From IMG/VR virus record IMGVR_UViG_3300046450_000316, positions 1-39,302 of that record: DNA of 39,302 nt, one strand, 5' to 3'. Source of the DNA: a virus. The stretch's first letter is position 1. Every line of letters starts with the position of its first letter. This document shows positions 1 to 39,302 of the stretch, piece by piece. A model generated the notes under the pieces. The model saw only the letters and a list, made by a program, of their open reading frames with translations, did no database searches and was not told where the DNA came from. A program made the position numbers and the translations under genes.

Positions 1-24
1 TTCGTCTTGTGAATAATTAGTCAT
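1..24 (-). CDS. Start of the next replication-region gene (partial)
   Basis: An ATG at 24-22 opens a frame that runs off the left edge (MTNYSQDE...). It is preceded by an AAGGGAA ribosome binding site lying inside the end of the exonuclease gene, and it overlaps the exonuclease stop codon, as is usual for coupled genes in this operon. Only eight codons are visible, so no function can be given. Confidence 0.5.
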
Positions 25-796
25 GTTCCCTTCCTTTAAATATATCAGCTACACCATGAGGTGTCCAAAGTACAACTTCATGTTTATCATGAAAGTACTC
101 ACCATCTCTTAATATTCTGGCCATCCGACAGTTTTGTATGGCTCCTTCAGTTCCTTGTCCAGATTTAATGAAGGCTTCATTCACTACAGTCCACATATCT
201 AAAACCGATTCTGTATTTCCGGTCAAAATTTTGTCGGCAGATATTGGGCCTACGCCTTGACAACCTTTGTAATGATCTGTTGAATCTCCTACCAAAGATT
301 GATAAAAGAATTTGTAATCAGCATCTTTTTTTGACCATTCAAATACTTTCTCTTCTTTGAAATCCCAATGTAGACCGGGAATAGTCAGTAAATCTTTATC
401 TTCACTGACTATTATCCGTTCATCTTTTGATTTCTCAGTGGCTAAAATACCTATTGTGTCATCTGCTTCTAACCATTCATATACCTTAAAAGGATGTTTC
501 TCTTTACAATACTCTAAAGCAGGAATGAAACACATAGGTTTTCTCCCACCTTTTCTATTGCTTTTATAGTCAGGATTGACTATCTTTCTGAAGTTGTTCT
601 TATCAGTAAAACATAGTATAATCTTATCTGCTTGTGTTCCTTCTTTCACCTTCCATATCTGATTATCAATTAGTGTCTTTGCTTCCGCTAAATCACAATG
701 TAATGTCCATGAATCTCCTCCCCAATTAATCTCTCTTTCTGAAAGCCTTGTTGCTTTATATACAAATATGTCTGCATCAATTAGTAACTCTCGCAT
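17..796 (-). CDS. 5'-3' exonuclease, T7 gp6 type
   Basis: A 259-residue member of the FEN/5'-3' exonuclease family. It would degrade duplex DNA from 5' ends, supplying nucleotides from host DNA and removing RNA primers. Visible motifs are the N-terminal LLIDADIFVYKA metal site (D7, D9), the acidic cluster EADD at 110-113, SEDKD at 131-135, GDSTDH at 170-175, and a helix-hairpin-helix-like GCQGVGPISA at 178-187. T7 gp6 is about 300 residues, so this one is slightly short. It follows the polymerase and a small nuclease-like gene, matching T7 order (gp5 then gp6), and overlaps that upstream gene by 20 bases. The family assignment is firm; the biological role is inferred from T7. Confidence 0.93.
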   Translation of the reverse strand: MRELLIDADIFVYKATRLSEREINWGGDSWTLHCDLAEAKTLIDNQIWKVKEGTQADKIILCFTDKNNFRKIVNPDYKSNRKGGRKPMCFIPALEYCKEKHPFKVYEWLEADDTIGILATEKSKDERIIVSEDKDLLTIPGLHWDFKEEKVFEWSKKDADYKFFYQSLVGDSTDHYKGCQGVGPISADKILTGNTESVLDMWTVVNEAFIKSGQGTEGAIQNCRMARILRDGEYFHDKHEVVLWTPHGVADIFKGREHD

Positions 797-1175
797 TCTC
801 TTCCTTGTGTAAATTTACTTTGTTTAAATATGTAGATGACTTCGTTAAGTCATAACGATAATCTTCATGCTTCTTAAAATTAAAAGAGGTGTGACTCTTC
901 ATATACCTCCAAGGTACTATGTATACATAAGGAAAACAACACGCAAATAAATAATCAAAATCTCCCTTCTTATAACCTCTTTTAACTCGTAATCCATTTA
1001 ACTTACCTTCCCTTGTTAAAGGAATACTTTTTTTCCTTGAATGTTTAATTTGTATAGTAATCCAATCTTTACCGTTCTTAACTACTAAATCAAATGCGGA
1101 TGATGGATCTAATGGAACACACATAGAATAGTTCCACATATGTAGAAGATACCTTACTATCTCTTCTCCTGCCAT
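777..1175 (-). CDS. Putative PD-(D/E)XK-type nuclease
   Basis: Located between DNA polymerase and exonuclease. The core reads like a PD-(D/E)XK nuclease: a GEEIV helix near the start, then SAFDLVV followed after a short loop by ITIQIKHS, i.e. the D-x(n)-Q/E-x-K arrangement of Holliday-junction-resolvase-like and small phage nucleases. The open frame reaches back to 1313, but that would overlap the polymerase by about 120 bases. The ATG at 1175 (MAGEEIV) sits 17 bases after the polymerase stop and is preferred, although its ribosome binding site is weak. Without a structure or profile search the nuclease call is tentative. Role in recombination or DNA end processing is inference. Confidence 0.6.
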   Translation of the reverse strand: MAGEEIVRYLLHMWNYSMCVPLDPSSAFDLVVKNGKDWITIQIKHSRKKSIPLTREGKLNGLRVKRGYKKGDFDYLFACCFPYVYIVPWRYMKSHTSFNFKKHEDYRYDLTKSSTYLNKVNLHKEENARVTN

Positions 1176-1191
1176 ACCAAAGGCAGATGAA

Positions 1192-2925
1192 TCAATGTGT
1201 GGTTGCCCAATTTGGTCCGGTTTTGAACTCACCAGTGAGGGGAATTCTAAAACTGTACCTCTCACCTGCGATGGCGATTGCTTCGACTGCGAGATCTCCG
1301 ATTCTTTTTGCATGTTCCTTTTTTACTGTAAGTTGAACTTCATCATGAACAAAAGCTACTTGTCTATAATCTTCCCCATACTTAAATTCTTTTTCCAGAA
1401 GATTATGCATTTCAACAACCCATCTTTTACAAATTATTGCTCCTGCTGACTGTAGTAATGTGTTCAAAGCTGAATGGCTAGAACGTACAGGTACTTTCCT
1501 ACCATCTAAACCTTTTATAAATCCCATCTCTGCTTTCTTCTGAACGGCATCTCTTAAAGATTTCAAAGCTGGTATTTTACTAAGAAACTCTTTCTTTAAT
1601 CTTGACCCTTCAGCTTTCCCTTTACCCACGATTTGACCAATTTTTTCATTTCCTGCGCCATATAAGAAACCATAAATAAAAGTTTTTGCTTGATCTCTAG
1701 TAGATAAACCAGCGGCTTTCTGATTAGTTGTGTGTATGTCCTCTTCAAGAAGTAATTTACCATATGCACCACCATCATACTTAGCAAGATAGTGGCTAAG
1801 ACAACGGAGTTCCAGACTAGAGACATCAACTCCCAAAAGATCCATCTTTGAGTCTGCTCTAAATAATGTTCTACATTCTTTCCCAAAGGGTGCGTTAAGA
1901 TTTGGAACTTGAGCGAGATTAGGGTGCGAGTGAGAGCAACGCGAAGTCTGTGCGCCCATTGTGTTGATTCTACCATGTAGCCTACCTTTTTTTGATAATT
2001 TTATCCATGCTTGATTACCTTCAGCTAACTGAGCAATACGTTTATTCAAAATAAAGTATTGTGACATCAGTTTTGCTTCAGGATACTTGAGCTTGTTTAA
2101 TACTTTCTCATCAATCTTTGGGTCATGTGTAGGTGTAAACTCTGTAGGTGTCCACCCTCTCAACTCTTGAAGTCGTTTAGCTATGTGCTTACGACTATTA
2201 GGATTAAAATCGATAATCTTAATCTTAGAATAGGAGCCATTCTTACGTAGTCCCTCATCTACTATCCATGAGCCAAACACTTCACCTAATGTTTTAGATA
2301 GCTTAGATCTCTTATCCGCAAGATCACCATACAATTCAATAGCTTTAGGCTCATCAAAAGAAAATCCTGCTTCTTCCTGACGAAGACACACTTCTGCTAT
2401 TTTATGTTCCAAATCTAAACAATCTTTTGGAGGAACACTATTCATTAGATATGTGTATAGTAACTCTGTTAAATGTACATCATTTACACAATAGTCAATC
2501 ATCTCAGGTGTAAGTACATCAAAAGCATTCTCTTGTTGTGAATATGTACCTTTAAAAGAACCTAACCGTTCTCCCCATGCCTTGAGAGAGTGACTGCCCC
2601 ATAATTTAGCCTCAATCTTACGTATTTTTGAGTCTGTCTCACGTAGATTAGCATAGATAACTCTTGAAAGTATTAAAGTATCCAGAGTCTGATCTATAGG
2701 GATCGTAAATCCATAGAGTCTTTTAAGAGCTATCAAATCATAACCTAATATGTTATGACCTATTATCTTTTTATCACTCAAGTCTATAAGTGCCTTCTTG
2801 ATCTTTGAGTCTGAATCCGCAATTGTTAATTCACCAGTATTAAGGTTACGGTATACTAACAAATGAACTTTCGTTATGGTATCCAACAAACCATCGGATT
2901 CTATATCTAAAACTACCTCTTCCAT
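1192..2925 (-). CDS. DNA polymerase, family A, T7 gp5 type
   Basis: The replicative phage polymerase, 577 residues. The N-terminal 3'-5' exonuclease shows DIESDG (D7, E9), GHNILGYD at 56-63 and DYCVNDVHLTELL at 144-156. The polymerase domain has motif A GVDVSSLELRCL (D367), motif B RDQAKTFIYGFLYGAG (R410, K414, Y418), nearly identical to T7, and motif C VHDEVQ (D528). T7 gp5 is 704 residues. The missing length includes the thioredoxin-binding insertion: between FGSW (217-220) and FNPNSRKH (240-247) only about 20 residues remain where T7 has about 90. Processivity therefore must not depend on host thioredoxin in the T7 way. It starts 12 bases after the primase-helicase stop in the same operon. 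Confidence 0.97.
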   Translation of the reverse strand: MEEVVLDIESDGLLDTITKVHLLVYRNLNTGELTIADSDSKIKKALIDLSDKKIIGHNILGYDLIALKRLYGFTIPIDQTLDTLILSRVIYANLRETDSKIRKIEAKLWGSHSLKAWGERLGSFKGTYSQQENAFDVLTPEMIDYCVNDVHLTELLYTYLMNSVPPKDCLDLEHKIAEVCLRQEEAGFSFDEPKAIELYGDLADKRSKLSKTLGEVFGSWIVDEGLRKNGSYSKIKIIDFNPNSRKHIAKRLQELRGWTPTEFTPTHDPKIDEKVLNKLKYPEAKLMSQYFILNKRIAQLAEGNQAWIKLSKKGRLHGRINTMGAQTSRCSHSHPNLAQVPNLNAPFGKECRTLFRADSKMDLLGVDVSSLELRCLSHYLAKYDGGAYGKLLLEEDIHTTNQKAAGLSTRDQAKTFIYGFLYGAGNEKIGQIVGKGKAEGSRLKKEFLSKIPALKSLRDAVQKKAEMGFIKGLDGRKVPVRSSHSALNTLLQSAGAIICKRWVVEMHNLLEKEFKYGEDYRQVAFVHDEVQLTVKKEHAKRIGDLAVEAIAIAGERYSFRIPLTGEFKTGPNWATTH

Positions 2926-2937
2926 TTTACCCTTCCG

Positions 2938-4593
2938 TTAGAAATCTTGATTATCGGTGACTTCTTCCATTTCAAAATTATCCGTAGAAACTTCTACCAT
3001 TCTTCCAGTTTCCTTTGAATACTCCACCGCATTACAAATGCCAGTTTCACCTGTCCATCTATTTTTTAGAATTCTTACTGTTGTTAGGTTTGGATGATCC
3101 TCACTCTGCTGATTTCTCTCACAACCTATAACAATATCAGATAGTTGAGCTATCCCATGAGTACCACGTAACTGATTAAGAGAAGTTTGAACGCCTTCTT
3201 CATGACCTCTATCTCCACTCGGTCTACGTAAATGTGATACAAGTATCAACGCACATTGTAATTCTTCTACTAAACTACGTAATTTAGTCATTACAAAGTC
3301 CAACATTCTACGCTCATCTCCTCCACTGGTCAGTCCTGAAATGATAATGCTGATATGATCTAAAATAATACAATCACATTCCATTCCTCGTACTAAATAT
3401 CTAATCTTGTTAAAGAGGTGTTCAGGTTCTACACTTCCCCAGTGATCATAAAGGAATAAATTACCTGTACCAACTACATTATCAAATCCCTCTTTTAATT
3501 CTTCGGTTGTACACTCTACATTCTGTAAATGAATAGGTTTATTTAAGTATAGACCTACAAAACCCAATGCTGTACGTTTGTTATTCTCTTCCAAGGCTAA
3601 GTAACCTATCTTTTGTCCTTGTAACATTAAGGAATAACCTATCTCCCTACATACTTGAGACTTACCTACACCACTACCTGCTGTGATAGTGACTATCTCT
3701 CCTCTGCGTAGACCTTGAGTCATATTGTTTAAACCTGAGTAAGGGTATGGAAAGGATTCTACATTGTTTTCTGTAGATATTAAGTCCCATAAATCTCTAC
3801 CATCTACAATACCATCTGGCCTCCACACTTGCGCCGCCCATATAGATGCTATTATCTCCTTTTCTTTCCCTTCTTGAAGCATTTCACTGGCATCCTTGAG
3901 AGGTAAATGTGCTATCTTTACTTTTCCGGGTGAAAACAGTGGCACACACTCTTCTACGGCCTTCTTTCCTGCCTCATCTTGATCGAACATCAAGATTATA
4001 GTATCGAACCCTTCTAAATATTCTATTTCACGTTGTAGACAACGCTTTGCACCACCTGAACCTGTTGCAATACTAACAACTGGCCACTTATTACCCTGTG
4101 CTTGTGATACTGACATAGCATCAATCTCTCCCTCAGTAACTACAATCATCTTTCCTTTGGAAAAAAGATGTTTACCAAAAAGATTAGCCTGTTTAGTATC
4201 TCCAATGAATAAAAAATCTTTATTAGAGAAACGTAACTTCTGAGCTACTACCTCACTTGATCCTGCCTTACGATAATTAGCAATCTGTACTTTCTTACCT
4301 TTAAAAGTACCTATTTGGTAATCCCACTTATTAACTGTGTCTTGTGACAGGCATCTCTTCTGAAGAGGTACTCTGTCTCCAGTTACAAAATCCATTTTCA
4401 TTTTTTCCTTCCTTTGTGTGATTGGTTTCTCACCACCTTTTGCTTGGTGATAACCACATCCGGGTGAAAAGCAGTAACCATGACCATCATCATACATGGC
4501 GAGATTATCTTGAGATCCACAGCTAGGACAAGGGATGTGATTAATTAATGTAGAGTCCTCCCTTTCTACACTCTCTCTTCCGAAGAGTTCCAT
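2938..4593 (-). CDS. Primase-helicase, T7 gp4 type
   Basis: A bifunctional replication protein of 551 residues (T7 gp4: 566). A zinc-binding primase module is at the N-terminus (C22, C25, C41, C46), then a TOPRIM domain with EGEID at 154-158 and DQDEAG at 204-209, then a RecA-like hexameric helicase. The helicase has Walker A GSGVGKS at 306-312, the catalytic ALEE at 333-336, Walker B ILDH around D412, and VSHLRRP at 452-458. A second ATG at 4401 (codon 65), preceded by AAGGAAGG at good spacing, would give a protein lacking the zinc domain, as in T7 gp4B (codon 64). The start lies 27 bases inside the preceding small gene, so translation is probably coupled. Confidence 0.96.
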   Translation of the reverse strand: MELFGRESVEREDSTLINHIPCPSCGSQDNLAMYDDGHGYCFSPGCGYHQAKGGEKPITQRKEKMKMDFVTGDRVPLQKRCLSQDTVNKWDYQIGTFKGKKVQIANYRKAGSSEVVAQKLRFSNKDFLFIGDTKQANLFGKHLFSKGKMIVVTEGEIDAMSVSQAQGNKWPVVSIATGSGGAKRCLQREIEYLEGFDTIILMFDQDEAGKKAVEECVPLFSPGKVKIAHLPLKDASEMLQEGKEKEIIASIWAAQVWRPDGIVDGRDLWDLISTENNVESFPYPYSGLNNMTQGLRRGEIVTITAGSGVGKSQVCREIGYSLMLQGQKIGYLALEENNKRTALGFVGLYLNKPIHLQNVECTTEELKEGFDNVVGTGNLFLYDHWGSVEPEHLFNKIRYLVRGMECDCIILDHISIIISGLTSGGDERRMLDFVMTKLRSLVEELQCALILVSHLRRPSGDRGHEEGVQTSLNQLRGTHGIAQLSDIVIGCERNQQSEDHPNLTTVRILKNRWTGETGICNAVEYSKETGRMVEVSTDNFEMEEVTDNQDF

Positions 4594-4892
4594 ATTTTTT
4601 CATCCAGTTTAGAAGTTGCCGATATTGAGTTGATATATGTGTATCCACAACTCACTAAAAAATACTTTATTTGATCTAGTACCTCTGGCAAAGTCTCAGC
4701 GTCAAATTGAACCTTGACATCATCCACTTTATAGTTCTTACCTGACAAGTCATCTCTATCCATGTATGTCCGTATCTGTTGGAACTTATATGTCTCTTCC
4801 ATGTCGAGTTCCTCATCTAAGACAAACTTTTTCATAGTCTTCTTATTTGTACGATGAACCTGCGTACCTCTATTTAATATACCCTTACCCAT
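4566..4892 (-). CDS. Conserved hypothetical protein between amidase homologue and primase-helicase
   Basis: A 108-residue protein of unknown function. It is mixed charge with an acidic middle (DEELDMEETYKF) and no signal or membrane segment. The start at 4892 is supported by AGGAAGG eight bases upstream; a second methionine at codon 20 (MKKFVLDEELD) is possible. It lies in the replication operon between the gp3.5-like and gp4-like genes and its end overlaps the primase-helicase start by 28 bases. In T7 this interval holds small accessory genes. I see no motif that would let me assign a role. Confidence 0.75.
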   Translation of the reverse strand: MGKGILNRGTQVHRTNKKTMKKFVLDEELDMEETYKFQQIRTYMDRDDLSGKNYKVDDVKVQFDAETLPEVLDQIKYFLVSCGYTYINSISATSKLDEKIWNSSEERV

Positions 4893-4905
4893 ACTATCCT
4901 TCCTA

Positions 4906-5334
4906 TTAGAAATCTAACCATGATTGAACATCAAAGTATGGTGAGAGTTGTGACGGTTCTATCTCATTAAATCCTAAGATAGTTGACTGAGGATATGTAT
5001 GTCTCAACCACATGACACTTTCTTTTAGCTCTTGCCATTGCTTTGATGTATAATTTAAACGAGGTTCAAACTCTGAATCTGTAAGAGTTCCACCGATTAG
5101 ACACACAGACACAGACGTATCGTTATATCCTTCGGTGTGTGCTCCTACTTCTTCTAGCTCTCTCCCTGTTTCTAATGTACCATCTCTCTTTATGAGAAGA
5201 TGATGTACCACATTCAAAAACCCTTTCTGTCTATGTAGTTTATTCATATCTGTAACATCAAGGTTTAGGCTAGGTGGTGTCTGACTGCTATGTATAATTA
5301 TATACTTAGTTTCTCTTCTATTTATTCTATCCAT
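4906..5334 (-). CDS. T7 lysozyme (gp3.5) homologue, probably without amidase activity
   Basis: A 142-residue protein with the N-acetylmuramoyl-L-alanine amidase fold of T7 gp3.5. The alignable landmarks are IIIHSSQ (H15, T7 H17), HHLLIKRDGTLE, and GAHTEGYNDTSVSVCLIGG. T7 gp3.5 both cleaves peptidoglycan and inhibits phage RNA polymerase. Here the catalytic tyrosine (T7 Y46) is histidine (H44). The C-terminal zinc/catalytic segment, AHHEVAPKACP in T7, reads GFNEIEPSQLSP, so ligands H122 and C130 and the lysine K128 are all replaced. Only one zinc ligand remains. Retention as an RNA polymerase regulator is the likely role; a separate M15 peptidase (17679-18062) could do lysis. Fold call firm, loss of activity inferred. 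Confidence 0.85.
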   Translation of the reverse strand: MDRINRRETKYIIIHSSQTPPSLNLDVTDMNKLHRQKGFLNVVHHLLIKRDGTLETGRELEEVGAHTEGYNDTSVSVCLIGGTLTDSEFEPRLNYTSKQWQELKESVMWLRHTYPQSTILGFNEIEPSQLSPYFDVQSWLDF

Positions 5335-5681
5335 TCTTCAGGAATATTTTGGTTTGCAAATTTAAAATCATATTTTGTAGCCCACGCTTTACATGTTAAA
5401 TTAGAACCTTGAACCTTTTTATTCCAGTCGTAAAACACTAGCCTAATATCTAACTCAGGATGTTGTTTCTTGATAGCTCTCAAAATTCTTTGAGCTGTGA
5501 TTCTAAAAAACCCTTTCGCCTCAATAATTATGCCATTTGGTAGAATAAAGTCTGGTTTATACTTTCCTTCCAGCGTATAACCTAGAATAAGTGTTTCGTA
5601 TTCATAGGCTATACGCCTTTCCTCTAGGAAGGAACCTAGCTTGTCTTCAAATTGGTTACGGAAACCTTTAGAAGTCCTCAT
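5322..5681 (-). CDS. Endonuclease I, T7 gp3 type (Holliday junction resolvase)
   Basis: A PD-(D/E)XK resolvase that in T7 debranches replicating and recombining DNA and helps digest host DNA. Counting from the ATG at 5681, the catalytic residues are E12 (QFEDKLG), D44 (KPDF), E54 and K56 (IIIEAKG); the D-to-E spacing of ten is exactly that of T7 (D55, E65, K67). HPELDIRLVF and IPEEWI match the T7 C-terminal region. The frame is open upstream to 5753, but that lies inside ssb and has no T7 counterpart. The 5681 start overlaps the ssb end by 14 bases. The end overlaps the amidase homologue by 13 bases. About 119 residues against 149 in T7. Confidence 0.93.
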   Translation of the reverse strand: MRTSKGFRNQFEDKLGSFLEERRIAYEYETLILGYTLEGKYKPDFILPNGIIIEAKGFFRITAQRILRAIKKQHPELDIRLVFYDWNKKVQGSNLTCKAWATKYDFKFANQNIPEEWIE

Positions 5682-6225
5682 CTTCTTCTTTTTCCTGTTT
5701 AAACTCATCCGTAACTGACTCAGAGGTGTCTGTAAAACCTTCTTCCTCTTCAAAACCCATATCTGAAATAGGGTTATAAGGAATTAGGTTTATAACTTGA
5801 ACAGCATCCATGTATAATGTGACACCTGCTCCACCTTGAACAAACCAGAAGTTAGGCCGGAATGATACTTTCACATCTGAACCTCTTCCAAGCGAAACAT
5901 TACAAGGTTTCAACTTAGCATCAATCAAACGGACAGTAGCCTTTCGTTTCTCTCCATTCTTAGATTTAAAGAATGGTTTCTGCTTGAACTTAAACAGCAC
6001 ATCATCCCCATCTTCTTTGTAGGGTGGATTTGCTAATTGTTTTGCTCCTGACTCCTTCTGTGAAGAGTCCATCCACTCATCAATGGTAGCCATGAACTTC
6101 TTAGCTTCCTTACGTGGCATAGTGAATGCTAACTGATACTCACCCTCTTCTGAAAACTTAGTGTTAGGTCGTTCAAGATATGCCCACGCCACTTTACCTG
6201 ACGGTGATACTTGTCTATCTGCCAT
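5668..6225 (-). CDS. Single-stranded DNA-binding protein, T7 gp2.5 type
   Basis: A 185-residue protein at the T7 gp2.5 position, directly after RNA polymerase and before endonuclease I. The N-terminus (MADRQVSPSGKVAWAYLERPNT) and the basic central part fit the gp2.5 OB-fold family. The C-terminus is strongly acidic and ends in phenylalanine (EKEEDEDF), the tail that in T7 gp2.5 contacts polymerase and primase-helicase. AAGGAGG lies upstream of the ATG. A phage-type promoter (6286-6304) sits just upstream, so this is probably the first gene of the phage-polymerase-transcribed replication operon. T7 gp2.5 is 232 residues. Confidence 0.88.
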   Translation of the reverse strand: MADRQVSPSGKVAWAYLERPNTKFSEEGEYQLAFTMPRKEAKKFMATIDEWMDSSQKESGAKQLANPPYKEDGDDVLFKFKQKPFFKSKNGEKRKATVRLIDAKLKPCNVSLGRGSDVKVSFRPNFWFVQGGAGVTLYMDAVQVINLIPYNPISDMGFEEEEGFTDTSESVTDEFKQEKEEDEDF

Positions 6226-6285
6226 TTATTATCCTCCTTAAATGGTGTTGCTAATTTAAATCCAAATGATATATTCATTTGAATA

Positions 6286-6304
6286 CTATAAGGGTAGTTA
6301 ATTA
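6286..6304 (-). promoter_or_regulatory. Phage RNA polymerase promoter upstream of ssb
   Basis: The minus strand reads TAATTAACTACCCTTATAG, with the probable start at the G of TATAG (6286). It differs from the copies at 11514-11532 and 15629-15647 at no more than three positions, and resembles the T3 promoter AATTAACCCTCACTAAAG. It overlaps the RNA polymerase stop codon and points at ssb and the replication genes, as class II promoters do in T7. Confidence 0.75.
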
Positions 6305-8743
6305 ACAAAAGAAATACTTAGAATCAAGCACCTCTGTAATGTCTAACTCACCTCTCTTTGGAGGGTTGGGAACGTAATCAACCACTTCCAAAGCTGACTG
6401 TTTAAACTCTTCAAGAGGATCAAATTCTTGATAAAGCTTAACAAATGCCTCTCTTAATAATGAAGCTAATTGTGGTGTTTTTGCGGCATGTGTGCCATAT
6501 GAATCGTGTATCATTTGAAATGATTGTATACCTACATCCACACACATATTTACAGTGAAAGTCAATGCACAAGCATCTAACGAGTGTACAAAGTTAGGTG
6601 CAGAACCATTCACCGATCTTCGATTATCTATTCCAGAATCATCTTCCATCTGTATAGTAGGTTTGATTAACACACCATCAATATGAGTGAATATTTTTTT
6701 CTTGGATATATCCTTGTACTGTTGATGTATTATCATACCAGAAGGTATCCACCATATCAAGGGGTAATTTTGTTTGCTAACTATACTTGATACTTTTCTA
6801 ATCCAATCCATAGCCTCTTTCGCACTAACTACAACATCTGTAATAGCTTGCCATACTCTAGTAGTGATCCAGTTCACAGGTACATATAATGGAAGGTTTT
6901 TATCCCACGGATAGTCCAAACCTTCATATATACACTCTCTCACATACTCTTCTACATAACTTCTACATGAAAACCGAGTTCCACCATAAGGAACCACCAT
7001 AACAGGCCGTTTTGTCATCTTACGATTGATGAGTCCAGAATTTAACCACTTCTCGGCCATTTCATCACCTTCTTCCATCTCTCGCCTCACAGTCCTTAAA
7101 ACATGATCAGCGACATCTTGATATATGTCTTGTGGTTGTTCTTTATTCATAAGATTAGTCGCATGACCACCAACTTTACATCGTAACATCGCTGAGTAAT
7201 GCTGTAACCCATTGTTACTTCCATCTAAGGCTATAGGTAAACTTGACTTGTAACCAAAACCTTCTCGTTTAAATCCTGCCCATTCATGACAGAAAGCTAA
7301 GAATAACCACGGATCACCAACTTTTTTCCAGAAGTCACAGTCTAGTCCGTGTTTAGCTACACCTAGAATCTGTTCTTCATGTTCATATACCCAATCCACC
7401 CTTTCTTGCAAAGTGATTTTATCAACTCCAGCACAATTAGCACCATGTATGGCTAACCAATCAGCTTGCTCTTGGTTCTCAATTGGTAAACTCTTTGAGA
7501 AAGTTAGTAATGCCTTGGCATATTCAGTTCCTTGAGGTGTAAGGAAGGATGATACTGTGTATTTTCTACCTCTGAAGTCTACTTGGTAAGGAAAATGAAA
7601 ACCATCAAACTTAGAAAATTTTTCAGCCATTTTAATTGTACGCATGAACTGTAGTATCTTGGATTTTCTCCTCACGTTCTCAGCATAGCATTCTGAAGCT
7701 ACTGTCTTCCAATCTATGAACTTTTTGTACATCTCTTCATCCATATCTGCTTTCCTCATTCCTTTGGAAGCTGGACAAGGTGGAATAGTGGCTTCAGTTT
7801 TGTCTGGTAATGAGCCAATACTTATGCTATGAGTAGATGCCTCAGTCATTATATCTAACACTTTCTTATTTATCTTCCACTTAGTATTCTGTAGTGCATT
7901 GACACAACTGTACTCCTGTTTCATATCATGATAAGCTAATTCACTAGCTATATTTTTGTTACTTGTCTTGATAAACCCTATTCTTTTTGTTAGGTATCCT
8001 CCACTATAAGGTGAAGTCCATTCTAAGGGTGTACATACCATAGGTGAATAGGCAGGTGAAAGTAATTCTCCCTTGCTATTTATTTTCTCAATCCAATCTA
8101 AAGTAGCACTAGTTGGAAGAATAGTAAGTTCTTTTCTCTTTCTACCTTTAGTCATTGTCACTACTTTAACAAGTCCAGTACCACGTACTAATAAGTCTAC
8201 ACACTTTAAACCTACTTGAATACGTTCTGTAACTGTCCAAGTCTCAGTATGTTCTACATCAATCTTATGTTTACAATGCTTTAGCAATCCATACCTTCGG
8301 TAATGCCGTGATGCTGATCTTTTACCAACTTGTTTCATCAGATAATCGAAATAATGCTTATCTCCATCTCTGTATAAGTTAAACTTCACTTGATCTTCTA
8401 ATGATTGTCCAATCTTAAAAGCTAAATTAGTCAGCTTTTGTGATTTAGATATTCCATCCATGATAGATCGTAAAGTAATGAATGCTGTCACCTCAGAGTC
8501 CAGCATAGCAAGGAAAGGTGCGGCAAGTGCTTTTCTACCTGCTCCACCTTCTAAAGCTTCACCAATGAAAGAATCAATTTTTCGGGAAAACTTATCTACA
8601 CTTTGCTTCATCAATAGAATACCATGCAAAGATGTTGATTCGGAGTTCGTAGTTTTTGCTTCTCTCACTTGTTTACGGAACTTCTCAATTCCGAATTCAA
8701 TCATATCTTCTTCTAGTTTTCTCTGTTCTTCAAATATGTTCAT
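6302..8743 (-). CDS. Single-subunit phage RNA polymerase, T7 gp1 type
   Basis: An 813-residue T7-family RNA polymerase (T7: 883) that would transcribe middle and late phage genes from its own promoters. Visible motifs are VDFRGRKY near 388-395; motif A LPIALDGSNNGLQHYSAML (D507, T7 D537); motif B KMTKRPVMVVPYGG with K578, R579 and Y586 (T7 K631, R632, Y639); and motif C QMIHDSYGTHA with D747 (T7 D812). The C-terminus YFFC resembles the essential hydrophobic T7 end FAFA. The specificity-loop region (about 680-697, KKIFTHIDGVLIKPT) differs from T7, consistent with the different promoter found here. ATG 8743 has AAGGAAGG upstream. It is the last gene of the early region. Confidence 0.98.
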   Translation of the reverse strand: MNIFEEQRKLEEDMIEFGIEKFRKQVREAKTTNSESTSLHGILLMKQSVDKFSRKIDSFIGEALEGGAGRKALAAPFLAMLDSEVTAFITLRSIMDGISKSQKLTNLAFKIGQSLEDQVKFNLYRDGDKHYFDYLMKQVGKRSASRHYRRYGLLKHCKHKIDVEHTETWTVTERIQVGLKCVDLLVRGTGLVKVVTMTKGRKRKELTILPTSATLDWIEKINSKGELLSPAYSPMVCTPLEWTSPYSGGYLTKRIGFIKTSNKNIASELAYHDMKQEYSCVNALQNTKWKINKKVLDIMTEASTHSISIGSLPDKTEATIPPCPASKGMRKADMDEEMYKKFIDWKTVASECYAENVRRKSKILQFMRTIKMAEKFSKFDGFHFPYQVDFRGRKYTVSSFLTPQGTEYAKALLTFSKSLPIENQEQADWLAIHGANCAGVDKITLQERVDWVYEHEEQILGVAKHGLDCDFWKKVGDPWLFLAFCHEWAGFKREGFGYKSSLPIALDGSNNGLQHYSAMLRCKVGGHATNLMNKEQPQDIYQDVADHVLRTVRREMEEGDEMAEKWLNSGLINRKMTKRPVMVVPYGGTRFSCRSYVEEYVRECIYEGLDYPWDKNLPLYVPVNWITTRVWQAITDVVVSAKEAMDWIRKVSSIVSKQNYPLIWWIPSGMIIHQQYKDISKKKIFTHIDGVLIKPTIQMEDDSGIDNRRSVNGSAPNFVHSLDACALTFTVNMCVDVGIQSFQMIHDSYGTHAAKTPQLASLLREAFVKLYQEFDPLEEFKQSALEVVDYVPNPPKRGELDITEVLDSKYFFC

Positions 8744-8783
8744 GCCTTCCTTTTTATATGAAAATGAATAACCAATGTAAACT

Positions 8784-8802
8784 AAGTATGTACACCATAC
8801 TT
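8784..8802 (-). other. Short RNA hairpin upstream of the RNA polymerase gene
   Basis: A perfect 7-bp stem (AAGTATG/CATACTT) with a five-base loop lies in the 98-base gap between a small early gene and RNA polymerase. There is no U-tract on the coding side, so it is not a classic terminator. An RNase III or mRNA-stability site, as found before T7 gene 1, is possible. Confidence 0.4.
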
Positions 8803-8841
8803 CCGAATATTATAATATATGCAATAAACAACATCTACGCC

Positions 8842-9219
8842 TTAGTTTAATAGGTAAGGTTTCTCTACATGAGTCCACCAAATTTTCTCTCTCTTCATGA
8901 TCCACATTTTCCAATCTACGCCTTCATTTAAGTAAGCTCCGAGTGACTCTGTTATCTCTATGAGATTGGAGTCAAATGAAATTGGAGCTACTTCTGGATC
9001 TTCGGCCTCAAATTCTATTTCTCCACCACGTGTAAAAAACACGCCTGTCTCAGGTGGTAACTCAGTAAAAGCCAATGTAAAAGCGTCAATAGCCTCATTC
9101 ACTATTTGAAATAATGTGAAATAATCTTTTGTACTAAAAATACCTAGTATTGAACTTTCATTAAATTCGCCATCAATGAACTCCTCATCTAACGTATTTC
9201 TGACTATATATACTTTCAT
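8842..9219 (-). CDS. Early acidic hypothetical protein
   Basis: A 125-residue acidic protein of unknown function, the last small gene before RNA polymerase. The start is well supported by AGAGGAGG upstream, and its ATG overlaps the stop of the 25-codon gene before it (ATGA). Stretches such as EIEFEAEDPEVAP and DEEFIDGEFNE make it strongly negative. Small acidic early proteins of T7-like phages often bind or mimic DNA or host enzymes (for example T7 gp0.3, gp2). That is only an analogy; no motif identifies a target. Confidence 0.8.
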   Translation of the reverse strand: MKVYIVRNTLDEEFIDGEFNESSILGIFSTKDYFTLFQIVNEAIDAFTLAFTELPPETGVFFTRGGEIEFEAEDPEVAPISFDSNLIEITESLGAYLNEGVDWKMWIMKREKIWWTHVEKPYLLN

Positions 9220-9293
9220 TTACCTCCTCTAGATTGTTTATGTAGTGCTTCTAACCTTTTCAAGTGATCCTTTAACTGTTCAGTTTTTGTCAT
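9216..9293 (-). CDS. 25-codon hypothetical peptide
   Basis: ATG at 9293 overlaps the stop of the upstream gene (TAATG) and its own stop overlaps the next start (ATGA), so it is tightly coupled on both sides. The peptide is lysine-rich and helical looking (MTKTEQLKDHLKRLEALHK). The last codons GGAGGTAAA double as the ribosome binding site of the next gene. It may be a real micropeptide or a coupling leader; no function can be given. Confidence 0.5.
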   Translation of the reverse strand: MTKTEQLKDHLKRLEALHKQSRGGK

Positions 9294-9499
9294 TACTCTA
9301 CTATCTGTCGTGGGTGAATATCTGCACTTGCCCAGACAACTTCTTCTATGGTAGTTTTATGTATCTCAAACATTATTGGATAATCTCCTTTGACAGCTTT
9401 ATGAATAGCATTACTTAAATGCTGTGGGTTCATCTCTTCAATATCAATTGCTTCACCCATCGATTTACTATAATATTTTATTTTTATATACTCTTCCAT
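9293..9499 (-). CDS. Early hypothetical protein, 68 residues
   Basis: A short protein of unknown function (MEEYIKIKYYSKSMGEAIDIEEM...), without membrane segment or known motif. It has no good ribosome binding site of its own: the ATG lies one base after the stop of the small hydrophobic ORF at 9501-9590. Expression probably relies on translation of that ORF. It overlaps the following 25-codon gene by one base. Confidence 0.7.
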   Translation of the reverse strand: MEEYIKIKYYSKSMGEAIDIEEMNPQHLSNAIHKAVKGDYPIMFEIHKTTIEEVVWASADIHPRQIVE

Positions 9500-9500
9500 G

Positions 9501-9590
9501 TTATCTCGCTAATAAGAATGTGTTCCACTCACTGTAAAACGATACATACGAATATACAATGAATAGTAAAATTAAGATTTTAATGATCAC
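9501..9590 (-). CDS. Small membrane peptide with a non-ATG start
   Basis: The strongest ribosome binding site in the window, AAAGGAGGTGATC, a full match to the 16S anti-SD, lies here without an ATG at the proper distance. The open frame after it codes for a hydrophobic peptide (about IKILILLFIVYSYVSFYS then EWNTFLLAR). GTG at 9590 is in frame but lies within the SD itself. ATT at 9584 has ideal spacing and may be the real start (27-28 codons). The stop is one base before the next ATG, supporting coupling. The gene lies 14 bases downstream of the tRNA. Confidence 0.5.
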   Translation of the reverse strand: MIIKILILLFIVYSYVSFYSEWNTFLLAR

Positions 9591-9603
9591 CTCCTTTCAT
9601 AGT

Positions 9604-9689
9604 TGGTGAGGAAGGTAGGATTTGCACCTACTATGTCATTCGACATCTGATTTACAGTCAGATTGCTTATCTAGATTGCATACTTCCCC
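9604..9689 (-). tRNA. tRNA-Tyr(GTA)
   Basis: A complete class II tRNA including an encoded CCA. The acceptor is GGGGAAG paired with CTTCCTC (one G-U), then discriminator A and CCA. The D-arm is TGC/GCA; the anticodon arm TCTGA-CTGTAAA-TCAGA gives anticodon GTA. A long variable arm TGTC-GAAT-GACA is typical for bacterial tRNA-Tyr, and the T-arm is GTAGG-TGCAAAT-CCTAC. The tRNA is 86 nt. It sits in the early region between two small coding genes, three bases after the stop of the upstream one, so it must be processed out of a polycistronic transcript. Confidence 0.95.
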
Positions 9690-9692
9690 ATA

Positions 9693-9878
9693 TTAATTAT
9701 CAGGTGCTATAGTAGTGGCACTCGTTTTACTTCCTTTCACTACTGGTAACTTAACTATTTTAACATCTCTGATACGGTTAGTCAAGTAATAAAGTGTAGC
9801 AACATCACGACACATCATAGCTAATTTATATTCATGTTCTAACACTTCTAAATGTGTTTCCCAATCTACTCTGAGCAT
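9693..9878 (-). CDS. Early hypothetical protein, 61 residues
   Basis: A 61-residue protein of unknown function lying between the MNIFYLD-family gene (9890-10384) and tRNA-Tyr. Its first two thirds look helical (HLEVLEHEYKLAMMCRDVATLYYLTNRI), the end is basic and then small/polar (KGSKTSATTIAP). It starts 12 bases after the upstream stop. No membrane segment and no recognised motif. Confidence 0.65.
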   Translation of the reverse strand: MLRVDWETHLEVLEHEYKLAMMCRDVATLYYLTNRIRDVKIVKLPVVKGSKTSATTIAPDN

Positions 9879-9889
9879 AGTTTCATCAA

Positions 9890-10384
9890 TTATACTGTTA
9901 TAGTGTAGCTAAACCACTTAGGCACAGGTGAATGTTTCCAAACTGCCATATATGATTTCTCTACTTGATAATACTTTCTATAAGCTTCCACTGTATTAAC
10001 TGACTTGTGCTCGTCAGGCATACACTGAGGTGGTTCCCAAAAGTCCCACAGTTCTGTCTCTAATGCCTTTGGACAGCTTCTAAGTAAAGGGAGTAAGGTA
10101 GCTGTCTTGTGTACTTTACCATACCTTTGAGTATACTCTTCACAAAGGTATCTAAGCAAGTTATAGACATATCGGTAGTGACATCTATTTTGCCTAACCC
10201 ACACCGCACTAGGATGATTTTTGTGAGTGGCTTTGTACATGCCGTCCTTACCTTCGTCACCATCCATTATACGGTGTGCTGTTGAAAGTAGCTGTGCATA
10301 CTCCAAAATCATTTTAACCACGTGTTTATCACAGTGGTCTTTAGCACAATTGTAAGTACGCTTATCTAAATAAAATATATTCAT
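9890..10384 (-). CDS. Conserved phage protein of the MNIFYLD...CDKHVVKM family, function unknown
   Basis: A 164-residue protein of a family I recognise as common in unrelated phages, with the signature start MNIFYLD followed by CAKDHCDKHVVKMILEYAQLLSTAHR (His and Cys rich) and a later YRYVYNLLRYLCEEYTQRYGKVHK. The conserved histidines and cysteines suggest metal binding or catalysis, but I know of no established function. The ATG has AAAAAAGGA upstream, immediately at the 3' end of the structured region 10385-10750. That region could therefore act as its leader. No frameshift or truncation is seen. Confidence 0.85.
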   Translation of the reverse strand: MNIFYLDKRTYNCAKDHCDKHVVKMILEYAQLLSTAHRIMDGDEGKDGMYKATHKNHPSAVWVRQNRCHYRYVYNLLRYLCEEYTQRYGKVHKTATLLPLLRSCPKALETELWDFWEPPQCMPDEHKSVNTVEAYRKYYQVEKSYMAVWKHSPVPKWFSYTITV

Positions 10385-10750
10385 TTGATCCTTTTTTAGT
10401 AGTTCCCCGCCTTTTCCGTGCTGTACTCAGGCTCCACCTACATTCTATATTAGGGATGGACGTAGACACTCTCCCAATAGCTGTAGTTCTCCTTTTATAA
10501 AATGATATGGTTGTAAACTAACCACGCTGGCGTGATTTAAAACCTCCCCATTTACATAACTACTGTACCGATTACAGCGAACCACGTATATTGTTTTCAA
10601 CGTGCATTCTTATGTCCTAGTCCGACTTTCACGGAAAGTACTATTCGTTACAAGTTTTTACATGACAGACACTAGGCGAAAACTCGATCTTTATGCCGCA
10701 AACGCATTGCTTCAACCGATCAGTTTTAGCGGAGTATCTGTCTATGTATT
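10385..10750 (-). ncRNA. Candidate large structured non-coding RNA
   Basis: About 365 bases without any credible ORF on either strand, visibly richer in G and C than the flanking genes. On the minus strand many helices can be drawn: ACTTTC/GAAAGT (10639-10634 with 10630-10625); CCTAGT/ACTAGG enclosing it (10676-10671 with 10621-10616); CTGTA/TACAG (10577-10573, 10567-10563); CACG+TTG / CAA+CGTG (10604-10583); CACG-CCAG-CGTG (10534-10523) inside GTAAA/TTTAC (10555-10551, 10517-10513); GGGA+CTAT with TCCC+ATAG (10480-10445); and a long-range AGTAGTT/AACTACT (10564-10558 with 10404-10398). It does not match tmRNA, RNase P, 6S or tRNA features I know. It ends at the ribosome binding site of the next gene, so it is either a free RNA or an elaborate leader. 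Confidence 0.6.
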
Positions 10751-10999
10751 TTATGATACCTTAAAGGCCATTTTTTGAATATTCATCACGTACTCATCAC
10801 CCATATCCCATGTGTTATGTGTATACGGACTTTTACAGCCTATAAACCATCGAGCTAATTCTATATTCTTTTTTTCATTGGTAGGTGACTGATACTTTTT
10901 CAAGACCTTCCAAGTCCAGCTACCATCTTTAGTCTGCCATACTTCGTAAGGATTATCAAGTCCTACTGTTTTGGCACACGGATTTAATTCTCTAGCCAT
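10751..10999 (-). CDS. Early hypothetical protein, 82 residues
   Basis: An 82-residue protein (MARELNPCAKTVGLDNPYEVWQ...) with several tryptophans and a GSWTWKVLKKYQ segment followed by ARWFIGCKSPYT. Proteins of this appearance occur in marine phages, and I know of no function. It starts 18 bases after the stop of the previous small gene, with AAGGAAAAC before the ATG. It ends directly before the structured region. Confidence 0.75.
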   Translation of the reverse strand: MARELNPCAKTVGLDNPYEVWQTKDGSWTWKVLKKYQSPTNEKKNIELARWFIGCKSPYTHNTWDMGDEYVMNIQKMAFKVS

Positions 11000-11017
11000 G
11001 TTTTCCTTGTATTAAGG

Positions 11018-11224
11018 TTATGATGCAAAAGGTAGACTAACAGATGTCCATTCTTTATCCATAGTCACTTCTACACCTAAAGTATGTAGGAACTTTAATT
11101 CATCTACATTTAGAGTCTTTTTGTTCAACAGTTGTGCAAAATCCTTACCTAGTTTATTAGTAGGATAGAGTCGTGCTACACCGTATGATTCACGTTCTTT
11201 AATTGTGATTATAGGTTTAATCAT
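11018..11224 (-). CDS. Early hypothetical protein, 68 residues
   Basis: A 68-residue protein of unknown function. The N-terminus is beta-like (MIKPIITIKERESYGVARLYP), followed by a short helical part (FAQLLNKKTLNVDELKFLHTLG). Its ATG overlaps the stop of the 47-codon gene upstream (ATGA), with GAGGAGGG as ribosome binding site inside that gene. Part of a chain of very small coupled early genes from 11484 downwards. Confidence 0.7.
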   Translation of the reverse strand: MIKPIITIKERESYGVARLYPTNKLGKDFAQLLNKKTLNVDELKFLHTLGVEVTMDKEWTSVSLPFAS

Positions 11225-11364
11225 TCTAGTCCCTCCTCTATGTAAGAGTTTTCATAGTCTTCCTCAAAAGTGGATACTTCATCATTCACAGACTGAAGAT
11301 AATCAGTATCACAATTGTCAAAGAATTTAGCTATTGCTTCTTCTAGCATTGATTTTGTGGGCAA
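11221..11364 (-). CDS. Small acidic protein with TTG start
   Basis: A 47-codon frame whose start is decided by the ribosome binding site: GAGGAGG lies five bases before TTG at 11364, while the first ATG at 11349 has none. The product (MPTKSMLEEAIAKFFDNCD...) is strongly acidic, with FEEDYENSYIEEGLE at the end. It follows the previous stop without a gap (TAATTG) and overlaps the next start. Function unknown; acidic early peptides may target host proteins. Confidence 0.6.
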   Translation of the reverse strand: MPTKSMLEEAIAKFFDNCDTDYLQSVNDEVSTFEEDYENSYIEEGLE

Positions 11365-11484
11365 TTAGTCCTCCTCATGAAATTCATCTGACCCACCACG
11401 ATCTGAGTCAGGTTCGTCATATCTATGATTATAAGGATATTTATAATCCTCATCATCACCGTGGAAAGTTGATCTTTCTAACAT
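11365..11484 (-). CDS. Small acidic hypothetical peptide, 39 residues
   Basis: A 39-codon frame from ATG 11484 (MLERSTFHGDDEDYKYPYNH...) ending DEFHEED. It is rich in Asp, Glu and Tyr. Its final codons CATGAGGAGGAC provide the ribosome binding site for the next gene, so the two are coupled. It is the first of the chain of small genes downstream of the gap that holds the oppositely directed phage promoter. Its own ribosome binding site (AAGG) is modest. Function unknown. Confidence 0.5.
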   Translation of the reverse strand: MLERSTFHGDDEDYKYPYNHRYDEPDSDRGGSDEFHEED

Positions 11485-11513
11485 ACTTACCTTATTGAAA
11501 TTATTCACTAAGT

Positions 11514-11532
11514 TAATTAACCTCCCTTATAG
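11514..11532 (+). promoter_or_regulatory. Phage RNA polymerase promoter directed against the early genes
   Basis: The plus strand reads TAATTAACCTCCCTTATAG, one of three copies of the same 19-base motif. It is the only one directed rightwards. Probable start is G at 11532. Transcription from here would run antisense through 11676-13400. It overlaps a possible stem AACCTCC/GGAGGTT (about 11519-11550) whose loop holds TTATAG. A perfect SD (AAAGGAGG) follows, but no start codon stands at the correct distance. Confidence 0.65.
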
Positions 11533-11561
11533 TTGTGTGAAAGGAGGTTTACATATAAAGC

Positions 11562-11669
11562 AGAGTGAATCTTACATTCATAAGACATCATCAGATAACT
11601 CCCAGTGTTGGCAAAGTTATTAAGTCTGATCATAAATTAAGGTCACTACTCTTAAAATCACTCTACTAT
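11562..11669. other. Gene-free structured cassette
   Basis: About 110 bases with no convincing ORF, bounded by imperfect inverted arms containing AGAGTGA (from 11562) and TCACTCT (to 11669). Inside, a nested hairpin can be drawn: ATCAG and ATAACT pair with AGTTAT and CTGAT across 11590-11632, capped by CCA/TGG. It lies between the end of the 204-residue gene and the plus-strand promoter at 11532, so it would be near the 5' end of that plus transcript. It could equally be a processed RNA from the early transcript. Confidence 0.4.
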
Positions 11670-11675
11670 AATCAT

Positions 11676-12290
11676 TTACTTCCATATAGATTCATGGACA
11701 GCGGATACACTGAAAGGTGTTGGAAAATGTTTAGGATAGTCCACCGATCTATCGGTACACCATACATTCCATAGGAACTTACATCCTCCTACATCCTTAC
11801 ATAGTTTGATATATGCTATTGCTTTCTTTCTTTTTATATAATCAGGATTACCTGATGTCTGAAAGTATGTAGGTGTACCAACTGAGGCATCTACATCTGG
11901 TAAGAACTTACGAATGTTATGCACATCCATGCATCCTACCTTACCTGCTACTAATTGACAAGCAAAACCTGCTTTTGGTAAACCTAGACCCGGCACTTCA
12001 AGAAATAGAAGTATCAAGTCAAGTTCCATATCCTTTTTGTTGGAACGTATAATCTGCATCATACGAGTGTACAAGTCAGTTCTATTCTTTCTAACATAGT
12101 TCAGACCTGCAACTTTATTACCCCAAATCCAAGATGAATTTAGACCACGTTTGCGGTATTCTTTCATCATGATAGGTAGTCTTGATGTTTGTACTCTGAT
12201 AGTAGAGAACACAAACGCCAACACCCATTCAAGGTGTTTAGGACTCGTTTGAGCATATTTACGAACCTTCGGATTGTGAAGATTGTACAT
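11676..12290 (-). CDS. Early protein with a helix-hairpin-helix-like segment
   Basis: A 204-residue basic protein. The segment LEVPGLGLPKAGFACQLV (about 97-114) followed by GCMDVHNIRKFLP has the spacing and glycines of the helix-hairpin-helix motif of HhH-GPD DNA glycosylases (L-PG-G-x-K-A ... D-x-H). It may bind DNA or act in base excision. The rest (RKNRTDLYTRMMQIIRSN, ICKDVGGCKF-type Cys residues near the end) does not let me confirm a glycosylase. ATG 12290 has GGAG seven bases upstream. It is the longest gene of the early region before RNA polymerase and is followed by the structured cassette at 11562-11669. Confidence 0.7.
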   Translation of the reverse strand: MYNLHNPKVRKYAQTSPKHLEWVLAFVFSTIRVQTSRLPIMMKEYRKRGLNSSWIWGNKVAGLNYVRKNRTDLYTRMMQIIRSNKKDMELDLILLFLEVPGLGLPKAGFACQLVAGKVGCMDVHNIRKFLPDVDASVGTPTYFQTSGNPDYIKRKKAIAYIKLCKDVGGCKFLWNVWCTDRSVDYPKHFPTPFSVSAVHESIWK

Positions 12291-12319
12291 ATGACTCCAT
12301 TACAAGTTATGAGATTGAA

Positions 12320-12409
12320 TAGTAGCGTGAACATTGCTATTAGGCTATTTGCTCTACGAATCGTACAGAAACGTGGCTCTTACGCTCTCCAAGATGATAC
12401 ACGCTACTA
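12320..12409. other. Gene-free structured cassette with perfect 10-bp arms
   Basis: Perfect arms TAGTAGCGTG (12320-12329) and CACGCTACTA (12400-12409) enclose 70 bases that hold a further hairpin around TACGATTCGTA. There is no ORF of note. The element lies between the 100-residue cassette gene and the 204-residue gene and resembles in layout the gene-bearing cassettes next to it. It is not a tRNA: no T-loop or anticodon arm fits on either strand. A small processed RNA is possible. Confidence 0.45.
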
Positions 12410-12416
12410 ATGATTT

Positions 12417-12803
12417 ACAAGTTCTCACTTTGAGTAGTAGACTACAGATTATAATTAGATTAAGATATTGGTATAATATGACCAAACATATCTGTGGTAT
12501 ACTGTACTTTTGGTCTACGTGGCTGATGGTAGACATCAAAGTGTGTTGCCTCACGTTTAATAAGGTGCATAGGATGGTGACCACGTCCACCAACCCAATT
12601 TCTCCACCTTACCCTTATATCAGATCGCTTACATTTGTAACGTGCCATAGCGAGCTTTCTAGCGAACTCTAAGTTTTCTTCTGTATATGGTACATAACGT
12701 GCCATACTTACAAAAGGCTTAGAGTCTTGAGTAGTACCTAAAACATCAAATGGTATTTCCATAACATTTCCTTTCTTGTCTACTACTCAAAGTGAGAACT
12801 TGT
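12417..12803. repeat. Perfect 26-bp inverted repeat enclosing one gene
   Basis: Arms at 12417-12442 and 12778-12803 are perfectly complementary over 26 bases (core AAGTTCTCACTTTGAGTAG). They enclose exactly one gene, 12460-12762, at 17 and 15 bases from its ends. In RNA they would form a long stem closing the gene into a loop, a typical RNase III substrate. Confidence 0.9.
12460..12762 (-). CDS. Early hypothetical protein in inverted-repeat cassette, 100 residues
   Basis: A 100-residue basic protein (MEIPFDVLGTTQDSKPFVSMARYVPY...) with an Arg/Lys/Trp-rich centre (YKCKRSDIRVRWRNWVGGRGHH). Such composition suggests nucleic-acid or ribosome contact, which is inference only. ATG 12762 is preceded by AAAGGAAA. 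The gene sits alone inside a perfect 26-bp inverted repeat. No family recognised. Two long plus-strand frames overlapping it are not credible genes. Confidence 0.75.
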   Translation of the reverse strand: MEIPFDVLGTTQDSKPFVSMARYVPYTEENLEFARKLAMARYKCKRSDIRVRWRNWVGGRGHHPMHLIKREATHFDVYHQPRRPKVQYTTDMFGHIIPIS

Positions 12804-12810
12804 CTTACTA

Positions 12811-13069
12811 AGTGTACCTAGTATGAACCATGTGATTTATAGTATCAAGTTAATTCTTCTGCCTTAGTCTAAAATGTTTACGCTTTTGCATAGCGTTCCA
12901 GAATCCGCTCATTTGTGGACTCACACCGTCAGGTAATTGTGGTATTGGAATTACTACCATATCATCAATCTTAATGACTTCGGGCTTATCAAAGTGTTTA
13001 AATCTCATATTGTTCTCCTAGTTGTGTAACATGGTTTAAGATGTATACATGGTTCAAACTAGGTACACT
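12811..13069. repeat. 23-bp inverted repeat enclosing one gene
   Basis: Arms at 12811-12833 and 13047-13069 match at 22 of 23 positions (core GTGTACCTAGT). They enclose one gene, 12850-13008. The arms share no sequence with those of the neighbouring cassettes, which argues for pairing within each transcript and against a common transposase site. A partial second copy of one arm end (ACATGGTT) lies at 13029-13036. Confidence 0.88.
12850..13008 (-). CDS. Early hypothetical protein in inverted-repeat cassette, 52 residues
   Basis: A 52-residue protein from ATG 13008 with AGGAGA seven bases upstream. It begins MRFKHFDKPEVIKIDDMVVIPIPQ and ends with a basic, probably helical tail (WNAMQKRKHFRLRQKN). 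No known family. It lies alone between the arms 13047-13069 and 12811-12833, and follows the second boxA-like element in the direction of transcription. Confidence 0.65.
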   Translation of the reverse strand: MRFKHFDKPEVIKIDDMVVIPIPQLPDGVSPQMSGFWNAMQKRKHFRLRQKN

Positions 13070-13078
13070 CTACTTTCA

Positions 13079-13100
13079 GATTCAATTTTCAAAGAACTAA
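13079..13100 (-). promoter_or_regulatory. boxA-like antitermination element, second copy
   Basis: The minus strand contains GTTCTTTGAAAATTGAA within a 22-base exact repeat of 13367-13388. It strongly resembles rRNA-operon boxA (E. coli TGCTCTTTAACA; Bacillus TGTTCTTTGAAAACT), the NusB-NusE binding site. It directly follows the 3' arm of the first gene cassette and precedes the 5' arm of the second, the position boxA holds in the 16S-23S spacer. Confidence 0.6.
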
Positions 13101-13367
13101 CCGATTTGCAACCGTTGGAAAGCTTTAGATTAATGAGTTTACCAAACTTTTGATTCTATCCTTCTCACATTTAATTTCATTACATCTAAATTTGCGTCCT
13201 CTAACATCAATTTAATGACTTTAGGATCAGCTTTTAATACGTAATCATCTTTAAGAATGCTCCTTATAAGGTACATTGCTGAATGTAACAATTGTCTTTG
13301 ATTCTTATTTTTTCTTTCCATGTCGTCCTTTCAAAAAGTTTAAAGCTTTCCAAAAGTTGCAAACCGG
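13101..13367. repeat. 27-bp inverted repeat enclosing one gene
   Basis: Arms at 13101-13127 and 13341-13367 match at 24 of 27 positions (shared cores TTTGCAAC and TTGGAAAGCTTTA). They enclose one gene, 13139-13321, and each arm touches one boxA copy on its outer side. So the order in the transcript is boxA, arm, gene, arm, boxA. Confidence 0.9.
13139..13321 (-). CDS. First early gene: 60-residue basic hypothetical protein
   Basis: The first gene after the host-type promoter. MERKNKNQRQLLHSAMYLIRSILKDDY... is basic and probably all helical, with no known motif. GAAAGGA precedes ATG 13321 at good spacing. It is enclosed by the 27-bp inverted repeat. Genes in this place in T7-like phages are expressed first by host RNA polymerase and often counter host functions; which one is unknown here. 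Confidence 0.7.
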   Translation of the reverse strand: MERKNKNQRQLLHSAMYLIRSILKDDYVLKADPKVIKLMLEDANLDVMKLNVRRIESKVW

Positions 13368-13388
13368 ATTCAATTTTCAAAGAACTAA
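13367..13388 (-). promoter_or_regulatory. boxA-like antitermination element, leader copy
   Basis: An exact 22-base copy of the element at 13079-13100 (contains GTTCTTTGAAAATTGAA on the minus strand). It begins about 15 bases downstream of the -10 box at 13404-13409, i.e. in the leader of the early transcript, and abuts the 5' arm of the first cassette. Position and sequence match the boxA of rRNA leaders. Confidence 0.62.
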
Positions 13389-13403
13389 TTTTATCTGTCT
13401 TCA

Positions 13404-13431
13404 ATTATACTACTTATTTTAAACATATCAA
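13404..13431 (-). promoter_or_regulatory. Host sigma70-type early promoter
   Basis: The minus strand has TTGATA (13431-13426), a 16-base spacer, and TATAAT (13409-13404), with a very AT-rich stretch upstream that could act as an UP element. It is the best sigma70 match noticed and sits right at the head of the early genes, so it is the probable main early promoter. Confidence 0.75.
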
Positions 13432-13471
13432 GTTAAAATCATTTAATTTTAAATCAAATCAATTGAAGTAA

Positions 13472-13723
13472 TTAAACTAGCAAATCAGTTTTTAAATTGT
13501 GCCGTTCTTGCGAATGCTGTTTATCAATTTGGTTTGGCTGATTTGTTATTTCCATTAGATCATACCCAATCATATACCTCAAGCTTTTTCTTTTAAATAG
13601 TGAAAATAAATGACTAGACCTTGCAATAGCTTGATCTAGGTAGAAAAAAAACACAGATACAAGAGAAAGACAGGCTAAACTCTTAAACCTCTTGCTACTT
13701 CCTTTCACATCTGATACCCTCAT
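13472..13723 (-). CDS. Doubtful ORF between terL and the early promoter
   Basis: An 83-codon frame (MRVSDVKGSSKRFKS...) with a hydrophobic stretch (LACLSLVSVFFFYL) after a basic start, then a polar end. The ribosome binding site is poor. It lies upstream of the early promoter, in the stretch 13389-13866 where the genome ends of a T7-like phage (direct terminal repeat) are expected. It could be a small membrane protein, or a chance frame in terminal sequence. The rest of this stretch holds the promoter and the plus-strand terminator, and nothing else I can identify. Confidence 0.3.
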   Translation of the reverse strand: MRVSDVKGSSKRFKSLACLSLVSVFFFYLDQAIARSSHLFSLFKRKSLRYMIGYDLMEITNQPNQIDKQHSQERHNLKTDLLV

Positions 13724-13813
13724 TCATATTTGCTTGCTGGCAGGATAAAATCTCAGAATTGTCTTGCTCATTTGTTGAAAATGTGGTAGTTGGTGCGCTT
13801 TTTTTTAAATATG

Positions 13814-13865
13814 GAAGGGGGAAACCCCGTAGATTCACGTATAATATACCCCTTCACATTTTTTT
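13814..13865 (+). terminator. Intrinsic terminator for plus-strand transcription
   Basis: GAAGGGG (13814-13820) pairs with CCCCTTC (13849-13855), followed on the plus strand by ACATTTTTTTA. The loop is long (28 bases) and contains an alternative GGGG/CCCC hairpin. The T-run is only on the plus side, so it would stop transcripts coming from the plus-strand promoter at 11532 just before they enter terL. Confidence 0.5.
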
Positions 13866-13866
13866 A

Positions 13867-15522
13867 CTAAATATTCATCCAGACGTTTGATGTCTCTTTA
13901 TACTCTTGACTCATAACACCTTTTACAAATCTTTCAAGCTGTTCATCTTGTAACCTATCTTTACGAACTATCACTTCCATATCTGCATCAGTCGCCATTT
14001 GTTCAACCCAATATCCTACTGCCATTTGAAGAGCGTCTAACCTATCGTCATGTATTAAAGCACCTTTATCTTTTGTAATCCTTGTCATCTGGTGAAAGAG
14101 CATGTACTTAACTTGACTTTCACTTGGATACCGTTGTACAGTCTGTAAATCTTTTTCAATTACTTGAGGATCAATAACAAGTCGATGTTGATTCATCACA
14201 GGTTCAAGAGTGTCTATGATTCTTTTTTCTTTTTGAACATTAGATCTTACTTCTTCCATAGTAACATCGTGTACTTTCCGTAGAACTGGTTTCCACAGTT
14301 CCATAAACATTCCATCACCAAAGTTAGACTCTATAAGAACCAGATTAACCTTGTTTCTTTTTGCTATAACTGCTAGTGTTTGTAGATTATCTTGTTTGTA
14401 TCCACCTTGTAGTCCACCACATTCGGTAACATAGAGAATACCGTTTAACATCTTTACTACAGCATACCCTGTTTCATCTTTACCTCTACCACTAGGATCA
14501 ACTGAGAGTACACTGCCTGTATATTCTAACCATTCTCCTATTTTTGTTTGAGGAGAGTAGTAACCATCACCCGGAAGACCTACATTAGGTAGATCAGTCA
14601 GTTTATTTTCAGGATCTCTTGACCATACAGGCTTTTCAGGAGCTTTATCACCATCTAAAGACATTATAATTAGATCATTCAGCTTTAAAGGGTATTTATC
14701 GGCATCTGACAGGCTTGTGTCTAGCTGAAACTGAAGGTTAAAGCCTGATCTACCATATGATAGTTCTCTTTCTGTTAAATCATCATCATCAAAACGTAAT
14801 GGATCAGTAGGTTCACCTATTTTATCTGATTCCATGATGAATGGAGCTAACTTATCACCATATCTAACCTTTTGTTCTTTTGTTGGAAACCTTGAAGGCC
14901 ATATACGTACTGAGTAACCTCTTTCAGGTAGTGTTTCATAGAGTGACATCTCCGTTTGAGGAGTTCCAAGATAGATGATAGCTCCATTAGGTTTCAATAT
15001 CGCATCAAATTCTTTAACTGCCTCAGACAATTTATCTCTCATTGACTGTGTCATAGAGTTATTAGGAACCTCTACATCGTCTGCTACAATAAGATCTGCT
15101 CGACTACCAGCTAACTGTCCAGTTATACCTACACTTTTCACTGAGGGCGAATGTGAAGCTAATGCTGGTCCTACATCGAATGCTACCTTTGATTGTCTTT
15201 GACCTTCTCTAGATCTTAGATGTTGAAGAATAGGTATTTCGTGTATAAGACGTTGTGTAAAGGTAGAGAAATCATCTGATCTAACTTTTGACGCTGATAC
15301 TACTAAAACTTTATATTCAGGATCAAGAAGAAGTGTATGACAGACAAACGCAGAAGTGATATAACTTTTACCTACTCCACGGAATGCTTCAATGACTCCA
15401 CGTTTAGGTTTATTCTGTAAGAAAGTAGCTATATCGTATTGAACAGGTGTGGGATCAGGTAAATTTAAGTGTTTCCAACAAATAAATAAGAAATTCCTAA
15501 AGTCTTTTAATTTATCATCCAT
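13867..15522 (-). CDS. Terminase large subunit, T7 gp19 type
   Basis: The DNA-packaging ATPase and nuclease, 551 residues (T7 gp19: 586). The ATPase has Walker A AFRGVGKS at 46-53 and Walker B LIVADDVE at 144-151. The RNase H-like nuclease has SVDPSGRGKDETG (D342), VLIESNFGDG (E398) and HDDRLDALQ (D492/D493/D496). In the capsid it would cut the concatemer and drive DNA into the head through the portal. It is preceded by a 25-codon membrane peptide overlapping its start and by a phage promoter at 15629-15647, so it has its own late promoter. Downstream comes the early region, showing that the window crosses the genome ends. Confidence 0.97.
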   Translation of the reverse strand: MDDKLKDFRNFLFICWKHLNLPDPTPVQYDIATFLQNKPKRGVIEAFRGVGKSYITSAFVCHTLLLDPEYKVLVVSASKVRSDDFSTFTQRLIHEIPILQHLRSREGQRQSKVAFDVGPALASHSPSVKSVGITGQLAGSRADLIVADDVEVPNNSMTQSMRDKLSEAVKEFDAILKPNGAIIYLGTPQTEMSLYETLPERGYSVRIWPSRFPTKEQKVRYGDKLAPFIMESDKIGEPTDPLRFDDDDLTERELSYGRSGFNLQFQLDTSLSDADKYPLKLNDLIIMSLDGDKAPEKPVWSRDPENKLTDLPNVGLPGDGYYSPQTKIGEWLEYTGSVLSVDPSGRGKDETGYAVVKMLNGILYVTECGGLQGGYKQDNLQTLAVIAKRNKVNLVLIESNFGDGMFMELWKPVLRKVHDVTMEEVRSNVQKEKRIIDTLEPVMNQHRLVIDPQVIEKDLQTVQRYPSESQVKYMLFHQMTRITKDKGALIHDDRLDALQMAVGYWVEQMATDADMEVIVRKDRLQDEQLERFVKGVMSQEYKETSNVWMNI

Positions 15523-15592
15523 ATTGAACCTCAGTCGAATATATAGTAATAGGTAGTAGAAGTACTACGATGATAATTGATACTGTTTTCAT
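15515..15592 (-). CDS. 25-codon membrane peptide overlapping terL
   Basis: ATG 15592 is preceded by AAGGAAGG, and the frame encodes MKTVSIIIVVLLLPITIYST plus five residues: a short basic start and one hydrophobic segment long enough to span the membrane. The stop TGA lies within the first codons of terL (ATGGATGA), giving strong coupling. It is the first frame after the phage promoter at 15629-15647. It could be a small holin-like or lysis-timing peptide, or a translational leader for terL. Confidence 0.5.
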   Translation of the reverse strand: MKTVSIIIVVLLLPITIYSTEVQYG

Positions 15593-15628
15593 ACCTTCCT
15601 TTTATATATGTTTAACCCCCTCCCATAA

Positions 15629-15647
15629 CTATAAGGGGAGTTTATTA
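15629..15647 (-). promoter_or_regulatory. Phage RNA polymerase promoter upstream of terL
   Basis: The minus strand reads TAATAAACTCCCCTTATAG with probable start G at 15629. It lies in the 87-base gap after the ADP-ribosyltransferase-like gene and 37 bases before the small membrane peptide that overlaps terL. It shares 16 positions with both other copies. A weak stem (AACTCCCC with GGGGGTT) surrounds the start. Confidence 0.72.
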
Positions 15648-15679
15648 GCCATACATAGTAAAATCAATAACTTAACTAC

Positions 15680-16840
15680 TTATGCTGTTTGAGTACTTTT
15701 AACGGGTGTATTCTGTGTGTTTAAGTTTTCTGTATCATCAAATGTCCCTTTGTTTTTGACACCTTTAATCTGCTTTGGACCATAAATAATTACTTCATGA
15801 TATGCTTCCATGTCAAACTCATCTGCTCCATCTTGAATCTTATCACTTTTTGGATGGTACTGGATCAATGATGCCGAGTATCCTGCCTCTCTAGCTATCT
15901 CAGTAAAGTCACCTGACTCTATATAAGATGAGAACTCTTCCATGTTTAGTTCCCCTCTTCGTGTAGGATGTCGATTCTTCCACCTCCATTTTTCTTCAGG
16001 AAACATAGAATTCGGACCTGATATTTCAGAAGGATCATTTGCTTCTAGATTGAAACTACCATCGTCACCTACTGCTGCATGAGTCTCTATTAGGTCAGTA
16101 GCGTTTGCATATGTCTCAATAACTTTTCGGTCAAACGAATCTAAAAGTTCTTCTCTATTTGGTTTATTTTTACTTTCTTTTTCTATTAATCTACGTGTAG
16201 CGGTTAATATAAGCGTGTAGTCTTTAGGATCTCTTATCCAGCCTAACTCATGACCATACACTGCTATATTTAAAGGTTTGGTAGGAGCTAAGTAAACGGC
16301 TACTATCTCAGGCTCATATATACCACCATTAGCATCTCTTATTTCTTGTATCTCAGTAGGACGTATTTCATTCCACTGTTCATCTTTACTATCTCTGTAT
16401 ATTTTTGCATCATTTGCATTAGAAGTAAAGCTAGTACCGCTACCATAGTAGCCAGCATCACGTGCATTATACGGTTTACCTTCATTTCTAGATTTCCACG
16501 GTGTAAACTTATTACCTATCATAGTAGGAGTTCCATGAAAGAACTGCTGTGCTTGTGGTACTTGTTCACCATTAGCATATTTCATAGGTTTATTATGATG
16601 CGTAATTAGATTACCATTTCCCCAACTTTCAAGATTCATACGGTCAAGATAAGGTTTTTCAAATATTTGTTCAATTGCCACATCCCACTCATCCACACTC
16701 TCTAATTGAGTAGCAGTTCTAGCTTTACGTGAGAGAGACTTTAACGTACCACCACCGCCGCCTGAACCGCCTATTTTTTCTATTAAGTTAGAAGGACGAC
16801 CTTCTGTACCTAAATTTAAATTCTTGTTTATATACTTCAT
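15680..16840 (-). CDS. ADP-ribosyltransferase-like protein
   Basis: A 386-residue protein whose middle and end fit the ART fold of phage polyvalent/toxin-type ADP-ribosyltransferases. FFHGTP at 100-105 supplies the first-strand histidine, GYYGSGTSFTSNANDAKIYRD at 130-150 is the Y-G-x-G-x-x-F-T-x-x-x-x-x-A-x-x-Y segment, EIVAVYLAPTKPLNI follows, and YHEVIIYGPKQIKGV at 347-361 carries the catalytic-type glutamate E349 and the typical E-V-x-x-x-x-P-x-Q-I-K end. The first 60 residues hold a glycine run (GGSGGGGG). It lies between TerS and TerL in the late region. Whether it acts in the cell late or is packaged and injected (as T4 Alt) cannot be decided. No known T7 counterpart. Confidence 0.7.
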   Translation of the reverse strand: MKYINKNLNLGTEGRPSNLIEKIGGSGGGGGTLKSLSRKARTATQLESVDEWDVAIEQIFEKPYLDRMNLESWGNGNLITHHNKPMKYANGEQVPQAQQFFHGTPTMIGNKFTPWKSRNEGKPYNARDAGYYGSGTSFTSNANDAKIYRDSKDEQWNEIRPTEIQEIRDANGGIYEPEIVAVYLAPTKPLNIAVYGHELGWIRDPKDYTLILTATRRLIEKESKNKPNREELLDSFDRKVIETYANATDLIETHAAVGDDGSFNLEANDPSEISGPNSMFPEEKWRWKNRHPTRRGELNMEEFSSYIESGDFTEIAREAGYSASLIQYHPKSDKIQDGADEFDMEAYHEVIIYGPKQIKGVKNKGTFDDTENLNTQNTPVKSTQTA

Positions 16841-16843
16841 GCT

Positions 16844-17077
16844 TTAATTAGTTAGAGAGTTTTTACCTATTTTTATATCCTTATCACTTGGAAAAGGCAT
16901 ACTTTCCATTAACTGTTGTAAAGCATTATCATTAATAGGTATAGCAGTAATATCATTATCTTTTAAGAAACGTACTGCTACAGCTAGATCAGCAGGTTTA
17001 GCTTCTCCTGATTGTATCTTAGCTAATAACTCATCTGCTACAGCATCATACAGTGTACTAAGTTTTATATTTTCCAT
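16844..17077 (-). CDS. Terminase small subunit, T7 gp18 type
   Basis: A 77-residue helical protein. LYDAVADELLAKIQSGEA followed by ADLAVAVRFLKDNDITAIP is the pattern I recognise in small terminase (DNA maturase A) proteins of T7-like phages, and size (T7 gp18: 89) and place upstream of TerL agree. It would recognise the packaging site and recruit TerL. Unlike in T7, the two terminase genes are separated by the ADP-ribosyltransferase-like gene, a membrane peptide and a promoter. Confidence 0.8.
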   Translation of the reverse strand: MENIKLSTLYDAVADELLAKIQSGEAKPADLAVAVRFLKDNDITAIPINDNALQQLMESMPFPSDKDIKIGKNSLTN

Positions 17078-17087
17078 ATCTCACTTT

Positions 17088-17678
17088 TTATATTGTATTT
17101 GAATCACGTTTTTCTGTCATATCTCGTTTATAACGTCTGTACCTTCTTTCCTCATCTGTTTTTTCACGCTCTTCTAATCTATCTTTCCTTTCTTTTAGGT
17201 CTTGCCTCGCATAGGCATCATATTCATCGGTCAACGCTCTCATTTCCAATAGTCTTTTGTGCGATCCCGGTTCTGCTGATAATGGGTATCCCCATCGTTC
17301 TCTAAAATCATTTGTAGGATTTCCTAATGATTGTGTAGGAGTTAAGGAAAATAAATCTACACCTTTTTTTAATAGTCCTTGTACCCAACGACCATGTGCC
17401 TCCTGAGTTCTATGATAATCTTGTATGAACAATTCTTTATCTACTAGAGGATCAGGTGCATCTCTAAGTTTTTTTAATGCATCCTGTCTAACTTTCTCTT
17501 TTTTAATCTTTAATCCCTCATTAAGTACTTTAACATACTCTTCACCTTTAACCCTGTCCGCTTCATGTTGGACTTTTAGTTGCTCTCGTCCATATTCTTT
17601 AGCAGATTTCCTAGTAGTCTTACCACCTGTTTTCTTAGAGTCAGTTTTTCTATATCTAGACTGAATCTTTAAAGTCAT
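17088..17678 (-). CDS. Highly charged late hypothetical protein
   Basis: A 196-residue protein dominated by Lys, Arg and Glu, with long helical, coiled-coil-like ends (KVQHEADRVKGEEYVKVL..., ERKDRLEEREKTDEERRYRRYK). A more globular middle (about 100-150, LLKKGVDLFSLTPTQSLGNP) suggests a small domain. It starts right after the M15 peptidase stop, and TerS follows. It may be a virion or packaging accessory protein, but I recognise no family. Confidence 0.7.
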   Translation of the reverse strand: MTLKIQSRYRKTDSKKTGGKTTRKSAKEYGREQLKVQHEADRVKGEEYVKVLNEGLKIKKEKVRQDALKKLRDAPDPLVDKELFIQDYHRTQEAHGRWVQGLLKKGVDLFSLTPTQSLGNPTNDFRERWGYPLSAEPGSHKRLLEMRALTDEYDAYARQDLKERKDRLEEREKTDEERRYRRYKRDMTEKRDSNTI

Positions 17679-18062
17679 TTAGTAACTCCATATCCAAGGT
17701 CTATTGTGTCCTTCAATTGTATCCAAGTGAATAAATCTGGAAGACTGCTTACCTTTTTGACTTATACCAATTCCTTTCCAAACACTGGAACGTATCATGG
17801 CAAAGCTCAGAACTTCATGAGCAAACTTACCAGAACATAGGATGTCAATAGCTTTACCTGTGGTATGTGGTCCTGTAGTGCCTGAACCTGAAACAGTATC
17901 ATTATGAGCCGGGCATCTATAAGCTGAACTAATCTTTAAAGGTTTACCAAGAGCTTCCCTGAGTCCTTGTAAGGCATCTAAGGTAGCTTGGTCAAAGTGG
18001 TTCTCATTACAGTGTGAGCATGAGAGTTCTTTGTTACTAAAGTTTTTACTAGATATTCCCAT
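17679..18062 (-). CDS. M15-type peptidase, probable endolysin
   Basis: A 127-residue zinc peptidase of the Peptidase_M15 (VanY/D-Ala-D-Ala carboxypeptidase-like) group, which cleaves peptidoglycan cross-links. Motifs are ISSAYRCPAHN (44-54), the zinc pair H66 and D73 in PHTTGKAIDI, and H112 in FIHLD. Two Cys pairs near the start (SCSHC) are typical. No signal peptide, so it would need a holin; several small membrane proteins precede it. Because the gp3.5 homologue has lost its catalytic residues, this is the likely lysis enzyme. It follows the previous gene without a gap. Confidence 0.88.
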   Translation of the reverse strand: MGISSKNFSNKELSCSHCNENHFDQATLDALQGLREALGKPLKISSAYRCPAHNDTVSGSGTTGPHTTGKAIDILCSGKFAHEVLSFAMIRSSVWKGIGISQKGKQSSRFIHLDTIEGHNRPWIWSY

Positions 18063-18500
18063 TTATTTCTTTATCTTTAATTTATTCCAAGATTGATTAT
18101 CGTTGTTTAATGAACGATTTCTTTTTATAGCTTCTTTTACAGCTTCTTTTACAGTGTCAAAAGTTTTAATCTTTTTTTTAGTTTCAGGATCAATAAAGTT
18201 ATTACTTTCAATTATATCTTTTGCTAAGTCATCATTAACATACTCTCCATTATAAATAGAAGGAATATTCATCCATTTTTTATTAGAGCTTTGAACTGTT
18301 ATAGAGCTTTCGGAATGTTGATTTCCATTTTGATCTTTGTAAACTTTTCTACCATATTGAGTTTTAAATGGAGTAGGAGTTAATATTAAATTCTGCGTAT
18401 TATTAGCATCATAGTACTCCTTTTCATTTTGAGAGACTTCTTTATCAGATAGATGAGCGAGGGCATTACTTTTTATTTTTAAGTTTTTTCTTTTTCCCAT
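18063..18500 (-). CDS. Late protein with a small phage-structural module
   Basis: A 145-residue basic protein. Residues about 60-135 (HSESSITVQSS, KKWMNIPSIYNGEY, then an acidic-amphipathic helix and EAVKEAIKRNRSL) look like a small module found in various phage virion or lysis-region proteins. A related-looking module, HTMSSNVDGKEYLYPTV..., stands near the N-terminus of the gp16-like protein in this window (about residues 38-100). Function unknown; a virion-associated role is guessed from this resemblance and the late position. Confidence 0.65.
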   Translation of the reverse strand: MGKRKNLKIKSNALAHLSDKEVSQNEKEYYDANNTQNLILTPTPFKTQYGRKVYKDQNGNQHSESSITVQSSNKKWMNIPSIYNGEYVNDDLAKDIIESNNFIDPETKKKIKTFDTVKEAVKEAIKRNRSLNNDNQSWNKLKIKK

Positions 18501-18509
18501 TGTACTCTT

Positions 18510-18689
18510 TCATTTCCCTATCTGTTGCTTGTAACTTGCAAGTATCTGATCGTCTAAATCGTTATCCGTAGATTTTACTAAACGAGTAAGAAGAATTAAA
18601 ATTACTTCTTTTAAAAGCTTCTCTGATAGCATCGACATACAGAGAGTCTTTACAGTTCCACCTATAAGAGGTGCTAAGATAGCAATCAT
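18510..18689 (-). CDS. Small late protein with hydrophobic segments, 59 residues
   Basis: From ATG 18689 the frame encodes MIAILAPLIGGTVKTLCMSM, then a helix with hydrophobic run (LLKEVILILLTRLVKS) and a polar end (NDLDDQILASYKQQIGK). Two short hydrophobic stretches and place next to the peptidase make a holin or holin-partner possible. It overlaps the stop of the tiny frame 18686-18724 (ATGA). No family identified. Confidence 0.6.
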   Translation of the reverse strand: MIAILAPLIGGTVKTLCMSMLSEKLLKEVILILLTRLVKSTDNDLDDQILASYKQQIGK

Positions 18690-18724
18690 TTTGTTTCCTT
18701 TTTTGGTTTCTTTCCGTATTTCAT
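18686..18724 (-). CDS. 12-codon frame with a perfect ribosome binding site
   Basis: AAGGAG stands five bases before ATG 18724, followed by MKYGKKPKKETK and a TGA that overlaps the next start. The AAGGAG is part of the end of the upstream gene. It may be a coupling leader for the 59-residue gene or a true basic micropeptide. Confidence 0.35.
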   Translation of the reverse strand: MKYGKKPKKETK

Positions 18725-18725
18725 A

Positions 18726-19133
18726 TTAACTCCTTGAGGTTAGTAACTGTAACTGTTTACTGGCTTCCAGTTCTCGTTCTATATTTTCAAGCCTTGCAGC
18801 TACTGTGGACATTGCTGAATTACATTCTGCATTTAACTCAACAAACTTAGTAAAACTTTCTTTCTGTTGGTTTCGGTTATCACGATCCGTCCTAAAGGCC
18901 CATATACCAAGAATTACTATAATTCCTCCGGCTAAACCTTGAGCCATAAATAGCTGTATCAGATCGTCGATCAATGTGCTTGCGCTGCTCTCTTGTTGCT
19001 GTGGATGAGGACTTTGCCTATAACCATACTGGTCAAAATTAGGAGGTTCAGCTTTAGCCAGAGCTACTGAAATGAGCAGTCCAACAACGAGTCCTAACAC
19101 AACTGGGACAGCTATTTCAACGAGTTTTTTCAT
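18726..19133 (-). CDS. Two-segment membrane protein, holin- or spanin-like
   Basis: A 135-residue protein with an N-terminal hydrophobic segment after MKKLVEIA (VPVVLGLVVGLLISVALA), which may be a signal or anchor. It continues with a Pro/Gln-rich linker, a second hydrophobic segment (AGGIIVILGIWAF, about 68-81), and a charged, coiled-coil-like tail to the end (ARLENIERELEASKQLQLL). In the late region just before the M15 peptidase this fits a class II-like holin or an inner-membrane spanin. I cannot choose between them. The start overlaps the preceding small membrane gene by 17 bases. Confidence 0.7.
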   Translation of the reverse strand: MKKLVEIAVPVVLGLVVGLLISVALAKAEPPNFDQYGYRQSPHPQQQESSASTLIDDLIQLFMAQGLAGGIIVILGIWAFRTDRDNRNQQKESFTKFVELNAECNSAMSTVAARLENIERELEASKQLQLLTSRS

Positions 19134-19275
19134 ACATCTCTGTTAGCATTTTAGTGTTTACTTGAATTTTGTAACCGTTTAAAAGGACTTCAGATTGTAG
19201 CTGTGAGACACTCATTAAAGTCCAGCCTAGTATCGAGACTATTATTGTAAATGCAAAAAGTAGCTGAGTGTTCAT
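19117..19275 (-). CDS. Small single-pass membrane protein, 52 residues
   Basis: ATG 19275 overlaps the stop of the upstream tail-fibre accessory gene (ATGA). The product has one N-terminal hydrophobic segment (LLFAFTIIVSILGWTLM) and a polar C-terminal half ending MLTEMYEKTR. It overlaps the next membrane gene by 17 bases in another frame. Together they form a compact pair that resembles nested lysis genes such as Rz/Rz1 or holin/antiholin, though no lipobox is visible. Confidence 0.6.
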   Translation of the reverse strand: MNTQLLFAFTIIVSILGWTLMSVSQLQSEVLLNGYKIQVNTKMLTEMYEKTR

Positions 19276-19625
19276 GGTTTAGTAGGCCATGCTACGCCTG
19301 TTAGCTCAAGTCCGTCATTTAGCGATGGAGATGCTGTACTTGGCAAGTCTCTCAGCGCTTGACGGTAAGCTGTCTGATCTGATGTCATTGTTAAATCTGA
19401 ATTAGCCCACCAATCTGTTTCTGCCAGTAATAAATTACGTTTATCTCTTAACTGCCGGAGTGCTTCGATAGGCTTATATGCTGTCCAAGCTGTTTCCAAC
19501 TCAGCATCAGTTGGTCTAGTATCTGGGCCATACCATTCTGTTAGTTGATTAGGAGAATTTGTTTGATTAAGCAGATACTCATTATTATTCAATCCTAAAT
19601 ATTCTACTGCTAGTGCTATATCCAT
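19272..19625 (-). CDS. Tail-fibre assembly (chaperone-like) protein
   Basis: A 117-residue protein. The segment LRQLRDKRNLLLAETDWWANSDLTMT followed by YRQALRDLP (about 56-92) is the hallmark of phage tail-fibre assembly/attachment chaperone-like proteins found at the end of fibre operons. It directly follows a fibre gene (4 bases gap). Such proteins help trimer folding or stay on the fibre. Confidence in the family is good; the exact role is inferred. Confidence 0.78.
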   Translation of the reverse strand: MDIALAVEYLGLNNNEYLLNQTNSPNQLTEWYGPDTRPTDAELETAWTAYKPIEALRQLRDKRNLLLAETDWWANSDLTMTSDQTAYRQALRDLPSTASPSLNDGLELTGVAWPTKP

Positions 19626-19629
19626 AATT

Positions 19630-20397
19630 TTAAGCGTGTTTGAAAATTGTTACTTGAGAATAAATTGGCGCATCGCTGGATGTATTATCATAAGAATAAC
19701 CAAGAGCTGCACCACCTGCATTGGTGGTCTGAACACGAGTCTGTAATCGGAACGTAGTGTTAGTAGCCACTGAAGGGATGACAGCATATCCTTGATTAGT
19801 TGTGACGTGTGACCCTGTTTGTATAATCACTCCCTGATAACCTGTGCCAGTAGTTACATTAAGAATTCTATTGTTAAATGTATTAACACCAGCGGCAACT
19901 GTTGTCCACATGAATGTGTACGTTCCTGCGGCATTAACATAAAATCCTAATGTTCCTGAAATTGTTACAATATTTTGAATATCTGAAGCTACAGTATTTA
20001 AAGTTCTAGTACGCCAAGCACCAGACGTAATGGATCCTCCATGTACTCCGTAGGCTTGTACCTCTTGAACAATTGCCATTCCTGAGTAAAGTCCACCAGA
20101 TGCATTTTCAAAAGCTGGAGGTGATCCTGCTCCAGTAGAAGTAAGAACTTGACCGTCATCTCCAGTTACAATAGCCACTGGATTGCCTGAAGCATCGTAG
20201 CTTATAATGTTGCCGTCAGTTCCTGAAGCCATCTTATCTAATGTAACGGCATCATCAACCAATGAAGCAGTAACTGCACCTGTCATATTGGTCATGACTC
20301 CAGCACTAGGTGTCCCCAAGTTTGGAGTTACTAGCACTGGGCTTGCTAATGGAGCATCTAGTCTTGCTCCGTCTGCATTTTCTCTTGCTCTTGTCAT
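19630..20397 (-). CDS. Tail fibre/receptor-binding protein
   Basis: A 255-residue fibre protein. The N-terminal part has the typical linker sequence TRARENADGARLDAPLASPV and, at 57-87, MASGTDGNIISYDASGNPV and VLTSTGAG. The C-terminal 150 residues (from VQEVQAYGVHGG) are rich in Thr, Val, Gly and Asn and look like an all-beta head domain, possibly C1q/TNF-like (GTYTFMWTTVAAG...NRILN). It overlaps the previous gene by four bases. Receptor binding is inferred. Confidence 0.75.
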   Translation of the reverse strand: MTRARENADGARLDAPLASPVLVTPNLGTPSAGVMTNMTGAVTASLVDDAVTLDKMASGTDGNIISYDASGNPVAIVTGDDGQVLTSTGAGSPPAFENASGGLYSGMAIVQEVQAYGVHGGSITSGAWRTRTLNTVASDIQNIVTISGTLGFYVNAAGTYTFMWTTVAAGVNTFNNRILNVTTGTGYQGVIIQTGSHVTTNQGYAVIPSVATNTTFRLQTRVQTTNAGGAALGYSYDNTSSDAPIYSQVTIFKHA

Positions 20398-20711
20398 TCT
20401 GTTACCTCATCCCATGTTGTTGTTGATTCGTTCCAGTTGTACATTTTATCATCATCTGGCATTGCCGTAGGAGGTTGCCAATCAAAAGAGCTATCTAAAG
20501 CCCATGATGGATAAGGCTTTGGTGAAATGAATATGTCATTGACTTTGTCGTATGTGTATCCTATGCCAGCATACTGTTTACGAAAGTTGCCGTTGTATGA
20601 AGTCTGAACCCATAAGAAAGAGTCACCAACTTTTCCTGAGTTGATAAAATCTTGTTCAGCTACGATTACTTGTGTAACTACGTTGTTGTCTAATTTAGCG
20701 AAATGACTCAT
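20394..20711 (-). CDS. Small tail-fibre-cluster protein, 105 residues
   Basis: The sequence MSHFAKLDNNVVTQVIVAEQ, then VGDSFLWVQTSYNGNFRKQYAGIGYTYD and SPKPYPSWALD near the end belongs to a family I recognise from many marine phages, often next to fibres. It is probably a small structural or fibre-tip protein; function is not established. It overlaps both neighbours by four bases, so it is translated together with them. Confidence 0.75.
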   Translation of the reverse strand: MSHFAKLDNNVVTQVIVAEQDFINSGKVGDSFLWVQTSYNGNFRKQYAGIGYTYDKVNDIFISPKPYPSWALDSSFDWQPPTAMPDDDKMYNWNESTTTWDEVTE

Positions 20712-21994
20712 ATTGCATACCTTATAATTACGATTCCTGAACCTCCTGAACCAGCAGTTCGATTTGTGCCGCCATTGCTGCCTCCACCGCCACCGCCACC
20801 TGTAAAATCAGTACCAGCAACTGCGGATGCCCCACCACCACCTACACCACCGTCAGCTACACCTAAGCTATATGCTTCTCCAGCACCTCCTCCAGCAAAG
20901 TATCTTGCTCCGTTATCTAAATGTCCGGCACTTGCATTTGTTAAAAGTGTAAATGAATCGTTAGCATTTAATCCCATAACTTGATCTTCTCCAACACCAC
21001 CATTACCAGCTTGTGCGGCTGCATCACCAGCTTGTGATCCAACCTCTCCAACTCCACCTGCACCACCACCTCCACCACCAGCAGCTTCAGAACCTCCATT
21101 TGCATTTACATTACCTCCAGCATTTCCTTGACCGGATTCGCCAGCACCACCAGCTCCAGTTGCATATGACCCACCTCCACCAGAACCTCCGTCTACTCCT
21201 GCCGCATTGACTGTTTGTGCGCCACCACCACCGCCCCCAATTGAAACTATAGCAGAACCTATACTTGAATTTACTCCACTTGCTCCCCTAACATTAGTAC
21301 CAGCAGTACCACCACCACCAACCGTTATTGTATATGCTTGAGCAGTAACAGAAAAACCAGCAGCAGTTCTAAAACCTCCTGCTCCTCCCCCTCCACCAGA
21401 ATTAGTATTAGAGTCTCCACCAGCCGCACCACCAGCAACTACGAGATAGTCAACTGTGCCTGAAATATTAGGTGTAAATGTACCTGAAGTAGTAAAGGTG
21501 TGTACTTTGTAACTTCCGTAAGTTGTTATTGTTCCGCCTGTGGCATTGAATGTTACGTTACTTATTTGATCCCAAGTAGACCCATTATAAACACTAACTA
21601 CATCAGTCGTACTATTATAATACATTTGTCCTTCAGACGGACTTGACGGTGCAGAACTTGGTGTCAGAATTAATGATGGTGCAGTGACATTTCCACTGAA
21701 CGTACCTCCTGTTTTGGGGACTGTGTTAGCAGGACTAAATGCTGACAGAGCAATGATTTCAATGACATCTCCTGAAGCATAAGCTGAAGCGAATACTACT
21801 GTGCTACCGTCTGAAGCCGCTACGTCTGTTGGAATAACTTGCTTCACGCCATTGAGGTACACTGATACTTGGTGCAGAGTATATCCAACCGCCCTGCCGT
21901 CATCGTCATTACTAACTACTGTGCCGGAGCCTGTAGCAGTGTAAATAAACCTTTCTGCTTGTCCTTGTCCGGGTTCTTGTCCAATATAGCTCAT
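20708..21994 (-). CDS. Glycine-rich tail fibre/adhesin
   Basis: A 428-residue fibre. The N-terminal 85 residues (MSYIGQEPGQGQAERFIYTATG, QVSVYLNGVKQVI) form the beta-rich attachment domain typical of marine podophage fibres. Then comes a linker with SAPSSPSEGQMYYNSTTDVVSVYNGSTWD. From about 160 follows a very Gly/Ala-rich domain with runs such as SGGGGGAGG and TGGGGGGGSNGGTN, ending SGIVIIRY. This is the polyglycine-rich host-recognition domain type also seen in T-even gp38-like adhesins. The plus strand shows long CCACC runs here only because of this composition. Confidence 0.85.
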   Translation of the reverse strand: MSYIGQEPGQGQAERFIYTATGSGTVVSNDDDGRAVGYTLHQVSVYLNGVKQVIPTDVAASDGSTVVFASAYASGDVIEIIALSAFSPANTVPKTGGTFSGNVTAPSLILTPSSAPSSPSEGQMYYNSTTDVVSVYNGSTWDQISNVTFNATGGTITTYGSYKVHTFTTSGTFTPNISGTVDYLVVAGGAAGGDSNTNSGGGGGAGGFRTAAGFSVTAQAYTITVGGGGTAGTNVRGASGVNSSIGSAIVSIGGGGGGAQTVNAAGVDGGSGGGGSYATGAGGAGESGQGNAGGNVNANGGSEAAGGGGGGAGGVGEVGSQAGDAAAQAGNGGVGEDQVMGLNANDSFTLLTNASAGHLDNGARYFAGGGAGEAYSLGVADGGVGGGGASAVAGTDFTGGGGGGGSNGGTNRTAGSGGSGIVIIRYAI

Positions 21995-22006
21995 GTTTTG
22001 TTTCCT

Positions 22007-23254
22007 TTAGTAATTAATTCCAATGCCGTGAAGTTGTGTTAATTTTGATGCCGATTGATTAGCCCAAACTGCTTTGTAACGAATATCTGATCCAGAGGTG
22101 CACGTTGTCTCTCCGAGTCTAATCATTTTGATTCCTGTAGAAAACAAGGGCGTGACCGCAGTATAAGTAGCTTCTGTCCAGTTTGTGCCTCCATTACAGG
22201 TAAAATATATTTCTAAATCTGTCCCAATTGTTGCTGTTCCGGCATCGTCTTTATACAGCATCACACCAGAGACTTTAGTTTTTGCAGTTGATGGTACATT
22301 TGCATTTCCGATTAATGTCCCTGTCGTTGCTCCTACGGTAGTATACGCAGATGTAGGAGGAGTAAAACTAGCAGTGGAAGTCCAACGAGCAATGTTTGAA
22401 ACACGAAATTCCTCTATCTTTCCGGCATAGGGATATAATGCTCCCCCATTACTACTCCCAATCGAAAAAACACCAGTTGCATTCGTTGTGACAGTAGGAC
22501 TTGATAGATCCTTTACATTGACACCATTTTGGAAAGCATAAAATTTGCTTGCGGATTGATCATAAACTAGAGCGATATGCATCCAAGCACCTGCGGTACA
22601 CACGACTCCAGTGTCATAATCACTATTCACAAAACCGATCCATAATTTTCCATCTGTCCCAGATAAAACATACATCTCCCCAGCGTTTGCATCTCCGCTA
22701 GCATTTATATCACGATGAAATATTATTTGATTAAGACCTGTAATTGCATCTGGTTTTTGCCACCAATCAATTGTGAAATCTGTGGAAGTGTTAACATCAA
22801 ATGCATTATTTGAGGCATAAACCAATCCTGCATTACCTGAAGGGAAATCAATTGAAGCAGTGCCGAATTTTTTATCGGCAGTTTGTGTAGTAACCGAACC
22901 AATTGTACTGCTAGGAGATAGATTATTTGAACTGGAATCAGTAAAAGTAGTCCCAGCGTCTGATCCATCACCATGAAGTAAAAACAATGTGTTAGGATCT
23001 GATATAACCCCTACATATTCACTTGCATAGCGGTCAACATCAGTTTCAGTCCCTATCCCTGAATCACTTTCAAATTGGTCTATAAATGAGTTAGGTAAAT
23101 TGTAAGCAACATGGTTATCACCCATAGCTTGACGTAGTGCAACAGTTGTTAGATCTTGTTTTACTGCTAATAATTCTACATCAGTTGTGGCAGTACTTGG
23201 TAAGTCTGACGATGTTAACGGAGATGATGCTCCTTTTCTTCCTAAGTAAGCCAT
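22007..23254 (-). CDS. Tail-fibre protein with a LamG/concanavalin-like domain
   Basis: A 415-residue protein. After a short N-terminal part (MAYLGRKGASSPL), residues about 85-300 read as a laminin-G-like jelly roll: FLLHGDGSDAGTTFTDSS, FTIDWWQKPD, AWMHIALVYDQSASKFYAFQNG, KIEEFRVSNIARW. Such domains bind glycans, so it probably recognises host surface sugar. The C-terminal 110 residues form another beta domain (DLEIYFTCNGGTNWTEATYT). It starts on the stop of the 109-residue gene. Binding target unknown. Confidence 0.82.
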   Translation of the reverse strand: MAYLGRKGASSPLTSSDLPSTATTDVELLAVKQDLTTVALRQAMGDNHVAYNLPNSFIDQFESDSGIGTETDVDRYASEYVGVISDPNTLFLLHGDGSDAGTTFTDSSSNNLSPSSTIGSVTTQTADKKFGTASIDFPSGNAGLVYASNNAFDVNTSTDFTIDWWQKPDAITGLNQIIFHRDINASGDANAGEMYVLSGTDGKLWIGFVNSDYDTGVVCTAGAWMHIALVYDQSASKFYAFQNGVNVKDLSSPTVTTNATGVFSIGSSNGGALYPYAGKIEEFRVSNIARWTSTASFTPPTSAYTTVGATTGTLIGNANVPSTAKTKVSGVMLYKDDAGTATIGTDLEIYFTCNGGTNWTEATYTAVTPLFSTGIKMIRLGETTCTSGSDIRYKAVWANQSASKLTQLHGIGINY

Positions 23255-23583
23255 TATGTAATCTCCAGAAAACTCATTATAACGTCTGCACTTGATGCAG
23301 TATTTGATGTTACAGTAATTTTATCACCTGTCATTAGAACGACTTTTTGGTCACCTCCAAGAACAACTAACGATCCACCTGTAGGTATTGGTGCTGTCTT
23401 AACTATGTTGGTTGTGTTAGTGCCATCACCAAGTGTGACTGTAACTGATATTACTCCAGCGGTTATATTTGCTACTGTCATTCCAATTAAAGTAGTTTGA
23501 GTGCTTGCTCCGACTACTGCACCTACGTCTACTGGACTTGTGCCTACTGCTCTTAGTGTTCTATTCTTAAATGTATTTGCCAT
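23254..23583 (-). CDS. Small fibre-cluster structural protein, 109 residues
   Basis: An all-beta looking protein of 109 residues (MANTFKNRTLRAVGTSPVDVG, TLIGMTVANIT, VISVTVTLGDG, KVVLMTGDKITVTSN). Proteins of this type occur in tail regions of marine podo- and siphoviruses, and are probably fibre-connector or virion decoration proteins. It lies 3 bases after the main tail-fibre gene and shares one base with the LamG gene. Confidence 0.7.
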   Translation of the reverse strand: MANTFKNRTLRAVGTSPVDVGAVVGASTQTTLIGMTVANITAGVISVTVTLGDGTNTTNIVKTAPIPTGGSLVVLGGDQKVVLMTGDKITVTSNTASSADVIMSFLEIT

Positions 23584-23586
23584 TAT

Positions 23587-25077
23587 TTATCCTAATGCGA
23601 TTGCCATTGCTGTTGCTGAGTTATCTGCGGTTACAATTGATTGGGCTTCTGTTTGTCCAATAGCTCCCCATGCTGAACCATCGTGAACATTAAGTTGATT
23701 AGTTGCTGTATTGTAGTATAAGTCTCCGTCATCATTGTTGGAACTGGGTGCAGAACTAGCTATTCTATACTTGTCTGCAAAATCATTAATGCTACTTAAA
23801 TTGTTTGCAACTGTTTCAAGGTCTGCAATTACTCCAGTAGCTCCAATAGCATCCATATCCGCTATTACTCCTGAAGCACCAAGTAAATCCATATCCGCTA
23901 TTACTCCTGAAGCACCAAGTAAATCCATGTCAGTAATAACTGCCGGAACTGCTAACAAAGCCATATCAGCAATAACCGCTGATACTCCTAATAAGTTCAT
24001 GTCAGTTACTACGTCAGACGTTCCTAATACATTCATGTCTGCTACAACATCTGCCGTTCCTAAAACATTCATATCAGCAACTACGTCTGAAGTAGCTAAC
24101 ACATTCATATCTGTTACTACATCTGATGTACCTAAAATAGCTAAATCAGCTACTACGGCAGAAGTTCCTAAAATAGACATATCTTCTACTACAGCAGCAG
24201 TAGCTAACAATGCCATATCTTCTATTACACCTGTAGCACCTAGAGCATCCATGTCTGCTATTACTCCAGAAGCTCCTAACAAGTCCATATCAGTTATTAC
24301 CGATGAAACAGCTAGTAAAGCCATGTCATCTGTTACTGTTGTGGAACCTAAAATAGCCATGTCATCTGTGACAGTAGTACTACCTAGAATAGCCATATCA
24401 GCTACTACCGCATCGGTTCCTAAGATTGCCATATCTGCAACAGCAGCCGTAGTACCTAACCTACCTATCTCAGTAGATATTCCTGCGACAGTAGCAGAGT
24501 TAGTCTTGTCCGTAGCAGTTAACCATGTGTCCTCAAGATATGTTTTATTTACAGCATCATTAGCACTTGCTGGATTTGCTACATTCTTAATAACTCTATT
24601 TGTACTACTTGTTGAAGCATCCCATTTATTGTCTGCACCAATTACTATTCCTTGTAGAGCTATATCCATAGCTTCCTGAGCTACATGCAGAGTTTGATTA
24701 GTAGAAGAATCTAAGTCTTGTTCTCGTATTACTGATCCCGGTGCAAAGTCTACTTGAGCAGTTGAACGGTTTGAGATACGTTTTATGAGAACTGTACCAC
24801 TTGTAATAGTATGATTAGGTGTAGTTAAATGTACCTTAGTAGGAGTAGTAACATTGTCTACATAAAATAATTGACTTGCAGCAAGAGCATCTACTGAAGA
24901 TCCTTTAGTTCCATCTCCTGCAAGTAAAGTTCCATTTAAATAAACCTGTATAGTCTCGCCATTTGAAGGCTCAAATTTTGTTTTGTTAGCTACTAAATCG
25001 TAGTTATTACTAGGACTAGAACTAAAAGTTACACTACTGTAACTAAATGGTCCTGATATTTCCGCAGTTGTTGGCAT
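23587..25077 (-). CDS. Main tail fibre with T7 gp17-type N-terminus and 12-residue repeats
   Basis: A 496-residue fibre. Residues 1-150 match the T7 tail-fibre N-terminal domain that docks the fibre on the tail (QVYLNGTLL, FYVDNVTTPTKVHL, APGSVIREQDLDSSTNQ, HVAQEAMDIA). Residues about 211-423 are about 18 tandem 12-residue repeats of the type AVVADMAILGTD, likely a long helical or beta-helical shaft. Residues 425-496 form a small end (SSAPSSNNDDGDLYYNTATNQLNVHDG). There is no large receptor domain, so the three following fibre genes may supply it. It is the first gene after the gp16-like ejection protein. Confidence 0.88.
   Translation of the reverse strand: MPTTAEISGPFSYSSVTFSSSPSNNYDLVANKTKFEPSNGETIQVYLNGTLLAGDGTKGSSVDALAASQLFYVDNVTTPTKVHLTTPNHTITSGTVLIKRISNRSTAQVDFAPGSVIREQDLDSSTNQTLHVAQEAMDIALQGIVIGADNKWDASTSSTNRVIKNVANPASANDAVNKTYLEDTWLTATDKTNSATVAGISTEIGRLGTTAAVADMAILGTDAVVADMAILGSTTVTDDMAILGSTTVTDDMALLAVSSVITDMDLLGASGVIADMDALGATGVIEDMALLATAAVVEDMSILGTSAVVADLAILGTSDVVTDMNVLATSDVVADMNVLGTADVVADMNVLGTSDVVTDMNLLGVSAVIADMALLAVPAVITDMDLLGASGVIADMDLLGASGVIADMDAIGATGVIADLETVANNLSSINDFADKYRIASSAPSSNNDDGDLYYNTATNQLNVHDGSAWGAIGQTEAQSIVTADNSATAMAIALG
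23809..24447 (-). repeat. 36-bp tandem repeats in the tail fibre gene
   Basis: About 18 units of 36 bases encode 12 residues each with the pattern xVVxDMxxLGxS. Two adjacent units near 23850-23920 are virtually identical at DNA level, while others differ, indicating recent as well as old duplications. A long plus-strand open frame (23735-24679) arises only from this regular codon pattern. Confidence 0.9.
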
Positions 25078-25105
25078 GTTTATTTATTTTGTTATAAAGG
25101 TGGGA

Positions 25106-28100
25106 TTAATTCTTTAAACGAATGGTTTCAGTCCATCCTTGCATTTTAAGTTCTTGCATTAAACCTACATTAGCTTCTAGATTTACCATCTTAGTAAAAG
25201 CTATTTCGTTGTTTATTTGAAGGCGAGTATCTATCATCATTTTATGCATCATTTTTTCTTGCATATTTTCTACTAAATCATATTTATTGTTTTCAATATT
25301 TCTAATAACTTGTTCGTACTCTGGAGTATTAAAACTTTCTTTATTGAGTTCTCCTGCATAAACAGCCCATGCGTATCTTTGGTTTTGATTTAAAGAAAAC
25401 TTACCTCCTAAGTGCTTGTTTGTCCATCTACGAGGATCTTTCCAAGCTTGATTGCCTACCCCATTTCCTTTAATTTCCAAACCCATCATAAGTTGCATAG
25501 TCACACTTCTTTGAGCTACTTTTGGATAAAAAGGAAGTAAAATATTTTTAAGTCCTAGTTCAAGTTTGTCTAAAGATGAGCCAGGAAGATGACGTAGTAA
25601 ATTACCTTCTGGACCTACCATAGCTACTACATCCTGACCTACTTTTGGATACTTTATATTTGATGTATCTATTATGGTCATAGATTCTACTTTAGCCTGA
25701 TACTCTTGAATTAACTTATCAAAGAAGTCCTTTTCTTTAAACGTCATTTTTCTTGGATCTCTTATAGCTTTTCCTGAGCCTTTCAATCTTATAGCTGCAT
25801 TCTCACCAAGTGTATGAGGAACTTTGTCTTCATAAGCTGGTCCATACCTTTTATTCGGATTAAAAGTTTTATGTAGAGATTTTCTGATTCCTGTGAGTCC
25901 ATTTTCGAGAGGATTGAGATAAGTTCCCCATTGCGCTAATTCTTTAGCAAGACGAGTATCCCATGAAGAATTAGGACGGCCTGAGAAAGCTGGAGCTACA
26001 GACTCTAAGGTATCTTTTAGTGGTTTTACCATTGGCAATTGAGTTAGCCAGTGTCCCAACGCAAAAAACAATTTATTGTCCCATGCTTCAAACTCATCTA
26101 TTGAGTCTTGTTCTAGTTGTCCATCTGATCCATCAGGCAACTTAACTTGTTCAACCATTGCTTCAAGGTATTTCTGCCTTGCACTACCTAAAATACTTCC
26201 TAACATAAGGCTATAATTTAAAGGATCTATTCGGAGTAAACTGAAAGATGTTACTGTTCCATCTTCTGCTTTCATAAATATTTCAGAACTACCAGTACCT
26301 TCTACTTGATTCAAGTAAAAGTTAGAAGGATCGTAACTGTCCATTCCTTTTGTGTACAGTATATTACCGCTTTCACCATAACTATTCCCAAGACTCATGC
26401 CTAAACCTAATAGGGCAGAACCACTAACAGTTTTTGCAAGTACATCTTGACGAAAAGATGGATCTCCTGAATTCCACTTAGCTCGTTGCTCTTTATTAAA
26501 GAATACTTTAAAAGGTTTAAGCGGTCCTCTTTCATATAGTTGTTGATTTACAATATTTACTGCAGTACGCATGAAATTTGTTTTACTAGATAAAAAGTTT
26601 TTACCTAAATTAACAACTATATTCTGTGTGTTCTTACTTATCTTTTCTGCTAGTGGAGCATCTTTAGCAGCTTTAATATCAGAAGTATGATCTCTTAATC
26701 TTTCTACATATTTTAAAGGTTTAGGAAGAGCTTCCTGCATCAAACCAACTTGAGCTACTTTAGAAGCTTCTTGAGCAATATCATCAGGTAAATTAGTGAT
26801 TACTTTTTCTTGCATCACAGTTACCATACGATTAAAATCACTTTTTGAAGTCTTAGCTAAGTTCTCACCCAACTCTTCTCTAACTAATTTTTCAGCCCTA
26901 ATAGCAGCTAATTTAAACATTTCTCGTCTTTCAAAAAGAGTCCGAAAAGCTTGATCCTGCATAATTAAGCCTCTTCCTGCAGAACTATGTATAAATCCGT
27001 ACCCATTGAATACAGTTTTCATGACTTTCCCTACTTCATTCTTTTCTAAATTTAGTAATTCGGGAAACATTTTAGTCATCTCAGCATTAATTCCTGGAGC
27101 CATAGTAAATTCTTTTCCTAAAATCATCTGCTTAACTTCTGATCCTTGCATATTACTACGGCTATATGTATCAGATAATTCCATAGCATCATCTACAGAA
27201 CCTATAGACCTTGTTTTTAGAGTTCTACCAGTTTGAAGAGATAATCCAATTGCAGAGTTATCAAAGTATCCTTTACCTAGAAAGGGTTCTATAAATGCTT
27301 GTGCTGTTCCATATTGCTCTGCTTTAAGAACATTAAAAGTAAATCCATCTCCTTTACCCATAAACTGAGATCCTGTCCAATCAAACCATTTTCTACCTAA
27401 CGCATTTGCTCCTACCTTTGTACCTGATTCTAGTCCAGTTTGTAGAAACCAAGCAGTCATTCCAAGAGTAGCACCAGCTTGCGTAGTTAGATTTGATAGA
27501 AGGCCATTCTGAGCTTTCATTTTATTTCCATGAAAGAACTTATAAAGAGATCCTGTTTCATTTTTCATTTGAGTCTTTAATTGAAGCAGATCTTCAGCTT
27601 TAGAAACATTTTTAGCTAAATCAGCCAAAACCTCTGGACCTGTTTTTCCTGATTCTGCTGCTCCTCTAACTACTTCTAATAAAGTCTTTTCTTCTGCACC
27701 AATTAAGTGTCTTCTGTACGATAACGTACGAGAAATATTTGAAGCTACTTTTAAATCAGTCTCCAAAGATCCCATATACCTGTAAGCATCTAAATAGTAA
27801 TCAGCCCATTCTTCAGGGCTTGGAGCTTTGTTTGCGTTTAATATTTCTGCAATTCTATCTGAAGAATCCTTCCAAAGTTTTCCTTCTTGCCATAAGTATT
27901 GTCTTATAGCTCCAGCCATAGCAGGAGTCTGATCTGTTGAATTAGCCCAGTTTTTATAATAAGCAGCTAAGTTATCTTCTCCTACTAATGCAAGTAACTC
28001 ATCTTGCATTCTTTTGGCTTGTTCAGCTATTTCTGGATTAGTCTTAACATCTTTAAAATAGCTATCTTCCATTACTTTAGCTAACTGATTAATGTAATTA

Positions 28101-29815
28101 ACTCTACCATCGTGAGAGCTTATTCTTTTTACGTTAAGAAATTCCTGAGTGTTTTTATCTAGGTCTAAGCTATCAGGATCTTTTATCATCTTTCTTATTG
28201 CTTCATTAACAACTTTTTGATCTTTAGGTCTAATTGTTGATTGTTTCTGAACAATAGGTACTAACCTTCCATCCACTAATAATAAATTATTCTTCTTTAG
28301 AACTTTATCTACAGCTTTTGGATCATCTGATCTTACTTTTTTTAATGCCGCTAATGTCTCTTTTTGAACTTTTCCTGCAGCCTGTATATCAGTCAACGCA
28401 CCTTGAATATTAGGATCTTCTAAACCATCTGTAATTCTATCTGCACGATCTTTTGAACGTAGGTGCTTCATCTTTCCTAAGAAAGTATCCGTTTGTTTTA
28501 CTATTTCTTTTGCAATAGGTTTATTCCAGTTATATAGTCCTCTTCCTACCATAGCGATTATTGGTCCTGCTCCAGCAATAGCAGTTCCTGGAAGTAACGC
28601 ATTTAATGAATTCTTATAAGCTCTCATAAACGCATCATCATCAGGTTGCTCAATAAGAAAATTTACTACATCATTATCAAATCCTACTTCTTTAAGGAAT
28701 ACACCTAGGGTGTTTTCTGGAGAAACATGAACTGGTGAACCAATAACTTCTTGTGTAATAGTTTTTACTGCTGCAAATGTTTTAGGATTATTTAATCTAG
28801 CCCTCTCTAAGGCAGTCTTTAAGAAACGATTATGTTTATTTATAATAGTTCCTAAGCCGTTCAAAGCTTTTCCTCCTGTATAAAAAGCTAAGGCTACTTC
28901 TGCAATAGGTTCTACAGCTCTTCCTGCAAAAGTCTTGGGAGCGTTAGGTCTGTCTATATAAGTAGATAAACGCCATACGTCATTAACCCATGCTTCTGCC
29001 TCTTTTCTATCAGTAAATAAACTTCCTATAGCAGTCATAGGTTCAGCAAGAAGTTGTCCTCCCATACCTAATACAAATGATCCTATGTTATGTCCTGCTC
29101 TGCCAATCATGCGGACAAGATCAATTCCAAATTCATCTCCGGCTCTGCCAGTTCCTCCAGCAGCAATCTGCAGTATTTTTTGATAGTTTTGTGTGTTAAT
29201 CCTTTTCTTTAAAAAATCTTTTAATATCTCTGCACCTTCAGTAGTGTTATCATTATCAGGAAACTTTTCTTGAAAATCTTTTAAAATTACTGTTGGATCT
29301 ATTCCTGCAAAGTAACCTGTTTGAGGATCAAATACATTTACCTCATCTCCAAACTGTTGAAGCAAAGAATCCATATTATCAAGACTGTCTTCGCTATTAC
29401 TTATAGAAACGGCAACGTCCAAGAACTTTTGGTGTCTAGCATCTATCTCATTAGGATTGAGTGCTTTTGTCTGTTCCTGAGTAGTTCCAATTTGCACAGG
29501 TCTTCTAGCGTTTCCTATTTGTTCAGAGAAGTCTTTGCTCCATGCAGTAGCCGATTCAGGAGAATCAAAGGATAAGAAGTCATCGTTTTCGATAGCTAAT
29601 TTTTGTGCATCAACAGGACTGTATTGCTGTAAAGTTCCTTCTTTATTAGCTCTTACTGTAGGATAAAGATATTCTTTTCCATCTACATTACTGGACATAG
29701 TATGTGCTGCACCAGCGGTAGGATGAGCAGCCTTATTTGGATTTAAAGCATCCTCCATCCAAGAAAAACTTTTGAATCCTCTTAAAGGATCAGTAGTTGG
29801 TTGTATTTCTTCCAT
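25106..29815 (-). CDS. Internal virion (DNA ejection) protein, T7 gp16-like
   Basis: A 1569-residue protein in the gp16 position, larger than T7 gp16 (1318). In T7 gp16 forms, with gp14 and gp15, the channel through which DNA is injected. The T7-type lytic transglycosylase at the N-terminus is not visible here. Instead residues about 38-100 carry the small module HTMSSNVDGKEYLYPTVR...DAQKLAIENDDFLSFDSPESA. Long helical regions make up most of the rest. Hydrophobic patches are seen, e.g. TLGMTAWFLQTGLESG and SGSALLGLGMSLGNSYG, which may enter the membrane. Its ATG shares one base with the gp15-like stop. Assignment rests on order, length and composition. Confidence 0.8.
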   Translation of the reverse strand: MEEIQPTTDPLRGFKSFSWMEDALNPNKAAHPTAGAAHTMSSNVDGKEYLYPTVRANKEGTLQQYSPVDAQKLAIENDDFLSFDSPESATAWSKDFSEQIGNARRPVQIGTTQEQTKALNPNEIDARHQKFLDVAVSISNSEDSLDNMDSLLQQFGDEVNVFDPQTGYFAGIDPTVILKDFQEKFPDNDNTTEGAEILKDFLKKRINTQNYQKILQIAAGGTGRAGDEFGIDLVRMIGRAGHNIGSFVLGMGGQLLAEPMTAIGSLFTDRKEAEAWVNDVWRLSTYIDRPNAPKTFAGRAVEPIAEVALAFYTGGKALNGLGTIINKHNRFLKTALERARLNNPKTFAAVKTITQEVIGSPVHVSPENTLGVFLKEVGFDNDVVNFLIEQPDDDAFMRAYKNSLNALLPGTAIAGAGPIIAMVGRGLYNWNKPIAKEIVKQTDTFLGKMKHLRSKDRADRITDGLEDPNIQGALTDIQAAGKVQKETLAALKKVRSDDPKAVDKVLKKNNLLLVDGRLVPIVQKQSTIRPKDQKVVNEAIRKMIKDPDSLDLDKNTQEFLNVKRISSHDGRVNYINQLAKVMEDSYFKDVKTNPEIAEQAKRMQDELLALVGEDNLAAYYKNWANSTDQTPAMAGAIRQYLWQEGKLWKDSSDRIAEILNANKAPSPEEWADYYLDAYRYMGSLETDLKVASNISRTLSYRRHLIGAEEKTLLEVVRGAAESGKTGPEVLADLAKNVSKAEDLLQLKTQMKNETGSLYKFFHGNKMKAQNGLLSNLTTQAGATLGMTAWFLQTGLESGTKVGANALGRKWFDWTGSQFMGKGDGFTFNVLKAEQYGTAQAFIEPFLGKGYFDNSAIGLSLQTGRTLKTRSIGSVDDAMELSDTYSRSNMQGSEVKQMILGKEFTMAPGINAEMTKMFPELLNLEKNEVGKVMKTVFNGYGFIHSSAGRGLIMQDQAFRTLFERREMFKLAAIRAEKLVREELGENLAKTSKSDFNRMVTVMQEKVITNLPDDIAQEASKVAQVGLMQEALPKPLKYVERLRDHTSDIKAAKDAPLAEKISKNTQNIVVNLGKNFLSSKTNFMRTAVNIVNQQLYERGPLKPFKVFFNKEQRAKWNSGDPSFRQDVLAKTVSGSALLGLGMSLGNSYGESGNILYTKGMDSYDPSNFYLNQVEGTGSSEIFMKAEDGTVTSFSLLRIDPLNYSLMLGSILGSARQKYLEAMVEQVKLPDGSDGQLEQDSIDEFEAWDNKLFFALGHWLTQLPMVKPLKDTLESVAPAFSGRPNSSWDTRLAKELAQWGTYLNPLENGLTGIRKSLHKTFNPNKRYGPAYEDKVPHTLGENAAIRLKGSGKAIRDPRKMTFKEKDFFDKLIQEYQAKVESMTIIDTSNIKYPKVGQDVVAMVGPEGNLLRHLPGSSLDKLELGLKNILLPFYPKVAQRSVTMQLMMGLEIKGNGVGNQAWKDPRRWTNKHLGGKFSLNQNQRYAWAVYAGELNKESFNTPEYEQVIRNIENNKYDLVENMQEKMMHKMMIDTRLQINNEIAFTKMVNLEANVGLMQELKMQGWTETIRLKN

Positions 29816-32800
29816 TATGGATTCCTTATTATTTTATTAGCTAGATCTTCAACAGAAGGATCGCCTGGAGAATTACTTATAGTTCCTGAACCTGTAGGCG
29901 TTCCAGTACCTGTAGAACCTATAATACCAGCGGTCCATATTTTTAATCTGTCTACAATTCCAGATGGCAGAGGATTATCTTTATCTTCTGTATTGATTAA
30001 TTGTTTAGCGTATTCATTGGCCCATTCAAAAGCTTCTTTATTATTTCCTTTAAATTCTTCAGATTTATCTTTCCAAGCTGTTTCAAAGTTATTTAGTAAA
30101 GCTTCTCTAAGTACTCGTCCTTCTTGCCAGTTTCCTCCTGATGCAGCTATCATTATTTGTGAACTAAACATACTAGAGGTTCTAAATATTGAATCTATAG
30201 TCTCTCTAGCTCTCATACGAGGATTTTGAATTTTGAATTTTTCTGGAGAAAATGAGTTTAATTTGTTATTAAAATATTTAAAATCACTATTTGATATTCT
30301 GGGCGGTGCATCTAAAAATTGTGTATTAATATATTTCTTTCCAGCTTCAATACGCTCTAGCGGTTTAGAGGGATCTGAGGTTAATTTGTCAACATATTCT
30401 CTGTAAAATATTTCAAGTACATCTTGATCAGTTTGCTTAGGAGCCTGATTCATCTTTTGTTTAGCTATTTCTACACGCTCTAATTTTCTTGCAATTACTG
30501 CCGATTTAAATAATAACTCTTGTTTTGGTTCACCAGTAAATTTATCAAATAAATCTGCTCCAAACCCATTAATTCTTTTAACAACATCTGTGGCTTTATC
30601 TTCTGTATATGCGCCTGAAGCTTCTAATTCAGCAAGAGCTTCATTTACTATATTACGATTTAATTCTCTATTTAATACGGATTCATTGTGATACTTAACA
30701 TACTCTGCAGCAGTTGCCTGTTTACTTACACTACCTTGTAATACATTGAGTTCTGCCTGTGCGTTGATAAAAGGTGTCTTCCAATCATTTCCTACTACTA
30801 TAGTTAGAAATTTTGCATCTTGTTCATATTTTTTTAATAAAGTTTCCAAAGAAGTTTTGGATGTTTTAACTATAGCATCTGAAGTAGCTAAAGTATATTC
30901 TGCTTCAGCCTTATTAGCAGGATTCAGTATCTCTAGAATCTCTAGGCTTATTTGAGCCGAAGTATCTACAAGACTTTGCTTTTTAATTAGTTGTTTCTTA
31001 TCTTCTTCATTAGAATAATTTCTAGCTTCTAATCTTCTTTGTATTCCCCTTAAACGGATTAATTCGGCTTCTTGTGTCTCAGTATCAGTAATTGTTTTGG
31101 CGAGAGTAATAGCATCAGTAAGAACTTTAGGAGTCCATATTTCTGCGGATCTAAGACTATCATTAATAGAGCCAGTAATAGCTAGGTCTGATTTTTTTAT
31201 ATTTTCATTTTTTATTACAAGAATTCTGCTTGTAACAGCTTCCATGACTGAACCTTCTTTTCCTAGTATAGATGTATCTGTTTTAGCTGTTTTATACAGG
31301 TTATCTAAATATGAAATATCTGAAGAATTCTTAATAAGTTTGTCATACTCAGCAACATTAATATTTGCTAATCTAGCTTGATCGGCTTTATTAATAGGTA
31401 TACCTTTTAGAATTTTTTGGATTATATCATTCATCTCCTTTGAAAAAAGGACTTTAGCATCTGGATCTTCTATTATTCCATCATCACCCATTACTTCTTC
31501 TTTATACGCTTTTATCTCCGCAACAGTTGTCATTTTTAATGCTGGAAATACGGCATTGACTGCTAGTACCTTTTCTTCTGATTTATACTGCTTAGTATCT
31601 TTAATCTCTTTTCTGATAGTATCTGCCCTTACCTCTCTATGTACTGTTTTTTTATTAGTTACAGAAGCCTGTGCAGCACTATCAAAAGCAGTAGTAATTA
31701 GAGCTAAATGATCAGTTGCATAACGACTTGGCGTTGTCTTTAGTAAGTCTTCATTTGTACTTTCAAAAGTAGATTTAATTGTCCCTAACTCAACTTTAGC
31801 ATCTTTTAAAGTTAGTTCACTTGAAGCTACTCTAGTTTTAATATCTGTTAGTTGGTTTTCTAGTAGTGACTTAGCCAGTTTATACTTAGTATCAAACGCA
31901 GTCCAATTTTTATCGTTTGTTTCTTTGTCTTGGGCAGTACTTTTAGTGTCTATAAGACCATTTAATCTAGCTAGTACTTTGCCTTTATTTTTTTTATCAA
32001 ACCATTTCTCACTATTAACCTTTTCAAGAAGGTCCATATAGTCCTGTTTTGTCCGTGTTCCTTCGGTAGTACCGCTTATTTCTTCATTAAATCTATCAGA
32101 TAATAACTCATCTGCTTTCTCTCCGTCTACTTTTTTTATAGCTGTCCGTTGATCCTCAACTTCTTTAAGTGATGCTTTTTTTTCTTTTGGTAGAAGAGTT
32201 TTATTAGTTTTTATTTCATTTTCTTTAGTTTCTAAACCCTCAAGAGTATTTATAACTTTTATTTCTGGCGTAAGTTTAATGTTCTCGTCTACGCTTTTAC
32301 TTTCCTTTATTTTTTGGTCACTACGATCTGTTTGTTCTTTATATTGTTTGCGTGTTACAGCCCAAGCTGCTATCTGTCTTTCCGTTTTATTTTTCAGGCC
32401 GTTAAAACTAGTAATAGCTACTGGCAATGTAATTTTATTATTAATAAGTTTGGTAGTTATCTCAGTAACCGATGATTGTACGGCTCTCGCTTGGAGATTT
32501 TTACCCTTATCCCATTGTTCCTGATTTAATACATCTATCTGCTCACCTAAGCTTGTGTGATCCTTATTAGTCAGATCTACTGGAAACGTAGCGGTAGAAA
32601 GATTAACATAATTTGTACAAGCTTCTATATCTCCTCCTATACAATTATTACTAGCATCCTGAATTGGCTGCATTGTTCTGCGTAATAAATTATTACTATT
32701 TTTTTTATCCTGTTCAGTCAATGTAGTAGATGTAGAATATTTTTTAAGAGCTTCTCCTCTTTCCCCAATAAGAGTTACTTTCTGTTTTCTTAGCCAAGGA

Positions 32801-34230
32801 TTATCCTCAGTACTTTGTTGAACGGATATTAATTCTTTTCCAAGTCCTCTTAGTGTCGAAACATTCTGAAGTGATATTTCGTAATCTCTTTTTGCCGTAT
32901 TATCATCAGGGACAGGTTTATAGGTTTCGCTATTACTGTTAAGAGCAGCTTCTAACAAACTAATATTCTCTAAAGCTTGTGAGTACTCATCTTCTAAAGT
33001 AGGATGATCAAAATAACCAGCTTGTTGATTTGCATGTAATGTAGTTCTAACAGCATCTATCATTTCTGTAGTTACTGATCCTGGAGAAGATCCGGCTTGA
33101 GCTAAAAGATTGCTAATTTCATTTACATTCTTGAAAGCTACTCCTTCTCCGGCTTCTTTATCTCTTTTTAAATCTAGCTCTGCAGCGGCTGCTTCTTTCT
33201 TAGTCAGATCAAGTTTTTTATCATAAGCTGCTTTGTAGTATGTACTCCATTTAGTACCTACTCCATCTTGAAGATCTGTTAAAGCTAAACCGCTTGAGGT
33301 TTCAAACATGAGCAAGCTATTAAAAATAGGATCGCTACTATTTTTTGCAAGCAAAACTCGCTGAGTATAGTTATCAATTACTTCTTCATGAACTTTATTT
33401 CTGCTGTATAAACCTTCGACACCATTACCTTTGTCTACTCTTCCTCGTATTGTGTCTATTTTTTTAAGAAGTTGTTCAGAGGTTTTAGGAGGGCCAAAAG
33501 TAGAACCCATACTGTGCGGTGGTCCTATTTCTCCACCATTATAATCGGTATTAATATAATGATTTAAAAATTCTCCCTGTAGTTTGTCTATATGAGCTTG
33601 TTGTGTTTCTGCAATATCTTTATTAAAACCAGAACGATCAAAATCCGTACGAGCTAAGGCATCTTTAATTCCTGGAAGGCTGTTTAAATTGTCATTAAAT
33701 CTTTGCTCGTTATATTCAGCAGCTTGGTGAGATAGAAAACCAGTAAGGTCATTTCTGAGAGGGTCATTAGGCTTTAAGTTTTCAAATTGCTGATACCATT
33801 TTTCTACTAAATCTGATGAAGAAGCTGCAATAGAAGCATTTTCTTCCTTTATTTTGCTTTCAGAAAACAGGGTATTGTATTCTTTCCTAAGACCTATATT
33901 TGCGTACTCTAAGTTTTCTGATGAAGAAGCTGCAGGAGAAAAATTCGGATCATACTCAGGAAGTTTTGATCCTCCTTTAGCGTTAAATAATCTTAAAGCA
34001 TTAGCCTTCTCTTCAATAGCTTCTTTTGATAATTTACTTTTTTGAGCATCTAGTTGAGCCTTTCTTTCTGCATCCTCTTGCTTTTTGTCTAATATAGCAT
34101 TCTTACTATAACCTTGTGCAAAGTTTGCTAGTTCAGAAGCTATATGTTCTTGTGTACTTCCATCATCACTTCCAACAGAACCTTTAAAGGAAGATTGAAA
34201 GTTTCCAAATGCATTACTAAGTTCGCTCAT
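29815..34230 (-). CDS. Internal virion (DNA ejection) protein, T7 gp15-like
   Basis: A 1471-residue, mostly helical, Lys/Glu/Ser-rich protein lying between the gp14- and gp16-like genes. T7 gp15 is only 747 residues, so this is about twice as long, and the added length has coiled-coil character (ELDLKRDKEAGEG, KKEKASLKEVEDQRTAIKKV). The last 45 residues are Gly/Thr-rich (GSTGTGTPTGSGTISNSPG). It is thought to be part of the ejection tube in the periplasm. Identification is by position and composition, as these proteins diverge quickly. Confidence 0.75.
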   Translation of the reverse strand: MSELSNAFGNFQSSFKGSVGSDDGSTQEHIASELANFAQGYSKNAILDKKQEDAERKAQLDAQKSKLSKEAIEEKANALRLFNAKGGSKLPEYDPNFSPAASSSENLEYANIGLRKEYNTLFSESKIKEENASIAASSSDLVEKWYQQFENLKPNDPLRNDLTGFLSHQAAEYNEQRFNDNLNSLPGIKDALARTDFDRSGFNKDIAETQQAHIDKLQGEFLNHYINTDYNGGEIGPPHSMGSTFGPPKTSEQLLKKIDTIRGRVDKGNGVEGLYSRNKVHEEVIDNYTQRVLLAKNSSDPIFNSLLMFETSSGLALTDLQDGVGTKWSTYYKAAYDKKLDLTKKEAAAAELDLKRDKEAGEGVAFKNVNEISNLLAQAGSSPGSVTTEMIDAVRTTLHANQQAGYFDHPTLEDEYSQALENISLLEAALNSNSETYKPVPDDNTAKRDYEISLQNVSTLRGLGKELISVQQSTEDNPWLRKQKVTLIGERGEALKKYSTSTTLTEQDKKNSNNLLRRTMQPIQDASNNCIGGDIEACTNYVNLSTATFPVDLTNKDHTSLGEQIDVLNQEQWDKGKNLQARAVQSSVTEITTKLINNKITLPVAITSFNGLKNKTERQIAAWAVTRKQYKEQTDRSDQKIKESKSVDENIKLTPEIKVINTLEGLETKENEIKTNKTLLPKEKKASLKEVEDQRTAIKKVDGEKADELLSDRFNEEISGTTEGTRTKQDYMDLLEKVNSEKWFDKKNKGKVLARLNGLIDTKSTAQDKETNDKNWTAFDTKYKLAKSLLENQLTDIKTRVASSELTLKDAKVELGTIKSTFESTNEDLLKTTPSRYATDHLALITTAFDSAAQASVTNKKTVHREVRADTIRKEIKDTKQYKSEEKVLAVNAVFPALKMTTVAEIKAYKEEVMGDDGIIEDPDAKVLFSKEMNDIIQKILKGIPINKADQARLANINVAEYDKLIKNSSDISYLDNLYKTAKTDTSILGKEGSVMEAVTSRILVIKNENIKKSDLAITGSINDSLRSAEIWTPKVLTDAITLAKTITDTETQEAELIRLRGIQRRLEARNYSNEEDKKQLIKKQSLVDTSAQISLEILEILNPANKAEAEYTLATSDAIVKTSKTSLETLLKKYEQDAKFLTIVVGNDWKTPFINAQAELNVLQGSVSKQATAAEYVKYHNESVLNRELNRNIVNEALAELEASGAYTEDKATDVVKRINGFGADLFDKFTGEPKQELLFKSAVIARKLERVEIAKQKMNQAPKQTDQDVLEIFYREYVDKLTSDPSKPLERIEAGKKYINTQFLDAPPRISNSDFKYFNNKLNSFSPEKFKIQNPRMRARETIDSIFRTSSMFSSQIMIAASGGNWQEGRVLREALLNNFETAWKDKSEEFKGNNKEAFEWANEYAKQLINTEDKDNPLPSGIVDRLKIWTAGIIGSTGTGTPTGSGTISNSPGDPSVEDLANKIIRNP

Positions 34231-34236
34231 GATCCA

Positions 34237-34785
34237 TTAACTCCAGTTTCCAGCTTGTTTATCCGCAGCTTGTCCTTTGTAATAGGCTGCTCCTACACCT
34301 AAAGCTGTTCCTATTACGGATGGTCCCTTCTTAGAATAAATTCCAGCAATTTGTGATTGAGCATCTAACCATGCCATATCCATCTGTTGTTGTAGATTTC
34401 TATCTCTCATTGCTAATTCAGTTTTCTTTTGGTCTAGTTGTGCAAGGAATTTAGATTCTTTATTTAGTACATCACCTTCAAGGTTTCTACTTAAAGCGTT
34501 GGTACTTTGGCCTTGTGGAACTCCTGAAGCTTTCAGAGAAGATGCAATCCTTAATTCGTTAAGTCTAGCTTCAACTCCTGCTTCCGCACTTGCATCTGAA
34601 ATCTCTATTCTAGCTATGTTGCTGTCTGCAACTCCTTGTCTCGCATTGCTATACTGAGCTTTTAGTCCCTTTTCTATAGCTAGTTTCTGTGCATACGCTC
34701 GTCTGTTGTGTAAGGCTGCTGCTGAAACTCCAGCCTGATACTCCATCAGTTTGCTGCCGATCATTAATGCTGTAACTGGACCCAT
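34237..34785 (-). CDS. Internal virion protein, T7 gp14-like
   Basis: A 182-residue Ala/Gln-rich helical protein (T7 gp14: 196). After MGPVTALMIGSKLMEYQAGVS follow long amphipathic helices and, near the end, a small hydrophobic Gly/Ala stretch (VIGTALGVGAAYY). In T7 gp14 goes into the outer membrane during ejection. Its place directly before the gp15-like gene and its length agree. Confidence 0.8.
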   Translation of the reverse strand: MGPVTALMIGSKLMEYQAGVSAAALHNRRAYAQKLAIEKGLKAQYSNARQGVADSNIARIEISDASAEAGVEARLNELRIASSLKASGVPQGQSTNALSRNLEGDVLNKESKFLAQLDQKKTELAMRDRNLQQQMDMAWLDAQSQIAGIYSKKGPSVIGTALGVGAAYYKGQAADKQAGNWS

Positions 34786-34798
34786 ATATATATTTTCC

Positions 34799-35275
34799 TT
34801 AGTCGTTATATTTTACAAATTTAATAAACGGTATCTTTGAATAACCGTAATCTGGGATAGTTTCTGGAAAGTAAAAACCTAAATGCTCTAACCAATTTAT
34901 AGATTCTGTGTTTCTGGCATCTACATAGTTTTCTAAACAATGGTAAATATCATTCATCTCTTCTATCCATGACGTAGAACACCTCATAAAAGCTCTCAGG
35001 TTCTCTCTCTTCCAATCTTTTAAGTAATGGGTACTAAGCATCCACGGAGATCCTGAGCCGTCTAGAGAGACTCCTATGCCTCCTATGGACAAAAGCTGAT
35101 CTCCATCAAAATAACATACTATTCTATCGCTTGTAGTAATAGAAGAAAGAACAGCAGTTTTAGGAGACAATCCATTAGAAGCAAAAACTTCATCTATGTC
35201 TGCTTGACACATGTCATCTGCTAAAAGATCTATATAAGAAGTCTCAAAAGGCTTTGTATAGTTTTTATAAAACAT
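34799..35275 (-). CDS. gp13-like protein with acetyltransferase-type fold
   Basis: A 158-residue protein at the T7 gp13 place, after tail tubular protein B. The pattern IVCYFDGDQLLSIGGIGV followed by SPWMLST and later NTESINWLEHLGF resembles GNAT-type acetyltransferases, with the final W-L-x-x-L-G-F motif. T7 gp13 family proteins show the same resemblance and are needed for virion assembly. Whether it has enzyme activity is unknown; no clear acetyl-CoA loop (Q/RxxGxG/A) is seen. Confidence 0.75.
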   Translation of the reverse strand: MFYKNYTKPFETSYIDLLADDMCQADIDEVFASNGLSPKTAVLSSITTSDRIVCYFDGDQLLSIGGIGVSLDGSGSPWMLSTHYLKDWKRENLRAFMRCSTSWIEEMNDIYHCLENYVDARNTESINWLEHLGFYFPETIPDYGYSKIPFIKFVKYND

Positions 35276-35282
35276 AACTCCT

Positions 35283-37991
35283 TTAAACTCTCTGAGATCT
35301 TAGGTGAAGAAATCCTTCCCATTCTGCAGATTGAAAGGAACATGGAAGGTACTCATCGTTTTCTATAACTATATTACAGTTAGATGCTTTGGACATTACA
35401 CCACCTTTAAAGGTTCCTGAGAGTAGCTTGTACTCTCCGAAAGACGATGTATTAGTTATCATACCACTGAATATCTTTTCGTAGTTTGTACGAGGAGTGA
35501 TAGTCTCTGTAGTGTTATTACCAGCGTTAATTTTTATAGTTCCCGGATCTACGTTAATCTTTAAGTTGAAGAAACCAGTTCTATTGTAGAGTAGATTAAT
35601 GTTTCTGATCTGTAGCTTTGCTGTCTGTACAGGAAGCTCATTCTCTTTGTGTATAAACCTTGAGAACTCATATTCAAAGGTATAAGGGATTCCTGCGTAT
35701 ACTACTGAGTCTACACCTGCAGTGTTTTGAGCTACTCTAAGGTATGCATTAACATCTGCTTCAGCAATCTTTCTGGCTTGCTCAGTAACGTAAACCATGT
35801 TTGAAGGTTTATCATCAAAGTATGGAAGATTAGAAGCTGATAATGTAAAGTTCGATGCATAAGTTAATTTTACTCTCCTATCCAAAAGTACTGCAGTATC
35901 ATCTTCCATTACTGCTTCTGCAGAATCTAAACTAAGGTTGATGTCTTCTAAATATAGACCGTCAGATCTCTTCACAAGAAGCTTCAGAGTTGATCCTAAG
36001 AATGCACAGTTTAATATGTCTCCATCAAATGTCCAATGACTCCAAGAGTTTTGAAGTTTATCCGGACCTTCCCAAAAGTTTTTATAAACATATATTCTCT
36101 TTAGATCATCTGCACTCAGGACTGCTAACATCTGCTCATTAGAACTCACAACCATCTTAGTAATATTACCTTTTATATACTGTGGTACATGTGAAGTTAT
36201 ATCAGTTGCATCATTAGAGTCTGCAGTTCCCATGTCTACAAAGTATTCACGGACTCCTGAGTACTCTCCTCGTTCAAAAGGAAAGTAAACAAACTTACCA
36301 GAAGAAACTGGAGGTGCTTTAGAAGTACTTTCAAACTGAGTTACTACGTTTACGGAAACAGTTGCAGGAGTAAAACCTTCACCTTCACTATTTAAACTAA
36401 ATTGTTGAAAGTCTGAAAAGAGTAGTAAACCTTGGTTAAAGGCTGCTGCGTGTGTAAGGATTGAAACTTCGTTATTAGATACTGAGATGTCTATTGGGTT
36501 ACCGTCAAGGGCAGTCATCACAGAAATAGGAAAGAAGTTATAATAGTTTCCAGCTTCAGAAAAGATTATGTTCTCATCACTTAGAATTCCAAAACGATTC
36601 TTATGAAAAAGAATGTCATTTATTTTACCGCCTGTAAAAGTTGGAAAGGGATTTGAAGTATCATCTCCTGCTTTCCGGCTAGACCATCCAAATCTAGCTG
36701 GCGCACCATTAGCCACTGGAAGTTCTTTTACTGGTTCATATAGAAAATATTTATTGGGAGTACTTTGAGTATCATACAGTCTTATTAATCTGTGAGGCAT
36801 TGTAGTAACATCAAAACCTGTTTTTATATTTGGAGCTAAGGTCTCTTTCCAGACACCTACACCATCATCACTTTCTTCATACTTTACATAGAAGTCATCT
36901 TGGCTTCCTCCAGCATTTCCTACTACTTTTACTATAAAACCTACAGGAACATTTTTTCCCGGAAGATCTTTAAATGATAGGACTTCAGATCTTATTCCTA
37001 CTAAAGCTAGTCCAGCTTTTGAGTCTTGGACTTCTATTGAAAAATCTGATTTACATTTAATTTTAATGACACTTCCAGAAGCATCTCTACTAAGAGAAAA
37101 ATTATTATCTAATTGATCTAGACCATCTATATATTCTGAGTTTCCAGTTTCTCCGTCTTCATTTCTACCACCCAAAATTAGCCAACCTCCGAAACCTTCT
37201 ATAGGCTCTGTAGAAGTAAAATGATCCCATCCATGTGTAGCAGCAGTTCCCGGAGTTCCTTCTAATAAATACTTAGAAATAAGAGAAGTAGATATATGTT
37301 GTTGATTTACTGCAACTGTAGAAGCAGGAGTCTGAAAACCCACCTTTTTAGTAACTCCAGCCCTTACTATTGTGACTACATACTTACTAGAGTAATCTCC
37401 TGCCTTTACATATATTAAACCTTCGTGTGTGTAATCTCCTGCAATTTGTGCTGATCCTAGTGAAGAGGTGGCAGATGTAGTTCCTTCTCCTGATACTGTT
37501 CCTGCTTCTAATACAGTTTTAGTCTTATTAATAAGAAACGTAGTATCTGCTACAGTAGTAGCTACTATATTATCATTAACTCCTCCTGCGTTTGTTAATG
37601 TATCAAGGTATACTAAGTCAGCGGTTTCAACAGCATGTAACGCTGCTGAGGCGTTTGCCACAGGTTCAGTTTTTACAGGTACAGAAACTCCTTCCTGATC
37701 GTATATAGTTATAGTCTTTGCTCTTACACTACTATCTGTTCCACTTGCTCTCGTAAGAACCATTGTATACTCTTCGTTTCTATCTCTCCGAATCGTATGA
37801 ACAAATGTATCGTCTACTAAGGTTGATGTAATCTTCTGATTATGTTCAGTTCCCGGACGTTTCTCTAAACCTCTCGCAACTGTGCTAAAGCCATTTATCT
37901 GTCTTTCACTTTGCGAGGACAATCTAATCTCAGGAGGTTGCTGAGAAATCCCATTTATTAAGTTGGGAATAGAAGAAGAGACTAAAGGCAT
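35283..37991 (-). CDS. Tail tubular protein B, T7 gp12 type (nozzle)
   Basis: A 902-residue protein (T7 gp12: 794) that would form the tail nozzle. The N-terminus SSIPNLINGISQQPPEIRLSSQ and GFSTVARGLEKRPGTEH is characteristic, as are FGILSDENIIFSEAGNYYNFFP, QLLLFSDFQQF-like GLLLFSDFQQFSL, and the C-terminal SAEWEGFLHLRSQRV. It begins one base after the tail tubular A stop and is followed by the gp13-like gene after seven bases. Confidence 0.95.
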   Translation of the reverse strand: MPLVSSSIPNLINGISQQPPEIRLSSQSERQINGFSTVARGLEKRPGTEHNQKITSTLVDDTFVHTIRRDRNEEYTMVLTRASGTDSSVRAKTITIYDQEGVSVPVKTEPVANASAALHAVETADLVYLDTLTNAGGVNDNIVATTVADTTFLINKTKTVLEAGTVSGEGTTSATSSLGSAQIAGDYTHEGLIYVKAGDYSSKYVVTIVRAGVTKKVGFQTPASTVAVNQQHISTSLISKYLLEGTPGTAATHGWDHFTSTEPIEGFGGWLILGGRNEDGETGNSEYIDGLDQLDNNFSLSRDASGSVIKIKCKSDFSIEVQDSKAGLALVGIRSEVLSFKDLPGKNVPVGFIVKVVGNAGGSQDDFYVKYEESDDGVGVWKETLAPNIKTGFDVTTMPHRLIRLYDTQSTPNKYFLYEPVKELPVANGAPARFGWSSRKAGDDTSNPFPTFTGGKINDILFHKNRFGILSDENIIFSEAGNYYNFFPISVMTALDGNPIDISVSNNEVSILTHAAAFNQGLLLFSDFQQFSLNSEGEGFTPATVSVNVVTQFESTSKAPPVSSGKFVYFPFERGEYSGVREYFVDMGTADSNDATDITSHVPQYIKGNITKMVVSSNEQMLAVLSADDLKRIYVYKNFWEGPDKLQNSWSHWTFDGDILNCAFLGSTLKLLVKRSDGLYLEDINLSLDSAEAVMEDDTAVLLDRRVKLTYASNFTLSASNLPYFDDKPSNMVYVTEQARKIAEADVNAYLRVAQNTAGVDSVVYAGIPYTFEYEFSRFIHKENELPVQTAKLQIRNINLLYNRTGFFNLKINVDPGTIKINAGNNTTETITPRTNYEKIFSGMITNTSSFGEYKLLSGTFKGGVMSKASNCNIVIENDEYLPCSFQSAEWEGFLHLRSQRV

Positions 37992-37992
37992 A

Positions 37993-38622
37993 TTAGGAAT
38001 ATAAGATTCTTTGAGATTTTAAGAAGGAAGTAGATGCAGTAACACTGCGATCTAATGCACGAAAAGTATCATAGTTGTCAAAGACATTATAGTCTGCTTG
38101 TTGAGATTCGGATTCTCGTAACGCATACAGAGCTATCTGTTCGTCTTTAAATTGTAATTGTGTCATTTCACCTGAACCCAAAATATTTTCTTGAAATTTT
38201 CTTCCTGCTCTAAGAGTAATATATCGTCTTGCTATTTCAGGAAGCTCTTCAAACTCAAGAAGAACGATCATGTCTACTTCAACTGAACTGGTAAACTCAA
38301 AAGTGTTTTTAGTACGGTCATAAAGCTTCTGATTCCTCATAACAATATCAGAATCATAGTCTCTTTTTAAAGATGTTGTGTCTATATAAAGGCAATTGGA
38401 AGGTACAGTAATGTGGCTATCTTGGTTTATGCTTAGTGTGTACCTTAAATCAGTATTAAATGCCCATCCTGCGGATTGAACTTCTCTGGAAATGGTATCA
38501 AGGGTAACAGCAGCTATCTCAGCTTCTTGAAGTCCAGAGTTCATTGTGTTTACTGGAGCTTCTCCAACACCAAAAAGCATTGAATTAATAGCATCTAATT
38601 TAGATGTTAGTGATATAGCCAT
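37993..38622 (-). CDS. Tail tubular protein A, T7 gp11 type (adaptor)
   Basis: A 209-residue protein (T7 gp11: 196) that would form the ring between portal and nozzle. LTSKLDAINSMLFGVGEAPVN at the N-terminus and ELPEIARRYITLRAGRKFQENILGS in the C-terminal half are typical. ATTTGGAGGATT-type SD is not seen directly, but GGAGG stands upstream within 10-15 bases of ATG 38622. It follows the terminator downstream of the capsid gene. Confidence 0.93.
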   Translation of the reverse strand: MAISLTSKLDAINSMLFGVGEAPVNTMNSGLQEAEIAAVTLDTISREVQSAGWAFNTDLRYTLSINQDSHITVPSNCLYIDTTSLKRDYDSDIVMRNQKLYDRTKNTFEFTSSVEVDMIVLLEFEELPEIARRYITLRAGRKFQENILGSGEMTQLQFKDEQIALYALRESESQQADYNVFDNYDTFRALDRSVTASTSFLKSQRILYS

Positions 38623-38651
38623 GTTTATTATTTGGAGGATTGTAAAAGGAT

Positions 38652-38688
38652 GTAGAGGAGCTATGGAGAACTCTTATAACTCCTCTAC
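38652..38688 (-). terminator. Terminator after the capsid gene
   Basis: GTAGAGGAG (38688-38680 on the minus strand) pairs perfectly with CTCCTCTAC (38660-38652), the stem can be extended by TTAT/ATAG to 13 pairs, and the sequence continues ATCCTTTT. Position directly after the capsid gene matches the T-phi terminator of T7, which reduces transcription of tail genes relative to capsid. Confidence 0.8.
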
Positions 38689-38736
38689 GAAAAATGGGAT
38701 ATGGAAAGAGGAATAACCATACCCCACACAAAATTA

Positions 38737-39302
38737 CTACGAGTTGTGCGATGCTGACAACGCTACTGCCATTGCTGGACGTAGTACGTTGTGACCCATT
38801 GCATATTTCGCAACTAATAGAGTACCTTGACGTTGGATCTGATACTCAGACTCAACAGAAAGATCCATTAGTTTAACTGTTGCTACGGCATCTTTCGCCA
38901 TGATTATAGCACGAACCTTGTTTGCTTCCGCTTGAAGGTTCACAGAAGCTGTTCCATCAAGACCACCAACTGCACCAGTATTACTACCATCATTAACCAC
39001 ACCACTGTAAGTAGCTGGAAGGTTATAATGGGCTGCTCTGTTAGATTCACCTGAACCTAAAGGAGCTACTCCTGTAGTAAGTCCTGGATTTGCTGTAGTG
39101 AACAGACTTCCTGTCCATGCAGCTCCAGTATCAGAACCCAAGTGTGGAGTTCTAACAAGTGGAATACCTGCAATTGTAGGCATATCCAGATCTTTCACTG
39201 ATCCACTTCCTCCAACATCTCTATTAAACATAAAGAGTTGTGCAGCGGTTTCAGAGTTAGTTCCGGCTTTGAACATGTGGTAGTACAAGTCAGAATTTAT
39301 GA
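38737..39302 (-). CDS. Major capsid protein, T7 gp10 type (C-terminal part)
   Basis: The frame is open to the right window edge, so only about the last 188 residues are seen. HMFKAGTNSETAAQLFMFNRD, LDMPTIAGIPLVRTPHLG, and near the end MDLSVESEYQIQRQGTLLVAKYAMGHNVLRPAMAVAL match the C-terminal half of T7-like capsid proteins (HK97 fold). The TTG at 39288 is internal: the codons before it continue without a stop. A strong terminator follows. Confidence 0.92.
   Translation of the reverse strand, partial: INSDLYYHMFKAGTNSETAAQLFMFNRDVGGSGSVKDLDMPTIAGIPLVRTPHLGSDTGAAWTGSLFTTANPGLTTGVAPLGSGESNRAAHYNLPATYSGVVNDGSNTGAVGGLDGTASVNLQAEANKVRAIIMAKDAVATVKLMDLSVESEYQIQRQGTLLVAKYAMGHNVLRPAMAVALSASHNS

Follow-up and report, generated by a model that had tools for sequence, protein, structure and literature searches.

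A conserved structured RNA in the presumed early region of metagenomic T7-like phages

What is encoded by a 366-nt gap between the genes of a T7-like phage? The window, by which we mean the whole stretch of DNA analysed, comprises 39,302 nucleotides (39.3 kb) of IMG/VR record IMGVR_UViG_3300046450_000316, and the gap occupies its positions 10385-10750. It lies between a T7-type terminase gene at 13867-15522 (-), with Roseobacter phage CRP-125 as closest isolate (up to ~63% identity), and a T7-type RNA polymerase gene at 6302-8743 (-), for which Pseudomonas phage LUZ100 was the closest isolate (~38% identity or less). Coding density in the stretch between these genes was 65%, against 98% elsewhere in the genome, and the gap is the second-longest gene-free stretch in the window. 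Elsewhere, an array of 36-nt (12-codon) repeats was observed at 23786-24460 within an ORF at 23587-25077 (-), which probably encodes a repetitive fibre-like protein. As stated in the first-pass annotation, no credible ORF was found on either strand of the gap, which held just a 51-aa TTG ORF (-) and a 58-aa GTG ORF (+) running beyond the gap edge. Its GC content was indeed above that of the flanking genes, if modestly so (41.0% versus 39.0% and 36.9%; genome 36.8%). Folded as a whole, the segment had a mildly unusual energy on the minus strand (z = -1.8, 5 of 100 shuffles being as good); on the plus strand z was -0.8. The case for an RNA is made by the comparative evidence and not by folding energy. 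From this evidence we consider it almost certain that 10385-10750 (-) encodes a real structured RNA, here called RNA A.

Homologues were located through searches with the flanking proteins and through DNA pattern searches. A core of ~90 nt, at 10402-10487 (-) in the window, was common to eight distinct metagenomic T7-like phage sequences. The window and L012 have a long form, ~350 nt in the window, and the other six sequences (L011, L040, L041, L123, L124 and L125) a short form of ~85-130 nt. The initial description of a large RNA of 365 nt was therefore only partly right: the long form is real in two of the eight sequences, but the conserved unit is the ~90-nt core. A covariance model of this core (model R1; alignment A1) recovered all eight at 85.6 to 112.1 bits, as expected since these same sequences had built it, and nothing further in 660 kb of loci or in 28 additional related phage records. 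Isolated phage genomes yielded no homologue of RNA A or of the other cassettes tried, the core pattern was unmatched in GTDB genomes, and pattern scans for more long forms returned L012 and copies of the window only. RNA A was also missing from the close relatives L051 and L052, which retain other cassettes, as expected of an accessory element. Identity within the core was 80-95% over 56 nt; for a conserved early gene in those genomes it was 67-84%.

The first 56 nt of the core aligned without gaps, and variation was found mostly in a single helix. This helix, S1 (10472-10475 paired with 10453-10456, -), is part of a hairpin at 10438-10486 (-) with the layout CUACA.CUAU..GGGA..UCCC..AUAG..UGUAG. 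Its pairing is GGGA/UCCC in five of the eight sequences, UGGU/ACCA in another two and UAGU/ACUA in the last, so that three of its four pairs were altered on both sides and all were kept. The 3' hairpin GCCU/AGGC (10409-10432, -) varied in length and sequence among relatives, two of the three pairs of its outer stem being altered on both sides, and is followed by a constant GGGGAAC-like end. In these helices 100% of cells were paired; none of 500 shuffles was as good, and slid controls stayed near zero. Of the nine differences that separate L040 from L124, six were compensated S1 bases. When nine random substitutions were simulated 200,000 times, a pattern like that of S1 (a stem of 4 bp, three pairs of which change in this way) arose once. 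Since the S1 base changes map to few branches among the eight sequences, this covariation evidence is strong rather than exhaustive. No frame on the RNA strand was open throughout the core in all relatives, and the substitutions were not protein-like; a leader peptide was rejected. A T7-type phage promoter, considered because CTATTGGGAGA resembles CTATAGGGAGA, was rejected as well, since the window contains CTATTGGGAGA only once and covariation ties its bases to UCCC.

The outer pairs of the core hairpin, CUACA/UGUAG and CUAU/AUAG, were invariant and are for this reason unproven. A competing, hand-drawn arrangement pairs an upstream AAUAG with CUAUU and adds an H-type pseudoknot; these bases, too, were invariant, so that either it or the nested hairpin may form. 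One strand of the outer pairs could alternatively pair with the upstream AAUAG and GUAG, so that RNA A could switch between two folds. A candidate pseudoknot between the bulge CCA (10457-10459) and the tail UGG (10434-10436), spanning 10434-10459 (-), was complementary in eight of eight sequences, but invariant. The long-range helix that had been drawn between AGTAGTT and the terminal AACTACT found no support, because L012 has GGGGAACAAAT at that place; for the conserved inner copy GAGAACTAC, GTAGTT is a possible alternative partner.

The long form (10402-10748, -; homologous in L012) has ends that were set by conservation and not by transcripts: the 5' end near 10748, right after the stop codon of an 82-aa ORF, and the 3' end near the conserved GGGGAAC. 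It adds roughly 260 nt upstream of the core in the window and 230 nt in L012. The added sequence starts with a strong 5' hairpin, P1 (10659-10748, -; z = -6.8, 0 of 200 shuffles). Its counterpart in L012 is a different hairpin at the same place with the same UAC..GUA closure (z = -2.85); P1 was missing in six of the eight sequences. A hairpin candidate P3, ACUUUC-CGU-GAAAGU (10625-10639, -), was invariant between the window and L012, which is conservation of sequence only, and was not favoured by thermodynamic folds. Hairpins P5 and P6 (10563-10604, -) kept their layout in independent folds, with a mean pair probability of 0.93 for P5 and 0.4-0.5 for P6; they read CACG/CGUG and CUGUA/UACAG in the window and, with different sequence at the same position, CUGUCA/UGACAG and ACUGA/UCAGU in L012. 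Next to the core, 10498-10550 (-) resembles the 3' half of RNA-H, a separate cassette that is conserved, gene-free and located downstream of tRNA-Tyr in L040 (5353-5220, -), L011 (1358-1489, +) and L125 (11889-11768, -). Among the loci searched, this stretch was the best match of the RNA-H profile outside RNA-H itself, a weak one at E = 0.0077, followed by its L012 counterpart at E = 0.7. RNA-H was not found as a separate element in the two genomes with the long form. Judged from the sequences, this weakly suggests that two modules, an RNA-H-like one and the core, are fused in the long form.

The covariance-model search against Rfam and the alignment of homologues, both proposed in the first-pass annotation, were carried out. 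In Rfam 15, the window segment was unmatched at the gathering score and at E up to 10, and in L011, L012, L040 and L124 the part holding RNA A was likewise unmatched with E limits of 3 or 1, save for one chance-level partial match to a pestivirus IRES. This match overlapped the 5' end of the L012 region and scored far under its cutoff. Known families, GOLLD and ROOL as well as any other in Rfam 15, were rejected on this lack of covariance-model support, and the same applied to RNase P-like and group I intron-like motifs spotted by eye. Complementarity to tRNA-Tyr was no better than in shuffles. With a core conserved in eight sequences, pairing kept by compensatory changes and no Rfam match, the suggestion of a new phage RNA is supported. 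GOLLD and ROOL are phage-carried structured RNAs of unknown function which are often located near tRNA genes (PMC12286853). RNA A, too, is phage-borne and near a tRNA gene, and, like GOLLD, it is conserved in its 3' part and variable in its 5' part. However, with ~90-350 nt it is much smaller than the many GOLLDs of >800 nt (PMC12286853). An oligomeric RNA cage is a further characteristic of GOLLD and ROOL. Of the likeness proposed at the outset, the independence and the tRNA-Tyr neighbourhood thus stand, and membership of either family does not.

What RNA A does may be judged in part from its neighbours. In every genome it comes immediately after a stop codon, the upstream ORF being of an 82-aa family in the window, L012 and L011, of a 64-aa family in L040 and L041 and of a 70-aa family in L123-L125. 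Downstream, the phrog_624 gene follows in the window and a 69-aa ORF in L012. In L011 and L040 we found another gene-free segment and then tRNA-Tyr, in L041 another gene-free segment and then an 82-aa-family gene, and in L123-L125 gene-free segments or a leader and then an 86-aa-type gene. A tRNA-Tyr (GUA) gene, at 9604-9689 (-) in the window, was present in five of the eight records, near RNA A in the window, L011, L012 and L040 and farther off in L125; the L041 record ends within an apparent further one. A riboswitch-like leader had been proposed, and in the window RNA A does end at the ribosome binding site of the downstream gene, phrog_624. Linkage to one downstream gene family was not found, however: phrog_624 follows in the window only, and most relatives have something else downstream, in several cases not a protein gene at all. 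Since the features differ between genomes, a gene-specific leader is unsupported, and we regard the riboswitch reading as very improbable. Even less credible is a decayed gene or non-functional spacer. The 51-aa (-) ORF does overlap the segment, but the core is conserved, its changes track base pairing, and stops differ among relatives. Very probably, then, RNA A is an autonomous cassette rather than a gene-specific leader; by its placement it behaves like a movable cassette, set beside different genes regardless of the downstream feature.

Signals in the surrounding region, presumed to be early and probably the first that these phages transcribe, bear on how such an RNA might be made. A sigma-70-like early promoter, TTGATA-16-TATAAT, is located at 13404-13431 (-) and agrees with the consensus at 11 of 12 positions; in L123, the same setting contains two perfect TTGACA/TATAAT sites. 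Promoter-like matches in the region were not above chance overall (16 found versus 17.8 expected). Just downstream of the promoter we found GTTCTTTGAAAATTGAATC (13367-13385, -), with a second perfect copy at 13079-13097 (-), which we take to resemble the boxA of rRNA antitermination. It is read as boxA-like because of this resemblance and because the 20-mer formed with the leading A has an identical copy in the 16S-23S spacer of an Elusimicrobia genome. The 20-mer occurred in just two contigs among the GTDB genomes scanned, once in a 16S-23S spacer; as these two matches are unrelated, they were uninformative for identifying the host. In the window, RNA A is situated downstream of most early genes, ~2.6 kb from the promoter, and no terminator-like site was found after it on its strand. 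Inverted repeats of 23-31 nt flank each of three successive early ORFs; one repeat is perfect (12417-12442/12778-12803, 26 nt) and two are imperfect (12811-12833/13047-13069, 23 nt; 13101-13131/13337-13367, 31 nt). In six other stretches of similar size, one repeat only reached a score of 16. The repeats are possibly processing stems around each early mRNA.

By analogy with those early genes of T7-like phages that are small and exchangeable, we propose that RNA A is a trans-acting early host-takeover or counter-defence RNA, made by the host RNA polymerase and freed by processing; we give this reading a probability of about one half. Judging from the sequence signals, the host polymerase would transcribe it early from the sigma-70 promoter, and the rRNA-type boxA after the promoter may help the polymerase to read through untranslated structured RNA. 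Processing would then free RNA A from the polycistronic transcript, a step that is needed because no terminator follows it. Acting in trans, it would most likely bind a host protein or ribonucleoprotein via its invariant internal-loop and tail sequences. Against this reading speak the chance-level count of promoter-like sites and the fact that the absence of a terminator fits a cis element equally well.

Two other readings are serious rivals of this proposal. RNA A might be a cis-acting nascent-RNA element that modifies the host polymerase so that neither pausing nor termination interrupts its passage through the long early operon. The put RNA of HK022 acts in this manner, alone and on the elongation complex (PMC9378689). 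Like put, RNA A is structured, presumably transcribed early by the host polymerase and not tied to one downstream gene (PMC9378689), and the boxA-like signals suggest that antitermination matters in the early region. But put acts in cis on early transcription (PMC9378689), and a polymerase-modifying element would be expected near the start of the operon and not ~2.6 kb past the promoter. That close relatives share the early genes but lack RNA A, and that several unrelated RNA-like cassettes coexist, does not fit such a role either, and we hold it to be rather unlikely. To the same degree doubtful is a processing or stability element which punctuates the polycistronic early transcript and protects or separates its mRNAs. 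T7 early mRNA carries RNase III processing hairpins between the early genes, and RNA A is likewise a structured element situated among the early genes of a phage of this kind. Its position right after a stop codon in every genome, the strong P1 hairpin and the long inverted repeats flanking early ORFs would agree with this. The T7 hairpins are stem-loops, however, and a processing site needs a stem and not an invariant core of ~50 nt with conserved unpaired bases; moreover, P1 is lacking in six of the eight sequences.

RNA A is not alone in the presumed early region, which contains several further conserved, gene-free segments resembling structured RNAs. RNA-G (window 12320-12409, -; L051 6796-6892, +; also L040, L041, L049 and L052) contains invariant UCUUGGAGAGC and GCCUAAUAGCAAUGUUC, and four pairs of its closing stem were altered on both sides, all between one type of relative and the rest. 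RNA-D (window 11558-11667, -; L051 6626-6752, +; also L052, L041, L040 and L125) is bounded by AGTAGAGTG and CACTCTRCTT; the copies of L040, L041, L051, L052 and L125 were clearly alike, and that of the window shares mainly the closing stem. A short hairpin, AACCTCC..GGGAGGTT, whose loop region includes a conserved ACAACTATAAGGG, was found at 11519-11549 (-) in the window, 103-150 in L011 and 1310-1263 in L041. Four small conserved segments each have a AGGGUGGG or UGGGUGGG stretch: B (L040 5570-5486, -; L123 3387-3456, +), K (L040 5700-5650; L125 12265-12220), M (L011 1050-1112; L041 657-599) and F2 (L012 2530-2600; L041 138-70). F2 may be coding, as it is inside an ORF in both L012 and L041.

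Phage early regions are usually mined for small host-takeover and anti-defence proteins. One third of the early region described here is gene-free and contains conserved RNA-like segments, at least two of them with compensatory changes. A toolkit of exchangeable, recombining RNA cassettes might replace part of the usual protein-coding early genes in these phages. In that case the new RNA families would number perhaps six or more, RNA A among them; as RNA they would seize control of the host or neutralise its defences, their modules fusing and splitting. We put this forward as a tentative and on balance unlikely idea. RNA A itself has no Rfam family and was previously uncatalogued, and protein-centred annotation shows mere empty DNA at such loci. 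If the segments of this region act in trans, they would represent a new source of RNA-based inhibitors; if they act in cis, they would be a new means of securing early transcription.
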